From Desulfovibrionaceae bacterium (GTDB taxonomy: Bacteria; Desulfobacterota; Desulfovibrionia; Desulfovibrionales; Desulfovibrionaceae), in NCBI GenBank assembly GCA_029011315.1, contig JAQXLA010000008.1:1-64000 (forward strand): a stretch of 64,000 nucleotides of DNA, in the 5' to 3' direction. Positions 1-64,000 of the stretch are shown here, one piece after another. Both the position numbers and the translations under genes were made by a program. How positions within the stretch are numbered: the stretch's first letter is position 1; each line of letters begins with the position of its first letter. A model generated the notes under the pieces. It was not told the DNA's origin and ran no database searches. It worked only from the letters and a program-made list of their open reading frames with translations.

Positions 1-11
1 AAGTATATTTC

Positions 12-39
12 TTTTTTTTTTTTTTTTTTTTTTTTTTTT
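12..39. repeat. 28-base poly-T homopolymer
   Basis: An uninterrupted run of 28 T, bounded by C on both sides, lies just left of a terminator hairpin. It is intergenic. Tracts this long are prone to slippage in replication and in sequencing, so the exact length is uncertain. Confidence 0.9.
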
Positions 40-50
40 CTTCGCTTTTT

Positions 51-83
51 ATAAGGAACCTTGAACAAGGTTCCTTATTTTTT
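51..83 (+). terminator. Rho-independent terminator of a gene left of the window
   Basis: A perfect 12-bp stem (positions 51-62 with 67-78) around a GAAC loop is followed by six T on the plus strand. The minus strand has no U-tract after the hairpin, so it best serves a plus-strand gene ending before the window. It may also limit read-through from the glycosyltransferase gene ending at 113. Confidence 0.75.
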
Positions 84-112
84 CGAAAAGGCTTCTGACA
101 GCATGCTCATTC

Positions 113-1171
113 TTATGCCTTGGCACCGCAGATCTTCAGAAGCCATTGTTCCAGCTGCTCTATTTGCCTGTTCAGACAGAAACGTTCTTTGCAGGCTTCC
201 CTGGCCTGATTTTTCCATGTCGTCAGCTGTTCATCCTGAAGACTGAGTGCTTCTCGAATGCTTGAGCGAAAAGTATCGTCTCCTGCCTGATAAGGCAGCA
301 GCCACTGCCTAAAAGCAGGCGGCAAGATTTCTGAAATGCCTCCCACATCGCGGACAATGGGCAAAAGCCCTGCCGACATGGCCTCAAGAAGCGTATTGGG
401 CAGTCCTTCGCTCAGAGAGCCAAGCAAAAAAATATCCATATTTTTCAATACGAATGGGATGTCCGTTGTAAATCCGTGCCAGATAACCCGGCTGCTGATG
501 CCGAGATCGGAACTAAGCGATCGCAGTGACTGTTCATAACGACCTCTGCCGTATATGTGCAGTTCCCATGGCAGATCCATGATGCCGGACAGTGCCTGAA
601 AAAGAGTTGTATGACCTTTGTCTGGGGTAAGCTGCTGTGTGCAGATTAAGCGGCGCGGTCTGTGTGCCTCAATCTTATGATCCATTGGAATACGTCCGTT
701 AAGAATGACACAGACTCGTTCCGGTTTGATATACGGCAGCGCATTCAGAAAACCATCGGCAATGAAACGGCATGGACACAAAAAATGCGGCTGTATCCAG
801 CTATGGAGTAGTTTGTTCTGGAGTTTTGGCTCAATATCATTGGGCAATCCTATGCGCTGAATGACAGGAATCCCAAGAAAGCGGGCGGCAACTCCGGCTG
901 TAGTCAAATCTTTGCCAATATTGACAATGACCGCATCAGGGTGGAACTGAAGAAATTCTTTGATAAAAAACAGGATTGATGGACCAAAATCAGGACCAAA
1001 TCGAAGTATTTTCCCGTGGCCTGTACGTTTTTTGGCCTGTTCAATAAATTCTGGCTGGGATCCGTACACACGGATTGCATGTCCCCTTTTTCTCATCCCT
1101 TCGGCAAACTGGAGATACCATGTCTTCACTCCTCCCCATCCGTGGGTGGCAATGACGAAAGCCAAGCGCAT
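113..1171 (-). CDS. Glycosyltransferase family 4 (GT-B fold)
   Basis: This 352-residue protein is a predicted retaining sugar transferase of the GT4 family, acting at the cytoplasmic face on glycan or lipopolysaccharide precursors; donor and acceptor cannot be inferred. The N-terminus has the GT-B pattern (LAFVIATHGWGGVKTW), with a glycine-rich loop at about residues 12-14. The C-terminal nucleotide-sugar domain has the E-x7-E type signature EGLPNTLLEAMSAGLLPIV near residue 260. The ATG has an AAGGAA ribosome site and lies 9 bases after the stop of the DUF4139 gene, so it is probably the last gene of the five-gene minus-strand operon that begins at 6640. Family assignment is firm; role in the envelope is inference from its neighbours. 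Confidence 0.85.
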   Translation of the reverse strand: MRLAFVIATHGWGGVKTWYLQFAEGMRKRGHAIRVYGSQPEFIEQAKKRTGHGKILRFGPDFGPSILFFIKEFLQFHPDAVIVNIGKDLTTAGVAARFLGIPVIQRIGLPNDIEPKLQNKLLHSWIQPHFLCPCRFIADGFLNALPYIKPERVCVILNGRIPMDHKIEAHRPRRLICTQQLTPDKGHTTLFQALSGIMDLPWELHIYGRGRYEQSLRSLSSDLGISSRVIWHGFTTDIPFVLKNMDIFLLGSLSEGLPNTLLEAMSAGLLPIVRDVGGISEILPPAFRQWLLPYQAGDDTFRSSIREALSLQDEQLTTWKNQAREACKERFCLNRQIEQLEQWLLKICGAKA

Positions 1172-1180
1172 GTCGTTTCC

Positions 1181-2707
1181 TTATTTTTCTGTCCGTCCTG
1201 GATTAATCAGCAGCGTTGTAGGGGCTGACGCTTCCACTTCATGATGGATTTTGAAAGTCTCTCCTGCTTCCAGATGTCGATTCCAGATCAGTGTATGCTG
1301 CTTTTTCTGCGGTTTCGGATCCGAATTGATCGCAATACGAATGGATTCCGCGTCCTGCTGCGGTGCGGGATCCTCCACGGAGATGTCAGCAGGAGTACTG
1401 TGCATATTGCGAACCGCAATTTCCCACGACCATTTCCAGGTGTTTCTGGAATGGATAAGTCCTTCCTGACCACGCATCTGGTCTTTCTGATTCATTTCTG
1501 CTGTGACATATGGATCAGAACCGAACCAGCAGAGTGCATTTCTCCCGGATACGGAGAAGAAAGTTTCTCCGGAAGCGGTATCATCAATGAACAAAAGAGC
1601 TTTGCTTCTGTGAATCGTGCGGGGTTCAGGCAAGTCAATATCGGCACGGAGAAACGCTTCTGTCTGTACGGAAGGCCGGAGAACACGGACAAAATGAGCT
1701 GGCCAAACCTGATCTTCGAGAATAATATGAAGCGGGGATCCGGCAGGGATATCTCGTTTGCCAAGGTTCCATGTCGTGCCTGAAGCCTGTTCTACTCTTT
1801 GCGGCGAGGTGTTGCGGCGGCTCATGAGAGCCGGGCTTGGCGTATTCTCAAAAGCAGCGACTTCCGCATACTCGACAGGGATCTCTTTGGAAGTTCGAAT
1901 TTTCCACGGTATTAACGCATGGGGCACCGGGCTGGAATCTGGAGATGAAGAAATCAGAATGATGTCTGTATTTCTCCAGTCCATTCCGGAATGCTGCGTA
2001 ATGACGGCCTCATGCAGAAACTGCACGGCTGATTGCCTGGTCTGAGCCTTCAGATTGTATACCGACTGCCATCCGGCCTGTTTCAGATTGCAGGTCAGGC
2101 GAATTTTTATGGAGTCAGACTTTTTTTCCGGAAACGCCGTAATGCGCTGGACGGATACGTCTCCATAGACATTGAGCTTTTCCTGCAGAAGCCGTTGCTG
2201 CTTTTTTAAAGAGTCGAGCAAATATTCCCGTTCTGCAAGCTCTTCATAGAGGGATCGTAGCAAGGGGGCAATGGCATTGTCCAGTTGGGCTGGCATGGAA
2301 GGATAGGCAAGAATACGGCTCAAATCTTCGGCATGTTTGCTCTGCCACATGGCAATGCGGGTGCGGAGAGATGAAGCCTCTGCGGCAACCTTACGCTGTT
2401 GCAGAGTATTTTCAGCGATCTCCCTCTGAAGTCTGGCAGCATCCGGAATGGGACATGATCCGTTTTCCAGAGAACTGTCCCAGCGCAGTATATGATTGTC
2501 CTCTGCGCTGATGCGCAAGGAGGAAAACTCTGCAGAAGCAGGCAGGTCGAAACGGATTTTCCCCTCATGAACAGAAAGCTCCATGTCTTTTTGCAAAACG
2601 GCTTGGTCTGGATAGAGGAAGATCCGGCTCTCGTCGGCTCTGGCCGGGCAGACTATGATTGCGCAAAGCGCAATAGTAGCTGCAGCAATGGAGTTATTCA
2701 GCAACAT
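1181..2707 (-). CDS. DUF4139 (MuiA-like) secreted protein
   Basis: With the ATG at 2707 the protein is 508 residues and begins with a clear signal peptide (MLLNNSIAAATIALCAIIV, cleavage near ARA/DE). This start has a GGGAG ribosome site; the open frame runs further upstream but only into the ABC ATPase gene. After the signal comes a short beta domain, a charged helical stretch likely to be a coiled coil (about residues 70-150), then the long beta-rich DUF4139 region, as in the mucoidy inhibitor A family. The biochemical function of that family is unknown; it is associated with envelope and exopolysaccharide phenotypes. It sits 16 bases after the ABC ATPase gene and just before a glycosyltransferase. 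Confidence 0.75.
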   Translation of the reverse strand: MLLNNSIAAATIALCAIIVCPARADESRIFLYPDQAVLQKDMELSVHEGKIRFDLPASAEFSSLRISAEDNHILRWDSSLENGSCPIPDAARLQREIAENTLQQRKVAAEASSLRTRIAMWQSKHAEDLSRILAYPSMPAQLDNAIAPLLRSLYEELAEREYLLDSLKKQQRLLQEKLNVYGDVSVQRITAFPEKKSDSIKIRLTCNLKQAGWQSVYNLKAQTRQSAVQFLHEAVITQHSGMDWRNTDIILISSSPDSSPVPHALIPWKIRTSKEIPVEYAEVAAFENTPSPALMSRRNTSPQRVEQASGTTWNLGKRDIPAGSPLHIILEDQVWPAHFVRVLRPSVQTEAFLRADIDLPEPRTIHRSKALLFIDDTASGETFFSVSGRNALCWFGSDPYVTAEMNQKDQMRGQEGLIHSRNTWKWSWEIAVRNMHSTPADISVEDPAPQQDAESIRIAINSDPKPQKKQHTLIWNRHLEAGETFKIHHEVEASAPTTLLINPGRTEK

Positions 2708-2723
2708 GCTCTTTCTCCCTGTT

Positions 2724-4187
2724 TTATTCCGTGCAAACGATATGCCCCTGTTCGAGATGGAGAATATGTCGGATGCAAGGGATAATGTCCGATTGATGAT
2801 GCGTGACCAGAATGAATTGTACGCCGATTGCGGCGAGCTGCCCCAGAATTTTTTCAATATGTCTGCGGGATGGTACATCCAGACCGGAGAAAGGCTCGTC
2901 CAGAAGCAGAAGATCAGGCGATCCTGCCAGAGATCGCGCAAGAAGCAGACGGCGCAACTGGCCTGTTGAGCAGGATCGCAGAGGACGATCAGCCAGAGAT
3001 TCCATGTCAAAGTCCCTTAAAATGCGCCGCACGTGTTCGGTTTCTTCTTGTGACGGGGTGCGGTATATGCCTATTGTATTGTCTATACCGGAAAAAACAA
3101 GGTCAAAACCCGTGATGTTATAGGTATACGTGTCCTGGAGTTTATCGGACACAAGATGAATGTGTTTGCGAAGATCTGCCAGTGTGACGGGATTGGATTT
3201 CCCAGGAAAGTTTCTCCGGATTTCTCCTCCCCAGGCCGCGTTTTCATCTCCTGACAGAAGACGGAGAAGCGTGGATTTTCCAGATCCGTTTTTGCCCAGC
3301 ACGGCCCAGTTCTCCCCGGGAGAGATATGCCAGTTTATATCATGCAGAATATGATGTTCCCCAATGAATACGTTAGCATTGCACAATGTGATTTCAGCGC
3401 CTTTCCGTCCTACAGAGATGTCTTCCACAAGATGTTCATCGAAATGCACCGGATATTCATCCGGCGCAACAGCAATTTGCCCCTGGCTTAAATACAGCGT
3501 TCTGCGAATCCAGGAAGGAATCATGTCCTTTCGGTGCGAGGTCATGACCACCGTCGTTAGAGAGGAAATGCTTTCCAGAGCAGCAGCGAACCGGGTTCGT
3601 GATGATGAATCAAGCCCTTCATCGGCCTCGTCCAGCAGCAGAAGCTCCGGTTTGCGAATCAGGGCTCTGGCAAGCAGCAGAATGCGTAGCTGGCCCTGAG
3701 AAAGACTCATCGCAGGGCGCTCAGCCAACTCTTTCCCCCCAAGGATATCGAGAATCTGTGCCGCTTCCTGCCGCTGCCAGTCTGCTTTGACCGGCACATA
3801 GATGGATCCGTATAGACCTCCGATGATCAGATCCTCTCCTGTCACATTCCAGTTTCCGAGCACTGCTGATGATTGCTGGGCGGATCCGACTAGGGACACC
3901 ATACGCCGTGCGGCAATGGGAGAATTATCCTGTCTGCCACGAGGAAACCACAGCATATTGCCCGCGTAACTTCCGTCCCGAAGCTGATCAGGCCATTGTT
4001 CCCCAGCTAACACGCGCAAGAGTGTAGATTTTCCCGATCCGTTGGCACCGGCAAGCAGCGTATGTTCTCCCCGATGCACTGTCAGCGAAACAGCATCCAA
4101 TGCCCGTACAGAACCCAAGGTGACGCGAATATCAGTCAGTTCCGCCAGTCTGGTTTCTCCGGCAATCTGATTAGAAAGATTTGGCAA
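2724..4187 (-). CDS. ModF/PhrA-like tandem ABC ATPase
   Basis: A soluble ATP-binding cassette protein with two complete ATPase domains and no membrane segments, like ModF of E. coli in length and layout (about 487 residues). Walker A motifs are ANGSGKST and KNGSGKST, the signature segments are LSQGQLRILLLARAL and CSTGQLRRLLLARSL, and both halves carry LLLDE Walker B motifs. No molybdate permease genes are nearby, so a transport role is not supported. I place the start at a TTG (4187) with a GGGG ribosome site 8 bases upstream, overlapping the PHP gene by 17 bases; a GTG at 4214 is an alternative. The open frame extends further, to 4367, but only inside the PHP gene. Confidence 0.75.
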   Translation of the reverse strand: MPNLSNQIAGETRLAELTDIRVTLGSVRALDAVSLTVHRGEHTLLAGANGSGKSTLLRVLAGEQWPDQLRDGSYAGNMLWFPRGRQDNSPIAARRMVSLVGSAQQSSAVLGNWNVTGEDLIIGGLYGSIYVPVKADWQRQEAAQILDILGGKELAERPAMSLSQGQLRILLLARALIRKPELLLLDEADEGLDSSSRTRFAAALESISSLTTVVMTSHRKDMIPSWIRRTLYLSQGQIAVAPDEYPVHFDEHLVEDISVGRKGAEITLCNANVFIGEHHILHDINWHISPGENWAVLGKNGSGKSTLLRLLSGDENAAWGGEIRRNFPGKSNPVTLADLRKHIHLVSDKLQDTYTYNITGFDLVFSGIDNTIGIYRTPSQEETEHVRRILRDFDMESLADRPLRSCSTGQLRRLLLARSLAGSPDLLLLDEPFSGLDVPSRRHIEKILGQLAAIGVQFILVTHHQSDIIPCIRHILHLEQGHIVCTE

Positions 4188-4989
4188 AACGTTTTCCCCG
4201 TATGAAATACGCACTTTCAGAGTAGCCAAAGGATCGAGCGTATTCTTCAAGACGATCAAAGGCAAAGGCCGGAGTATTGATGCAGTGAGCATCAGAGGCA
4301 AAGGAAATGGGAATGCCGAATTCAGCCGCCAGGCGCATAATTTCTGGGCAAGGATAGATTTCAGCACATGCCTTGCGGAGTCCTGCAGAGGATACTTCCA
4401 TGACCAGATCGTTGTCCTTTATGGCTTTAAGAGCCTGCCAGATCAGATCAAGGCTTTTCGGCATTTGAATCCATTGTCTGAAACTGTCTATGCTGAAAAT
4501 CTTAATCAGATCCGGATGCGCTACGATATTCACCAGTCCGCTTTCAGCCATATCCTTCATTGTGCGATAGTAGTTTTCATAGCGTACAGAGCATTCCTGC
4601 ATGGAAAGATCCCAATCGTCTTTGATGAAATCAAATCCCCAGGAATCAAGGAAATGGATGCCTCCAATGATGTAGTCAAAAGGATAGGCTTCGACATTGC
4701 GGCGCATGTATTCCTCTTCGGCATGAAACCAGTCCAGTTCCATGCCGAAAAGAACTTGCGGCTTTGTTGAAGTCTCCCGAAGATGCATGACCTGCTGCGC
4801 ATAGCTGTCAAAGGAAGCGATCAGATGCTCTCGATATTCTTCGGGATAGCTGTATCGGGAAGGTCGTGGAGAATGCTCGGAAAAGCCGAAGATTTCCAAA
4901 TTGCTTTTACAGGCAGAGGTATACATCTCCGTCACGGAGTTTTTTCCATGGGAGGCATTGGTATGCGTATGGAGATCAACACTGATCAT
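4171..4989 (-). CDS. Histidinol-phosphatase (PHP family, HisK/HisJ-like)
   Basis: A 272-residue PHP-domain metal-dependent phosphoesterase. The conserved metal ligands are visible as DLHTHT near the N-terminus, FSEHS, GMELDW, GGIHFLDS, VAHPDLIK and SDAHC near the C-terminus, in the order seen in PHP-type histidinol phosphatases, which dephosphorylate L-histidinol phosphate in histidine synthesis. The ATG at 4989 has an AGGA ribosome site and lies 10 bases after the preceding stop; a TTG six codons upstream is less likely. No other his genes are near, so the substrate could be another phosphate monoester. The 3' end overlaps the ABC ATPase start. Confidence 0.8.
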   Translation of the reverse strand: MISVDLHTHTNASHGKNSVTEMYTSACKSNLEIFGFSEHSPRPSRYSYPEEYREHLIASFDSYAQQVMHLRETSTKPQVLFGMELDWFHAEEEYMRRNVEAYPFDYIIGGIHFLDSWGFDFIKDDWDLSMQECSVRYENYYRTMKDMAESGLVNIVAHPDLIKIFSIDSFRQWIQMPKSLDLIWQALKAIKDNDLVMEVSSAGLRKACAEIYPCPEIMRLAAEFGIPISFASDAHCINTPAFAFDRLEEYARSFGYSESAYFIRGKRFAKSF

Positions 4990-4999
4990 GGTTTCGATC

Positions 5000-6640
5000 C
5001 TATTCAAGTTCCGGGGCTGTTTGGGGATCGGTCAAAGTCATATCCAGAGGATACAGTACGACGATGGCTTTGCGGCTGTTGATGCCGAGGGCTCCGGGGT
5101 GTGTATTGATGCAGACAACAAGATCCTGAACGCCGTCATTATTCGGATCTGACAGCGACAGGTCGACGATGGTGCCTTTGATGCGACGTGTCTTCCATTG
5201 CAGGCTGAGGCCGACACCATCCCAGAATAAAGAATGGATTTCTCCTTCAGGGAAGGCCCGGTAGCGTTCAAATACGCTGTTTGCTGCAGAAATAGGACGG
5301 TTGACCAGCAATTCCCACTCGCCGTCTTTTTCAAGATCTGCGGGAATCATGCGCAGAGGAACGTAGTAGTTTGTAGCAATAAGCGTTGTTTCCTTTCCGA
5401 GGCCCGGCATGCCAGCCTGTTCGGCAATGGCAACCGCTGATCCGGAATAGCGATCCTGAGACTGATAGAGCTGGGAACCTCTGGAAGAATAGGCTCGAAG
5501 ATAATCCTCTCCCGTAATCATGATAAGCTTGTCGGTTTCAAAGCCTTCCTTGCCGGGAATCCAGGCCATGTTGAAAACATTGCCGCCTTTCGGCAGATTG
5601 AGACGGCGTCTTTCAGCAAGCTTTCCGTCCCGTAGGGACATTTCGTAGACGCCTTTTTTGGAAAAGATATATTGGGAATCGGATTTCTGACCGATCAGGA
5701 CGGGAATGAACTCAGGTGTAATCCGGACGACATTGAGATAGTACGGTACGCGGGCAGCGAGCTCTTGAAAGCGATTGCCGGAAAAGCTGAGAATATAGGA
5801 ATAGGCTTCCGTACTGTTTTCGTCATAGGTGCACAGAACGATGTCGCTGGAACCATCGTGATTGGCATCAATGGAGCGTACAGAGATGGGAGTATAGTTG
5901 GGTGAAAAGGCGTATTCTCCGAGCAGCTTCATAGCGCCCTGATTCTGCCAGGTATAGACAAAGACGCGCCGTTCCTGAAGAAGAACGATTTCCATCTTGC
6001 CGTCACCGTTTACATCTGCAATTTCCATTCCGACAGCCGCAAAGGGGAGAGTCTGGCTGCGCAGTCTTGAGCCTTCCTTGCCCTGAAAACGGAACTGAGG
6101 ATTCAGATAAACCTGTTTTTGCACAGTATTTTCATTGTGAATGATGGAGTCATTCATCTGCGGAACGACTTGGGATTTCTGAGTCGACGCATTGCCGTTT
6201 CGGCTTTTCCCAAGCGCATTACGATGAATGGAATCCGCTACGTTTTGCAGAGCGGGAATCATGGATTTCACAGTCGTCTTTTGGGAAATACGCCATTCCT
6301 TGCCAGCGGAATTGCGCATTTTGACGTCAAGATCCGCATTATCTCCCTGAATGTCGGCATTGCCCCAGATAATGTAGTCCGCGCCTGATGCAGCCCGGAC
6401 ATTATCCGCAGCTGATGCGGACATCACTTTTGATGCTATAGTTCCGGATGCGGGAACGAAGTGATCTTTCCATTCCAGTCGGGAGGTCAGCATGGATGCG
6501 ATAGCCTTTTCCATGTATGCCATTCCTGCTCCGTTTACTGAAAAGGGAGATACGATGTATGTCTGGGGTGCTGCATGCGCCTCCAATCCCATGGAAATCA
6601 ACGCGCAGAGCAGAACAGCAATGCGGAATATTGATGACAT
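5000..6640 (-). CDS. Secreted FG-GAP/VCBS repeat protein with TolB-like N-domain
   Basis: A 546-residue exported protein. A signal peptide (cleavage near AHA/AP, residue 24) is followed by a small alpha/beta domain to about residue 155, whose pattern (multiple short helices, then ADYIIWGNADIQGDNADLDV) recalls the N-terminal domain of TolB. The rest is a predicted beta-propeller with at least four FG-GAP calcium-loop motifs: DVNGDGKMEIV, DANHDGSSDIV, DLEKDGEWELLV and DPNNDGVQDLVV. The ATG has a strong AAAGGAG site seven bases upstream. It is the first gene of a tightly packed minus-strand operon with PHP, ABC, DUF4139 and glycosyltransferase genes. The function is unknown; a periplasmic envelope role is inferred. 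Confidence 0.75.
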   Translation of the reverse strand: MSSIFRIAVLLCALISMGLEAHAAPQTYIVSPFSVNGAGMAYMEKAIASMLTSRLEWKDHFVPASGTIASKVMSASAADNVRAASGADYIIWGNADIQGDNADLDVKMRNSAGKEWRISQKTTVKSMIPALQNVADSIHRNALGKSRNGNASTQKSQVVPQMNDSIIHNENTVQKQVYLNPQFRFQGKEGSRLRSQTLPFAAVGMEIADVNGDGKMEIVLLQERRVFVYTWQNQGAMKLLGEYAFSPNYTPISVRSIDANHDGSSDIVLCTYDENSTEAYSYILSFSGNRFQELAARVPYYLNVVRITPEFIPVLIGQKSDSQYIFSKKGVYEMSLRDGKLAERRRLNLPKGGNVFNMAWIPGKEGFETDKLIMITGEDYLRAYSSRGSQLYQSQDRYSGSAVAIAEQAGMPGLGKETTLIATNYYVPLRMIPADLEKDGEWELLVNRPISAANSVFERYRAFPEGEIHSLFWDGVGLSLQWKTRRIKGTIVDLSLSDPNNDGVQDLVVCINTHPGALGINSRKAIVVLYPLDMTLTDPQTAPELE

Positions 6641-6701
6641 AAACAGGCTCCTTTCAGAATTCAGTTTTTTTCGAATTTTTTAAAATAAGGGAAGACACGT
6701 T

Positions 6702-6729
6702 TTTGACAGAAAAACTTTTTTCAGTATAT
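6702..6729 (+). promoter_or_regulatory. Sigma-70-type promoter for the rRNA methyltransferase
   Basis: TTGACA (6702-6707), 16-base spacer, TATATG (6724-6729), about 65 bases upstream of the ATG at 6794. The match is good for the -35 and moderate for the -10. Confidence 0.5.
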
Positions 6730-6793
6730 GTCAGAGAAGCCTGTGTCTGCAACTGTTAAGACACGATGAAAAAGTGGTTCAGGGAGTTATTGC

Positions 6794-8053
6794 ATGTCTG
6801 TACAGAAACGTTCCTTTCGTTTTGTCTGCGCTGTGAATGAAATTTCTGAAGTATCGTCTTTGCTTCACGCTCAGGGATTTGAATTTGAGCCGGAACCCTT
6901 TTCTCCTCTGGCCTGTAGACTGACAAAGGAGCCTTTCCCTCTTGGGCGCAGTCTCGCTGCGTTTTGGGGCTATATTTATATTCAGGATCGTTCTTCCATG
7001 CTTCCACCGTTGGCTCTTGCTCCTTCAGAAGGAGAGATTGTGCTTGATATGTGCGCGAGCCCTGGAAGCAAAACGGGGTTTCTGGCTCAGTTAACAGGCA
7101 ATTCAGGGCTTGTCATTGGCAATGAAGTGTCGCCTGACAGGCTGATCACCCTGCGCCGCAATCTTGGTCAGATGAATTTGCTTCAGACCGTAACTTGCGC
7201 TTACTCTGGGGAAAAGCTGCCGTTTCCGGATGCCTTTTTTGACAGGATCCTTCTGGATCCTCCCTGTTCCGGATGGGGGACAACGGATAAACATCCTCAG
7301 GCTGTTAAAATCTGGCAGGGGGACAGGATCGATCCGCTCATCAGAATTCAGCGATCTCTGTTGCGAGAAGCCGCCAGACTTCTGCGCCCCGGCGGCCGCA
7401 TGGTTTATTCCACCTGTACGACAAACAGAGCGGAAAATGAAGATGCCTGGCTGTTTGCTGTACGCGAACTCGGTCTCGAACCTCTGTTTTTGAATCCTTT
7501 TCCGGGATTTGTTTTCGCACCGCTTCAGAGAACGGAATGTGAAGGCACGCTTCGCGTTGATGAACAGGCATCTGAGGCGCAGGGATTTTACGTAGCGGCT
7601 TTGCGCCGTCCTGAAACAGAATGCGGCTTGCCGCAGATGGAGCATACGGAATCGGATCATCGCTGGAACAGGGCAGTGCATCCTTTAGAATATAAGGATT
7701 ACGGTCTTGATCCGGATCAGCTCCCTCAGGGCATGTTCGCTTCCTTTGGAGACATTCTCCGCTTTCTTCCAGAGCAGGCGGTGCGGAATATTCCGGGATC
7801 AGTGAAGTGGCAGGGCATGGCTGTAGGGCGTTGTGCCGGGAATCGTATCTCGTTTTCTCCACGGTTTCGATGTGCCGTTTCCAATGATGCGCCACGCATT
7901 GTTTTGGAATCGGCTTCCGATTTGGAAAAGCTGATTCAAGGGCAAAGTCTGAGGACTTCTTTGTCCGAAAAAAATGCCATTCTTTGCTGGAATAGTCTGG
8001 TTCTTGGACGGGTTCGCTTGAAAAATGGTCGGATTGTTTGGTCTGAACGCTAG
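6794..8053 (+). CDS. RsmB/RsmF-type rRNA (cytosine-5) methyltransferase
   Basis: A 419-residue SAM-dependent RNA methyltransferase that forms 5-methylcytosine. The SAM-binding motif DMCASPGSKTG starts at residue 85. Motif IV is DPPCSGWGT (Cys158) and motif VI is YSTCTTN (Cys208), the two cysteines used for product release and covalent catalysis in this family. The region after about residue 290 resembles the extra C-terminal domain of RsmF/YebU-like enzymes, so 16S rRNA is the likely target, but site specificity cannot be read from sequence. The ATG has an AGGGAG ribosome site. The gene is divergent from the FG-GAP gene and monocistronic or followed by the EF-G paralogue 170 bases on. Confidence 0.85.
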   Translation: MSVQKRSFRFVCAVNEISEVSSLLHAQGFEFEPEPFSPLACRLTKEPFPLGRSLAAFWGYIYIQDRSSMLPPLALAPSEGEIVLDMCASPGSKTGFLAQLTGNSGLVIGNEVSPDRLITLRRNLGQMNLLQTVTCAYSGEKLPFPDAFFDRILLDPPCSGWGTTDKHPQAVKIWQGDRIDPLIRIQRSLLREAARLLRPGGRMVYSTCTTNRAENEDAWLFAVRELGLEPLFLNPFPGFVFAPLQRTECEGTLRVDEQASEAQGFYVAALRRPETECGLPQMEHTESDHRWNRAVHPLEYKDYGLDPDQLPQGMFASFGDILRFLPEQAVRNIPGSVKWQGMAVGRCAGNRISFSPRFRCAVSNDAPRIVLESASDLEKLIQGQSLRTSLSEKNAILCWNSLVLGRVRLKNGRIVWSER

Positions 8054-8063
8054 AAAAGCTCGG

Positions 8064-8096
8064 ATAACAGATGCTTTTTTTTGAAAAGCATGTTAT
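8064..8096 (+). terminator. Imperfect hairpin after the methyltransferase gene
   Basis: The arms at 8064-8078 and 8084-8096 pair with a two-base bulge, but no T-run follows, so it is a weak terminator candidate or a read-through attenuator. The rest of 8097-8223 holds nothing I recognise apart from the ribosome site of the next gene. Confidence 0.3.
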
Positions 8097-8223
8097 AGAG
8101 ATACCATATAAAAGAAATGGGTCAAAAGCCTGAGGCCTGAATCTGACAGATGAGCTGTCGCGCCGGAACTCGCGAATCGACCGGGACCGGTGACAAACAT
8201 TGTTCGATAGTTAGGAGAGGAAC

Positions 8224-10287
8224 ATGTCCAACATGGATGGCCAGCGAACCTACGCCCTTGTCGGCACTGGAGGCTGCGGCAAGACTTCCCTGGCGGAAAT
8301 GCTGCTTTTCAATAGTGCGGCGATCGGTCGTATGGGCAATATTGAAGAGGGGACGACGGCGCTTGATTATGAGCCGGAAGAAATCAAACGGCGCGGTTCC
8401 ATTCAGCCGGGATTTGCCACGTTTCAGTGGAACAAGTCTCGGCATTTTCTGATCGATGCTCCAGGAGATGCCAATTTTTCCGGGGATCTTCCTCTCCTGC
8501 TGACTGGCGCTGATGGCGTGGTTTTTGTCGTCGATGCCGTAGACGGTGTGCGGCCTCAGACGCGTAAAATTTGGAAAGAAGTTCGGTCTGAACACCTTCC
8601 GACTATTGTCTTTGTTACAAAAATGGATCGGGAACGGGCTGATTTTGATACAGCTTGTTCCGGATTGGCATCCGTCTTGGGCATGAAAAACGTAATTTTG
8701 ACCATGCCTATATTGGAAAAGGATCAGTTCACCGGATATATCGATATTCTAGAAGGCAAGGCGTATCGCTTTACCGAGGGTGGAACTGAGGAAATGCCGA
8801 TTCCCGCAGATTTGCTGGATGAATTTTCTGTCCTTCGCGATACGACGATTGAAAATATTGCGGAATCTGATGACGCCTTGATGGAAGCCTACCTGGAAAC
8901 TGGTGAACTGGATGCCGATTCCCTGCAAAAAGGGCTGAGAGCCGGTGTCTTGGCCTGCACATTAATTCCAGTCGTCGTCGGAGCCTCTGCGTTGAACCGC
9001 GGCGGCGCACAGCTTCTCAATGCCATATCCCGCTGGTTCCCGTCGCCTCTGGAAGTGAAAGACAGATATCACGATGCAACGGGCAATGTCTGCGCAGTAG
9101 CTGAAAACGGTTCAGCCTGTGGAGTCATCTTCAAAACAATAGCTGATCCTTTTGCCGGACAATTGAATATCATGCGGGTTATTTCCGGTACGATCGGGAC
9201 GGATTCTACGCTGAAAAACATGCGAAGCGGAGAGATGGAACGAACCGGTACACTGTTGTATCTGGTTGGAAAAAATCAAATTCCCTGCAAGGATCCTCTC
9301 GGTCCCGGTGTCATCGTCGCTGTGGGAAAACTGAAAAATACGAAAACCGGCGATACGCTCTGTGATGACAAAAAGAACGTTGTTCTGCAAATGCCGACTC
9401 TGCCACCTCAGCTGATTATGTTTGCTCTGGCTCCCAGGGAAAAAGGCGACGAAGATAAAGTGTATGCTGCTGTGCAGAAGCTGCTTGACGAGGACATCAC
9501 GCTTCGCCTGGATCGTGATGAGGAAACCGGCGATATTCTGCTGTATGGTATGGGGCAGATGCATATTGAAACGGCTGTGGAAAAAGCCAGACGCCGGTAT
9601 AAGGCTGACATTGTTCTGAAAACGCCTCGCGTTCCGTATAGAGAAACAATACGCGGCAAAGTTCAGGTGCAGGGCAGGCATAAGAAACAGAGCGGCGGGC
9701 GAGGCCAGTTTGGGGACTGCTGGATTGAAATGGAACCTATGCCGCGTGGAGGCGGCTACGTTTTTGAGGATGCCATCGTTGGCGGCGCAATTCCCCGCAA
9801 CTACATTCCTGCTATTGATAAAGGTATTCAGGAATCTGCTGCCAGAGGCTTTTTGGCCGGATATCCTGTAGTAGACTTTAAAGTTCGTTTGTATGATGGC
9901 AGCTATCATACCGTTGACTCTTCGGAAATGGCTTTTAAAATAGCCGGATCTCTTGCCTTCAAAAAAGCCATGGAAAGCCTGAAGGCAGTGCTTCTGGAGC
10001 CTATTGTGCTGCTTTCCGTTTCTGTACCGGATGAATACATGGGAGATGTCATCGGAGATCTCTCTTCCCGTAGGGGCAAGGTGCTGGGGTCGGATTCTCA
10101 GGCCGGTATTACGGAAATTCGTGCCCATGTTCCTATGAGTGAAGTGCTTCGATATGCTCCTGATCTCCGCTCCTTTACAGGCGGTCAGGGCGTCTTCACC
10201 ATGGATTTCGATCATTATGAAGAAGCACCTCAACCTGTTGTTGAGAAGGTTGTTGCTGAGCACAATAAACAGAAGCAGCATGATTGA
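8224..10287 (+). CDS. Elongation factor G-like GTPase (EF-G paralogue)
   Basis: A 687-residue protein with full EF-G domain order: GTPase domain, beta-barrel domain II, domain III, domain IV starting around residue 475, and domain V. Its G-motifs differ from housekeeping EF-G. The P-loop is GTGGCGKT (residues 14-21), not AHIDAGKT; G3 is DAPGDANF (78-85), so the catalytic histidine is Asp82; G4 is TKMD, not NKMD. These changes are typical of the EF-G-like family known beside canonical FusA, whose role is not settled. Canonical fusA in the str operon should exist elsewhere. The ATG has an AGGAGAGG site and the gene ends in a strong terminator. Confidence 0.8.
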   Translation: MSNMDGQRTYALVGTGGCGKTSLAEMLLFNSAAIGRMGNIEEGTTALDYEPEEIKRRGSIQPGFATFQWNKSRHFLIDAPGDANFSGDLPLLLTGADGVVFVVDAVDGVRPQTRKIWKEVRSEHLPTIVFVTKMDRERADFDTACSGLASVLGMKNVILTMPILEKDQFTGYIDILEGKAYRFTEGGTEEMPIPADLLDEFSVLRDTTIENIAESDDALMEAYLETGELDADSLQKGLRAGVLACTLIPVVVGASALNRGGAQLLNAISRWFPSPLEVKDRYHDATGNVCAVAENGSACGVIFKTIADPFAGQLNIMRVISGTIGTDSTLKNMRSGEMERTGTLLYLVGKNQIPCKDPLGPGVIVAVGKLKNTKTGDTLCDDKKNVVLQMPTLPPQLIMFALAPREKGDEDKVYAAVQKLLDEDITLRLDRDEETGDILLYGMGQMHIETAVEKARRRYKADIVLKTPRVPYRETIRGKVQVQGRHKKQSGGRGQFGDCWIEMEPMPRGGGYVFEDAIVGGAIPRNYIPAIDKGIQESAARGFLAGYPVVDFKVRLYDGSYHTVDSSEMAFKIAGSLAFKKAMESLKAVLLEPIVLLSVSVPDEYMGDVIGDLSSRRGKVLGSDSQAGITEIRAHVPMSEVLRYAPDLRSFTGGQGVFTMDFDHYEEAPQPVVEKVVAEHNKQKQHD

Positions 10288-10305
10288 TTTTCCTCTATAA
10301 GTCTT

Positions 10306-10336
10306 GCCGGGGGAATGTTCATTCTCCCGGCTTTTT
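10306..10336 (+). terminator. Rho-independent terminator after the EF-G-like gene
   Basis: A 12-bp G+C-rich stem (10306-10317 with 10320-10331, one G-T pair) closes on a very short loop and is followed by five T. From here to the tRNA at 10500 I see only an A+T-rich leader and a small dyad near 10385-10398. Confidence 0.85.
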
Positions 10337-10499
10337 GCTACACGATGAAAAAACTTGTTTTTTTTTATTCCTGATTTACACTGTCTCTCCATAGAGAGTT
10401 TTCCTTTTTTGTTTTGCCGAAACCCCGAGATTTTCGTTCTGAAGATGATATGAAGGGAAGTCGGTCTCCTTTGGCAAAGACTGAGAAGACCATCTTTGC

Positions 10500-10582
10500 G
10501 CGAAAGTGGCGGAATTGGTAGACGCACCGGACTTAGAATCCGGCGGGCAACCATGGGGGTTCAAATCCCCCCTTTCGCACCA
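10500..10582 (+). tRNA. tRNA-Leu (anticodon UAG)
   Basis: A complete cloverleaf is visible. The acceptor arm GCGAAAG (10500-10506) pairs with CTTTCGC (10572-10578). The anticodon stem CCGGA/TCCGG encloses loop CTTAGAA with anticodon TAG at 10534-10536. A class II long variable arm follows, and the T-arm GGGGG/CCCCC encloses TTCAAAT. Discriminator A and CCA are encoded (10579-10582). It reads leucine CUN codons. The next base begins an ATG in frame with the carboxypeptidase gene. Confidence 0.97.
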
Positions 10583-10630
10583 ATGTCTGTTCCGAGTGCC
10601 GACTGCCTATGCAGTTATGCTGTTTATTAT

Positions 10631-11530
10631 ATGATTGTGAATATATTGGATTTTTTTATAAATATAAGAAAGCTTGCCGTAACAATAGCCTGGGTTGCGG
10701 TTGTCTTTTTTTGTGCTTCTGCTGTTCAAGCAGGCTCTGTGCACGGCGCGGCGCATTCGGCATTGCTTCTGAATGCATCGAACGGCCGCATTCTCTATTC
10801 AAGAAATGTCGATAGAAAAATTCCTCCAGCATCGTTAACAAAAGTGCTGTCCATTCTGGTCGTCATGGACGCTGTGCATGCCGGGCGTGTCAAATTGAGC
10901 GACAAGGTACGAATCAGCCCTCGTGCCGCACGACAGAGCGGATCCCGTTTGAATCTGCGTGCTGGAGAGAGAATAGCCTTAGAGGATTTGCTGAAGGGAA
11001 TGGCTGTGGCGTCGGGCAATGATGCAGCCATGGCTGCTGCCGAGCATGTCGGACGCGGATCTGTCAGCCGGTTTGTGTTTATGATGAATGCGAAGGCGAG
11101 GCAGATTGGCATGACGCGGAGCCATTTTATGACGCCTCATGGATTGCCCGCTTCCGGTCAGGTTACGACAGCTTCGGATATGGCGAAGCTTGCCCGATAT
11201 TATTTGAGAAATTATCCAAAAGCGGCAAGATATCATGCCATTCCTGCAATTACGCACAGGGGAAGAATAAAGTTCAATACCAACAGGCTGCTTGGATCTT
11301 TTCCAGGGATTGATGGCCTGAAGACGGGCTGGACTTCTTCTTCAGGATACAACATTATCGCAACGGCTGTGCGATCAGGCAGACGCTTGATTGCCGTAGT
11401 TTTGGGATCGCAAAGCTCCGGCATGCGCAGTGCCGAAACAGCAAAATTGCTGGAAGCAGGTTTCAGTGGCAAGTTTTCTGCTGAAACAAAAAAGAAAAGA
11501 AACGGACGGAAACTCCAGCGCCGTTCGTGA
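10631..11530 (+). CDS. D-alanyl-D-alanine carboxypeptidase (PBP5/DacA family)
   Basis: A 299-residue penicillin-binding serine peptidase that trims the terminal D-alanine from peptidoglycan stem peptides in the periplasm. The three active-site motifs are present: SLTK (Ser68, Lys71), SGN and KTG. The N-terminus is a signal peptide (MIVNILDFF...SAVQA) of about 34 residues. There is no PBP5-type C-terminal domain II or amphipathic anchor; the protein ends in a short basic tail. The start is uncertain: ATG 10631 has no obvious ribosome site, and an in-frame ATG at 10583 abuts the tRNA-Leu CCA, so mRNA may arise by read-through and tRNA processing. gatC follows after 33 bases. Confidence 0.85.
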   Translation: MIVNILDFFINIRKLAVTIAWVAVVFFCASAVQAGSVHGAAHSALLLNASNGRILYSRNVDRKIPPASLTKVLSILVVMDAVHAGRVKLSDKVRISPRAARQSGSRLNLRAGERIALEDLLKGMAVASGNDAAMAAAEHVGRGSVSRFVFMMNAKARQIGMTRSHFMTPHGLPASGQVTTASDMAKLARYYLRNYPKAARYHAIPAITHRGRIKFNTNRLLGSFPGIDGLKTGWTSSSGYNIIATAVRSGRRLIAVVLGSQSSGMRSAETAKLLEAGFSGKFSAETKKKRNGRKLQRRS

Positions 11531-11563
11531 TGTTTTCAACGTTTACAAACAGGATAGAGATCA

Positions 11564-11848
11564 ATGCTGACTACGGAAGATTTGCTGCATCTTGCCCGCT
11601 TGGCAAGATTGTCTCCTGATGAAGCGGAGTTGAAGCGGTTTGGAGCTCAGTGCGGTGAGGTTCTTCGGTATATGGACTGTCTCTCTGAAGTGAATACGGA
11701 CGCGGTGGATCCTCTGTATTCGCCTGTGGAACACAGTACACCGTATAGAAAGGATGAACCCCGCAATGGATGTTCCCGCGATATGCTGCTGGCCAATGCT
11801 CCGGAACGGGACGGACAATTTTTTGCAGTGCCGAAAATTGTCGGATAG
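11564..11848 (+). CDS. gatC: Asp/Glu-tRNA amidotransferase subunit C
   Basis: A 94-residue GatC, the linker subunit that wraps GatA and GatB in the complex converting Glu-tRNA(Gln) or Asp-tRNA(Asn) to the amide forms. The N-terminal helix (TEDLLHLARLARLSPDEAE) and the late segment with RKDEP and the conserved AP-x-R/D-G-x-FFAVPKIV ending are diagnostic. The ATG has an AGGATAGAG ribosome site. It is followed 33 bases later by gatA; gatB is not in this cluster. Confidence 0.93.
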   Translation: MLTTEDLLHLARLARLSPDEAELKRFGAQCGEVLRYMDCLSEVNTDAVDPLYSPVEHSTPYRKDEPRNGCSRDMLLANAPERDGQFFAVPKIVG

Positions 11849-11881
11849 CGGCAGCTATATTTTTTAAGGAGAATCTGCGAG

Positions 11882-13354
11882 ATGTCGGATTATACGCTTG
11901 CATCGCCTTCTGATGCCTTACTTCAATTATCCCTCAGGAATGCCAGGGAACGCCTGCGCAATCGCGAAAATACGTCTGAAGAGCTTGTATCAGCCTGTTT
12001 AAGTAGAATTCATGCAACAGAACCAGATCTGAATGCACTGATCACCGTACGCGATGAAGCTTTGGAAGAAGCGCGTCAGATAGACAAAAGCGGCATTGAT
12101 GCGAAGAAGCCTCTGCACGGCATTCCTGTTACAGTAAAAGACGCGATCGTTACGTCCGGAATACGAACAACGGCCGGATCCAGGATCCTTCAAAATTTTA
12201 TCCCGTTTTATGATGCTGAAGTTGTCCGCAGACTGCGCGAAGCCGGTGCGATTATTGTCGGCAAAAATAATATGGATGAATTTGCCATGGGATCTTCTAC
12301 GGAAAATTCCAGTTATGGTCCTGCGCACAATCCTGCCAATACAGAGTGCGTTCCCGGAGGATCCAGCGGGGGATCCGCAGCCAGCGTTGCTGCCTTCCAG
12401 TGCTACGCATCGTTGGGGACAGATACAGGCGGATCAATTCGTCAGCCTGCCGCGCTCTGCGGATGTGTCGGCTTGAAGCCAACATACGGCAGTGTTTCCC
12501 GGTATGGCGTGATTGCATACGGATCGTCCCTGGATCAGGTCGGTCCTTTGACCAGAACCGTAGATGATGCTGGAATTATGCTGTCTGTCATTGCTGGGCA
12601 TGATGCAAAGGATTCGACTTCTTCCCCGTCTGCTCCGGTTGTTACGGAAGATGATTTGAGCGTAATCGCCTCCCGGACGGATCTAAACGGCGTTAAGATT
12701 GGCATCCCCAGGGAATTTCTTTCAGAGGGATTGGATGAAGGTGTCGCTGCCGTATGCCGTGAAACAGAACTCCACGCACGGGATCTGGGAGCAGAAATCA
12801 GAGAGGTTTCCCTGCCGCATGCCACGCGTGAAGCCATTGCCGCCTACTATGTCATCGCCATGGCTGAAGCCAGTTCCAATCTGTCCCGTTTTGACGGTGT
12901 GCGCTACGGATATCGGACAGAAGCCGCCGAGGATATCGATGATCTGTATACAAGATCCCGTACGGAAGGCTTTGGAAAAGAGGTGCAGAGACGCATTCTT
13001 TTGGGAACCTATGTGCTGTCGGCTGGATATTATGATGCGTATTATCGCAAGGCTGCCCAGGTTCGCCGGCTGATTCGAGAGGATTATCTCGCGGCTCTGG
13101 AGCAGTGCGATGTATTGCTGGCTCCCGTTTCTCCTGTAACGGCCTGGAAACTTGGATCCATTGTTGAGGATCCTTTGAAAATGTATCTGATGGATATCTT
13201 TACGGTTTCCCTGAACCTTTCCGGGCTTCCCGGGCTTTCTTTTCCTGCAGGTCGGGCGGGGGGCATGCCTGTAGGCATGCAGCTGATAGGGCGACCTTTT
13301 CAGGAAAAGGACATTCTATCTGTCGGACATGTTTTAGAAACATGCCGGAGGTAG
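11882..13354 (+). CDS. gatA: Asp/Glu-tRNA amidotransferase subunit A
   Basis: A 490-residue amidase-signature enzyme that releases ammonia from glutamine for tRNA-dependent amidation. The Ser-cisSer-Lys machinery is visible: the lysine in VTVKDAI (about residue 83), the cis-serine in [11 protein letters not shown] and the nucleophile in [16 protein letters not shown]. The length is normal for GatA. The start has a TAAGGAG site. The stop is only three bases before the ccmE ATG, so the amidotransferase and cytochrome maturation genes appear co-transcribed. Confidence 0.95.
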
Positions 13355-13357
13355 CGC

Positions 13358-13768
13358 ATGAGAGGCAATGCAAGCCATGCGGCAGTCTACGCAGTCGCTT
13401 TGCTGCTGTTTCTCGGCGGTGCCGGATATCTTGTCTGGTCAGGTTTTTCTCAGGGCAGCATGTATTTTCTGGATATTTCAGAAGTCAGGGATCTTCCAGA
13501 AGATCCCGAGCGCCGTATTCGCATGTTCGGCACGGTTTTACCTTCGGGACTGCAACGTTCTGCTGACGGCATGTTTGTGCGGTGTGTTCTGCAGGATCGT
13601 CAGGATCCGAATCAGAAAATGTATCTGGAATATCATGGAGCGCTTCCGGACGCCTTTAAGGCCGGAGCGGAAGTTATCGTGGAGGGTAGTGTTTCATCCG
13701 GTATTTTTCGAGCCTCAACATTAATGACAAAATGTCCTTCAAAATATCAGAAGGACAATAGAATTTAA
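13358..13768 (+). CDS. ccmE: Cytochrome c maturation haem chaperone CcmE (Cys-type)
   Basis: A 136-residue periplasmic haem chaperone with one N-terminal membrane anchor (about residues 9-28) and an OB-fold domain. Classical CcmE binds haem covalently through a histidine in HxxxY. Here the site reads CPSKY (Cys126, Tyr130), the CxxxY form described for Desulfovibrio and some archaea (System I*). The ATG follows a CGGAGG ribosome site. It heads the ccmE-F-A-B-C-D series. Confidence 0.92.
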   Translation: MRGNASHAAVYAVALLLFLGGAGYLVWSGFSQGSMYFLDISEVRDLPEDPERRIRMFGTVLPSGLQRSADGMFVRCVLQDRQDPNQKMYLEYHGALPDAFKAGAEVIVEGSVSSGIFRASTLMTKCPSKYQKDNRI

Positions 13769-13781
13769 TAGGGTTTGTTTC

Positions 13782-15707
13782 ATGAATACCGTTGCGTTTT
13801 TTGCAATAGTGCTTGCGGCGTTCTTAGCCCTGATCGGATCGGCCGTCTCTCTGTGGGCTGTATGGAAATTGGAAAAAGGCCATCATCCGTATGTTGGTAC
13901 CGTTGTATTCTATGCGGAAAAGATACATGATGCGCAGTTCTGGCTTTTGAGCTTTGCATCAGCAGTCTTGCTGTGCAGACTTGTGCAAAATGATTTTTCT
14001 CTGGCGTACGTAGCCGATTATACAGATCGAAGTCTTTCCTTTTTTTATAAAATTACGGCTTTTTGGGCAGGTCAGTCCGGTTCTCTGCTTTTCTGGGCTT
14101 TGTGTACAGTCGTTATCGGGCTCTTTTTTGCAAAAGGAGAGTTTTATCAAAGACTCTCGCATGCAACGCGTTTATGGTATCTGACTTTCTTTTTAGGCAT
14201 CATGGCGTTTTTTTGTGTTCTGCTTTGCGCGTGGAGCAATCCATTTGAACCTGTCATCGGTGCGATTCCTGCTGACGGACGGGGATTAAATCCGTTGCTG
14301 AGAAATCCGGGTATGATTTTTCATCCTCCGCTTCTTTTTTTAGGTTATGCGGGGCTCACTGTTTCAGGCTGTTTGGCTCCTGCACAGGCTTTGGCTTCCC
14401 GGGGATCGTTGCAAGAACCGAATTGGATTTTGGGATGCCGTTCCTTTTTGCTTTCTTCCTGGAGCTTCCTGACGGCTGGAATCGTTCTTGGCGCCTGGTG
14501 GGCCTATATGGAATTGGGGTGGGGAGGATATTGGGCATGGGATCCAGTTGAAAACGCTTCTTTGGTTCCATGGCTGTTTGCCACGGCTCTACTGCATCTC
14601 CGTTTGGCTCAGACCCGATCCGGGCTATTTGTTCGGAGCAATGTTGGCCTTGCCGGAATAACGCTGCTGTCTGCTTTTTTTGCGACATTTATTGTTCGAA
14701 GCGGCATCATTCAATCTGTTCACGCGTTCAGCGATAACGCAATCGGATTTCCTTTGCTGCTTTTTCTTGCGGCAGGAATCGTCGTGATTGTTTCAGCCTC
14801 GTTTGTGATGCCGACCGGAAAGACTCATCTGCCGAATCCTCTGACTAAAGAAGGCATGATGTTCTTTTTTGCTTGCGGCTGTCTTTTTCTGGCCGTTTTG
14901 ATTTCCATTGCAACATTTTGGCCGGTTTTGACGGCTCAGGGCGGAGGGAATCAACAGGGACTGACTGCAGCTTTTTATAATCGTGCCTGTCTGCCGTTTT
15001 TTACTCTGCTGATTTGGATGCTCAGTCTTTGCTTCGGATTTAAATGGAGATCGGGACTGTACTGGAATGTTATCGGATGGATTCTCGTATCTGAGGCCGT
15101 TCAGGCAGGCGTTTTGTATTTTGTGGGCTATCATAATCTTGTGGCACTGTTCGGAATCGTAGGATCCATCGGTGTTGTGATCGCTGTCATCTGGCATATT
15201 GCCGGCAGCATCCGTACTCCAGAAAAGATTGGGGCAGCCTGTGTTCATTTAGGACTTGGCATTGTCGCTTTAGGCATCGCTGTATCCGGACCGTACAGTA
15301 CGGACTTTGAAAGCACTTTGGAAAGAGGAGAAGGTGTTGGTTTCGGTCAATATGAAATCCGTCTTGATCGTCTCCACGAAGGACAGACTCCGGAATATAT
15401 CTGGATAGAAGCTGGACTGAAGGTGCTGAAAGACGGCAAAACCGAAGGCTTTCTTACTCCTCAGCGCCGTATTTATCATAGCTGGGAAGGCATGGCATTC
15501 GCTGAAGCATCGACACTGTTTTCTTTAGGAACGGAGCTGTATGCTTCGTTAATCGGTGTGGAAGATTCAGGCAGGGTGACAGTTCGAATCAGTACGCATC
15601 CTCTGGTTAACTGGTTATGGATTGGCGGCAGCATGATGTGTTTCGGAGCATTTTTCTGGCTTTTCGGCAGAAGAACCGGTAAAGCGGAGACCGGCAGTGA
15701 ATGTTGA
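13782..15707 (+). CDS. ccmF: Cytochrome c haem lyase subunit CcmF
   Basis: A 641-residue polytopic membrane protein that joins haem from CcmE to apocytochrome CXXCH motifs. The periplasmic tryptophan-rich WWD-type motif is clear (GGYWAWDPVENASLVPW, near residue 250), and the N- and C-terminal membrane segments flank a large periplasmic domain at about residues 500-610. Length and layout are normal. The stop overlaps the ccmA ATG by seven bases. Since ccmH is absent from the cluster, CcmF may act alone as the lyase, as proposed for System I*. Confidence 0.94.
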   Translation: MNTVAFFAIVLAAFLALIGSAVSLWAVWKLEKGHHPYVGTVVFYAEKIHDAQFWLLSFASAVLLCRLVQNDFSLAYVADYTDRSLSFFYKITAFWAGQSGSLLFWALCTVVIGLFFAKGEFYQRLSHATRLWYLTFFLGIMAFFCVLLCAWSNPFEPVIGAIPADGRGLNPLLRNPGMIFHPPLLFLGYAGLTVSGCLAPAQALASRGSLQEPNWILGCRSFLLSSWSFLTAGIVLGAWWAYMELGWGGYWAWDPVENASLVPWLFATALLHLRLAQTRSGLFVRSNVGLAGITLLSAFFATFIVRSGIIQSVHAFSDNAIGFPLLLFLAAGIVVIVSASFVMPTGKTHLPNPLTKEGMMFFFACGCLFLAVLISIATFWPVLTAQGGGNQQGLTAAFYNRACLPFFTLLIWMLSLCFGFKWRSGLYWNVIGWILVSEAVQAGVLYFVGYHNLVALFGIVGSIGVVIAVIWHIAGSIRTPEKIGAACVHLGLGIVALGIAVSGPYSTDFESTLERGEGVGFGQYEIRLDRLHEGQTPEYIWIEAGLKVLKDGKTEGFLTPQRRIYHSWEGMAFAEASTLFSLGTELYASLIGVEDSGRVTVRISTHPLVNWLWIGGSMMCFGAFFWLFGRRTGKAETGSEC

Positions 15708-16342
15708 AGCTGCTGCATGTTGATAAAAAATTCGGTGATCATGTCGTCCTGAGAGATATTTCCTGTCGTATAGATCAGGGTATTACGCTTCTTACAGGCA
15801 GAAATGGATCGGGAAAAAGTACCTTTTTGCGCCTGTTAGCCGGATTGTATCGACCTACGTCCGGAATTATTCAGAATGATTTTCCCCGGTTGGAAGTGGG
15901 GTTTCTGGATCATGATTCCTTTTTCTATAATGATTTGACAGCTCTGGAAAATTTAGCTTTTTGGGAAAAAATGCAGAGCAGAAAACCGAATCGGGATGAT
16001 CTTGAAGCCATGCTGCGGCATATGGGATTGCAGCGTGCGGCCGACAGGCGTGTGAGAACGTTTTCCAGAGGCATGGTTCAACGATTAAGCCTTGCCAGAC
16101 TTTTGCTTCAAAAGCCTAAATTATGGCTTTTGGATGAACCCTGTACAGGTTTGGATACGGCAAGCCGTGAACAATTTTATGCAGAGATTCTTGCGGCAGC
16201 TCGGTCGGGATCGACAGTCATCTGGATTACGCATGATCTTGACGCTGAACGCCGTTATGCAGATTCCCTTCTGGAATTATCTGGAGGCAAATTGCTTGCG
16301 CACAGTTCCGTATTTCATGCTGCGGAGGCGATGGCGACATGA
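15701..16342 (+). CDS. ccmA: Haem exporter ATPase CcmA
   Basis: A 213-residue ABC ATPase that powers release of holo-CcmE together with CcmB. Walker A is TGRNGSGKST, the signature region is FSRGMVQRLSLARLL and Walker B is LWLLDEPCTG. The gene overlaps ccmF by seven bases and ccmB by four (ATGA), consistent with translational coupling. Confidence 0.93.
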   Translation: MLKLLHVDKKFGDHVVLRDISCRIDQGITLLTGRNGSGKSTFLRLLAGLYRPTSGIIQNDFPRLEVGFLDHDSFFYNDLTALENLAFWEKMQSRKPNRDDLEAMLRHMGLQRAADRRVRTFSRGMVQRLSLARLLLQKPKLWLLDEPCTGLDTASREQFYAEILAAARSGSTVIWITHDLDAERRYADSLLELSGGKLLAHSSVFHAAEAMAT

Positions 16343-17007
16343 TTCGTGCAGCTCTATCTGTGGCGGGAAAAGATTTTCGCCTGATTTTCATGAGAAGCAC
16401 GGGTTTTGCACAGGCTTTTTTATTCGGTCTTCTGCTGGTATTCGTTCTCAGTCTTTCACGGGATCCTGGAGCGCAGTTTGAGGCACAGAATGCCGCCGCG
16501 ATTTTCTGGCTGATTTCTCTTTTTTGTCAGACTGTATGCTGCGGCATGCTTTTTGCAGTGGAAGAGCAGAATCATGCCGGAAGAGGACTTCTTTTAACGT
16601 CCGTACCTGTACAAAGCCTGTGGCTTGGAAAAATGATAGCGGGATTCTGCTTTCTTCTCGGTATCCAGCTGGCAATCGTCCCGGCACTTGTCATTTTTTT
16701 GAATATGCAGACAGGTCCTTTATGGGGAGTGGCTGTTGTCGAAACTCTGCTCTGCGATTTGGGCCTTGCCCTGTGCGGTTCGCTGCTGGGAGCCTTGTCG
16801 CAGGGGCATGGTTCCAAAGACATGCTGTTTTCTGCAGTGCTTTTTCCTTTTATGCTGCCAATTTTGCTGGCTGGAATACGCGCAGTGGCCTGTGGCTTTG
16901 GTCAAATAGACTTTGATACGCAGTGGCTGGGGTTGACGTTCGCTTTTGATGCGGTGTTTGCCGCAGCTGGGCTGATTTTATTTCCCTTTGTATTTTCAGG
17001 AGAGTAG
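16339..17007 (+). CDS. ccmB: Haem exporter permease CcmB
   Basis: A 222-residue integral membrane partner of CcmA with six predicted membrane segments spread through the protein. Features such as the EEQNHAGRGLL cytoplasmic loop and the N-terminal KDFRLIFM segment fit the CcmB family. It starts at the ATGA overlap with ccmA; its stop lies within the ribosome-site region of ccmC. Confidence 0.93.
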   Translation: MIRAALSVAGKDFRLIFMRSTGFAQAFLFGLLLVFVLSLSRDPGAQFEAQNAAAIFWLISLFCQTVCCGMLFAVEEQNHAGRGLLLTSVPVQSLWLGKMIAGFCFLLGIQLAIVPALVIFLNMQTGPLWGVAVVETLLCDLGLALCGSLLGALSQGHGSKDMLFSAVLFPFMLPILLAGIRAVACGFGQIDFDTQWLGLTFAFDAVFAAAGLILFPFVFSGE

Positions 17008-17009
17008 TC

Positions 17010-17690
17010 TTGTCTGTTTTTGTTTCTCTGCTTGCGGGGATTCTGCTTGCCTCGGCTCATGCCGTTGCTGTTCTGTATGCTCCTGATGATGCTTTGATAG
17101 GAGCTGTTCAGAAAATTGTCTATATTCATATTCCCTGTTCGTGGTGGTCTCTGTTTTCCTTTTTTCTGGTTTGCGCATGCAGTATCGGGTGGCTCATTAC
17201 CAAACGCAAGCAGTGGGATATATTGGCTGCAGCAGCAGCGGAAATAGGGCTGCTGTTCAATACGGGCTCTTTACTGACCGGCATGCTATGGGGACGGTAT
17301 TCCTGGGGAGTCTGGTGGACATGGGATCCGAGGCTGACTACGGCCCTGGTTTTATGGTTCCTCTATGCCGGCTATCTTCTGTTTCGTCAAACTGACATAT
17401 CGGATTCGCGTCGGGCGAATTTATCAGCTGTTTTGGGCATTCTTTTTTGTCTTGATGTCCCGCTTGTGTTTTTTTCTGCCCGAATTTGGCGTTCCATTCA
17501 TCCCGCTGTTTTTGCAGCGGAACAAGGCGGAATGGAACCGGAAATGCTGCATACGGTCATCATCTGTCTATGTGCTTCCGGACTCTATTGGGCTGTATTA
17601 CTCTTTGGGCGGTATCGTTTTGCGGTGTTGAAGGACAGAGTGAATCGTCTTGAACAGCTAGCTTGCGAAGAGGAGTCGGACAATGATTGA
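17010..17690 (+). CDS. ccmC: Haem handling protein CcmC
   Basis: A 226-residue polytopic protein that loads haem onto CcmE. The WWD motif WGVWWTWDPRLTT lies near residue 95, with an IHIPCSWWS segment before it and a second conserved region HPAVF later. It starts with TTG, supported by an AGGAG site seven bases upstream and by its position two bases after the ccmB stop. The last eight bases overlap ccmD. Confidence 0.93.
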   Translation: MSVFVSLLAGILLASAHAVAVLYAPDDALIGAVQKIVYIHIPCSWWSLFSFFLVCACSIGWLITKRKQWDILAAAAAEIGLLFNTGSLLTGMLWGRYSWGVWWTWDPRLTTALVLWFLYAGYLLFRQTDISDSRRANLSAVLGILFCLDVPLVFFSARIWRSIHPAVFAAEQGGMEPEMLHTVIICLCASGLYWAVLLFGRYRFAVLKDRVNRLEQLACEEESDND

Positions 17691-17829
17691 AATGCCGTGG
17701 ATTCTTTTTTCATGCTGTGTCATATGGTTGGGAATCGGCCTGTGCACCGCTGTATGGATGCTTCAGCAGCGTCGATTGGCAAAACGTTTAAGCCGTCTGG
17801 AACGGGAACGATATGGAGAAGATCAATGA
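17683..17829 (+). CDS. ccmD: Small haem exporter protein CcmD
   Basis: A 48-residue protein (M-I-E-M-P-W-I-L start, Y-G-E-D-Q end) with one membrane helix (about residues 6-27) followed by a strongly basic, arginine-rich cytoplasmic helix, the standard CcmD layout. It overlaps ccmC by eight bases, has a GAGGAG ribosome site, and its stop overlaps the next ATG. CcmD keeps CcmABC and holo-CcmE together. It was identified by position and topology rather than by strong motifs. Confidence 0.85.
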   Translation: MIEMPWILFSCCVIWLGIGLCTAVWMLQQRRLAKRLSRLERERYGEDQ

Positions 17830-18449
17830 CAAATTTTATTCGACATCTGTTAATGATTCTGCTGGGATTCTGTCTCGTGGGGTTAGGCTATGCTCTGGTC
17901 TATAAGACGCCGATTTTCCAGACAGTCCAGAATCAGCCTGGCCTTTCTGAGGATCAGATGAAGATTTCAGAAACGCAAGATCCCAAAAACAATAATGACT
18001 CTGCACAGGCAAGTTCTTCAAGGCTGTCAGCGGATGCCGAGCTCAATATGCTGATTTCGATGGCGAAGAAAATGCTGGCTGAGCAGAATTGGAATTATGC
18101 CGAAATGTATGCGCTGAAGGCACTGGTCAAAAATGCGCAGAGTGCCGAGGCTCTGTATTGTCTGGGCATCTCCCGATATCGTATGGAACGTTACGAAGAA
18201 GCCGCTTTGGCTCTTGAAAAAACGCTGCAGCTACAGGATGATCCTGCTGTTAGATATAGTCTTGGCGTGTTATATTTGTACTATCTTGGTCAGGCGACGA
18301 AGGGAACGAATCTCCTTCATTCGGTTGTCAATGACGGGGAGGCGAACGACGAATTAAAAAGCAATGCCAGTCGGCTTTTGTCCGATAATGCGGCTAAAGA
18401 ATCTGTTCAGGCAGCAAAGGCACCGGAGTCAATGTCGATAGACAAATAG
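17826..18449 (+). CDS. Membrane-anchored TPR protein of the ccm cluster
   Basis: A 207-residue protein with one N-terminal membrane segment (FIRHLLMILLGFCLVGLGYALV), a Ser/Gln/Asn-rich linker, then two or three tetratricopeptide repeats (for example AEALYCLGISRYRMERYEEAALALEKTLQL). The ATG forms an ATGA overlap with the ccmD stop; the open frame extends upstream to 17697 but only within ccmD. Its position and topology suggest a CcmI/CycH-like apocytochrome-binding role, but CcmI proteins are usually longer, so this is inference. Confidence 0.75.
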   Translation: MTNFIRHLLMILLGFCLVGLGYALVYKTPIFQTVQNQPGLSEDQMKISETQDPKNNNDSAQASSSRLSADAELNMLISMAKKMLAEQNWNYAEMYALKALVKNAQSAEALYCLGISRYRMERYEEAALALEKTLQLQDDPAVRYSLGVLYLYYLGQATKGTNLLHSVVNDGEANDELKSNASRLLSDNAAKESVQAAKAPESMSIDK

Positions 18450-18466
18450 TCAAGGAGTTTTTTTCT

Positions 18467-18739
18467 ATGGATTTCAGTTATACCCCAGAGCATGTCTGCT
18501 CAAAAAAATTTATGTTTCAGGTCAATCCACAGAGCCGGGCGATTGAGGATTTTGCGTTTATTGGCGGATGTCGGGGGAATCTGACAGGAATAGCTCATCT
18601 CATTAGAGGAATGACGCTTGATGAAGTAATTGATAAACTTGATCAATTGCCTCCATGTCCCTCTTCTGGCGTTTCTTCCTGTCCGGATCAGCTGCGTCAG
18701 GCTCTGATTGAAATTCGAGAAAAAATATCAGCAATGTAG
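18467..18739 (+). CDS. TSCPD-domain protein (TIGR03905-like)
   Basis: A 90-residue protein with the TSCPD fold found at the C-terminus of class II ribonucleotide reductases and as stand-alone proteins. The GGCRGNLTGIAHLIRGM segment and the late CP-SSGVSSCPDQL segment match this family. Four cysteines (near residues 11, 35, 63 and 71) could bind metal. A good AAGGAG site precedes the ATG. The function of stand-alone members is unknown. It ends in a bidirectional terminator. Confidence 0.75.
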   Translation: MDFSYTPEHVCSKKFMFQVNPQSRAIEDFAFIGGCRGNLTGIAHLIRGMTLDEVIDKLDQLPPCPSSGVSSCPDQLRQALIEIREKISAM

Positions 18740-18769
18740 AGCTGCTTTCGAAAAATTTTGATCGATAGT

Positions 18770-18807
18770 AAAAAATACGGCTTTCTGAAGAGAAAACCGT
18801 ATTTTTT
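18770..18807. terminator. Bidirectional terminator between the TSCPD gene and mazG
   Basis: An A/T-flanked stem (AAAAAATACGG with CCGTATTTTTT) serves both converging transcripts: T-run on the plus strand for the TSCPD gene, and on the minus strand for mazG ending at 18824. Confidence 0.8.
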
Positions 18808-18823
18808 ATGAACTTAGGATTTT

Positions 18824-19639
18824 TTATTCCGTTTTTTCTGTCTGTTTTACCTCATTCCACAATTCATCTTTCTCATCAAGCGAAAGAGAGGGAAAATCAA
18901 GACCCTTTGCATAGGCAAGATCTTCCATTTTTGCGAAGCGATTGAGGAAGCGTCGATTGGCCTGATCCAATGCGGGAGCAGCCTTAATGCCTTTTCTTCG
19001 GCCTAATTCAACCAGACTGAAGAGATGATCTCCGAATTCATGTTCAATGGCTTTTTCATCTCCGGAGGCCATCGCATCAAGAAGTTCCAGCCATTCGGAT
19101 TCAACCTGCTGTTCAACTTCCTCATCTTCAGTCCAGGTAAATCCGACTTTATCAGCTTTGGAATGGATTCTGTATGCTTTTGTCAATGGCGGAAGGCCGC
19201 TAGGTAGGCTATCGTAGACCTTTTTGGGCTGTTGAGGCCTTGTGTCTTCTTCGCTTTGTTCTTCTCGTTTGATACGTTCCCAGTCTTTCAGCTGGGATTC
19301 TCGGTCTTCATACGAAACTTGTCCGAAGACATGAGGATGACGGCGAATCATTTTGTCGGATTCGCTGTCCAACGCTTCCTTGAGTCCTCTTCCGTACTGC
19401 TTCTGTAAAAGTTTCCCGATGAACATCGTTAGAAACATGACATCTCCAAGTTCCTTGGTCATTTCCTTGTCATTGCCGGATCGGATGGCATCAACGAGTT
19501 CATAGCATTCTTCGATTAAATATTCCGTGAGCGATTCAGGAGTCTGTGTGCTGTCCCATGGACAGCCGTCCGGCGCGGTCAGCCGCTCAAGAATATCGTC
19601 GAGGCGATCGATTGCATGGTGAAGGGAATCAGAATTCAT
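18824..19639 (-). CDS. mazG: Nucleoside triphosphate pyrophosphohydrolase MazG
   Basis: A 271-residue house-cleaning enzyme that hydrolyses NTPs and dNTPs to monophosphates and pyrophosphate. Two MazG domains are visible. The N-terminal one has the metal-binding EECYELVDAI and ELGDVMFL pair, with the GCPWDSTQTPESL start motif typical of MazG. The second has EVESEWLELLDAM-like and EHEFGDHLFSLVELGR segments. The cvpA gene lies 65 bases upstream on the same strand. Confidence 0.93.
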   Translation of the reverse strand: MNSDSLHHAIDRLDDILERLTAPDGCPWDSTQTPESLTEYLIEECYELVDAIRSGNDKEMTKELGDVMFLTMFIGKLLQKQYGRGLKEALDSESDKMIRRHPHVFGQVSYEDRESQLKDWERIKREEQSEEDTRPQQPKKVYDSLPSGLPPLTKAYRIHSKADKVGFTWTEDEEVEQQVESEWLELLDAMASGDEKAIEHEFGDHLFSLVELGRRKGIKAAPALDQANRRFLNRFAKMEDLAYAKGLDFPSLSLDEKDELWNEVKQTEKTE

Positions 19640-19704
19640 GGTATAATGTCCTATGTGTCGCAGAGAGAAAAACGGTTACAGGTTTGGAGAGACATTCCTG
19701 TCAG

Positions 19705-20208
19705 CTATATGGCGGATCCGGGGGCCAGCCATCCATCAGGAAACTGCTGGAGAATCCATGCAGACAAATCGCGAATGAAAGCAGCTACAGCGGACTGATT
19801 CATAAGGCTGCTGCCGACAGGGAGAATATTGACAAGATACAGGAGAACGCAACATAGGCAGAGACCTTTTAAAAAACCGATTCCCATACCCAGAATATGA
19901 TCAATCCATCCTGCAGAAGCCATTTTCAAAAACGATCGCAGAAATTTTGCGGCTAAGGATGCGCAAAACATGCAGAAACAGAGAATTGCAATAAAGGAAA
20001 CAGCCCGGATCCATTCCTCAGGGACGATATTATTCAGATAATGAGCTAAAGTTCCATGATATTCAGCGGCGACAAAGAGCCCGCCGAAGATACCGAGCAA
20101 TCCTGATACTTCCGTAAGAAATCCGCGCAATGCTCCTCGAAGCGTAAGCAGTGCGAGAATTCCCATGAGTACGGCATCAGTGATATTAAAGTCAAAAGGC
20201 AGATGCAT
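19705..20208 (-). CDS. CvpA family membrane protein
   Basis: A 167-residue protein with four predicted membrane helices and the CvpA-type beginning (FNITDAVLMGILALLTLRGALRGFLTEVSGLLGIFGGLFVA). Family members are linked to colicin V production and envelope maintenance, with no settled molecular activity. It probably forms a transcription unit with mazG, after the qrc terminator. Confidence 0.85.
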   Translation of the reverse strand: MHLPFDFNITDAVLMGILALLTLRGALRGFLTEVSGLLGIFGGLFVAAEYHGTLAHYLNNIVPEEWIRAVSFIAILCFCMFCASLAAKFLRSFLKMASAGWIDHILGMGIGFLKGLCLCCVLLYLVNILPVGSSLMNQSAVAAFIRDLSAWILQQFPDGWLAPGSAI

Positions 20209-20228
20209 AGGATATCATCATTGTCAAA

Positions 20229-20267
20229 ATACTGCGGAAAAAACCTGTTCGGTTTTCTCCGCAGTAT
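20229..20267 (-). terminator. Terminator of the qrc operon
   Basis: A long hairpin with ATACTGCGG/CCGCAGTAT outer arms and an A-rich/T-rich inner stem (one mismatch) begins one base after the qrcD stop. On the minus strand it is followed by a short T stretch. Confidence 0.75.
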
Positions 20268-20268
20268 C

Positions 20269-21507
20269 TCAGTTGTTCAGTTCCTTTTCCTGAGGGAAGA
20301 GAGGCAAATAGCGGTACGCCAGTGCCAGACAAATCCAGGCATAAGCCATCACAAGAGCAGAAGATCCCCATTCCGCCCAGTTCGGGCAGTAGGTCTGCCA
20401 GGATTCAAAAGGCAGAACGGGCATTGCCATTGTTTGAACTGTCATTAGATATCGATTCAGCGTAACGCCGATACAGGCAAGAATGCCGCCGAGATACAGC
20501 GTAAACGGACGTTCCCTATGTCTTAAAAGAAGATAAGCAGGCACAATGCCGAAGATTGTCAGCTCAGACCAGAACAGCCATTTGCCATACAAAAGTCCAT
20601 GGAACATTTGATCGAACGTTAAGCCGCAGCGGGGAAGTATTCCCCAAATCCACCCAATGGTGTCGATGAGCTTAAAGACCATGTAAATGCCAAACATCGT
20701 TCCGGCAATTTTTCCCATAAGCTGTTTGACATCCCAGGAAACAAGACGGCGTCCCGTCATTTTTTCCATGAGAGACGCAATCAGAACAGTAAACATCGGA
20801 CCGGATCCGACAGCTGAAAGCACATACAGGAAGAATGTCCAGGGCCAGATAAAAAATCCGTCGCGCAGAACATATGGTCTGCCGAACAGAACGCCGTACA
20901 TGCCGCCCAGAGAACCTTGATGAAATGTGGAGAGAAAGGCTCCGATACCGGCAAACAGGGGCATGATAATATGCATATTATGCGCTATCGACTTGGCAAT
21001 TCGTCCGAAGGAACGATTTTCCAGAATGATAGGCACCGCTTCAATAATCAGCACTGTGCAATAACAGGTAATACAGAAGATGACTTCCGTAAGCATGGAA
21101 TGGACATTGGCATGCCAGTAGCCGAACCAGCATCGCAGAGGCTGACCGATATCCAGTACCAGAATGAGCATCGCTCCTGAATAACACAGAAAGCCAATGA
21201 TAACGGCCAAATTGATAATGTTTTTCAGTCGATCCAGATTGAGAAGATATCGGAGTGCTCCAGTAAAGAACGCTCCAGCTCCCAAAGCAATGACAGCCAA
21301 GTCAAAGGTGATCCACAGGCCAAAGCCAAAAGCATCATCTAATCCCGTGACGCCAAGTCCGGACGAAAGAACGCTGTAAGCTGCGTAAAGTCCCCACAGT
21401 CCCAGCAGAAATGCCGGAATCAAACTGATTATGAAACGTTTCAGAGAGCAGCGGGGACATCCCTCAGGCAAAAACGCCGCATCTGCAGGCATATGAAGAT
21501 CATTCAT
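20269..21507 (-). CDS. qrcD: Menaquinone reductase membrane subunit QrcD (NrfD family)
   Basis: A 412-residue integral membrane protein of the NrfD/PsrC type with about ten membrane segments, beginning after a soluble N-terminus with a CPRC pair. In the Qrc complex it anchors the periplasmic subunits and carries the menaquinone site. The long loops and late LNRYLMTVQTMAMPVLPF segment fit this family. It starts five bases after qrcC ends, and a strong terminator follows. The subunit assignment rests on the full A-B-C-D gene order. Confidence 0.92.
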   Translation of the reverse strand: MNDLHMPADAAFLPEGCPRCSLKRFIISLIPAFLLGLWGLYAAYSVLSSGLGVTGLDDAFGFGLWITFDLAVIALGAGAFFTGALRYLLNLDRLKNIINLAVIIGFLCYSGAMLILVLDIGQPLRCWFGYWHANVHSMLTEVIFCITCYCTVLIIEAVPIILENRSFGRIAKSIAHNMHIIMPLFAGIGAFLSTFHQGSLGGMYGVLFGRPYVLRDGFFIWPWTFFLYVLSAVGSGPMFTVLIASLMEKMTGRRLVSWDVKQLMGKIAGTMFGIYMVFKLIDTIGWIWGILPRCGLTFDQMFHGLLYGKWLFWSELTIFGIVPAYLLLRHRERPFTLYLGGILACIGVTLNRYLMTVQTMAMPVLPFESWQTYCPNWAEWGSSALVMAYAWICLALAYRYLPLFPQEKELNN

Positions 21508-21512
21508 GAATC

Positions 21513-22280
21513 CTATCTCTCCGTCTTTTCATCACTCAGATAGTTATCGCCGAGTCGCCTCACCCATTCTCTGCTGCTGAGATACCATACCTGAGGCTCC
21601 GTTCCGAGGCGTTCCAGAAGCCGAAAAGCCCTGTGGCTTCGGATTAATTTGGAAACAGCATGATTGGGATTCATGACATCTCCGAACGTAATGGCTCCGG
21701 AAGGACAGATTTCCGCACAAGCTGGAATGTAGGCGTCTTCCGGAAGCTTCTCTGGATCAGTGCCGGCAGCAAGAGCCCTGTCTTTCGCAAGCATCAGACG
21801 ATGATGGCAGAACGTGCATTTCTCGACAACGCCTCTTGGTCTGGGAGAGACATCAGGAGAAAGGGTCTTTTCCATGCCTTCCGGCCAAATCGGATCCTGC
21901 CAGTTAAAATAGCGCGCATGATAGGGACATGAAGCCATGCAGTAGCGGCATCCGATGCAGCGGGGATAAATTTGGCTGACGATGCCGCCATTTTCAGATT
22001 TATCTGTTGCTGTCACGGGGCAGACACTGACGCATGAAGGCTTGCCGCACTGCATGCATGGTCTGGGCAGATACGCTGTGTCTCCGTTTGGAAAATCCCT
22101 GCCGTTTGTCAATCGATAGACCTTGAGCCAGGTTATGACTCGATTATTGGCTGTTCCATCTTCATACAAAGGAATATTGTTTTCCGTCTGGCAGGCAACC
22201 ATGCAGGCTCCGCATCCCGTACACTTGTCGAGATCGATGACCATCGTCCAGCGGATAGAGAAGTTGTGTGCTGTGGACAT
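21513..22280 (-). CDS. qrcC: Menaquinone reductase iron-sulfur subunit QrcC
   Basis: A 255-residue ferredoxin-like protein with four cysteine clusters for [4Fe-4S] or [3Fe-4S] centres: CTGCGACMVACQ, CMQCGKPSCVSVCP, CIGCRYCMASCP and the split CTFCHH/CAEICP. It passes electrons between QrcA/QrcB and QrcD. The ATG at 22280, with an AAGGA site and five bases after the qrcB stop, is preferred over upstream in-frame starts that lie inside qrcB. It has no signal peptide and is presumably carried out with the Tat-exported QrcB. Confidence 0.93.
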   Translation of the reverse strand: MSTAHNFSIRWTMVIDLDKCTGCGACMVACQTENNIPLYEDGTANNRVITWLKVYRLTNGRDFPNGDTAYLPRPCMQCGKPSCVSVCPVTATDKSENGGIVSQIYPRCIGCRYCMASCPYHARYFNWQDPIWPEGMEKTLSPDVSPRPRGVVEKCTFCHHRLMLAKDRALAAGTDPEKLPEDAYIPACAEICPSGAITFGDVMNPNHAVSKLIRSHRAFRLLERLGTEPQVWYLSSREWVRRLGDNYLSDEKTER

Positions 22281-22284
22281 CAGC

Positions 22285-24327
22285 TTAATCCTTGCTTCTG
22301 ATTTGAATATCGATACCGCCGTCTGCGGAAAATTCTGGTGATGAATCTGCGCAGGCTGCAATCAGCGTCAGAATATTATTTCCCTTGCCGCGGTTGTATC
22401 CGGCAAATCCCTCATGTCCGAAACCTGAAGCCGCTACAGCAGTATTCGATGCAATGTTTTCGGACAAACTGACGACGGCTCTGACGGTTTTACCTCCTGC
22501 AGCAATGGTAACATGAGATCCCTCATGCAATCCCAAGGATACGGCAGAAGCCCGATTCATGCTGACAACGGATAATCCCTCTTTCAGAAATTCTCCTGTC
22601 AGTACGGTATTGCTGGGCGGCAGCCCTGAAGATGGGGTTCCAAATGCATTTTTCCATATTGGAATCAGCTTCAAGCCACCGGGATTTCTGTTGAAGACAG
22701 GATCCCTGCTGATGAGCGGAACATCATAGAAGGGATATACATTGACAACAGCCTGAGAAACAAAGGCCTTTCCGGCGAACACTTGATCTGGACTGGCACC
22801 GACTGCGGCAGCTCCGGCCGCGAGAAATTCTCGAACAGAAGCGAAAGAGAATGGGGATCCGAGTCTTTTTGCAATATCCATAAGGACATCAGCCGCAGAA
22901 CGTGATTCAAATAAAGGATCTGAGGCAGGTTGGGCAATGGAAAACAAAGAGAACGGATATCCCAGCGGGAAAGCAACGCAATCTTCTCTTTCCAGTCCTT
23001 CTGCCAGAGGCAGGACAAGTTTGCATTCCTGAGCGGTCTCATCCAGAAATGGCGAGAACGCCACAGAAAGATCGGCACGCTGAATGGCGGCAGACGTTTC
23101 CGGAAGAGGCAGGGCATAGATGGGATTGGCTGCATAGAAGATAAGAAGTCGCGGGGATTCTTTTGGCGATGCGGCAGATTTACGGAGATCATCGATGAGA
23201 TTTCTAGAAAAGATCTCCGTGTACGCAGGAGATTCGGATACGATGGGATCCGGCACGGGAACGGCGCGCATGCCGCCCTTTTTGTTCAGCTGCCCCAGTG
23301 CCATATTCAATGCGATCGCGGCGGCGAACATTGGTGTGCGGCCGCCCTGCTGCAAAGATGTGCCGGCAACGACCAGCGGAGACTTCGCGCTGAGAAAAGC
23401 CTTAGCAAAGGAAAGGAAGATATCCTGGGAAAGTCCGGTTGCTTCACAGACTTTTGCCGTCGTCCACTGAGATGCAGCTTCGCTCAGTCGTCTCACATTT
23501 TTGAAAGAACACAGATGATCTTCGGCGGCAAGCATGTGAATCAGCCCCATAAGAAGAGCTGTTTCCGTTCCGGGATTGATGAAAAGTTTTACATCCGCAA
23601 CGGCGGCGGTGCCAGTTCCGGCGGAACCTGCCCAAGCTATCCTGGTAGAATCCTTCTTCTGTCGAGCGGTTGCCGGTGCTGTGCCCCATGAATCCAGAAT
23701 ATCGGCGTTGAGTGCCAGAATGAAGTCGCTTTCGGCCATGTCAAAGCCAAGGCGTCCGTTGCCTCCGGCACTTTTCCATGCCTGTGTCAGAGAATGAGCA
23801 TCATCAGGCATGACGTAAAATCGATCGGATCCGATTTTGCATAAAAAGCCAGCATAAATTTCATTTAAAAGCCCGTTGGTATCTCCAGAGATAAAACAGG
23901 CTTCATTCTTCTGCAGCTGTTTGCAGATCCCCGTAAGCATTTTCAGGGCTTTTTCCCAGGAAATGGGGCTGAAGGAACCGTCTCCGTTTTTAAGCAAAGG
24001 GGTACGCACGCGCGCAGGGCTGTGCAGCAGGCGCACTTCTGCGGAAGCCAGTGCTGAAACGGCACCAAAGCTCAAGGGAGAATCCTTATCTCCGGAAACA
24101 TGAACCGGCTGTCCGTTGATGCTTCGGATGCGCATTCCGCATGCTGTAGGGCATGTCTTGCTGACTGTTTTTGTCCAGGTTTCTCTGCCTTTTGCCGGAG
24201 AAGGAATCCAGGACCAGTTTTGGCTCCAGATGGAAATATCATCCAGACCTCTCCAGATAACAGGCGTTGCCAGTGTTCCTGCAGCAGCGCCGCCGATAAA
24301 TTTCAGAAAGCCCCGTCTGTCAAGCAT
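22285..24327 (-). CDS. qrcB: Menaquinone reductase molybdopterin-family subunit QrcB
   Basis: A 680-residue protein of the DMSO reductase family fold, with a Tat signal (DRRGFLKFIGG, residues 3-13). Characterised Desulfovibrio QrcB has this fold but no molybdenum. The N-terminal cysteine region here is CPTACGMRIR, with no full four-cysteine cluster motif visible and no obvious Cys/Sec/Ser metal ligand position, which agrees. Length is normal for QrcB. The gene lies 11 bases after qrcA. Confidence 0.92.
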   Translation of the reverse strand: MLDRRGFLKFIGGAAAGTLATPVIWRGLDDISIWSQNWSWIPSPAKGRETWTKTVSKTCPTACGMRIRSINGQPVHVSGDKDSPLSFGAVSALASAEVRLLHSPARVRTPLLKNGDGSFSPISWEKALKMLTGICKQLQKNEACFISGDTNGLLNEIYAGFLCKIGSDRFYVMPDDAHSLTQAWKSAGGNGRLGFDMAESDFILALNADILDSWGTAPATARQKKDSTRIAWAGSAGTGTAAVADVKLFINPGTETALLMGLIHMLAAEDHLCSFKNVRRLSEAASQWTTAKVCEATGLSQDIFLSFAKAFLSAKSPLVVAGTSLQQGGRTPMFAAAIALNMALGQLNKKGGMRAVPVPDPIVSESPAYTEIFSRNLIDDLRKSAASPKESPRLLIFYAANPIYALPLPETSAAIQRADLSVAFSPFLDETAQECKLVLPLAEGLEREDCVAFPLGYPFSLFSIAQPASDPLFESRSAADVLMDIAKRLGSPFSFASVREFLAAGAAAVGASPDQVFAGKAFVSQAVVNVYPFYDVPLISRDPVFNRNPGGLKLIPIWKNAFGTPSSGLPPSNTVLTGEFLKEGLSVVSMNRASAVSLGLHEGSHVTIAAGGKTVRAVVSLSENIASNTAVAASGFGHEGFAGYNRGKGNNILTLIAACADSSPEFSADGGIDIQIRSKD

Positions 24328-24338
24328 GGCATTCTCCT

Positions 24339-24974
24339 TTACTTATGGCAGACGAAGCAGGCGTTGCCGGCGCGGGTACTGCCGCGATGGTTCGGATTCG
24401 CGTGGCAGGCTTCGCATTGCTGCATTTTCATAGTGTTTCGACCGTAACCGGTAAGACGGTTTCTTTCAAAATCAGGCAATCTGCTGCTCTTGCCCACTTC
24501 TCCATGGCAGACTGAGCAGAGGTTGGATTCCGATCCGGCATGGCAGGTCCCGCAGACCTGTTTTGAGTGTACCGCATGACTGAAAAAAACATTGTCTGGC
24601 TGCCTGCGAGTGGTCAGCCACGGTACTTCCTTTTGTGCCTGAACATATTCAGTAAAGAAATGCTGTTCTGCTTTCTTTGTTCCAATCATGCGATTATGGC
24701 ATTGAGCACAGTCTGCTGTAGACGGCCAGGCATGAAAGGATCCGTCCTGCCGAAGATAATGGCATGTGCTGCAATCCATACGGGCATGATTGACATGTGT
24801 ACGGTGGCTGAACTGTACGGGCTGTTCCAGACTCTCATGCATCAGAATTGGATACAGTATCCAGCCCAGAATAACCGCAACAGCAAATCCAAGCAGAAAA
24901 GGCAGGATTGCTTTGAAGCGGTCGGCGAGATGTTTTTTCCTCTCGGCAATTGTTTCGTGTTGCCTATCCCCCAT
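24339..24974 (-). CDS. qrcA: Menaquinone reductase hexahaem cytochrome QrcA
   Basis: A 211-residue cytochrome c with an N-terminal membrane anchor (about residues 22-45) and exactly six CXXCH motifs (CSTCH, CAQCH, CGTCH, CSVCH, CEACH, CFVCH), several near extra histidines fit for distal ligands. It accepts electrons from periplasmic tetrahaem cytochrome c3 fed by hydrogenases and formate dehydrogenases, and starts the Qrc chain to menaquinone. The 160 bases upstream are A+T-rich and should hold the operon promoter, but I find no convincing -35/-10 pair. The haems depend on the ccm genes at 13358-17829. Confidence 0.94.
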   Translation of the reverse strand: MGDRQHETIAERKKHLADRFKAILPFLLGFAVAVILGWILYPILMHESLEQPVQFSHRTHVNHARMDCSTCHYLRQDGSFHAWPSTADCAQCHNRMIGTKKAEQHFFTEYVQAQKEVPWLTTRRQPDNVFFSHAVHSKQVCGTCHAGSESNLCSVCHGEVGKSSRLPDFERNRLTGYGRNTMKMQQCEACHANPNHRGSTRAGNACFVCHK

Positions 24975-25132
24975 AACCGATGCCCCATGAAAAAAAGTTG
25001 TATGATGCGGAAACGTTTTTTCTGGACGGGAATCCGCTTCAAAGAAAGCAAAACGAATCCGTCGGACAAAAACAAAACGATGCTAAACTTTTTTTCTTTT
25101 TTTGAAAAGACCAGATATTCTGGGAATAAAAA

Positions 25133-25170
25133 AGAGAAGCGGCAGAGAAAAAAGTCTCTTTCGCTTCTCT
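25133..25170 (-). terminator. Terminator of the mnmE-addB-nmo operon
   Basis: A 9-bp stem (25133-25141 with 25162-25170) lies 27 bases after the flavoprotein gene stop. On the minus strand it is followed by TTTTTATT. It separates this operon from qrcA. Confidence 0.75.
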
Positions 25171-25196
25171 TCGAACGAATCTGACTTGTCAGGGCT

Positions 25197-26309
25197 CTAC
25201 GATTTGCAGATAGAAGCAAGTTTTTGATCGAATTCCTGCTGAAGAGATCCGATCAGCTCCTTGACGGAAAGAATGGCATTGACCCTCCCGACGTTGGCTC
25301 CACAAAAGGCAAAGCCTCTTTCGAGATTGCCCTTCATGGCATTGACCAGCGCAGCTGCGATGCAGTACGGCGTTTTTTCCTGTTTGCAGGTTGTGACGCA
25401 GTGAAAGACGCATTTAAAGGGCTTCTTTTTCCCCTCCATCATGGATTCGATAAAACCGTTGAAAAGAGCTCGTCCCGGCATTCCCACCGGACTTTTGATA
25501 ATGACAACGTCTTCTTTTCTGGCATTGATGTAGGCTTGCTTGAAGCGTTCATCGGCATCGCATTCCTTGGTGGCGACGAAGCGGGTTCCCATTTGAACGC
25601 CGGATGCTCCAAGATCCATGAAATTTTTGATATCTTCGCCGGTATAAATACCGCCTGCCGCAATTACAGGAATATGGCGGCCCACTTTATCCTCTATTGG
25701 TTTCACTGCTTCCACAACTTCCGGAATCAGTTTTTCCAGAGCAAAGTCGGGATCATCGATGTGTTCCCGGGAAAAGCCGAGATGCCCGCCGGCTTTTGGC
25801 CCTTCCACAACATAGGCATCCGGAGCAAGCCCTGTTTTCATCAGCCATTTTTTGGCCAGAATGGTCGCAGCCCGTCCGGAAGAAACAATAGGAACCAGTT
25901 TGGTCTTAAACTGTTCCTTATGCTTTTCGCATGTATCAAGAAAGAGTCGCGGCAAATCGAGAGGCAGTCCGGCTCCGGAAAAAATAAGATCCGCTTTGGA
26001 TGAAACAGCTGTGCAGACCATTTCTCGAAAAGTGGTCAGGGCTACCATAATATTGACGCCAATAATGCCCTGAGTTGATTCTCGAGCTTTTTCAATCTCT
26101 CGGCGCAGTGCGCGAAGATTGGCTTCAAGAGGATTTGTGGCGATATCAGGTTCTTTCATGCCAATCATCGCGCCGGCGATCACTCCGATGCCTCCCTCAT
26201 TGGCAACGGCTGAAGCCAGACGTGACAGGGAAATGCCAACGCCCATGCCTCCCTGAATGATCGGGATGCGGGCGGTAAGATCACCTATTGTTAACGAAGG
26301 AAAAGCCAT
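25197..26309 (-). CDS. Nitronate monooxygenase-like FMN enzyme
   Basis: A 370-residue TIM-barrel flavoprotein of the nitronate monooxygenase / 2-nitropropane dioxygenase family, also related to FabK enoyl-ACP reductase. The N-terminal PIIQGGMGVGIS, the VEGPKAGGHLGFS loop, IPVIAAGGIYTGEDI and GASGVQMGTRFVAT are the FMN- and substrate-binding segments. The C-terminal third (CVFHCVTTCKQEKTPYC) carries a cysteine cluster that is not part of the core family and might bind metal. The substrate cannot be inferred. An AAAGGAG ribosome site lies in the 27-base gap after addB, so it probably belongs to the same operon. Confidence 0.8.
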   Translation of the reverse strand: MAFPSLTIGDLTARIPIIQGGMGVGISLSRLASAVANEGGIGVIAGAMIGMKEPDIATNPLEANLRALRREIEKARESTQGIIGVNIMVALTTFREMVCTAVSSKADLIFSGAGLPLDLPRLFLDTCEKHKEQFKTKLVPIVSSGRAATILAKKWLMKTGLAPDAYVVEGPKAGGHLGFSREHIDDPDFALEKLIPEVVEAVKPIEDKVGRHIPVIAAGGIYTGEDIKNFMDLGASGVQMGTRFVATKECDADERFKQAYINARKEDVVIIKSPVGMPGRALFNGFIESMMEGKKKPFKCVFHCVTTCKQEKTPYCIAAALVNAMKGNLERGFAFCGANVGRVNAILSVKELIGSLQQEFDQKLASICKS

Positions 26310-26336
26310 AATGAGCTCCTTTGTGTTATAGTATGC

Positions 26337-29300
26337 TTAATCTCTGGCCAGCATTATACAGAGATTTCGATACAAACAATAGTGGCAAAAATCATCTTCT
26401 CGTCCAGAAAATACAGAATTTTCCCTCATATGTCGAAAAACATAGCGCAGAAGATTGGCAATATTGCGTCTTATGAAAGAGAGTTTCGTTTCCAAGGAAA
26501 GTTCAGGAGCAAAAAGCCGAATTTTCTGCTTTTCTATGTTTTTTTCCCTGGTTCCCAAATACAGAAAGGATGCGTTGTCCAAAGGGTGATCCTGAAATTC
26601 CTGCTGCTGATCGTACAGCCATGCATAGCAGAGAAGCTGCCATATTTTGCCAAAATGCGGATGTAAATCATGAAAGAGAGCGTCTGGAACAGGCTGATTC
26701 CGATTTGATTCATCAAAAACTTCATTGAGCTGATGCCAAAAATCGGGATTCCATGAAGGAGAAAGCAGATCCTGAAGTTCCCTGATCTGTTTTTCTGTTG
26801 ACGATTTATTACCGGTTTTATAGTCGATAATAGATGCCGTTGCCGGATCCCGCCCTGTGTGAATATCGATTCGATCAATTTGTCCCTTGATTGATACGGA
26901 TAATCCTCCATAGCAGTCGAGCTTCGCGGTGCATGTTTTTTCCAGAAAGCATGATGATCCAAGATCTGCAAGACAATGGCAAAGCTGAGACGGGGCGGCA
27001 TGCTTCAAAACCAGCAGGCTTTCGGTTGAAAGCTTTTTCGATAGCGCATCATTTTCAAGATGTTGCAGAAACCATTTTTCTATGGTTTGAGGATCTGGAT
27101 GTTTGTCTGCACCGAGAGATTGTTGTTTCAAGGCCGCATCATGCAGAAAACGGTGCATGAATGAGCCGATTTCTCCCTGCAAATCCAGATCCTGCGCAGC
27201 CACGCTCTTTGCAGTGTCAAGACAGCAAACATATCGGTACCAGAACTGCAGAGGACATTGAATATAGGTGCTGAGAGCTGTAAAGGAAACAGGGTGCTGC
27301 AGATACGAGTTCAGGGCACTCTTGATTCCTTTGTTTTTTTCAATTGATCCGATGGCATTCTGCGGAAGTCTGATGCTGTTGTTTGTTGAGGAAAAAATTC
27401 CCGCTTTGTTGTTTGAAGACAAAATGTTGTTTTTTTCCCGTTCCCATAGCAGAAGAGAAATGAAACGGCTTGGAATTTTCCCCTCGCTTTCCAGACTGTT
27501 TGAGGCGATATGTTTTTGCCAATAGAGGTTGACTTCGTCCGCACCTGCAAGCAGCCGATAAAAATTGTATGCGGCCAATTCTTCCCTGAGGCTCGAGTCC
27601 GGCAGATGCAGTACTTTTCGAAGCAATTCCGGCAGAAGCGGGTTAGGCGAGGGAAAAGAAGGAATCAGATCATCCGTTGCTTCCAGAATGAAAATACGGG
27701 AAAAATGCAGCAGACGGGCTTCCAGCATACCGATAATTTGCAGCCTCTCAAGAGAATCATTCTGAAAAGAGACCCTTTCCTGAGCCAGCATTGATCTGGT
27801 AATCGCAAACAATGCGGAATGAGAAAGCCGATAATCTGGCCGACAGCCCTTCAGCTCAGGTATAATGCGCTGATGCAGTCGGAACAGGCATTCTGCTTCC
27901 TGAGGATAGCGATCCCAGAGCGAAAATTCTTCATCAGACGAAGCATTGAAGGAAAGGAGGAAGTCGTACAGGGATTGAAGAACAGTTCCCATATCCTGCA
28001 GATTTGACAGATTATGCCATTGATCAAAGAAATATTTTTTCCATTCCCCAGAAAGGCGGATCAGCTGTTGACGCTTTGCATTTTCGTTGAAAGACGTTGA
28101 TGTTCTGAAAATATCTTCCTGCGCATTGTGCAGCAGCACGGTTATATCGACAAAAGGGATACCTTCTGTTTCGATAATCTCTTCCATTTTTGTGAACAGC
28201 GTTCCAAGCTGGATGTCATTCCCTCGAGTAAGCATTTTGCAGAAGGGATGACGCAGAAGATCCAGAACTGTCTTCCAGGGAATACGTCCGTCTGGGTCAG
28301 GAAGCCGTTCCTCATGAACACGCAAGATATTTTCGAGAAGACTGAAAATTAAAGATCTCGAAAGAGGATAGCCAAGAGAAATATTGGGACTGACGTGATC
28401 CTGGATGGCATGTAAAACAGGAAGAAGCAGTGACGAGTCAGGAAGAATGATAGCTGTGCCTGGCAGGGATTTTTCGGGATCTTTTTTCAGATCACGACGC
28501 AATTGGCAAAGCTGAGAATGAAAATCCGGACCTTCGAAAAAAAAAGTCCTGTTTGTGCTGTTTTTCTGTTGAGCAGGACGTGTAGAAAGCAGGGAAGGAG
28601 TCACACTGAATACCCGGAGTGCTGATCCGCGGAGACGATCTCCACCATAGATATCACATGACCAGTGATGACTGCCTCCGTTCGCCAGTGCCGGATCGCA
28701 GTGAATCCATTCCTGTGCGCGAAGTCTGTCGCAAAGAAATTGGAAGAGCAGTCTTTCAGATTTGGTTAAAACAGCATGCCCTGCGAGAAAAACAGTTCGA
28801 TTTTGCAGAAATAGGGGAATTTGAAAAATGTCTTGAGGCTGTTGAAGTTCCTCGGCCACGGTGAACGCATTCAGCCCAGGGGTCGTTAAATGGAGATCGC
28901 GAAGCCGTCTGACATATTCCTGAAAAATGTCCCGAAGAGACTGCAGGAGATTAGCTCCGAATTTTTGTACCAGTTCCTCCGTATAGGAAATATTTTCAGG
29001 ACAGACATACTGCATAAAGCATTCTTCAAGCAGAGATGCAAGATGCTGCCCCCATGGAAAAAATTGTTCAAAAGAGCTGCTCTCTTCAGCATTAAAAAAA
29101 AGGTCGGCCTGCTGTTTCAGAGAAGAGACAATATCGTACAGCAGTTCGATCCGTTCGATTTCTCCAATTTCTCGTCGAAATCCGGAATTGCGATTCCAAC
29201 AGGAGAAAAATTCCCTAATTGTCAGCATTTCCGGCAAAACACAAGGGAGCTTTTGTTTAAGGAATAAATTTTCCAGATATCTTTTGGGCCTGGAGTGAGG

Positions 29301-29417
29301 AAAAACGATGAGGGGATTTTTATGATCGTGCTTAAGAGAATGCAGGATTCCGTGATAGAGAGCCTCGATAAAATCCTGATTCCATGGCACGATTGTAACA
29401 GGATAGGACATTGTCAT
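26337..29417 (-). CDS. AddB/RexB-like helicase-nuclease subunit (PD-(D/E)XK)
   Basis: A 1026-residue protein matching the AddB half of AddAB recombination nucleases. The N-terminal two thirds look like an inactivated UvrD-like helicase with no Walker A motif. The C-terminal third is a RecB-type nuclease with KGQIDRIDI and IIDYKTGN (catalytic Asp and Lys, about residue 890). An iron-sulfur staple is formed by a cysteine in YIQCPLQFWYRY and by Cys1011, Cys1014 and Cys1020 at the end. The ATG at 29417 forms an ATGA overlap with the exonuclease stop and has a GGAG site; upstream in-frame codons lie inside that gene. No AddA gene is adjacent, which is unusual. Confidence 0.8.
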   Translation of the reverse strand: MTMSYPVTIVPWNQDFIEALYHGILHSLKHDHKNPLIVFPHSRPKRYLENLFLKQKLPCVLPEMLTIREFFSCWNRNSGFRREIGEIERIELLYDIVSSLKQQADLFFNAEESSSFEQFFPWGQHLASLLEECFMQYVCPENISYTEELVQKFGANLLQSLRDIFQEYVRRLRDLHLTTPGLNAFTVAEELQQPQDIFQIPLFLQNRTVFLAGHAVLTKSERLLFQFLCDRLRAQEWIHCDPALANGGSHHWSCDIYGGDRLRGSALRVFSVTPSLLSTRPAQQKNSTNRTFFFEGPDFHSQLCQLRRDLKKDPEKSLPGTAIILPDSSLLLPVLHAIQDHVSPNISLGYPLSRSLIFSLLENILRVHEERLPDPDGRIPWKTVLDLLRHPFCKMLTRGNDIQLGTLFTKMEEIIETEGIPFVDITVLLHNAQEDIFRTSTSFNENAKRQQLIRLSGEWKKYFFDQWHNLSNLQDMGTVLQSLYDFLLSFNASSDEEFSLWDRYPQEAECLFRLHQRIIPELKGCRPDYRLSHSALFAITRSMLAQERVSFQNDSLERLQIIGMLEARLLHFSRIFILEATDDLIPSFPSPNPLLPELLRKVLHLPDSSLREELAAYNFYRLLAGADEVNLYWQKHIASNSLESEGKIPSRFISLLLWEREKNNILSSNNKAGIFSSTNNSIRLPQNAIGSIEKNKGIKSALNSYLQHPVSFTALSTYIQCPLQFWYRYVCCLDTAKSVAAQDLDLQGEIGSFMHRFLHDAALKQQSLGADKHPDPQTIEKWFLQHLENDALSKKLSTESLLVLKHAAPSQLCHCLADLGSSCFLEKTCTAKLDCYGGLSVSIKGQIDRIDIHTGRDPATASIIDYKTGNKSSTEKQIRELQDLLSPSWNPDFWHQLNEVFDESNRNQPVPDALFHDLHPHFGKIWQLLCYAWLYDQQQEFQDHPLDNASFLYLGTREKNIEKQKIRLFAPELSLETKLSFIRRNIANLLRYVFRHMRENSVFSGREDDFCHYCLYRNLCIMLARD

Positions 29418-29998
29418 AGCGTCTCCAGAACGCAGTACAGTTTGCGTCCTATCCAGGCATCTGTCGCGGCATAGGTGATTTGCTGAGGCGTTAAAACCGG
29501 CTGGGCCCAATTGGAACACTGTACTGATTTGCTGATTCTGATTCCCAGTACAGATGCCGCCATTGTGCGCAACCCTCTGGCTTCAATGCCGTGTTGTTGG
29601 GCTAAAAGGGCCAAATCTGCGGTATTGCGAGGTATGAACGGCCTCAGTCGATTGAGGGCAATCATATCGTCATGAATCGCAACGCCGATTTTAAGGATCT
29701 GCTGGTTTTCCAATATTTCAGCCAGCAGATCTGGAAAAGGCATTCGATTCAGGCGAATGAGTACGACAGATTTTTGCCCGGCAAGCTGAACCAGAGAGGG
29801 GAGATTGGTTTTTCCTCTGCGGAAAACAGGACGTGTCTCCGTATCAAAGCCAAGAATATTTTCCTGAGATAGAATATGCAGTGCCTTTTCAGCTTCTTCA
29901 GCGTTTTCTGCAAGCCGGATATCTCCCTGATAGGAATAGAGAGGCAGGGCATTTATGGCTTCCTTGCTCAATGCTGAGAAAGATAAAGGGGTATTCAT
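29414..29998 (-). CDS. DEDDy 3'-5' exonuclease (RNase D-like)
   Basis: A 194-residue exonuclease domain protein. The four acidic residues and the tyrosine are all present: FDTET (Asp52, Glu54), GVAIHDD (Asp110 or Asp111) and YAATDAW (Tyr176, Asp180). It lacks the HRDC domains of RNase D, so it is a stand-alone domain acting on DNA or RNA. It starts six bases after mnmE ends and overlaps the AddB-like gene by four bases, so its product is made in step with that nuclease. Confidence 0.85.
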   Translation of the reverse strand: MNTPLSFSALSKEAINALPLYSYQGDIRLAENAEEAEKALHILSQENILGFDTETRPVFRRGKTNLPSLVQLAGQKSVVLIRLNRMPFPDLLAEILENQQILKIGVAIHDDMIALNRLRPFIPRNTADLALLAQQHGIEARGLRTMAASVLGIRISKSVQCSNWAQPVLTPQQITYAATDAWIGRKLYCVLETL

Positions 29999-30004
29999 GG
30001 ACGG

Positions 30005-31393
30005 TTATTTTCCAATACAGAAAGAATCAAAAATACGGTTCAGCACCTCTTCTGAGGTATTCAGACCCGTGACATCAGCAAGATTGGCGAGTGCCTGCTC
30101 CAGCAGGATTGAACAGAGTTCCAATGGCAGTCCGTCAGACACCGCCTGTTCTGTTTCCCTGAGACGTGTAAGAAGCGTTTCCAGAATGTTTGCCTGACGG
30201 AGATTGGGTACAGCTTCATCCGGATCCGGTTCTCTGACAGAGTCGCATGAGGAAAGAACTTCACGGACAGCCTGTCCTATTTTGTCAATGCCATAACCTG
30301 TTTTTGCGGAAATAGCTACAGATGCTGCAGGCCGGAATCCCCGCAGATTTTTCGGATGGTCCCAGTTTTGATGAGGCTTCCTGATATCTGTTTTATTCCA
30401 GATAAGAATAGTTTTTTTCAAGGCAAAATTTTGAAGCTGAAGAAAATTGCTCTCTGTGAATCCAAGCGATCCATCAATGAGAAAAATGACGGCATCAGCC
30501 TGTTCAATCAATTCTCTTCCCATGGAAATGCCCTGAGCTTCGATCGGGTTATCGGTTTCCCTCAATCCCGCTGTATCGATGAGACGCACCGGAATTCCAT
30601 CTAAAAAAAGCGACTCTTCCAAGAAATCTCGCGTTGTGCCAGGGATGTCAGTGACTATAGCCCGTTCTCTTCCAAGAAGCGCGTTAAGCAAACTGGATTT
30701 TCCGGAATTGACGTCTCCAGCAATTGCGACCCTTGCTCCATCTCTCCAGAAGCGTGTTCTCTGATAACTTTCCAGGAGTTGCGTAATGCTTTCGGTCAAT
30801 TCGTGAAGTTTCTGAAGGAGAACTTCCTGTGCCAAATCAGGGTATTCATCATCGGGGAAATCCAAAGACAGGCAGATGCGGCTGCGCAAATTTTCTGTCT
30901 TTTCCCGCAGCTGATCGATTTTTTGACTGAATACACCGGACAGCCTTCCGGAAGCGATATGCACGCTTTCTTTTGAAGGGGCGGAAATAAGTTCAGAAAT
31001 GGCTTCGGCCTGTGTTAAGTCCATACGTCCATTTAAAAAGGCTCTGCGGGAAAACTCCCCTCGTCGGGCAAGCCGAGCACCCGATGCAAGGCAGGCTTCC
31101 AGTACGGTCTGGAGAAGAACAGCACCTCCATGGCACTGCAGTTCCGCGGTATCCTCTCCGGTAAAGGTGTGCGGTCCGGGCATAAAAACAGCAAGCGCAT
31201 CATCTATGGCTTCGCCTCGCATATCCAATACGCTGCCTCTGTGCAGTGTCCATGGACGAAATTTTTGTCCCGGACAGAGTCTGTGGCGAAAGCGTTCAGA
31301 AAGAATTCGTTTAGCTTCGGGACCACTGATTCGAACAATTCCTATGCCCCCATTCCCAGGAGGGGTTGCAACCGCTGCGATCGTTTCGTTCAC
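30005..31393 (-). CDS. mnmE: tRNA modification GTPase MnmE
   Basis: A 462-residue GTPase that with MnmG makes 5-carboxymethylaminomethyluridine at wobble position 34 of tRNA. The N-terminal formyl-THF domain starts NETIAAVATPPGNGGIGIVRISG. The G domain has GDVNSGKSSLLN, DIPGTTRD, DTAGLRET and NKTD, and the C-terminus ends in the catalytic FCIGK. It starts with GTG behind a GGAG site. Unlike many relatives it is separated from yidC-jag by a terminator and heads the exonuclease-addB operon. Confidence 0.95.
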   Translation of the reverse strand: MNETIAAVATPPGNGGIGIVRISGPEAKRILSERFRHRLCPGQKFRPWTLHRGSVLDMRGEAIDDALAVFMPGPHTFTGEDTAELQCHGGAVLLQTVLEACLASGARLARRGEFSRRAFLNGRMDLTQAEAISELISAPSKESVHIASGRLSGVFSQKIDQLREKTENLRSRICLSLDFPDDEYPDLAQEVLLQKLHELTESITQLLESYQRTRFWRDGARVAIAGDVNSGKSSLLNALLGRERAIVTDIPGTTRDFLEESLFLDGIPVRLIDTAGLRETDNPIEAQGISMGRELIEQADAVIFLIDGSLGFTESNFLQLQNFALKKTILIWNKTDIRKPHQNWDHPKNLRGFRPAASVAISAKTGYGIDKIGQAVREVLSSCDSVREPDPDEAVPNLRQANILETLLTRLRETEQAVSDGLPLELCSILLEQALANLADVTGLNTSEEVLNRIFDSFCIGK

Positions 31394-31444
31394 GGAAATC
31401 TCCTATTCATGACTGGAGGATATGGGGTCGTTTCTCAAAAGAGA

Positions 31445-31483
31445 AAAGGCCGTACAGCGGAAAAACTGCCGCTTCCGGCCTTT
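31445..31483 (-). terminator. Terminator after jag
   Basis: An outer stem (AAAGGCCG with CGGCCTTT) and an inner GCGG/CCGC stem form a two-step hairpin just after the jag stop. The minus strand continues with a T-rich stretch (TCTCTTTT). It separates the rpmH-jag operon from mnmE. Confidence 0.7.
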
Positions 31484-31509
31484 ATAGCATTTTTTATCGA
31501 CAGTATCCG

Positions 31510-32898
31510 TCAGTTTTGCCGCTTGCGCTGAATGATAACGCGCTTGAGCGGTCCATCACCAAAACTGCGCGTCTGAACATCGGGAGAATCCTGCAGAGCG
31601 ATATGGATAAGCCGTCTGTGGTAGGAACTCATTGGTCTGGTAGAGCAGGGACGCCCTGTTTGTCGAACTCGTTCTGCCAATGAAAGCGCCAGATCACGCA
31701 GCCGATCATCCTGACGTTCTCGATAGTCCCCGACATTGATCTGAACCCGCACAGGGGATTCCATGCGACGGGTGACAATCCTTGAAGTCATGTATTGCAG
31801 AGCCGCCAGCGTTTGACCCTCTCTTCCGATAATAAGCCCGAAGTCTTCACCACATACAACATGCACTAATACGCAGTTTTCCTGAATGCTGACTTCCAGA
31901 GGCGTCTCTCCCAGGATCCTGGAAATAAGAAAAGACGCCACTTCACGCGTTTCTGTCAGCAGGCGATCTTCGTCCAGTGAGCTAAGGGGGGCGGGAACAT
32001 AGACGGAATCGGAATTGGGGAACTCATGTTCATGGTGTGCCGGCAGATCCGGTTCCTGGAATTTTGTACGCTTCGAGGCAAAATTCATGTCTCCGAAGTG
32101 CGTATTTTTTTTGTCTGCGTATGGTTTGCGCGACGGAATCCTGCCCTGAGAAGAAAAGCTTTCCTCGTAATCAGCATTAACATACGGAGTTCTTTCCGCA
32201 CGCTGGCTTGCATAGTGACGTACGGGAGCCTGGCGAAAGGACGTTCTGGGCTCATGTCTGTCACGATAATTCCAGTTGTCACCGTTACGAGCACTTTGTC
32301 TGCTGCCGTAACGTCCATGATCAGAAATGCGATTGCCAATGGAATCATCCGTATGAGAGGGATAGCCGATCGGTTCTCTAAAACGATCTTCCCCTGGCAT
32401 TAAATGATTACCAATGGAATCATCCTCGTCGAAGTTTCTCTGGGATGCATGAAAAGCTCTGCGAGGAAATCTGTTTCCCTGGCGTTCGTCATGTTTTGCA
32501 ACATACCGTTGCCGGGGCGTATCATGCCAATATCTGGCATCGCTACGGGCTTCCGATACCGGAGATGAGACATCTTCATTATCAGCGGAATGAGCGGGTG
32601 AGGCCTTGTCTTCGATAAGAGGTTCTGAAACCTGTTTCTCTTCAGTCATCTCAGATCTGACAGGATTGTCGGTGCGAATCGATGTTTGAAGCGTTCCTAT
32701 CTTTGAGGGCGCAGCCGCAACTTTTCTGGCCCGGATGAGTGCTTTCCGCGCCATTCCAATGCCAAAAATGCCCTTTTTCGCGTCTTGAACGATGTCGATT
32801 TCCAGTTTTTCTCTTCCTACGGCAAAGAAATCGCATGCCTCCTGAATGGCTTCATCGAGACTTTTTCCCTGAAATTCCCTGAACTTGTAATCGTCCAT
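31510..32898 (-). CDS. jag: Jag/KhpB-like RNA-binding protein
   Basis: A 462-residue protein with the standard ends of the SpoIIIJ-associated Jag family: an N-terminal Jag-N domain (REFQGKSLDEAIQEACDFF, with KKGIFGIG), a KH domain (GLIIGREGQTLAALQYM, about residue 365) and a C-terminal R3H domain with RPMSSYHRRLIH. Between them is an unusually long, low-complexity linker (about residues 60-310) rich in Arg, Asp, Ser, Tyr and His, with DDSIGN repeated twice. The ribosome site GGAGGG is strong. It follows yidC, the usual order, and is expected to bind RNA near the membrane insertase. Confidence 0.9.
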   Translation of the reverse strand: MDDYKFREFQGKSLDEAIQEACDFFAVGREKLEIDIVQDAKKGIFGIGMARKALIRARKVAAAPSKIGTLQTSIRTDNPVRSEMTEEKQVSEPLIEDKASPAHSADNEDVSSPVSEARSDARYWHDTPRQRYVAKHDERQGNRFPRRAFHASQRNFDEDDSIGNHLMPGEDRFREPIGYPSHTDDSIGNRISDHGRYGSRQSARNGDNWNYRDRHEPRTSFRQAPVRHYASQRAERTPYVNADYEESFSSQGRIPSRKPYADKKNTHFGDMNFASKRTKFQEPDLPAHHEHEFPNSDSVYVPAPLSSLDEDRLLTETREVASFLISRILGETPLEVSIQENCVLVHVVCGEDFGLIIGREGQTLAALQYMTSRIVTRRMESPVRVQINVGDYRERQDDRLRDLALSLAERVRQTGRPCSTRPMSSYHRRLIHIALQDSPDVQTRSFGDGPLKRVIIQRKRQN

Positions 32899-32914
32899 AC
32901 ATCTTCCCTCCGTA

Positions 32915-34516
32915 TTAGTTGGCTTTGCGGTGCAGCATCCATTGCTGCAGGATGGACAGCAGGTTATTGAAAAGCCAGTAGATCACGAGGCCGGAAGGAA
33001 AATTCAGGAACATGACCGTAAAGATCAAAGGCATGAACATCATAATCTTCTGCTGCGTTGCGTCTCCAGCTGCAGGAGCAAGCCATTGCTGCAGAAACAT
33101 TGTGCCTCCCATCAGGATGGGGGTAATATAAAAAGGATCTGCAGCGGACAGGTCAGCAAGCCAGGGAAGATCCGTAAAGGGAAGCTTGTCAATAAAAGAA
33201 GCATGCCGCAGCTCAATGGAATTGAGCAACGCCTGATACAGACCGATAAATACGGGAATCTGAATCAAAATGGGCAGGCAGCCGCTCATTGGATTGACTT
33301 TATAGGTGCGATACAACTGGAGCATCTCTCTGTTGAGAGCCTCCTTGTCATTGCCATATTTGTCTCTAAGCTTTTGCATCATAGGCTGCAATTTCTTCAT
33401 CTGCTCCATCGAGCGGAAGCTTTTCTGAGACAGTGGCCAGAAGCAGGCCCGTATGCACAAGGTTAAAATCAAAATGGCAATACCCCAGTTTTTTACGAGA
33501 GAATAAAAGAAATCGAGGGCAAGAAGAAGCGGTGCCGCAATAATTGAGAAAAAGCCGTAATGTACGGCAGCAGCAAGATCTCCGGGAGTTTTAGCTAACA
33601 GGCTTCTATCTTTCGGGCCGAACCACCAGCAGACTTCAGAAAAAGCTGGAGAGTCGGCTTCGACAGTTTTTTCCGGAATTTCAATGGAAGATCTCCAGGC
33701 ATTGTTTTGGATGCGGGCGCGCAATGTTGCGGAAGATGCGTTCAGCGGTGCGACAGTATTCATGAAATAATTGTTCATGATACCGCTCCAGGCCAGCGTT
33801 CCCTGACGGATTATGCCTTCTTCTCTCAGCGTGCTTTCGCTATTTTCATCATCATAGCTGCCGTTGTCCAGCCATGCGACGCGGGGAGCGTTATAGGAAT
33901 GTTCAGCAGGGAAGGTCCCGGCAACGGCATAGGCCAGACGAGCCGAACGGGGAGTATCTGAAGAAACTTTCGTCTTTTCCCTGATGAGATACGTATCGGC
34001 ATCGACAGTCAGCGTACGGGTAACTTGGAGTCCATCGATTTCGCCGATAAAGGTCAGCGTACGGGTTTCTCCGGGCTTCAGAGAAATATCTGTGGCGTCA
34101 GAATGCCATTTACCCTTACTCCAGGAAGGGAGGCCGTTCACAATGAGTCCTGCTGGCGCTGCGGCTGCAGTTGTTTCATCCACCAAATTCACACGATCGG
34201 GTCTGTCCGTTTCCCGGGCGAAGTTGTTCAGCGTAAAGGAGCGAATGACGCCGCCTCCGGAATGTATGGTTGCGGAAAAAAGAGGCGTGTCGATGTGGAT
34301 TTCCCTGCCTTCAGAAGGCGCATACAGCGGCATGGGTGGAACTGCGGTTTCGACAGAAGCCGCAACAGGCGTTTTGGGAGCTGAGGGTTCAGGCTGGGAA
34401 ACAGGCTGTTCAATTTTTGCGGGGGATATCCATCCGAAGTATTCCGCAACAGGCGTCCAGCATATAAAGACGATGATGGACAGCGCAACGGCAATGAAGG
34501 TTCGTTTATCTTCCAT
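32915..34516 (-). CDS. yidC: Membrane protein insertase YidC
   Basis: A 533-residue insertase for inner membrane proteins. The first transmembrane segment ([18 protein letters not shown]) is followed by the large periplasmic beta domain of Gram-negative YidC to about residue 330, then five membrane helices including [20 protein letters not shown] and the [20 protein letters not shown] segment. The ATG at 34516 has an AGGATACGG site and overlaps yidD by 11 bases; the longer open frame to 34636 lies inside yidD. Confidence 0.95.
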
Positions 34517-34772
34517 GATCCGTATCCTGAAAATTTTCATGTTTCGGCGGAGGTACAGGATCGTATCCGCCGGGAAACCACGGGTTGCAGCGCAGGATGC
34601 GCCGTACGGCATAATAAAGACCCATCGCGACCCCATGAGTCATGATGGCTTCAATAGCATAGGCTGAACAGGATGGTGTAAAACGGCAGCAGGGAGGAAA
34701 AACAGCGGAAAACGTCAGTTGATAGACGCGAATGGGCAAAATCATGAATCGGCGCCAGAAAAAAACGTTCAT
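34506..34772 (-). CDS. yidD: Membrane protein insertion efficiency factor YidD
   Basis: An 88-residue YidD with the diagnostic [15 protein letters not shown] segment and the [14 protein letters not shown] ending. It sits between rnpA and yidC as in most bacteria, with an ATGA overlap to rnpA. Confidence 0.95.
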
Positions 34773-35203
34773 GACGGATCTCCCTGCCTGGGGTCTGAAA
34801 AAGTCTCCGGCCGATCGTTTGCAGAAGACGTGCGGAAAAATGTGGGACAGCGCATGACGTCTTCGAGAAGCGGAAGAAGTTCAAGACAGACAAATTGGAA
34901 GGTCAGTGCTTCAGGCGTACAGCTTTTCTTAGGTACAATAACAAGATCCAGGCCCTGAGGTATCAGATCCTGGTTCAGGCGGAAGCACTCCCGCAGCACG
35001 CGTTTGACTCTGTTCCGCATAACCGCACATCCGATTTTTTTTGTAACCGCCATACCTACGCGCCAGGGATCGTCTCCATTTTCACGCATTCTGACAAACA
35101 TTACAAAATTCTCGGAAAAAAAACGGCGACCCCCTTCGTAGCAAGCCGTGAAGTCGGATCGCCGGAGCAACCTATGCAGACGAGGTCTGGTTAAACGGCT
35201 AAT
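34769..35203 (-). CDS. rnpA: Ribonuclease P protein component
   Basis: RnpA binds the RNase P RNA and helps cleave 5' leaders from pre-tRNAs. The RNR signature ([17 protein letters not shown]) and the N-terminal LLRRSDF-x-CYEGG region are clear. The start is not obvious. TTG at 35170 would begin directly at LRRSDF and lose about ten residues normally present before it. In frame upstream the sequence reads [11 protein letters not shown], as expected for an RnpA N-terminus, with no ATG, GTG or TTG. The best fit is ATT at 35203, eight bases after an AGGGA site and overlapping rpmH by 13 bases, giving 144 residues. A conservative call is 34769-35170 (133 residues). Confidence 0.85.
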
Positions 35204-35325
35204 TGTTTCCGTCCCTTGGCGCGGCGGCGGCGAATCACGGCACGTCCGCTGGCGGTGCTCATCCGCACGCGGAAACCGTGGGTTCTGGCTCTTCTGGTTT
35301 TACTGGGCTGGTATGTTCTTTTCAT
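35191..35325 (-). CDS. rpmH: 50S ribosomal protein L34
   Basis: A 44-residue L34, highly basic, beginning [20 protein letters not shown] and ending KGRKQLAV. The ATG has a TAAGGAG ribosome site. It leads the rpmH-rnpA-yidD-yidC-jag series, often placed near the chromosomal origin in bacteria, though no DnaA-box cluster or dnaA is seen here. Confidence 0.97.
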
Positions 35326-35359
35326 CGAAATACTCCTTAGAAACTTCGGATCTGTTGTC

Positions 35360-35387
35360 TATATAGCGAACTAAGGTGTTCCGTCAA
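35360..35387 (-). promoter_or_regulatory. Promoter of the rpmH operon
   Basis: On the minus strand TTGACG (35387-35382), a 16-base spacer and TATATA (35365-35360) lie about 35 bases upstream of the rpmH ATG. It is the strongest -35/-10 pair in this gap. Confidence 0.6.
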
Positions 35388-35402
35388 GTACTGGATGCGC
35401 TT

Positions 35403-36536
35403 TCAAGCATATTGAAAACCTGGAAGAGTTTTCAGCGCTGCGGCAACGATTTTGCCTGAACGATCCGGATCCGGATCTCCGCAAAAGCGACGCAAAGTTT
35501 CAAAATCTTTTTCCATATGCCGGTGCACAGCTGAGGAATCCTGCAAGTATGCAGCAGTGGCCATGGCAAGCGTTTTCGGGTTGGCTCGATCAAGAAGAAA
35601 TTCTTCAAAAAATGCTTTGCGGAGAATCAAATTGGGCAGGCTGACATAGGGACTCTTGATAAGAAGTCTGCCTATAAAACCGGAAAGCGGCGATACCTTA
35701 TACGTCACAAGGGTGGGAACCCCTGCCAACGCTGTTTCCAGCACAGCGGTGCCGGACGCCGCGACGATCAGTTCACAGCGTCGCATTGCCTGGTAGCGGT
35801 TTACTGGATCTTCAACTTGAAGTGGCGTGGAAGATGTCCACAGCGAAAGCAGGCTGCTTTCAGGGATATTGGGTGCTCTGAAACACGAGAATGTCGGAGT
35901 AATGCCCAGAATCTGCAACTGATCGGCCATCGCCGAAAAAAGCGGCATATGCCTTTCAATTTCCTTTTTTCTGCTTCCCGGCATGAGGCCGATACGGTTT
36001 TTCTGAGGAAGGATATGTTTGAGAGAGGGGTAGTTGACCATCCCTACCAGAGGATTCCCTACATATTCGACAGATATGCCATGTGCTTCATAAAAATCTT
36101 TTTCAAAAGGAAGAATGCAGAAAATTTTTCGAATATGACGTTGCAGAAATCGTATTCGCCCTGTGCGCCAGGCCCATACTTTTGGAGGAATAAAGTAATA
36201 GACAGGGATATTCATGCTTGATGCCATACTGGCTACCCGGAAATGAAAATCTGGGCAATCTGTCAGGATAACAGCGTCAGGGCGTTCCTTTTGCAGGTTC
36301 TGTCGAATTCGATGCAGAAGCAGGCCGATGCGGGGAAGCGCGGTAGCGACTTCCGCAATTCCCATAACAGACAGCTGTTCAATGGTAAACAGATTGCGCT
36401 GACCCGCGTTTTCGAGGTTCGATCCTCCCATGCCTACGGCCTGGAGTTCGGGAATAAAACGTTGCAGAGATGTGAGCAGCGATGCCGCCTGCATGTCTCC
36501 TGAATATTCACCAGCACTGATCCAGATTTTTGGCAT
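35403..36536 (-). CDS. lpxB: Lipid-A-disaccharide synthase
   Basis: A 377-residue GT19 glycosyltransferase that joins UDP-2,3-diacylglucosamine and lipid X to make the lipid A disaccharide. The SAGEYSGDMQAASL start, VGMGGSNLENAG, TDCPDFHFRVA, YFIPPKVWAWRTGRI, the VGNPLVG segment, LMPGSRKKEI and AASGTAVLETAL are all conserved LpxB segments. It shows the cell makes lipopolysaccharide. It follows a Gate-domain membrane protein by 15 bases. Confidence 0.96.
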   Translation of the reverse strand: MPKIWISAGEYSGDMQAASLLTSLQRFIPELQAVGMGGSNLENAGQRNLFTIEQLSVMGIAEVATALPRIGLLLHRIRQNLQKERPDAVILTDCPDFHFRVASMASSMNIPVYYFIPPKVWAWRTGRIRFLQRHIRKIFCILPFEKDFYEAHGISVEYVGNPLVGMVNYPSLKHILPQKNRIGLMPGSRKKEIERHMPLFSAMADQLQILGITPTFSCFRAPNIPESSLLSLWTSSTPLQVEDPVNRYQAMRRCELIVAASGTAVLETALAGVPTLVTYKVSPLSGFIGRLLIKSPYVSLPNLILRKAFFEEFLLDRANPKTLAMATAAYLQDSSAVHRHMEKDFETLRRFCGDPDPDRSGKIVAAALKTLPGFQYA

Positions 36537-36551
36537 GACGGGAGTTCCTTT

Positions 36552-37496
36552 CTATGCCGCAGCTGTATTGCGGTATTTTGAATACATATTGATGCAGAAG
36601 CTGAGCACAAACGCGACGGCAAGACGGAACAGGAGCAGTCCGATTAAGCTCCCTCCAAGAAGTGAAATGACGAGAGTATCTTCTATCAGAGAATGAGCGA
36701 TGCCCATAAAGGTCATGACAGCGAAAGTGTCGTGGGCAGAAAGGCTGCCTTTGCGTGCTTCGTTGATGATAATTCCGCTTCCGTACAAAAGTCCCATGAC
36801 AATGCCGTAGATCATGATTGATGCGGCTGCCGGGCTGGTACCAATAATAAGCAGAACCGGCTTGAGAAGTTTGCTCAGGAAATCTGTGACATGAAAATAT
36901 TTCAGGATTCTCTGAACAATCATCAGCATGAAAATCACAAAAAATACGGCAAGATAATTTTGAATTTGATCCCAAATCCAGAAAAGCAGAGAAGTCTCCC
37001 GGACTTCTGGATGAAAAGCGATTACCGCTGCATCCTGCCAAAATCCGAATGCCGTACATATGGTATGCAGAAAAAAGCCTGCGGCCACTGCTGTGACAAA
37101 ACGTGTCAGCACTTGAGGCCAAAAGGAGACATTGCATGCTGAGGCAATGCGTCCTTCAAGAATCAGACTGTGCGCAATAAGGTTGAGCAGTCCAAAGACG
37201 GTCACCTGCTCAACAGACAGTGGCGGCAGAGAAGGCATCAGAGAGATAAAGACAAATAATGAGGAGTAAATGTTCAGCATAATGCCCGTCGCCCAGGCAA
37301 GCCCCAACGCTGCGGGAAGCCCAAGAAAAGACATGACAGGTTCCAGAGGCAGGGCCGTATACTGAATCCAGTCAAGCTCCGTCAAAATTTTCAGGGTAAT
37401 GGTAATTGGAATCAGAATTTTAAACAGTTCAATGCTCACATTGGATGCGTCTGAAAAAGCATCTTTCAGAGAGGAAAACAGAGAGAAGAATTTCAT
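36552..37496 (-). CDS. Nucleoside recognition (Gate) domain membrane protein
   Basis: A 314-residue polytopic protein with about eight membrane segments and two Gate-like halves. The first is PITITLKILTELDWIQYTALPLEPVM-like, and the second is FHVTDFLSKLLKPVLLIIGTSP. It belongs to the group that includes spore maturation A/B-like proteins. The transported substrate is unknown. It is upstream of and probably co-transcribed with lpxB, but no functional link is evident. Confidence 0.7.
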   Translation of the reverse strand: MKFFSLFSSLKDAFSDASNVSIELFKILIPITITLKILTELDWIQYTALPLEPVMSFLGLPAALGLAWATGIMLNIYSSLFVFISLMPSLPPLSVEQVTVFGLLNLIAHSLILEGRIASACNVSFWPQVLTRFVTAVAAGFFLHTICTAFGFWQDAAVIAFHPEVRETSLLFWIWDQIQNYLAVFFVIFMLMIVQRILKYFHVTDFLSKLLKPVLLIIGTSPAAASIMIYGIVMGLLYGSGIIINEARKGSLSAHDTFAVMTFMGIAHSLIEDTLVISLLGGSLIGLLLFRLAVAFVLSFCINMYSKYRNTAAA

Positions 37497-37565
37497 TTTC
37501 AGATTCCTGAATCAAAGCGTTGAAGGATGAGGTATCTTGATATGAAAAATAAAAAAAGACAATCT

Positions 37566-37583
37566 TCCGGATAGAGATCCGGA
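37566..37583 (-). terminator. Second hairpin downstream of the symporter
   Basis: A perfect 7-bp stem (TCCGGAT/ATCCGGA) with an AGAG loop lies just beyond the main terminator. On the minus strand a T-rich stretch follows seven bases later. Possibly a back-up terminator. Confidence 0.45.
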
Positions 37584-37587
37584 GTAT

Positions 37588-37632
37588 AAAAAAGGCTGCA
37601 AAAGGCGGAAGCAGTGCACGCCTTTTGCAGCC
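37588..37632 (-). terminator. Terminator of the dicarboxylate symporter gene
   Basis: A perfect 14-bp stem (37594-37607 with 37619-37632) is followed on the minus strand by TTTTTTATA. It begins shortly after the stop at 37651. Confidence 0.88.
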
Positions 37633-37650
37633 GGACTTTATAAAGAAAGA

Positions 37651-38877
37651 TTATTCGCGGTTAGGATCGACAGGAGAGAGTTCTTTCTCCCATTTCGTCA
37701 CAATCAGAGCACCTGTTGCGTCGCCCATAACGTTGACGGAGGTTCTGGCCATATCCAGAATACGGTCGATACCCGCAATGATAGCGATCCCTTCCAGAGG
37801 AATGCCGACCTGCATGAACACCATGGTACTCATGATCAGACCTGCTCCTGGGACGCCTACGGTGCCGATAGAAGCCAGCACACCGATAGTGATAACTTCG
37901 ATCTGCTGCATAAAGCTCAAATCAATGCCGTACAGTTCGGCAACAAAAATCGCGACAACACCCATGTATACGGCTGTTCCATCCATATTAATGGTATTGC
38001 CCAGAGGAATGGAAAATGAAGAAATGGATTTTGAAGCGCCAAGTTTGCGAACCTGCAGCAGATTGGTAGATAAGGCAGCAGCACTGGAGCAGGTTGTAAA
38101 GGAAATCAGCATGGGAGCTGACAGCATTTTGAAGAATACGCTGGGCGTAATGCCGCAGGAGCGCACCAGAGGCAGATAACATATGGCTACATGCACGCAG
38201 CAGGCGACATACATGACCAGAATAACCTTCATCAGAGGCAGAAGCATTGATGCGCCATGGCTGGCAACAGTGAAGGCAATGAGGCCGAATACGCCATAGG
38301 GAGCAAACACCATGACAATATTCGTCAGCTTAATCATGACGTTAGCCATTTCATTGAAGAAATTCTTTACTGTCACAGCCTTTTCTCCGACGGCGCTGAG
38401 AGAAAAGCCGAACATGATGGCAAAGAAGATGATCTGCAGCATGTTGCCGCGGCTCATCGCTTCAATGGGATTGATCGGGACAATATTCAGAAATACATCA
38501 ATGAGCTTTGGAGGTGTTTTTGTAGAAAGAGCCTTAACGCCGTCTGTGCTGATGTCTACGCCCATGCCGGGGTCAAGAATATTGGCGAAGAACAGGCCGA
38601 TCGTTACGGCTATGGCTGTGGTGCAGAAATAATAGACAAGCGTTTTGACAGCGACTCGGCCAAGCTTGCTCAGATCTCCTACGCTTGCTGCTCCGGCAAT
38701 AATAGTCGCCAGAACCAGAGGCACGACAACCATGCGGATGAGCTTGATGAAAAGATCTCCAAGCGGTTTGAACCATGAGGCTTCAAATCCGCAGGACGGT
38801 GCAATCAGACCTGCAATAATGCCGAGTATAAAACCGATAAGCATTTTTACCGGAAGACTGAGACCCTTCCCTTTCAT
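37651..38877 (-). CDS. Dicarboxylate/amino acid:cation symporter (DAACS family)
   Basis: A 408-residue sodium- or proton-coupled secondary transporter like GltP/DctA. Family landmarks are the serine-rich hairpin TTCSSAAALSTNL, the NMDGTAVYMGV motif in TM7 and the GVPGAGLIMSTMVF loop. Likely substrates are C4-dicarboxylates, glutamate or aspartate. The ATG at 38877 has a GGAG site; an in-frame ATG 11 codons upstream is less likely. A promoter with an overlapping palindrome precedes it, and a strong terminator follows, so it is monocistronic. Confidence 0.9.
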   Translation of the reverse strand: MKGKGLSLPVKMLIGFILGIIAGLIAPSCGFEASWFKPLGDLFIKLIRMVVVPLVLATIIAGAASVGDLSKLGRVAVKTLVYYFCTTAIAVTIGLFFANILDPGMGVDISTDGVKALSTKTPPKLIDVFLNIVPINPIEAMSRGNMLQIIFFAIMFGFSLSAVGEKAVTVKNFFNEMANVMIKLTNIVMVFAPYGVFGLIAFTVASHGASMLLPLMKVILVMYVACCVHVAICYLPLVRSCGITPSVFFKMLSAPMLISFTTCSSAAALSTNLLQVRKLGASKSISSFSIPLGNTINMDGTAVYMGVVAIFVAELYGIDLSFMQQIEVITIGVLASIGTVGVPGAGLIMSTMVFMQVGIPLEGIAIIAGIDRILDMARTSVNVMGDATGALIVTKWEKELSPVDPNRE

Positions 38878-38937
38878 GATGACACTCCAAAATGTTTTGG
38901 TATGTTTCACCGGGGTGGCAAAACAAAGTTTTTATTG

Positions 38938-38966
38938 AATATAGCGAAAAATACTGATTGTGACAA
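38938..38966 (-). promoter_or_regulatory. Promoter of the symporter with an overlapping palindrome
   Basis: On the minus strand TTGTCA (38966-38961), a 17-base spacer and TATATT (38943-38938) make a near-consensus promoter. The perfect palindrome ATTGTGACAAT (38957-38967) covers the -35 and could be a repressor or activator site. A second dyad, TTGTC-N5-GACAA, lies at 39007-39021. Confidence 0.6.
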
Positions 38967-39053
38967 TAGAATTTGGAAGATCCCTGCTATAGACAGGAGA
39001 GAACGATTGTCGCAAAGACAACGTGCAATTGAAGAAAAAAGGAGCTGATTGGG

Positions 39054-39902
39054 ATGATTTGGATCCTGGCGACGGCGTTTATCTGGTCTTTTATAGGAGT
39101 ATTCGGCAAGATATGTCTTGAAGCCGGAATGACGCCTTTGCAGTGTGCTCTGATGCGGGCTTTTTTCGGTAGCCTGGCATTTTGTATCCATGATCGGATT
39201 TTGTCGCGCAAGAGAATGCCGTTCTGTCATGCCATGCTTTTTACAGTATTCGGCATCTGGGGATTTGGTGTCTATTTTGCGGCCTGTCAGTATACGATCC
39301 GTTTGGCAGGAGCCGCAGTGGATATTGTCCTCCAGTATACGGCTCCTTTTTGGGTCGCGCTGTTTGCGCGCATTTTTTTCGGAGAAAGTCTTACAATGCC
39401 CAAGCTGCTTTGCCTGGCCTCAGCGGCTTTCGGTACGGCTTTGGTATGCTGTTCCGGAGGCAGTCTTCCTGAGGGCTTTTCCTCATGGGGTATAGCCACA
39501 GGTCTTTTATCCGGTCTTTGTTATGCCTCGCACTATCCCTTTCTGCGCTATTGGCAGCAACGATATGATACGGTGAGCATTATTTCGCGCATGTTGATCG
39601 GCGGTACGCTGTTTCTTGCTCTTTCAGATCCGCGATCGCTTTCCGGATCCTTTCCCGTATCAATATGGCTGACCGCTGCCGCATCGGGCGTCATCTGCAC
39701 ATACGTTGGATATTTCTGCTATGGACAGGCATTAAAACGTATCAGTTTGATTCGAGCGGCGATGATATCGCAGCTCGAGCCTTTGCTTTCTGTTTTATGG
39801 GTTTCTTTGCTGTTTGGAGAGCGATTCAGCCATGCAGGCCAGGCGGGATCACTTATTATCCTGTTGTCTGTTCTCGCGCTGACGCTCTCCGACCGGGACT
39901 AA
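39054..39902 (+). CDS. EamA/DMT family transporter
   Basis: A 282-residue protein with ten predicted membrane helices in two EamA repeats (the first starting ILATAFIWSFIGVFGKICLEAGM, the second near GIATGLLSGLCYASHYPFLRYW). The drug/metabolite transporter superfamily includes amino acid and metabolite exporters; the substrate is not predictable. The ATG has a strong AAAAGGAG site. It is divergent from the symporter and converges on terC with a four-base overlap of coding ends. Confidence 0.85.
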   Translation: MIWILATAFIWSFIGVFGKICLEAGMTPLQCALMRAFFGSLAFCIHDRILSRKRMPFCHAMLFTVFGIWGFGVYFAACQYTIRLAGAAVDIVLQYTAPFWVALFARIFFGESLTMPKLLCLASAAFGTALVCCSGGSLPEGFSSWGIATGLLSGLCYASHYPFLRYWQQRYDTVSIISRMLIGGTLFLALSDPRSLSGSFPVSIWLTAAASGVICTYVGYFCYGQALKRISLIRAAMISQLEPLLSVLWVSLLFGERFSHAGQAGSLIILLSVLALTLSDRD

Positions 39903-40840
39903 TCATCCCGCATGGAGGCAATAATGCCGGCAAGCAGCAGTCCTGAAATCACCAGAAGACTCGTCAGCGGTGAACAGTGTACAATGCCGGCAACGTCAAG
40001 GAGCATTTTCATGCCGACAAAAAAGAGAATGCCCACGACCGCAAGGTTCAGTCTTCTCAAATACCGGCTTGCTGCTGCCAGCGTAAAATACATGGAACGG
40101 AGGCCAAGAATGGCGAAAATATTGCTGGTGTAAATGATGTACGGATCCGGAGCCACAGCGATAATGGCAGGGATGGAGTCCAGTGCGAACATAATGTCTG
40201 ATACTTCCACAACCACAAGACAGAGAAACATTGGCGTTGCTTTCAGAAGAGTTTTCCCGTTTTCTGAAATGCGGACGAAAAAGTCATGACCATGCATTTT
40301 GTTGTGGATGGGGAAAAAACGTTGCGTATAGCGCACAGACCAGTGTTCAGAATAATCGGTAATTTCATATTGAGGCGTACGGATGGATTGCCACATTTTC
40401 CATGCAGTCCAGAGAATGAAAATGCCAAAGCATGCCAGTGCCATTGGCCCGAATGCGGCAATCAGCGCCGTACCGGCGGTAATGAACAGGAATCTCAGAA
40501 TCAAGGCACCGACTATGCCGTAATACAGCACCCTGTGCTGTAATTCGTCTTTGATGGCAAAGGAACCGAAAATGGCCATGATGACAAACAGATTGTCCAA
40601 AGACAGAGATTTTTCAAGAAGATAGCCTGTAATGTATTGCTCCGCTTTTTCATACCCGAATTCAATGCCCACATAGCCGGCGAAGATAAAAGATAAAATG
40701 ATCCATATTGCCGTCCAGATGGAGGCATCCCGAATATTGATGGGTTTGTCTGAACGATGGGCATGGAGATCAAGCCATAGAAAGAAAATGATCAGAATAA
40801 AAAATATCAGAATTTCAGTAAGGGAATGCTCTCCGAACAT
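39899..40840 (-). CDS. TerC family membrane protein
   Basis: A 313-residue integral membrane protein of the TerC/Alx family, linked to tellurite resistance, manganese export and alkaline stress. Conserved segments include FIFAGYVGIEFGYEKAEQYITGYLLEKSLSLDNLFV and the later VVEVSDIMFALDSIPA, with the membrane acidic residues thought to bind metal. The ATG at 40840 has a CAGGAG site. Manganese or metal export is the most likely role, but this is family-based. Confidence 0.88.
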   Translation of the reverse strand: MFGEHSLTEILIFFILIIFFLWLDLHAHRSDKPINIRDASIWTAIWIILSFIFAGYVGIEFGYEKAEQYITGYLLEKSLSLDNLFVIMAIFGSFAIKDELQHRVLYYGIVGALILRFLFITAGTALIAAFGPMALACFGIFILWTAWKMWQSIRTPQYEITDYSEHWSVRYTQRFFPIHNKMHGHDFFVRISENGKTLLKATPMFLCLVVVEVSDIMFALDSIPAIIAVAPDPYIIYTSNIFAILGLRSMYFTLAAASRYLRRLNLAVVGILFFVGMKMLLDVAGIVHCSPLTSLLVISGLLLAGIIASMRDD

Positions 40841-40870
40841 CGAAGTCTCCTGCAAATAAAATATGGAAAA

Positions 40871-40900
40871 GCTCCCGTTTATGTGTTCAAAAACAGGAGC
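40871..40900 (-). terminator. Terminator after the citrate-synthase-like gene
   Basis: Arms 40871-40880 and 40891-40900 pair with one mismatch, and the minus strand continues with TTTTCC. It separates the gene ending at 40929 from terC. Confidence 0.65.
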
Positions 40901-40928
40901 CTGGTTTTAAAATGAACGATACAGCTGG

Positions 40929-42761
40929 CTATTCTTCGTCTTCAAGAATTTCAAGGCCGTCTTCTTCAAGGCTTTCAGCGCACTGAATAAGTTCCTTGAG
41001 CTGAAGATCTGCGCCGATAACGCCGACAGTATTGTCCTGATCGTCAGAAATAACTGTTGAGACGGTGATAATCAGCTTGTCGGTAAACAAAGACTGAACG
41101 ACTTTGGCAACATGCAGTTTGCCGGTTGCCATGGGCTGAAGGAACCATTCGCGCTTGGAGAAATCGTAGCCGACGGGCATTTTGTCAAACTGTTCCTGAT
41201 AAGCCGGATCGGTGACAACGGACGCAATGGATTTTCCCTTGGTGTCTGTGACGTACACATACTGAATGAACGGATATTCATGAACGAAATCTGTAAGCAG
41301 CTCGTTCATTTCTTCAAGATTCTTGCCCTGACATGCCAGCGCAAGACGTTCGACCAGATGACCGGCGCGGTCTCCCGCAAGTTTTTCCATCTTGTCGAAT
41401 TCGTTTTCAAACAGTTCGGGCATATAGCGTTTCACAAGAGCCGTCATTTCCTTGTTGGAGAAGGATGTATTGCGGCCTTCCTTTTCATAGGCTTTCATAA
41501 TCCTGTCGTAGATTTTTCCGACGGCAGGCGATTTCTTTGAAACCATGCGTTCCGGAGGGAGCTTAAGCTCCTGATTGATCCAGTATGCCACTCCGGCGCG
41601 TCCGGCTTTGTCGCTGATAATGATCGGAATGGATCGATTCAGCAGCTTCTGCGTATCGAAGATATTGTAGATTTCTTCGTTTTTGGCCAGTCCGTCGACG
41701 TGCACGCCGGCACTTGTAGCGTTGAAATCCTTGCCGACAAAAGGATAGTTGCTCGGAATATGATAATCGAGTTCCTTTTCAAAATATTCGGCAATTTCGG
41801 AAATGACTGTGGTATCGGCCGCATCATCATTGCCTGTCAGACTGATGTATTCGATAACCAGGGCTTCAAGCGGGCTGTTTCCTGTGCGTTCTCCGAATCC
41901 GAGCAAGGTTCCGTTGACGCCTCCGCATCCGTACAGCCATGCCGTAACGCCGTTGACCAGGACTTTATGAAAATCGTTGTGGCCGTGCCATTCCAGCCAG
42001 GATCCTGGTACGCCGGCTTCATCGGTAAAGCAGCGGACAATGCGCTGGACGGAACGGGGAAGTGCCGCGCCGGGGAACGGCACGCCGTATCCCATCGTAT
42101 CGCACAGACGGATTTTAACGGGCATCGAAGCCTGTTCGGCCAATTCCATAAGCTTGCGGGCGAAAGGCAGACAGAACCCGAAAATGTCCGCACGAGTAAT
42201 ATCTTCAAAGTGGCAACGGGGGATGATGCCCCATTCCAGTGCTTGCGAGACAACTTTGAGATAGTCATTCATCGCCTGTTCGCGATTTTTTCCAAGCTTC
42301 AGGAAAATATGGTAGTCTGACATGCTGGTCAGGACGCCGACTTCATCAAATTCCATGTCTCTGGCAATTTTGAGATCTTCAATTTTCGCGCGTACCCAGC
42401 CCGTTATGCGGGGGAATCTGTATCCTCTGGAACGGCAGACTTCAATGGCCTTGCGATCTTTTGAGGAATACATGAAAAATTCAGAGGCCTGAATCAGTCC
42501 GCTTTTGCCGCCGAGCTTGTGAAGCAGATCAAAGATTTTGGCAATTTGCTGTACGGTGTAAGGAGGGCGCGCCTGTTGTCCGTCTCGAAATGTTGTATCG
42601 GTAATAAACATGGGATTGGCTGGACGGGGAGCAAGAAGCACCTGATCAAATTCAACGCGGCTGATATTCGTATAGGGAAAAACATCTCTATATAATTCAG
42701 GTTCCGGGCGGTTGTCGAGTTTCAGAGGAATAGAAGAGTGCTTCTGAAAAATTAAGGACAT
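40929..42761 (-). CDS. Citrate (Re)-synthase/homocitrate synthase-like enzyme fused to a Cache-like domain
   Basis: A 610-residue two-part protein. The first part is an HMG-CoA-lyase-like TIM barrel that condenses an acyl-CoA with a 2-oxo acid. The metal-binding TDTTFRDGQQ starts at residue 54, HGHND lies near residue 270, and a LeuA-like second domain follows to about 470. It most resembles the Re-citrate synthases of Clostridium kluyveri and Desulfovibrio. The last 120-130 residues are unlike that family and read as a PDC/Cache sensor module: FIQYVYVTDTKGK, DFSKREWFLQP and GVIGADLQLKELI. There is no signal peptide or membrane segment, so this Cache-like part would be cytoplasmic. The ATG has an AAGGAG site nine bases upstream. 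2-isopropylmalate synthase is the main alternative. Confidence 0.75.
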   Translation of the reverse strand: MSLIFQKHSSIPLKLDNRPEPELYRDVFPYTNISRVEFDQVLLAPRPANPMFITDTTFRDGQQARPPYTVQQIAKIFDLLHKLGGKSGLIQASEFFMYSSKDRKAIEVCRSRGYRFPRITGWVRAKIEDLKIARDMEFDEVGVLTSMSDYHIFLKLGKNREQAMNDYLKVVSQALEWGIIPRCHFEDITRADIFGFCLPFARKLMELAEQASMPVKIRLCDTMGYGVPFPGAALPRSVQRIVRCFTDEAGVPGSWLEWHGHNDFHKVLVNGVTAWLYGCGGVNGTLLGFGERTGNSPLEALVIEYISLTGNDDAADTTVISEIAEYFEKELDYHIPSNYPFVGKDFNATSAGVHVDGLAKNEEIYNIFDTQKLLNRSIPIIISDKAGRAGVAYWINQELKLPPERMVSKKSPAVGKIYDRIMKAYEKEGRNTSFSNKEMTALVKRYMPELFENEFDKMEKLAGDRAGHLVERLALACQGKNLEEMNELLTDFVHEYPFIQYVYVTDTKGKSIASVVTDPAYQEQFDKMPVGYDFSKREWFLQPMATGKLHVAKVVQSLFTDKLIITVSTVISDDQDNTVGVIGADLQLKELIQCAESLEEDGLEILEDEE

Positions 42762-42879
42762 GCGTGGAGACTCCTTGGCCTGTTCAGAACAAAACAATGC
42801 ATTTTATTCGTAAGGACCTGTTTGCAGGGTATGACTCCGGAATTGATTATAAAAGTATCCGGAAATGGCGGGATGCTTC

Positions 42880-42908
42880 TTGTGTGAAGCTTTCTTTTTT
42901 TATATACT
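42880..42908 (+). promoter_or_regulatory. Candidate promoter of the RND efflux operon
   Basis: TTGTGT (42880-42885), 17-base spacer, TATACT (42903-42908), about 137 bases upstream of the adaptor ATG. The rest of 42762-43044 is A+T-rich and holds no gene or clear operator. No dedicated regulator gene is adjacent. Confidence 0.4.
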
Positions 42909-43044
42909 ATTCTGAAAAAAAATGGAAGAGCGCATTTATTGTCTTATAAATCCGAAAAATTCTGTGTTTACGAATATTTTGGATGTTTTTTCTGGCATTT
43001 TATGACGTTGAAAAGCTGACGGAAATAAATAAAGGTGTCGTCTT

Positions 43045-44244
43045 ATGGCTGATCGTCTGTTTTCTTTCCCGCAAATTCGTATCCGGGATGTCGTTTTGAG
43101 ATGGTTTGTTCCTGTTTTTGCGTTTTTTGTTCTTGCTCCTGTTTCAGGGCAGTGTGCTGATACTTTAAAAAATTCCGCTCAGCCTGCGGCCGCAGTCGCT
43201 GTTGGCATTATCAAGCCGATGAAAGTTCCGTATATCAGTGAATTTCCAGGACGGGTTGCGGCATTTGAGGTATCTGAAGTCAGGCCTCAGGTTGGCGGAA
43301 TTATTCAAAAACGGCTGTTTACGGAGGGATCGGACGTGCGTGTTGGCGATGTGCTGTATCAAATTGATCCGGCTTTATATCGCGCCGATTACGAAAGTGC
43401 CAAAGCGGCTCTGCGCCGTGCAGAGGCTAATGTGGCACCTGCACGACTCCGTTTTGAGCGGTATGGCAAGCTTCTTGCCAGCCGTGCTGTCAGTCGTCAG
43501 GAGTATGACGACGCCAAGGCTTCTTATGAACAGGCCAGAGCGGAAGTCGGGGTATGCCGTGCGGCGGTTGACAGTGCGAAAATCCGCCTGGAGTATACCA
43601 GGGTCACCTCTCCTATTTCCGGGCGCATTGGACGGTCTGCCGTAACGCCCGGAGCTTTGGTGACCGCAGGACAGGCATCGCCTTTAGCATCCGTATACCG
43701 CATTGATACCGTTTATGTCGATGTGACGCAATCCAGTGCAGACATGCTGCGTATGAAACGGGCTATGGAAAGCGGTCGGCTGAGCCGCATTGATGACGAG
43801 CATGCGGCTGTGCATCTGATTCTTGAAGATGGAACGATGTATCAGGAAACAGGATCCCTGCAGTTTTCAGAAGTTAATGTTGAGGAAAGTACAGGTTCTG
43901 TGACTTTGCGAGCCTTTTTCCCAAATACGGGGCGTTGTCTCTTGCCGGGAATGTATGTCCGAGCCAGATTGGCTGAGGCTGTTGATGACCAGGCTATTCT
44001 TCTGCCGCAGAAAGCGTTGCTGCGAGATGAAAAGGGAGCTGGCTATGCGTATGTTGTCAATGAATCCGGTATGGCTGAAAAAAGGATGGTTGAGGTCGGT
44101 AGAGCGTATGGCAGCACATGGATTGTTCAGTCAGGCCTCAGGGAAGGCGACAGAGTAGTCCTTGACGGATTTATTCGCGTGCGTCCCGGCATGGCAGTTC
44201 ATATCGTTGAGGAAAAGTTTATCGAACCTGTTCTGTCAGAATAG
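43045..44244 (+). CDS. RND efflux periplasmic adaptor (AcrA/MexA family)
   Basis: A 399-residue membrane fusion protein linking inner-membrane pump and outer-membrane channel. After a signal peptide (about residues 20-37) come a beta-barrel half, the biotinyl-lipoyl half starting PYISEFPGRVAAFEVSEVRPQVGGII, an alpha hairpin (about residues 100-165) and the second lipoyl/beta-barrel halves with YTRVTSPISGRIGRS. No lipobox cysteine sits at a suitable place (the only early Cys follows Gly-Gln), unlike lipidated AcrA/MexA. An AAAGG site precedes the ATG. First gene of a three-gene pump operon. Confidence 0.92.
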   Translation: MADRLFSFPQIRIRDVVLRWFVPVFAFFVLAPVSGQCADTLKNSAQPAAAVAVGIIKPMKVPYISEFPGRVAAFEVSEVRPQVGGIIQKRLFTEGSDVRVGDVLYQIDPALYRADYESAKAALRRAEANVAPARLRFERYGKLLASRAVSRQEYDDAKASYEQARAEVGVCRAAVDSAKIRLEYTRVTSPISGRIGRSAVTPGALVTAGQASPLASVYRIDTVYVDVTQSSADMLRMKRAMESGRLSRIDDEHAAVHLILEDGTMYQETGSLQFSEVNVEESTGSVTLRAFFPNTGRCLLPGMYVRARLAEAVDDQAILLPQKALLRDEKGAGYAYVVNESGMAEKRMVEVGRAYGSTWIVQSGLREGDRVVLDGFIRVRPGMAVHIVEEKFIEPVLSE

Positions 44245-44274
44245 ATACTGTGTTTTCCGGGGAGTTACAGCATC

Positions 44275-47200
44275 ATGGCCCGTTTTTTTATTGATCGTCC
44301 TATTTTCGCCTGGGTTATTGCCATTATTATTATGCTTGCGGGCAGCATTTCCGTCTTGAAGCTTCCTGTTGCGCAATTCCCCGATATTGCGCCGCCGACA
44401 ATTTCCATCACGACTCGTTATATTGGCGCATCGGCGCAAACGGCTCAGGATACTGTGACACAGGTGATTGAGCAGAATATGAACGGACTGGACTATCTGC
44501 AGTATATGTCTTCAAGCAGCAATTCAGACGGATCTATTGAAATTCTGCTCACCTTTGACAAGGCGGCGGATGCCAACATCGCACAGGTTCAGGTGCAGAA
44601 TAAGCTTCAGCTGGCTATGGCGCTCATGCCGGATGCCGTGCAGCGCCAGGGTATCACTGTGGAGAAGAAGGTAACCAACTATCTGGTGTCCTATTCGTTT
44701 TATAGTGAAGACGGATCGATGAACGCTTCAGACATCTCCGACTATGTTTCCTCGTATCTCATCGATTCTCTCCGGCGCGTTTCCGGAGTTGGTGAAGTGC
44801 AGCTGTGGGGATCTCAGTACGGTATGCGCATCTGGCTGAATCCACAGAAACTGCTCAGCTATAAACTGGTTCCAAGCGATGTGATCAACGCGATCAAGGC
44901 CTTTAATGCGCAGATTTCCGCAGGCCAGCTTGGCGCGTTGCCGCATTCGGCAGATCAGCAGATTAATATGAGCGTTGCGGTTCAGGAACGCCTCAGTACT
45001 CCGGATGAATTCGAAAGAATCGTTATTCGGACAAATGCGGACGGATCTCTTGTCAGAGTTCGGGATGTCGCGCGGGTTGAACTCGGACAGGAATTGTATT
45101 CTTCATACGGAAGATTTAACACGCGTCCTTCAGGCAATATCGGTATTAAGCTGACAACTGGTGCGAATGCCTTGGATACCAAGAAAAATGTTGAAAAATT
45201 TCTTGAAGAGAATTCCAGGTTCTTCCCGAAAGGGCTCAAGTATGCTGTCCCGTACGATACGACGCCGTTTGTAGAAATTTCCATACATGAAGTGTTTAAG
45301 ACATTGGTGGAAGCTATTGTTCTGGTTTTCATCGTCATGTTTATTTTTCTTCAGAATTTTCGCGCCACGCTCATCCCGACTATTGCTGTTCCGGTCGTGC
45401 TTCTTGGCACGTTTGCGGTTCTGGCCGCCTTTGGTTATTCCATCAATACTCTGACGATGTTCGGTGTCGTTTTGGCTATCGGTCTTCTGGTCGATGATGC
45501 CATCGTCGTTGTGGAAAACGTTGAACGGCTCATGGAAGAGGAAGATCTTTCTCCCCGAGAGGCAACACGCAAATCTATGGATCAGATTTCCGGAGCCCTG
45601 GTCGGTATCGCGATGGTATTGGCAGCAGTTTTTCTGCCGATGGCCTTTTTCGGAGGATCCGTTGGCGTTATCTACCGTCAGTTTTCCATTACGATTGTGG
45701 CATCCATGGCTTTGTCTGTGTTAGTTGCCCTGATTCTGACTCCTGCATTGTGTGCTTCAATGCTGAAGCCGCGATCCGCACAAAGCGCGCAGACTCAGCG
45801 CGGTTTTTGGGGCTGGTTCAACCGAAGCTTTGAGCGCATGACTTCAGGATATCTTGGCCTTGTGCGAAGCTGTATCCGGAGACCGGTGCGCATCATGCTG
45901 ATTTATGTGCTTCTTGTTGGCGGCATGGCCTTGTTATTCCGGATTATGCCTTCAGGATTTCTTCCCGATGAAGATCAGGGAATGTTTATGGTGCAGACTC
46001 AGCTGCCTCCCGGATCTACGATGGAAGATACTGAAGATATTATGAATAAAGTTGAAAAATATTGTCTTGAAGATGAAAAGGAAGCTGTCGATAAGATTTT
46101 GGTGATCCTTGGATCCAGTTTTGCAGGAACCGGACAGAACAGTGCGATGGCATTTGTCCGGCTGAAGGATTGGAAAGAACGGAACCGCGATGATTTGCGA
46201 GTCAGTGCTGTGACGCGCAGAATGATGAAGCGTTTTGGCGGTGAGCGCAATGCTTTGGTTTTTCCTTTTGCACCGCCTGCGATCATTGAATTGGGCATGT
46301 CTTCCGGCTTTGACTTTCAGCTTCAGGATCGAGGAGGTCTGGGCTATGACGCACTGTTGCAGGCCAGACGACAACTGATTGCCATGGCCTCCCAGAATCC
46401 AAAGCTGATGGGAGTTCGTTTTAACGGACAGGAAAACAGTCCTCAACTGAGGATTACGCTGGATCGGGAAAAAGTCGGAGCTCTTGGACTTTCGCTTGCT
46501 GATGTCAATGCGTTGCTGAATACGGCATGGGGCAGCAGCTATGTGGACGATTTTCTAGATAAGGGCAGAGTCAAAAAGGTCATGGTACAGGGGGATATCG
46601 AATTTCGCCGTCTGCCAGAGGATCTTAATCAGTGGTACTTCCGCAATTTCAAAGGAGCTATGGTGCCTTTTTCTTCCGTCGCGCATATATCGTGGGAACA
46701 GGCACCGCAGAGGCTGACCCGATATAACGGATTGCCTTCCATGGAGATTCTCGGTTCTCCTGCACCGGGATACAGTTCCGGTGAAGCTATGGCTGAAATG
46801 GAGCGTATGGCTGCTCAGCTGCCGGCTGGCATCGGTTTTGAATGGACAGGCATTTCCTTCCAGGAACGCGCTTCAGGTTCTCAGGCCCCCATGCTGTTTG
46901 CCCTTTCTATTATTGTCGTGTTCCTCTGTCTTGCCGCTCTGTATGAAAGCTGGTCAGTGCCCTTTGCCGTTGTGCTTGTAGTGCCATTGGGTGTGCTTGG
47001 TGCCATTTCATCCTCTTTTGTGCGCGGCTTTGCCAATGATATTTATCTTCAGGTTGGTTTGTTGGCAACCATAGGCCTTTCTGCGAAGAATGCGATTCTC
47101 ATTGTTGAGTTTGCCAAGGATTTACATGACAGAGGAAGAGATTTGCTGGAAGCGACGGCAGAAGCCGCGCGTATGCGCCTCCGTCCTATTTTGATGACTT

Positions 47201-47421
47201 CCATGGCGTTTCTGCTGGGCGTGCTTCCTTTGGCTGTCAGTACCGGAGCAGGATCCGGTGGACAGAATGCGATTGGAACGGCCGTTATGGGAGGCACGGC
47301 TTCTGCAACACTTCTTGGCATCTTCAGCATTCCTGTGTTCTTTGTCGTCGTGGTTTCTCTTTTTTCCATATTTAAGAAACATCATGACTCCGGATCCTCA
47401 AATCACAAGGAGCCACATTGA
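44275..47421 (+). CDS. RND multidrug efflux pump, HAE1 family (AcrB/MexB-like)
   Basis: A 1048-residue inner-membrane proton antiporter. The start [23 protein letters not shown] is typical. The proton-relay aspartates in TM4 are in [20 protein letters not shown], and the later [17 protein letters not shown] is the matching TM10 segment. Length equals that of AcrB/MexB, so it is a hydrophobic/amphiphilic exporter rather than a heavy-metal pump. It starts 30 bases after the adaptor with a GGGGAG site and overlaps the outer-membrane gene by four bases. Confidence 0.95.
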
Positions 47422-48833
47422 TGAAGGCAACATACTGTTTTCCGGCTGTTCTATGGATGTCTGTTGCTCTCGGAGGCTGTACGCTGGCTCCTCAATATTC
47501 CAGACCAGAGATGCCGGCAGAGACGGTTTCATGGGAGGAATCCTCGCTTTTATTATCCCCTGATGAAAGAAAAGCTGCAGTTTCAGTGGGATGGAGAGAA
47601 TTTTTTGCCAATACGCATCTTCAGAATCTCATTGAATTGGCACTGAAAAACAATCGCGATCTGAAAGTTTCGATTTTGAATATTGAGCGTGCCCGGGCTT
47701 TGTATCGCGTACAGGCTTCATCTTTGGCACCGAATGTGGATGCTATAGGTGAATCTTCACATAAAGGCGTGCCCGAGTCCGTCTCCACAACCGGCCAATC
47801 GTATATTTCTCGTCAGTATACGGCTTCTGTCGGGCTGAGCTATGAATTGGATTTCTTTGGCAGGCTTCAAAGTCTGAATGAACAGGCATTGGAAAAATAT
47901 CTGGCTACAGAGGAAGCCAGACGCAATGCGGAAATTGTCCTGATATCGGAGGTGGCTTCTGCCTGGATCCAGACTATAGCGCATCGAGACTCTTTGAATG
48001 TCTCAAGGAAAACTTTGGCAAGTCAGACGACATCCCATGATATGATTCAGAGGCGCTATGAAGAAGGCATTGCCTCGGAATTGGAACTCCTGGAATCTCA
48101 AAAAAACGTCGATACCGCGAAAGTCAAAGTTTCGGAATTTACCTCCTTGACGGAAACAGATATGACGGCGTTAACGTTGCTTCTTGGTACGAAGGCAACA
48201 CCGGAGATGATTCCTGAACAGTCTCTGGATGAGATTGCAGAATGGCCAGGCCTGAAGCCCGGAACCCCTTCTGAAGTGCTTCTTGTTCGACCGGATATTC
48301 TGGCTGCAGAGCATGAATTGAAGGCCGCTTATGCCAATATCGGAGCTGCGAGAGCCAATTTTTTTCCGAGAATCGTTTTAAGCAGTTCTATAGGGACTGC
48401 ATCGTCTGAACTGGATCAGCTGTTTGATGCCGGAACCCGTGCATGGACGTTCATGCCGCAGATTGTTCTGCCGATTTTCACTGGAGGAAGAAATTTGGCC
48501 AATCTCCATGTTGCTGAAAAGGACAGAGAAATTGCTTCCGTGCGCTACGAAAAAGCAATTCAGACTGCTTTCCGGGAAGTATCTGACACATTAGTGCTGG
48601 CCGGATCTTATGAGAGACAGCTGAGTGCTCAGCGTTCTCTTGTGCGAGCTGCTGAACGCAGCTATGCTTTGTCAAATGAACGTTATATGCAGGGAATTGA
48701 CAGCTATTTGGCGGCGCAGACATCGCAGCGCTTTTTATTTTCCGCGCAATTGAGCTATATTGCAACCAGAATGAATCGTGAAAAAAATATGATTGATCTG
48801 TACAGAGCCTTAGGAGGCGGGGTGAACGAGTAA
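47418..48833 (+). CDS. Outer-membrane efflux lipoprotein (OprM/NodT family)
   Basis: A 471-residue outer-membrane channel. A lipoprotein signal ends at the lipobox LGGC (cysteine near residue 20). Two outer membrane efflux repeats follow: the first opens with [21 protein letters not shown] and the second with [31 protein letters not shown], both signature segments of NodT-type factors. The ATGA overlap with the pump gene indicates coupled translation. With the two preceding genes it makes a complete tripartite pump. Confidence 0.94.
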
Positions 48834-48872
48834 AATCCGGAGTCGGATCAGGGCAGCAAAAAGGTGAGGTGC

Positions 48873-49526
48873 ATGGATATGCTGGAACAGCATGGCAGAG
48901 GCTCTGTTGCCATCGGTCAGAGAGCTTCTGATGAACTTACAGAGTTATTGGAACGTTTGCACCGGGAATTTTCCTGTAATTTCTGTTCATTGAAATTTGC
49001 TGAATCTCGCGGCAGGAGTAAGCGGGTTTTTTTCAGAACATCTGTTATCAGAGGAATGAAGATACTTTTGCGAACAGATATTTTATATGGTTCCCATCTT
49101 CATACGTTTTATGATCAGATTGGAAGAGTTTTTTATTTTGAAGAAAAGCCGCAAGTCGTACTCATGGAGTATATGGCAATCAGTTCTGTCATCCTCGATC
49201 ACCTCGATGTGGTTGATGCGAGAGAACATCGCAGAAAGCTGAGTCATTTCCGGCGGTTCAATTTTTCAGCAGGTTCGCTTCTGGCCGCTTTGTGTTTGCT
49301 TTTGGCTCTGCTTGGCGTTGCCCATGATCTGCATATCGGGCATGCGAATGTGAGCGATGTCATCCTTTTTTCTGCAGAATATTGCATTTTGTTTATCGGT
49401 ATATTGGCATGGCTCCATCACCTGGCGGAAAATCAGTCTGCTGGAAAGTCACGAAAACTTTGTTTCAGATGGTTAGTTGGAATTTCGCTGCTGCTTATGT
49501 TTGCAGGATGCGTGAGACTGTTTTAG
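48873..49526 (+). CDS. Unknown membrane protein after the RND operon
   Basis: A 217-residue protein that I do not recognise. The first 130 residues are soluble, with a CNFCSLKF pair of cysteines and many basic residues. The C-terminal part has three predicted membrane segments (about LLAALCLLLALLGVA, VILFSAEYCILFIGILAWL and WLVGISLLLMFAGCV). The start is one of several close codons (GTG 48864, ATG 48873, ATG 48879); AGGTGAGG favours 48873. It lies 39 bases after the channel gene on the same strand and before a terminator, so it is probably in the efflux operon. Confidence 0.6.
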   Translation: MDMLEQHGRGSVAIGQRASDELTELLERLHREFSCNFCSLKFAESRGRSKRVFFRTSVIRGMKILLRTDILYGSHLHTFYDQIGRVFYFEEKPQVVLMEYMAISSVILDHLDVVDAREHRRKLSHFRRFNFSAGSLLAALCLLLALLGVAHDLHIGHANVSDVILFSAEYCILFIGILAWLHHLAENQSAGKSRKLCFRWLVGISLLLMFAGCVRLF

Positions 49527-49542
49527 TTTCAAGTCCAAAAAG

Positions 49543-49570
49543 GGCCAGCCTGCGTTGACAGACTGGCCTT
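49543..49570. terminator. Bidirectional terminator between the efflux and ATP synthase operons
   Basis: A GGCCAG/CTGGCC stem flanked by A-rich and T-rich stretches serves the plus-strand unknown gene (ending 49526) and the minus-strand atpC (ending 49596); on the minus strand CCCTTTTT follows. Confidence 0.7.
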
Positions 49571-49595
49571 TCGAATCACCGAATACAATCCTGAA

Positions 49596-50018
49596 TTAAT
49601 GGCTCATTTTTGAAATCTGGATGCGTTGTATTGCACGGTTCAAAGAAGATCGTGCACGCGCTTCGTCAATTTTCTCATTGAGCGTATCTGCGCTCTTGGC
49701 ATGAATACGTGCTTCGGCACGCTGTTTGGATTTTTCGGCGCGGGAAACGTCGATATCCTCACTGCGTTCCGCTGATTCCGCCAGAATCGAAATTTTATTC
49801 TCGGAAATTTCGGCGAATCCTCCGGCGATAAACACGTGGTGTGTATTGCCTTCGGTGCGGAAATAAAGATGCCCGACTGCCAGTGCTGACAGCATGGGAA
49901 TGTGATTCGGCAGAACACCGAATTCGCCTTCCGCACCGGGAACACCGACGTAGTCGACAGGCAGACTGAGCACAACCTTGTCAGGCGTGACAATCTCAAG
50001 ATAAAGCGTGGATTCCAT
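49596..50018 (-). CDS. atpC: ATP synthase F1 subunit epsilon
   Basis: A 140-residue epsilon subunit: N-terminal beta sandwich ([37 protein letters not shown]) and a C-terminal helical hairpin rich in Ala and Arg. It couples rotation to F1 and can inhibit ATP hydrolysis. Last gene of the atp operon. Confidence 0.96.
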
Positions 50019-50080
50019 ACAGTCGGCTCCCGAATGATACCCGCCGGAACAAAAAAGATCCTGTTCCGGCGGTGTTGTCT

Positions 50081-51496
<1,416 letters not shown>

Positions 51497-52369
51497 TTAT
51501 TTCAAGGCTTCCGCGCCGCCAACGATATCAATGAGTTCGTTGGTGATGGAGGTCTGACGCGTCTTGTTGTACAGCAGTGTCAAAGCTCGCGACATTTCGT
51601 CACAGTTGCGCGTGGCATTATCCATGGCGCTCATGCGTGCAGCATGTTCGCTCGCGGAAGTATCAAGCAATCCGCGGTAGATTTGCACATTGACGAAACG
51701 GGGCAGAATCTCGGCCAGAAGCGTGGTGACCTGCGGTTCGTAAACGTATTCCGTTCCGTTAGCAGCGAGATTCTCGCTTTCTCCGGTAAGAGGAGCAACA
51801 GGCAGAATCGTCTGAACAGTCGGAATCTGCTTGGCCACAGAAACAAACTGTCCGCAAATGAGAATCACCTCGTCCATGGCTTTCGACGTATAGCCACTGA
51901 CAACTTCCTTGCCAAGGCTCGACGCCACGGTAAAGTCAAGTGCCCCCATGACGTCGACGTATTCGGCGAGAATCGGATAGCCGAATTTGCGAATCGCATC
52001 ACGTCCTTTTTTGCCCACGCAAAGGAATTGCACGTCATACCCCTCAGCCTGTTTGGCTTTTGCGGTATTAACGGCAGCCGTGATGAGCGAAGCATTGAAT
52101 CCTCCGCACAAACCTCTGTCAGAAGTTGCCAGAATAATTGTGCAGATGTGCGGATTTTCATGCTTTTCAAGCAGCGGATGCGCGCCGTCGGATTTGGAAG
52201 CAAGGTCGCTCAGAACCGTGCGAAACTTTTCGGCATAAGGCCGAAAGCGTTCGATACGGGTCTGGGCTCCGCGCAGCTTAGCCGAAGCCACCATATTCAT
52301 GGCTTTGGTGATCTGCTTGGTCTTGCCAACCCCGACGATTTTTAATTTGACGTCTTTCAGCGAAGGCAT
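51497..52369 (-). CDS. atpG: ATP synthase F1 subunit gamma
   Basis: A 290-residue central shaft subunit. The N-terminal helix (KLKIVGVGKTKQITKAMNMVA) and the C-terminal helix (NATRNCDEMSRALTLLYNKTRQTSITNELIDIVGGA) form the coiled coil; SDRGLCGGFN is a conserved mid segment. It begins three bases after atpA ends. Confidence 0.97.
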   Translation of the reverse strand: MPSLKDVKLKIVGVGKTKQITKAMNMVASAKLRGAQTRIERFRPYAEKFRTVLSDLASKSDGAHPLLEKHENPHICTIILATSDRGLCGGFNASLITAAVNTAKAKQAEGYDVQFLCVGKKGRDAIRKFGYPILAEYVDVMGALDFTVASSLGKEVVSGYTSKAMDEVILICGQFVSVAKQIPTVQTILPVAPLTGESENLAANGTEYVYEPQVTTLLAEILPRFVNVQIYRGLLDTSASEHAARMSAMDNATRNCDEMSRALTLLYNKTRQTSITNELIDIVGGAEALK

Positions 52370-52372
52370 GCG

Positions 52373-53890
52373 TTACTCCGTGGCCTTCCAGCCCTTTTTG
52401 AACTCTTCAATAGCCGCGACAAGGCGCTTTTCAATATCGGCGTCAATCACCTTGCGGTTCTTGATGTCGTCAAGAACATTGGATCCGGTCGCTGCGCGCA
52501 GAAAATCGAGAAGATCCCGTTCAAAGGCCTGAATAGCAGCTACCGGAACGTCGTCCATATAACCGCGAGTTGCGGCGTACATGGAAGCAACCTGTTCCTG
52601 TGTGGGCATGGGACGATATTGAGGCTGTTTGAGCAATTCAACCAGCCGTGCGCCTCGCTCCAGCTTCACTTTGGTGGCTTTGTCCAGATCCGATCCGAAC
52701 TGCGCAAAGGCAGCCAGTTCGCGATACTGAGCCAGGTCAAGACGCATTGTGCCCGCGACCTGTTTCATAGCCTTGATCTGCGCCGCACCGCCAACTCGGG
52801 ACACCGACAGACCGACGTTAATGGCCGGTCTGATGCCGGCATTGAACAGGTTGGGTTCGAGATACACCTGTCCGTCGGTAATGGAGATAACGTTTGTCGG
52901 GATGTAAGCGGATACGTCACCGGCTTGCGTTTCGATGAGAGGCAGTGCCGTAATGGATCCTGCGCCGAGTTCATCGCTGACTTTCGCCGCACGTTCGAGC
53001 AGACGCGAATGCAAATAGAAAACGTCTCCGGGATACGCTTCACGTCCAGGAGGACGGCGGAGCAGCAGCGACATCTGACGATACGCCACGGCCTGCTTGG
53101 ACAAATCATCATAGATGATCAGCGCATGCTTGCCATGATTGCGGTAATATTCGGCCATGGTGCATCCGGAATACGCTGCAATATACTGCAGAGGCGCCGG
53201 TTCGGAAGCCGTTGCAGAAATGATAGTCGTGTATTCCATGGCACCGTACCGGCGCAAAGTATCGGCAACCAGAGCGACAGTGGAACGCTTCTGACCAATG
53301 GCCACATAGAAGCAGTGCACGTCGCCGCCTTTCTGCGCGAGAATGGCGTCAATACCGATGGCTGTTTTGCCCGTCTGACGGTCGCCGATAATCAGCTGAC
53401 GCTGACCGCGTCCGATGGGGGTCATGGCATCAATGGCCTTGATGCCCGTCACCATGGGTTCATGAACGCTCTTACGGGCAATAATGCCGGGAGCTTTCAC
53501 TTCCACGGGACTGAATTCCTTGGTGTCAACGGGGCCGAGGCCGTCGAGAGGCTGACCCAGAGGACTGAGTACGCGCCCCATAACGGCATCGCCGACCGGA
53601 ACCGAGAAAATACGGCCTGTACGTTTGACAGGATCGCCTTCCTTGATGCCGGTATCATCCCCGAGAAGAGCCACACCAACGTTGTCCTCTTCCAGGTTGA
53701 GCACCATCCCCAGCAGACCGCCGGGGAATTCCAGAAGTTCCATGGACATGGCATTTTCCACGCCGTAAACGCGTGCGATACCATCGCCCACAGACAGCAC
53801 AGTGCCGGTTTCCGCGGCCTCTACGCGCTGCTCGTAGTTCTGGATCTGCTCTTTGATGATCTTACTGATCTCGCCTGCATTAATGTGCAT
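52373..53890 (-). CDS. atpA: ATP synthase F1 subunit alpha
   Basis: A 505-residue non-catalytic nucleotide-binding subunit with Walker [10 protein letters not shown] and the conserved [15 protein letters not shown]-like segment ([16 protein letters not shown]). I choose the ATG at 53890 ([12 protein letters not shown]), with GAGGGG upstream; a GTG four codons earlier is possible. The atpH stop lies four bases before. Confidence 0.97.
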
Positions 53891-53894
53891 GATC

Positions 53895-54446
53895 CTATTC
53901 ACCCCTCTTGATGGTGTCTCTGAGGCTGTTCAGCTGTGCCTTGAGGCTTGCATCCAGCACTTTGTCCCCAATTTTGAGGACGATGCCGCCCAGAATATCC
54001 GGATCTACGTCGAAACGCAGATTCAGCTTCAAGCCGGTCTTCTTTGTCAGGGTGGCTAGGAGACCCGCCTGACGTTCTTTATCGAGGCTGACGGCCGAGA
54101 CAAGCTGTCCGCGCACGATACCCTCTTCTCTGTCGAGAAGTGTGTTGAAACAATCTGAAATCTGGCGGATCAAAGCCAGACGAGAGCGTTCAACCAAAAG
54201 TGAATAAAAACGTTTGACTTCCGGTTCAACGGATTCCGTACTGATAGCTGCATCAAGCAGTTTTTGCTTTTCCTGCGCTTCGAATACCGGAGTGCGGAAA
54301 ATCTTGCTCAGTTCCGGATGTGCGTCAAACAGTTCGGCAAGGCCCCTGAGGTTTTCAGCGTAACGCTTCAGCGTTTCCGCACCGCGCTCCTTTCCGAGCG
54401 AAAAAAGCGCCTCGGCATACCGCCGTGCCACAATGTCGCTGTTCAA
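53895..54446 (-). CDS. atpH: ATP synthase F1 subunit delta
   Basis: A 183-residue peripheral-stalk subunit. N-terminal helical bundle ([21 protein letters not shown]) and the C-terminal [29 protein letters not shown] motif are diagnostic. It overlaps atpF by four bases. Confidence 0.96.
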
Positions 54447-55018
54447 TTGAGCACCACCTTTTTCAAAGCGTTGTCGATAAGCTTGGCATGGCCTGCGGCA
54501 TCAAGACGGGACCGCAGAGATTCTTCCACGGCTGCCGTGATTTCGTCGGCCAGCTGTTCACGAATTTTTTTCTTCTCAGCGGCGATTTCGTTTTCGCCAG
54601 CCTTGCGAGCCTGCATAATGACGGCTTCTGCGTCGGCATGAGCCTTTTGCAGAATAAGTTCCCGCATTTTTTCAGCTGCGCTACGGCTTTCTTCGAGAAT
54701 GGCCTGGCGTTCGGCTTCAAGATTGCCGATGCGTTTCTGCAAAGAAGCGAGAGCCTCCTCCGCTTCAGCACGGCGCTTCTCGAGGCTGAGCAGCTCCTGG
54801 GTTACCGCAGTACCGCGTCCCTTCAGCGACTGCACGAACTTCTTTCCGCCGGCACGCCACAGAATATACAGAAACACAATGATGTTTCCGATTCGAGCCA
54901 GCAGATTGATCCAGGCATTGTAAGGATCGCTGAAGTGGGAGACGATAGCAAGCAGCACAAACGCCAGAACGGCTACTTTGCCGTCCGTGGATTTGAGAAA
55001 AGAGATGAACGCTTTCAA
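54443..55018 (-). CDS. atpF: ATP synthase F0 subunit b
   Basis: A peripheral-stalk subunit with an N-terminal hydrophobic stretch (VAVLAFVLLAIVSHF), a second short membrane segment (IGNIIVFLYILW) and a long charged helix ending near the atpH overlap. The open frame reaches 55126, inside atpF'. I place the start at a TTG at 55018 (191 residues) because a G-rich stretch precedes it and the length then fits the family; no ATG is available nearby, so the start is uncertain. Confidence 0.85.
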   Translation of the reverse strand: MKAFISFLKSTDGKVAVLAFVLLAIVSHFSDPYNAWINLLARIGNIIVFLYILWRAGGKKFVQSLKGRGTAVTQELLSLEKRRAEAEEALASLQKRIGNLEAERQAILEESRSAAEKMRELILQKAHADAEAVIMQARKAGENEIAAEKKKIREQLADEITAAVEESLRSRLDAAGHAKLIDNALKKVVLN

Positions 55019-55091
55019 GTTGCCCCCAAAGTTGCCTTTGCTGTGTTCAGGAGCCGGGATTCCGAATCCTGATTCGTATGCACCGGATCGC

Positions 55092-55508
55092 TTAGCCGAG
55101 AATCTTGGCCACAGCGGCTTCGGCATAGGTTTTCAGTTCGGCTCTGAGGCTTGCGGATGCCTCGTCGGCTTCCTTTCTGACCTCATTTTGGCACTGCTGC
55201 AGAGATTCCTGCGCCTTGCCGTTGGCCTGCTTTACAACTTCCTGTCCCTCTGCTTCGGCACGGAGATACAGGCTCTTGCGTTCCGCAGCGGCATCTGCAC
55301 GAACCTTGGCCAGTTCAGACTCGTAATTATCAAGCAATTCTCTGCTGCGGTTTTCGGAAAACGCTGTATAAGCATTCAGATCGTCCACAATATGTTTGCG
55401 ACGAAGCAGAACTTCCCGAATAGGGCGCACCAGAAGCCAGTTGACAATCACGAGAGCGATAAGGAAATTGACAAGCTGAATCACGACTGTGATGTCAATA
55501 TTGATCAC
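55092..55508 (-). CDS. atpF': ATP synthase F0 subunit b'
   Basis: A 138-residue second b-type subunit: one N-terminal membrane helix (ITVVIQLVNFLIALVIVNWLLVRPIREVL) and a long charged helix. The GTG start has a GGAGAG site. Split b/b' stalk genes in front of atpH are usual in Desulfovibrio. First gene of the operon; atpB and atpE must lie elsewhere. Confidence 0.9.
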   Translation of the reverse strand: MINIDITVVIQLVNFLIALVIVNWLLVRPIREVLLRRKHIVDDLNAYTAFSENRSRELLDNYESELAKVRADAAAERKSLYLRAEAEGQEVVKQANGKAQESLQQCQNEVRKEADEASASLRAELKTYAEAAVAKILG

Positions 55509-55608
55509 GCTGACTCTCCTTTACTGAAAGCGATGTTCCGGCAGCGTTCGGACAGACCGATCGCACCGAGGCTCACGGATTTTAGGCCGTGTTCCTGTCG
55601 GTTTATAA

Positions 55609-55637
55609 CCAATAGCCTAAAAAAAAGACAGTGTCAA
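55609..55637 (-). promoter_or_regulatory. Promoter of the atp operon
   Basis: On the minus strand a perfect TTGACA (55637-55632), 17-base spacer and TATTGG (55614-55609). The -10 is weak; a TTATAA nearby (spacer too long) is an alternative. About 100 bases of leader follow to the atpF' GTG. Confidence 0.45.
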
Positions 55638-55671
55638 AATACATTTTTTCAAAAGAGGGGATCTTTGACTG

Positions 55672-56784
55672 TTAGGTTCTAAATAGAAACCGATGCATGG
55701 AAATGTTGAGGACAAGACCGATGAGGGCGAAGTTGATGATAGTAGCACTGCCGCCATAGCTGAGAAATGGGAGAGGAATGCCGACAACAGGCATAATGCC
55801 TACGACCATACCTGTATTGACGAAAATTTGCCAGAAAAAATAAAAGAGAACCCCAGCTGCCAGTGTGCTGCCGAATCGATCTCTGGCATCGCGAACAGTG
55901 CTGAAAATCGTCAGCAAAAACAACGAAAAGATTGTCATTAATGTGACGCATCCCGCAAAACCCCATTCCTCACCGAAGACGGCTACGGCAAAGTCTGTAT
56001 GTTTTTCAGGAAGGAATCTCAACTGGCTCTGTGTTCCCTCCATAAATCCGTTGCCCCATATTTTGCCGGATCCGATGGCAATCTGGGATTGAATGATATG
56101 ATAGCCGGATCCTCGCGGATCGCTGGAGGGATCAATGAGCGTCATGATACGCTGTTTCTGATAATCATGGAGGGTAAACCAGAAGGCCGGCAAAATCAGA
56201 GGAACTACGACAAGGCACGTCAGGAAAACTTTTTTTTCAATGCCGTGATACAGAATCATCCCCCCGAGAATGGCAAAGCAGGTCAAAGCCGTGCCGAGAT
56301 CTGGCTGCATGACAATAAATCCTCCGGGAATCAGGCCAATGCTGATAGCGATTCCCAGTCGTTTCCAGGAAAGAGGGGATGTCTCATTGGAAAGAAACTG
56401 CGCTCCCATGAGCAGAACGGCAAATTTTGCCATTTCGCTTGGTTGAAAATGAAAGAGACCGAGATCAATCCAACGTCTGGCTCCATAGACGATTTTGCCA
56501 CATATCGGAACCAGAGCCAGACAGGAAAGAGAAATGACAAAAAACGGCCAGGCAAAGCGATGAAGCCTGCGATAGTCAACAAAGGTGCAGGGCAGCATGA
56601 CGAGACATCCGATGCCCCCCCAAATCAGCTGACGCTCAAAGAAGGGAGCAGCGATGATGCCAGATTCCATTCTGACCCGGCTGGCAGAATAAAGATTCAC
56701 AGCTCCAATGGCAAACAGAAGCAGCGTTGTTCCGATGAGACCCCAGTTCAGATAGGAAAGAAGGCGTTTATCGAAGATTGTCAT
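55672..56784 (-). CDS. rodA: Peptidoglycan glycosyltransferase RodA (SEDS family)
   Basis: A 370-residue polytopic SEDS polymerase that makes glycan strands in the elongasome with PBP2. Conserved segments are FQPSEMAKFAVLLMGA, QPDLGTALTCFAILGGMILYHG, GNGFMEGTQSQLRFLPEKHTDFAVAVFGEEWGF and the C-terminal GIPLPFLSYGGSA. It follows mrdA by 14 bases. Confidence 0.95.
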   Translation of the reverse strand: MTIFDKRLLSYLNWGLIGTTLLLFAIGAVNLYSASRVRMESGIIAAPFFERQLIWGGIGCLVMLPCTFVDYRRLHRFAWPFFVISLSCLALVPICGKIVYGARRWIDLGLFHFQPSEMAKFAVLLMGAQFLSNETSPLSWKRLGIAISIGLIPGGFIVMQPDLGTALTCFAILGGMILYHGIEKKVFLTCLVVVPLILPAFWFTLHDYQKQRIMTLIDPSSDPRGSGYHIIQSQIAIGSGKIWGNGFMEGTQSQLRFLPEKHTDFAVAVFGEEWGFAGCVTLMTIFSLFLLTIFSTVRDARDRFGSTLAAGVLFYFFWQIFVNTGMVVGIMPVVGIPLPFLSYGGSATIINFALIGLVLNISMHRFLFRT

Positions 56785-56798
56785 GTCCGTCTCCTGTC

Positions 56799-58610
56799 TC
56801 AGCGTCTGTTTTGTTCTGTCTGGCCTGGTGAAGATGCAGCATAGAGGATGTCGTAGACTTGTCTGGCTATTGGTCCGGCTGCGGAAGAACCGCTTCCGCC
56901 GTGTTCAAGCATTACGACGACAACAATATCCTTCCCGTCTTTTTTCCCCCAGGATGCAATCCAGGCATGATCTCGTTCCTTGTACGCCATTTCGCTTGTA
57001 CGCTGCCGTCTGGAACCGATCATGCGGATTTTGACGACTTGGGCGGTTCCAGTTTTGCCGCCGATAATGGCGTCTTTGCGTCGCAGAACCCTGGCCGTGC
57101 CGATATCAGCAGTTTTTCGCATTCCTTCAAGAATAATGCGGCGATCCTGTTCAGTCATCGGTGTCGTCCCGCGAACTGCAGGCTCTTCATCCAGAAGAAG
57201 AAGCGGTTTCATCAGTTTTCCTCCGTTTAAGAGGGATCCGACAAAAACGGCGACTTGCAGCGGGGTAACCAGCGTATAGCCTTGGCCAATGGAAACGTTA
57301 AGCGTTTCGCCTCGGACCCAATTGGTTCCAAAGCGTCGTTTTTTCCAAGCTATGGACGGTACGGTTCCACCCTTTTCATGAGGAAGATCGATGCCGGTAG
57401 GCGTGCCAAATCCGCAGGCTCTGGCGAATTTTTCAATCCGATCGACACCAAGTTTTTCTCCATAGACATAATAATATACATCGCATGAATGGAGCAGAGA
57501 ACTTTCAAAATTGACAAAGCCGTGTCCGGATGCCTTCCAGCAGCGAAACTGTCGATTGCCCATCTGAATAGCGCCGGTACACCATACGCCGGATCCGGTG
57601 GATATGCCATTGCGCAGGAATAGACCGGCCATCATGAGCTTCCAGACGGATCCGGGAGGATAGCTGCTTTGAATTGTTCGATTTTGAAGAGGATGGAGAG
57701 GATCATCCCGCAATTGTTTCCAATCGCTGTGGGAAAGACCGCCGATGAAGAGATTATTGTCATACGAAGGCGTTGTTACCAGTGCTTTCAGGCGTCCTGT
57801 CTGCGGTTCAAGAACGATAATGCTGCCTGTCTTGTCTCCGAGCAGATCCGTGAGTGATCTCTGAAGATCAGCATCAAGACACAGCGTCAGATTCTCGCCA
57901 TTCATGGGTTTCTCTTCAAGATGCTTGCCCAGAGAATTGCCAAGAACGTCTACATTAATGCTGTATCGCCCCTTTGTTCCTCTCAGACGGTTGTCAAACG
58001 TGTATTCAATGCCGCTTTTTCCGATCAAATCTCCCGGCATAAATTTGGAGTTTTCAGAAAGTTCTTTTTCATTGACTTCCGCAACGTAGCCAAGGATATG
58101 CGCAAAATAGGGGCCGAGAGGATAGCTGCGCCTTTGTCTCATGACGATTTCCAGACCCGGCCAGTTTGCCAATTCGGATTCTATGCGAAGAATTTTATCA
58201 TATTTGAGATCGGAAAGCAGGGTTATCGGTTCAAAAGGCTTCACCTTGCGTCTGTCACGATTGAACTTTGCCGTAAGCTGTTCATAAGGAATATTGCCCC
58301 ATAGACTGGCTTGAGCCAGAGTTGAGGGAATGTCACTGCAGTTTTCACGAACCAGAACCAGACTGAAAGTCTGCCGGTTGTCTGCCAGAATAGTTCCTTT
58401 GACATCCCGGATAATGCCTCGGGAAGCAAAGATATGTTCCTGCCGGATTCTGTTGGCCAATGCCTGTTTTGCGTATTCATCGCCCTTATGGATTTGAAGA
58501 TACCAGAATCTGGCAATGAAGACGCACAGTAGCAAAGCAATCAGACACTGCAGCAGCAGCAGGCCGATTCGAGGTGGAGCATATTCCTCGTGTTCAATCC
58601 GAATAGGCAT
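56799..58610 (-). CDS. mrdA: Penicillin-binding protein 2
   Basis: A 603-residue class B transpeptidase for side-wall elongation. N-terminal membrane anchor (LLLLQCLIALLLCVFIARFWYL), a pedestal domain, then the transpeptidase motifs SVWK (within SSYPPGSVWKLMMAG), SCD and KTG (GGKTGTAQV). The start overlaps mreD by 17 bases. It works with RodA, encoded next. Confidence 0.95.
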   Translation of the reverse strand: MPIRIEHEEYAPPRIGLLLLQCLIALLLCVFIARFWYLQIHKGDEYAKQALANRIRQEHIFASRGIIRDVKGTILADNRQTFSLVLVRENCSDIPSTLAQASLWGNIPYEQLTAKFNRDRRKVKPFEPITLLSDLKYDKILRIESELANWPGLEIVMRQRRSYPLGPYFAHILGYVAEVNEKELSENSKFMPGDLIGKSGIEYTFDNRLRGTKGRYSINVDVLGNSLGKHLEEKPMNGENLTLCLDADLQRSLTDLLGDKTGSIIVLEPQTGRLKALVTTPSYDNNLFIGGLSHSDWKQLRDDPLHPLQNRTIQSSYPPGSVWKLMMAGLFLRNGISTGSGVWCTGAIQMGNRQFRCWKASGHGFVNFESSLLHSCDVYYYVYGEKLGVDRIEKFARACGFGTPTGIDLPHEKGGTVPSIAWKKRRFGTNWVRGETLNVSIGQGYTLVTPLQVAVFVGSLLNGGKLMKPLLLLDEEPAVRGTTPMTEQDRRIILEGMRKTADIGTARVLRRKDAIIGGKTGTAQVVKIRMIGSRRQRTSEMAYKERDHAWIASWGKKDGKDIVVVVMLEHGGSGSSAAGPIARQVYDILYAASSPGQTEQNRR

Positions 58611-59061
58611 GTTCCGGTGTCTCCGGCTTCAGCAGCATCATGATTTTCCAGATAATCGGCATGAGAATCGTTTGAAAAAAGCATTCTTTGTCCAGTGTCA
58701 GCGGCAAAACGTCAATGTTTTGCAAATTGGCGGAGAGACATGTCATGCCATAGTGAATCGGACCGAGTACTGCGCAGAGAAAAAGCCAGAAAAGCAGAGC
58801 ATGGCTGCCGAACAGTCTGCGTCCGCTCAGAAATACTGCGGCGAACGCCGTATAACGTAGAACGCATGCTCCGAAATCCATATTTCCTGTTCCTTCCTGA
58901 ATCAGAAGCGTCAGAAGTGTTACGATGGTTGTTTGAACGGGATTCTGTTCTTCAAGACAGACAAGAATACCTGCTGCGAGGAAATCAAGCCCTGGCAGAA
59001 GACGCTGCGCAATGATTGCCATTGAGAAAAAAAGAATCCAGCGCATAGAGATTTTCAGCAT
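58594..59061 (-). CDS. mreD: Rod shape-determining protein MreD
   Basis: A 155-residue membrane protein with five or six hydrophobic helices. MreD is poorly conserved; position between mreC and mrdA and the topology support the call. Its ATG overlaps the mreC stop by one base (TGATG). Confidence 0.85.
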   Translation of the reverse strand: MLKISMRWILFFSMAIIAQRLLPGLDFLAAGILVCLEEQNPVQTTIVTLLTLLIQEGTGNMDFGACVLRYTAFAAVFLSGRRLFGSHALLFWLFLCAVLGPIHYGMTCLSANLQNIDVLPLTLDKECFFQTILMPIIWKIMMLLKPETPEHAYSD

Positions 59062-60020
59062 CAGTTCGGACTCCGTTGTTCAGTCGTACGGGATTTGACG
59101 GATCCGGAACGGGGTGCTTTTCTGTCTTTTTTTTCCGAAGTCACCATATTGGACTCAGCAGGTTCTGAATTGGAAACGACGCGGAAAAACTGTTGATAAT
59201 CCGGAGGAGGATTCTCTGCCTTGCGGGAAACGAGCAGGACTTCTTCAAGATGGAAAAGATCGGCGAGCGGTAAAGCCTGATAAATGTTTTTTCCTGTGGA
59301 ATCGGAGGAAATGATGCGGGCTATGGGCAGTCCCTTGGGATACGCCATATCCAAACCCGAAGTAATGAGAAGTTCACCGGGATGAAACGCAGTATCCTGT
59401 GCGACAAACTGCAATTCCAGAGGCCGATTCAGCCCTGAACCGCTCAAGACGGCCTGAACGCGGGTTTCCTGTCCGATGACGGCTATTCTGCTGTTTGGAT
59501 TGATCAGCAGCAGGACGCCGGATGTCGTTGGCCCGGCACGATGAACGCGGCCGATAACGCCTTCCGGTGTCATGACCGGCGTATTCGGCAGGGCACCAGT
59601 CATGTAGCCTCGATTAAGCAGCAGAGAAAAAAGCGGAGCATTGGGGCCAAATCGTTCAGCAAGTACCCTGGCGCCGAGAACCTGCCACCCCTCCGGAGGG
59701 CTTAGAGAGAGGAGATGACGGAGACGCTTTAATTCGGCTCTGTCTTCAACTGCCAGGGAAAGCCGAAGCCGAATATCATCGAGTTCCTTGCGCAAACGGC
59801 GATTTTCTTCCGCTGTTTGCGCAAGATTTCGATGTTTTTGCAGTATATCCTGGACTGAAGACGTCATAAAGTCCCAGCACTTCAGAACGTATCCTGCAGC
59901 CTCCAATCCGGTATTTGAAGCGACATTGTCCAAAACGCGGGTACGCTGATTCCAACTGTAGACGCCGAGAAAAATGAGCAGCATCAATGCCGGAAGAAAA
60001 AGCAGGCGTTTGGGAAACAT
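59061..60020 (-). CDS. mreC: Rod shape-determining protein MreC
   Basis: A 319-residue bitopic protein: one N-terminal membrane helix (LLFLPALMLLIFLGVYSW), a coiled coil of about 40 residues (ENRRLRKELDDIRLRLSLAVEDRAELKRL) and a beta-rich periplasmic domain with ALPNTPVMTPEGVIGRVH, followed by a polar, charged tail. It scaffolds PBP2/RodA. The start at 60020 (MFPKRLLF) avoids extra residues that would precede a normal signal anchor. Confidence 0.93.
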   Translation of the reverse strand: MFPKRLLFLPALMLLIFLGVYSWNQRTRVLDNVASNTGLEAAGYVLKCWDFMTSSVQDILQKHRNLAQTAEENRRLRKELDDIRLRLSLAVEDRAELKRLRHLLSLSPPEGWQVLGARVLAERFGPNAPLFSLLLNRGYMTGALPNTPVMTPEGVIGRVHRAGPTTSGVLLLINPNSRIAVIGQETRVQAVLSGSGLNRPLELQFVAQDTAFHPGELLITSGLDMAYPKGLPIARIISSDSTGKNIYQALPLADLFHLEEVLLVSRKAENPPPDYQQFFRVVSNSEPAESNMVTSEKKDRKAPRSGSVKSRTTEQRSPN

Positions 60021-60037
60021 GTTGCATCCGAAGCGAG

Positions 60038-61084
60038 TCAGTCGACACAAACATCATGAAGAATACGCAGATTGTCCAGTGCCTTGCCTGTTCCGAGAAC
60101 GACAGTGGAGAGCGGATCATCCACAACGGTGATCGGCAGCGATGTTTCCTCGCGAAGGAGCTGATCCAGTCCGTGGAGAAGCGCGCCTCCTCCAGTCAGG
60201 ATGATTCCGCGGTCAACGATATCGGCAGCCAGAGCCGGGGGGGTTTGCTCAAGTGCCATGCGCACGGCCTGCACGATGGTCTGAACCTGTTCGGAAACAG
60301 CCGATCGAATTTCCTCTGAGGTAATCAGGATATTCTGCGGAATGCCGGTTACCAGATCCCGACCCTTGATTTCGATTTGCTGTTCAGGATCCATGGGATA
60401 AGCGGAGGCGATTTTGATTTTGATTTCCTCAGCGGTGGATTCTCCAATCAGCATGTTGTATTTGCGCTTGACGTGAGTCATGATGGCTTCATCCATCTTA
60501 TCTCCGCCTACGCGTTCTGACTTGGCATACACGATGCCTGAAAGAGAGATAACCGCGACCTCCGTTGTTCCTCCTCCAATCTCCACAACCATATTAGCGG
60601 TAGGATCCTGAATTGGCAGACCCGCTCCGATAGCTGCGGCCATGGGTTCTTCAATCAAAAAGACTTCTCTGGCTCCGGCACTTTCGGCTGATTCTTTGAC
60701 TGCGCGTTTTTCTACCTGGGTGATTCCCGTAGGAACGCAGATCATGATTCTGGGTCTGACCAGACGGCGTGAATTGTGCGCTTTGGAAATGAAATGCCGA
60801 AGCATTGCCTCGGTGACTTCAAAATCGGCGATGACGCCATCTTTCATAGGTCGAATAGCATCGATATTTCCTGGGGTTTTTCCAAGCATTCGTTTTGCAT
60901 CATGTCCTACAGCCAAGACAATGCTTTGTCCGCGGGAATTCTTTTTGACAGCGACTACAGATGGTTCTCGGAGGACAATGCCCTGTCCCTTGACATAGAC
61001 ACAGGTATTGGCCGTGCCCAGGTCTATCGCTAAATCATTGGAAAAAATGCCGAGGAGTGCGTCCAGTATTTTTGCCATGTTCAT
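60038..61084 (-). CDS. mreB: Actin-like rod shape protein MreB
   Basis: A 348-residue bacterial actin that organises side-wall synthesis. Actin-fold motifs are visible: phosphate 1 [23 protein letters not shown] and the adenosine motif [15 protein letters not shown] choose ATG 61084 ([23 protein letters not shown]), five bases after AGG; ATG 61078 is equally possible. The open frame to 61129 is probably leader. The leader carries a GCGGCT/AGCCGC hairpin at 61157-61172. First gene of the mreBCD-mrdA-rodA operon. Confidence 0.95.
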
Positions 61085-61302
61085 TATTGCCTGTGTTTTT
61101 CTCTTGTTCAAATCCAGCGTCGGGTTCATAATACGACGCTTATTCCTGCAGTTTCTGCGGCTGATGAGCCGCTACAGCAAATTTGAAATAGGAATCTCAA
61201 AAAGGCAAGTGAATTTTGTTTTTCATCGATACGTCCGCAGTATGTTTTCATGATGACAGAATGGCGTTTCTAGCCTGAAAATATGGATTCCGGAGGTCCA
61301 GA

Positions 61303-62316
61303 ATGCACGCATGGCCGTCCTTTACGGCGTATTTGAAGCAAAAATTCGGGCAAAAAGTACGGAAGATTCCTCTTGATGCGGGATTCGGCTGTCCTAACCG
61401 TGACGGTTCTCTGGCCTATCGAGGATGTATTTTTTGTAATGAACAGGGATCAGGATCCGGTCTTGGACTTGACGGAGTTTCCATTGAAGAACAGTGGAGG
61501 CGCTGGTCAGAACATTATCGCAGACGCAGCAAGGCGAATCTCTTTCTGGCATATCTGCAATCTTTCAGCAACACGTACGGACCGCTGCGGAAACTCGCGG
61601 ATCTGATGGACAGACTTCATGATTTGCCGGATATTGCGGGAATCAGTATTGGCACGCGTCCGGACTGTATTGACAGGGAAAAACTGTCACTTATCAGCCA
61701 TGAGGGATGGGATGAATCCTGGATTGAATTTGGTGTTCAAAGCTTTCAAAATGTGACTCTTCAGGCAATCAACAGGGGTCATGATGCCGCCTGTTCTATC
61801 AGAGCCATCAATGCGGCTGCTGATGCCGGGCTGCAGGTCTGTGCTCATATCATGTTTGGCCTTCCTGGCGAGACGCCGGAAATGATGGCGGAAAATATTC
61901 GCGTTCTGAACGATCTCCCTGTGCATGGAGTCAAATTGCATAATGTCTATGTGAGCAGGGGAACAGAATTGGAGAGAATGATGCGATCTGGATTGTATAT
62001 GCCTCTGTCGGAAGCAGTGTATGAAGAACTTGCAGCCTGGGCATTGGCGGAATTGCGATCAGATATTCTGATTCACCGAGTTGTATCGGATCCGACGCCT
62101 CAGGAACTGACAGCTCCTGAATGGGCGCTGTACAAAAGCGATGTTCTCCGCTCCATACAGCGCCTGTATCATCGAAACAGGGAAGGTCTTCTGGCCTCGG
62201 GAGATAATGTATTTCCTACCACCAAAATTTTTGATGCAGCACACGTCCCCGATAATTGTCCCACGAGGCCATCAGTCCGAAGAGTATGGACAGCGCCGCA
62301 CCGGGAATTGAAGTAA
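61303..62316 (+). CDS. YhcC-like radical SAM protein (TIGR01212 family)
   Basis: A 337-residue radical SAM protein. Three cysteines in a C-x11-C-x2-C spacing (Cys30, Cys42, Cys45) match the cluster motif of the YhcC family, with GGE-like and GTRPDCID segments following. The function of the family is unsettled. The ATG has a GGAGG site. The C-terminal 34 codons overlap the end of the convergent gene by 101 bases, so the last residues may be a recent extension. Confidence 0.85.
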   Translation: MHAWPSFTAYLKQKFGQKVRKIPLDAGFGCPNRDGSLAYRGCIFCNEQGSGSGLGLDGVSIEEQWRRWSEHYRRRSKANLFLAYLQSFSNTYGPLRKLADLMDRLHDLPDIAGISIGTRPDCIDREKLSLISHEGWDESWIEFGVQSFQNVTLQAINRGHDAACSIRAINAAADAGLQVCAHIMFGLPGETPEMMAENIRVLNDLPVHGVKLHNVYVSRGTELERMMRSGLYMPLSEAVYEELAAWALAELRSDILIHRVVSDPTPQELTAPEWALYKSDVLRSIQRLYHRNREGLLASGDNVFPTTKIFDAAHVPDNCPTRPSVRRVWTAPHRELK

Positions 62317-63211
62317 ATAGCAAATCCATGGGCAGACCTGTATAGAAAAAAAAGACTGCGCATATTATGCCAAACGGCACGCTCAGCTGATTTCTGATGA
62401 AAATCAGAAAAAAAGTGACGCTGAGGATGGCCTCAAAAATCGGGATAGAACAGAGCCACAGGAAGGAGTCCAGACGATCCATGGGAATCAGCTGGTCTGC
62501 AAAACGATCATATCCTGTATAAATAACTCCGGCACTGAGCACGACGGATAGAGCGCAGAGAATCCACCGGCCTTTGCAGAACAGCAAGGCTGCGAAGATA
62601 GTGAGCAATACAATGAAAGCGTAGTGAGGTTCATAGGTTTTTTGAAAATCCCTGATCAGGGATTTTTCATTTACAATCCACATTTCAGATAAAATGGTTG
62701 GGATATGGCAGAGAATCCATATCAGGCAGACAGGCAGAATCTTACGCCACATGCCTGCCCAGGGAGCCATGATGATATAATACAGCGGACCAAACAGCGC
62801 CGCCGGCAGATTAAAAAGCCTGTGAGGAGGCATTGGAGGATTAAATTCCGGAACACCCATTCTGCTGCGCACGAAATGATATTCCTCCATCCAGTCAAAG
62901 CGCCCGGGCTTGCTTTTTTGAGGATTCTGAGGCGGATTATCCGGTTCCAGCGGATCCTGTTCCTGATTTGCTTCCCTCATTGGAGAAGGTTCTTGTTTCG
63001 CATCCGCATGTACGGACAAACCGGCTTCATGCGTGGCTATCGGCCGCTCTTCTTGCGGATCTGAAGACTCAGCAGACAGATCCGATTCGTCGTGACGATC
63101 TGGGGAAAGCTCTTCAGCAGGAGAGTCATCAATTTCCGAGAAAGTATCTTCGCCGAAAAGCTTCCGATCCAGAATGCGGGAGGCTTTTTGTTCGGAATCA
63201 GTCTTGTTCAT
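62216..63211 (-). CDS. Membrane protein with acidic disordered N-terminus (unknown)
   Basis: A 331-residue protein. The first 105 residues are acidic and rich in Ser, Pro, Glu, Asp and Gln, predicted disordered. The remainder begins WMEEYHFVRSRMGVPEFNPPMPPHRLFNLPAALFGPLYYIIM and has about six membrane helices; the aromatic/proline start of the membrane domain recalls DUF2628-type proteins, but I cannot confirm it. No function can be given. The ATG has a CGGAG site and overlaps the upstream small gene by 14 bases. Confidence 0.65.
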   Translation of the reverse strand: MNKTDSEQKASRILDRKLFGEDTFSEIDDSPAEELSPDRHDESDLSAESSDPQEERPIATHEAGLSVHADAKQEPSPMREANQEQDPLEPDNPPQNPQKSKPGRFDWMEEYHFVRSRMGVPEFNPPMPPHRLFNLPAALFGPLYYIIMAPWAGMWRKILPVCLIWILCHIPTILSEMWIVNEKSLIRDFQKTYEPHYAFIVLLTIFAALLFCKGRWILCALSVVLSAGVIYTGYDRFADQLIPMDRLDSFLWLCSIPIFEAILSVTFFLIFIRNQLSVPFGIICAVFFFYTGLPMDLLFTSIPGAALSILFGLMASWDNYRGRVLHQKFWW

Positions 63212-63404
63212 CGTGTTTCTCCGTCATGCGCGCTGCGGGTTTTTTGTTCTGCCTTAGGCTCAGCGTCAGTCCCGCTAAAAATCCTGCGGCCATTCCCAGT
63301 CCAAAGGATTTTGGCAGACTGTCGGAAAATCCAGCAAGGGCGGCAAGAATGCCTACAGATCCGCCGATAAGGATGCCTCGGGATATAAGCGTCGCTCCGG
63401 ACAT
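63198..63404 (-). CDS. Small two-helix membrane protein (unknown)
   Basis: A 68-residue protein with two glycine-rich membrane helices (about residues 7-27 and 33-50) joined by a short loop, and a basic, polar C-terminal tail. The AGGAG site six bases before the ATG and the overlap with the next gene support it as real. I recognise no family. Confidence 0.6.
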   Translation of the reverse strand: MSGATLISRGILIGGSVGILAALAGFSDSLPKSFGLGMAAGFLAGLTLSLRQNKKPAARMTEKHDEQD

Positions 63405-63638
63405 GGATTACTCCTGAAAAATTGTTTTGATTGAACCAATAAAAAATAAGAATTGTGAAAAAAGTATAAGACGATGCCGTATCTGTGGCAAGAGAACCTG
63501 TGTATGCAAAGCTTTTCCTATAGAGCGTTTGGGAGTCCTGACAGCCCAGACGAAGTTTCCAGACTGGACAAAGGGGGGGTTTCAGGCTATTTTTTTCAAT
63601 TCAGAATATTTAAAATATTATTTGGGAGGATATGGATT

Positions 63639-63755
63639 ATGGCTCACAAAAAAGTGGAACGTGCGAAGGAATTGCAGCGTCGTCGTCATCGCCGTGCACA
63701 GCGTCTGAAGGAACGCGTGCATGAAGCTCAGGCTGCCAAGAAAAACAGCAAGTAG
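63639..63755 (+). CDS. 38-residue basic protein (DUF6800-like)
   Basis: A very small, highly basic protein (MAHKKVERAKELQRRRHRRA start, AAKKNSK end), predicted to be one amphipathic helix. The GGAGGA site nine bases upstream is strong, and a terminator follows. Short Arg/Lys-rich proteins of this shape are found in Desulfovibrio-type genomes (DUF6800-like); nucleic-acid or ribosome binding is a guess. The longer in-frame opening from 63474 lacks coding character, so I start at 63639. Confidence 0.65.
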   Translation: MAHKKVERAKELQRRRHRRAQRLKERVHEAQAAKKNSK

Positions 63756-63770
63756 TTTTGGCCTGTAAGG

Positions 63771-63816
63771 GGCAGCGGCAGGAACCGGATTTCCCGTCGC
63801 TGTCTTCCTGTTTTTT
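63771..63816 (+). terminator. Terminator after the 38-residue gene
   Basis: Imperfect arms at 63771-63784 and 63791-63804 (or CAGGAA with TTCCTG at 63805-63810) are followed by six T at 63811-63816. Confidence 0.6.
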
Positions 63817-63842
63817 GCCTTGTGTCCTGAGGAGATCCTTAA

Positions 63843-64000
63843 ATGCCTATCTATGAATTTCGCTGCACCAGATGCGGCAAGGTTTTTGAAGAGCTTCAGA
63901 TTCGTTCTGACGCAGAGTCTCCGGTTTGTCCGGAATGCGGCGGCGCTTCGGAATCCGTGATGTCTCAAACCTCTTATATTCCTTTCTGTGGCCGTCCGGT
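63843..64000 (+). CDS. FmdB-type zinc ribbon protein (partial, cut by window end)
   Basis: The first 52 codons are visible. The sequence MPIYEFRCTRCGKVFEEL with a second pair CPECGG gives the CxxC-CxxC zinc ribbon of FmdB/regulatory-type small proteins, usually 60-110 residues long. A GAGGAG site precedes the ATG. The 3' end is outside the window. Confidence 0.85.
   Translation, partial: MPIYEFRCTRCGKVFEELQIRSDAESPVCPECGGASESVMSQTSYIPFCGRP

Follow-up and report, generated by a model that had tools for sequence, protein, structure and literature searches.

A Cache/PDC domain fused to a predicted Re-citrate synthase in Desulfovibrionaceae and further phyla

Why would an enzyme of central metabolism end in a domain of the type that bacteria use in their receptors? 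Cache domains are usually extracellular, in chemoreceptors, and have been described as the largest extracytoplasmic sensor family of bacteria. In a stretch of 64,000 nucleotides from a Desulfovibrionaceae bacterium (hereafter the window), a previous sequence-only reading had pointed to a gene (Table 1) in which an enzyme similar to Re-citrate synthase would be joined to a Cache-like module, and all the motifs that it quoted (TDTTFRDGQQ, HGHND, FIQYVYVTDTKGK, DFSKREWFLQP and GVIGADLQL) are found in the open reading frame, which has a good ribosome-binding site. The gene lies about 2 kb from that of a sodium:dicarboxylate symporter family protein (PF00375; 37651-38910, minus strand) and is divergent from a likely tripartite RND efflux operon (43045-48833, plus strand) made up of a membrane-fusion-like protein, an AcrB-type pump and an outer-membrane factor.

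Table 1. Features of the fusion gene and its product (positions in the window)
Feature	Position	Strand	Remarks
Re-citrate synthase-Cache fusion protein (predicted), 610 aa	40929..42761	-	ATG at 42761, stop (included) at 40929
Shine-Dalgarno-like AAGGAG	42771..42776	-	9 bases 5' of the fusion-gene ATG; CTCCTT on the forward strand; read from sequence
HMGL-like TIM-barrel condensing-enzyme domain, residues 53-324	41790..42605	-	PF00682, E 2.6e-29; Foldseek top match 6ktq
TDTTFRDGQQ active-site strand, residues 54-63	42573..42602	-	F58, R59, D60, G61, Q62 and Q63 invariant (n=55 sequences)
EWHGHND metal-binding motif, residues 257-263	41973..41993	-	Invariant (n=55 sequences)
Post-barrel region resembling HCS_D2, residues 348-397	41571..41720	-	Weak: E 0.05; significant in 10/55 relatives
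Long helix, residues 454-476, linker between catalytic part and Cache domain	41334..41402	-	AlphaFold models
C-terminal single Cache/PDC domain, residues ~482-600	40962..41318	-	PF22673; AlphaFold models; PDB matches
Ligand-pocket stretch, residues 532-585 (Y532, R537, W539, F540, V555, S557, D585)	41007..41168	-	Alignment with the PctA amino-acid motif

Pfam and confident structural models agree on a condensing enzyme of the HMGL type with one true Cache/PDC domain behind it. The RDGQQ and HxHND motifs of the HMGL-type condensing superfamily are both present, and in a sequence search of the PDB residues 52-390 matched homocitrate, isopropylmalate and citramalate synthases, while residues 527-603 matched PctA, an amino-acid chemoreceptor (7.5e-9). 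A profile search of the C-terminal region, as the previous reading had proposed, gave PF22673 (MCP-like_PDC_1) at residues 486-592 (E 7e-10; 39.7 bits versus a cut-off of 27), together with a match of PF02743 (dCache_1) at residues 485-592 (E 2.8e-9) that covers only part of the profile and falls below its own cut-off. AlphaFold models reached a mean pLDDT of 90.5 for the full chain, whose best structural match by Foldseek is the homocitrate synthase 6ktq, and of 90.9 for residues 452-610 alone. This C-terminal model adopts the Cache fold, with a long N-terminal helix followed by an antiparallel sheet with a PAS-like core, and resembles the sensor domains of PctA, KinD, Tlp3, CtaA, WalK, CitA and DctB (Foldseek and VIA-align; Z ~14-16), matches that include amino-acid-, pyruvate- and citrate-binding Cache/PDC domains. 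Neither of the two outcomes that would have contradicted a true Cache fold was observed, as the model (pLDDT ~90) is confidently Cache and the region is no ordinary part of the synthase, Bacillota homologues ending at about residue 450. A single Cache module is present, and the chain finishes at residue 610. No export or membrane segment was found by hydropathy (maximum over 19 residues 1.33; N-terminus 0.40), in keeping with the cytoplasmic location first proposed; as the substrates are also cytosolic, the domain departs from the usual extracytoplasmic location of its superfamily. Other enzymes offer partial parallels. The isopropylmalate/citramalate synthases of the LeuA type belong to the same catalytic superfamily and also bear a C-terminal domain in the regulatory-domain position, but LeuA_dimer is unrelated to Cache and gave no Pfam match in the fusion protein at E values up to 10, as the sequence-only reading had anticipated for leucine-type enzymes. 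The YkuI-type EAL proteins (PF10388) likewise have a cytosolic C-terminal PAS/Cache-like domain behind an enzyme domain, but they are a c-di-GMP phosphodiesterase family whose domain is distant; of 55 fusion-family members, 2 match PF10388 itself weakly.

With regard to its distribution, the full-length fusion is present in most of the Desulfovibrionales relatives (32 of 59 genomes) and is by no means limited to this order. A survey of 84,980 species genomes gave at least 590 confirmed relatives, the best 80 of which spread the fusion over about ten phyla: Thermodesulfobacteriota, Nitrospirota, Spirochaetota, Elusimicrobiota, Omnitrophota, Lentisphaerota, Fibrobacterota, Margulisiibacteriota, Auribacterota and unplaced groups, many of them represented by metagenome-assembled genomes, so that individual placements could be mistaken, although the overall pattern depends on no one of them. 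A close relative of the fusion Cache occurs in 76 of 148 sampled genomes of the window's own phylum, nearly always in reading frames of ~600 aa, the length that the fusion would have. On the other hand, the homologues detected in 11 of 119 sampled Bacillota genomes end at ~450-470 residues and have no Cache, which suggests that the catalytic part can work alone. Condensing enzyme and Cache were both matched in each of the 55 family members scanned with Pfam (threshold for Cache/PDC matches, E 0.001), and the Cache region is under purifying selection, with dN/dS values of 0.01-0.15 in close pairs, far below 1; taken together, these two observations indicate that the fusion is not a product of chance. 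In the window's lineage, identity to a genus-mate is 54% for the Cache versus 86% for the enzyme, a rapid divergence of one domain and not of the other which may reflect a shift in ligand specificity, and which could also mean loosened constraint. In a tree of the catalytic part, with weak deep forks, long branches for L031 and L207, and L208 scored as Cache-bearing despite an unrelated tail, the Cache trait requires five changes, at least two of them forced, and a single origin by gain was not retained; this weakly supported tree suggests that the Cache was present early and was then lost in Bacillota. Two Desulfovibrionaceae with Si-citrate synthase (G012 and G017) keep divergent Re-citrate-synthase-like paralogues (L207 and L208) where no recognisable Cache was found, the C-terminal tail of L208 being unrelated.

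As for the reaction catalysed, Re-citrate synthase replaces the ordinary citrate synthase in many anaerobic bacteria, and the fusion is distributed in a complementary way to the latter. Among the 59 Desulfovibrionales genomes, Si-citrate synthase (PF00285) is missing in 31 of the 32 bearing the fusion and present in 19 of the 27 without it (Fisher p 2.6e-8, kinship uncorrected); 18 further genomes, reached through loci, show the same complementarity with two exceptions among the fusion carriers, and PF00285 was not found in the window's own genome. Moreover, the fusion gene is followed by an isocitrate dehydrogenase gene in 15 loci (from Desulfovibrio, Mailhella-related bacteria and other phyla) and, in 16 loci spread over several phyla, by one of the aconitase family, the neighbouring dehydrogenase scoring above the NCBIfam cut-off for NADP-isocitrate dehydrogenase (NF005425) in three of four cases tested. 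The genome of the window (1.49 Mb) encodes an isocitrate dehydrogenase (68% identical) and an aconitase-family protein on other contigs, unlinked to the fusion gene. This context bears out the original assignment of the N-terminal part as similar to Re-citrate synthase. The known enzyme (EC 2.3.3.3), mentioned for Clostridium kluyveri and Syntrophus aciditrophicus (PMC12016533), is also an HMGL-type protein that replaces Si-citrate synthase in anaerobes and has the same pathway neighbours, but the Bacillota relatives seen here stop at ~450 without a Cache; the Syntrophaceae loci (L066, L073-L075 and L080) carry the domain. The aconitase-family neighbours are of diverse kinds: a PRK11413-type hydratase (NF008503) in Desulfovibrio (L037:8198-10561), a split two-subunit LeuC/HacA-like enzyme in Syntrophorhabdaceae (L061:4464-6242) and a single-chain aconitase in Elusimicrobia (L088:8601-10607). 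In a genus-mate (G002; 1.7 Mb in 4 contigs), Re-citrate synthase, Si-citrate synthase and matches to the isocitrate dehydrogenase- and aconitase-family queries are all absent, an apparent loss of the whole branch.

The Cache domain itself has its nearest non-enzyme relatives in the C-terminal Cache domains of MCP-like proteins from Desulfobacterota (L143-L152, L183-L187 and L191), which the Cache HMM of the family recognises with E values of ~1e-26 to 1e-36, versus 1e-15 or weaker for periplasmic receptors. Some of these proteins have two N-terminal membrane helices and some are apparently soluble (L183, 435 aa), and the position of the Cache after the chemoreceptor signalling domain places it in the cytosol. 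They share with the fusion the cytosolic location and the same pocket pattern, but their Cache is attached to a chemoreceptor signalling domain and shows a GKDWSxRPWF variant of the pocket loop, with a lysine often found at the first motif position. In a tree of Cache sequences, a branch with 100/99 support splits the enzyme and cytosolic domains from 12 of 14 periplasmic ones, with two long-branch receptors falling inside the former group, and a single clade for the Cache of Re-citrate synthases and of cytosolic MCPs is not rejected (AU p 0.395). The C-terminal domains of the MCP-like proteins appear to be a distinct intracellular Cache clade, and the notion of a normally periplasmic module stands as far as its Cache identity is concerned, but not as a plain stray from the periplasm, since its nearest relatives belong to cytosolic chemoreceptor-like proteins. 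At one of these loci, the C-terminus of an EAL-domain protein (L145:2132-3448) is also Cache-like, though divergent; its open frame directly adjoins and overlaps that of an MCP-like protein ending in a Cache.

Regarding the ligand, alignment with PctA pairs Y532, R537, W539, F540, V555, S557 and D585 with Y121, R126, W128, Y129, Y144, D146 and D173, respectively. In sensors with the dCache_1AA motif, [YFWL]x4[RK]xW[YFW]x13-17[YFW]x27-34D, the carboxylate of the L-amino acid is held by the first aromatic residue, the arginine and the tryptophan, and the amino group by the second aromatic and the aspartate (PMC11237719). Over 98 members of the fusion family, weighted conservation amounts to 92% for R537, 97% for F540, ~94% for an aromatic at 555 and 100% for W539, S557 and D585, and among the 55 sequences W539, S557, L563 and D585 are invariant; positions aligned with PctA contacts carry 3.57 bits versus 2.38 for the rest of the Cache (permutation p 0.0003). 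The fusion Cache has the same fold as the dCache_1AA sensors (PctA, Tlp3, Mlp24 and CtaA), resembles their membrane-distal ligand-binding module and keeps every motif position except the first (that is, R, W, F/Y, aromatic and D) in 89 of the 98 members. It differs from them as a cytosolic, enzyme-attached domain of one module, not two, and in the first aromatic, which is absent from the family outside part of the Desulfovibrionaceae, the full motif being found in 15 of the 98, mostly from Desulfovibrionaceae, L037 (Desulfovibrio sp. ZJ369) among them. The window protein itself fails the full motif, with a valine at 555, the second aromatic position, where its genus-mates have a histidine. In a control set of 25 Cache receptors from the same order, mostly periplasmic (one row, L226, being a cytosolic MCP Cache and another, L140, misplaced), 15 carry the five residues, and the complete motif was seen in 13. 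Being common in periplasmic receptors too, the five-residue set is weak evidence for any particular ligand, and to call the domain a clean amino-acid sensor would be too strong, the more so with a family mostly devoid of the first aromatic. The motif speaks for a working pocket for carboxylate and amine, not strongly for one ligand. The missing first aromatic of most members and V555 of the window protein count against the sensor reading.

The most likely reading of these data, with a probability of roughly 60%, is that of a Re-citrate synthase whose cytosolic Cache would act as an allosteric sensor of a carboxylate-bearing metabolite. The metal-dependent condensing part would join acetyl-CoA and oxaloacetate, presumably with Re stereochemistry, and the citrate would feed aconitase and then NADP-isocitrate dehydrogenase to give 2-oxoglutarate and, from it, glutamate. 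The small carboxylate-bearing metabolite would be bound in the cytosol by the Cache pocket, R537 and W539 probably holding its carboxylate and D585, with the aromatic 555 in most relatives, its other end. Binding would then be passed through helices 454-495 to the catalytic part, altering its activity or assembly in the way known for the LeuA-type domains of sister enzymes, so that carbon flow into glutamate synthesis would be set up or down by an allosteric and probably end-product control. A glutamate-family amino acid, which as an end-product signal would suit both the pocket and the pathway, is the first guess for the ligand, and 2-oxoglutarate or another keto or dicarboxylic acid the second. 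A more ambitious proposal can be put forward only tentatively, at somewhat less than even odds: a separate intracellular Cache clade, common to an enzyme of central metabolism and to chemoreceptor-like proteins, may have turned an external amino-acid pocket inward, placing citrate synthase under end-product control by a glutamate-family amino acid in about ten phyla, with a specificity that would be shifting or being lost in the window's lineage.

Other explanations have to be weighed against allosteric control by such a metabolite. The Cache could sense an organic acid that has no amino group (2-oxoglutarate, pyruvate, oxaloacetate or citrate) and report carbon supply instead of an amino-acid end product, in line with the structural matches to pyruvate-bound KinD and citrate-bound CitA, the conserved R537, the replaced first aromatic, the invariant serine at the position of PctA D146 and the lysine of the cytosolic chemoreceptor domains, which might suit a second carboxylate. 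However, D585 and the aromatic at 555, equivalent to the residues that contact the amino group (PMC11237719), are kept in nearly all members, and the former is not obviously needed for an anion-only ligand; this alternative looks less likely, though a close rival. A purely structural or oligomerisation role for a Cache that has lost ligand binding would fit the Bacillota enzymes that manage without the domain, as well as its fast divergence and the loss of the aromatic 555 in the window's lineage, and for the window's own copy above all such a ligand-free role is possible. For the family as a whole it seems rather unlikely, as the Cache positions that line the pocket rank with its best conserved ones, W539, S557 and D585 are invariant across about ten phyla, and most pairs show strong selection on the domain. 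Much less probable is a catalytic part with homocitrate, isopropylmalate or citramalate synthase activity: homocitrate and isopropylmalate synthases are the top named matches in libraries and structures, but the scores of the fusion protein, 132 bits for NifV homocitrate synthase (TIGR02660, cut-off 462.9) and 88 for LeuA isopropylmalate synthase (TIGR00973, cut-off 598.7), are far under the curated cut-offs, separate isopropylmalate-synthase-type paralogues exist in the same genome, and both the isocitrate dehydrogenase and aconitase neighbours seen elsewhere and the complementarity with Si-citrate synthase point in a different direction. From distribution, neighbours and these low scores for rival families, a predicted Re-citrate synthase, almost certainly serving as the citrate synthase of its organism, is by far the best reading. 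Finally, an assembly or frame artefact, for which the draft status of the genome is the only argument, or a chance resemblance can be dismissed in view of more than 90 independent sequences with the same architecture, including single-contig chromosomes (G043, L086 and L081), and of purifying selection acting on each side of the fusion point.

A last point concerns what such a fusion may mean. Neither the catalytic family nor the superfamily of Cache domains is new, and any Pfam scan would show the two together; no treatment of the fusion was found in the open-access literature, a scope outside which key enzymology papers lie, so that an earlier mention may exist. In any case, a Cache domain of the sensor type is built into the enzyme predicted to open the oxidative branch of the TCA cycle across mostly anaerobic phyla. 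If it senses a metabolite, this would be an unstudied way of regulating, by allostery, how carbon enters glutamate synthesis, one that would concern sulfate reducers, syntrophs and gut Desulfovibrionaceae. Moreover, the fusion Cache would offer a ready single-domain system in which intracellular sensing by Cache domains may be addressed with the existing ligand screens for chemoreceptors.
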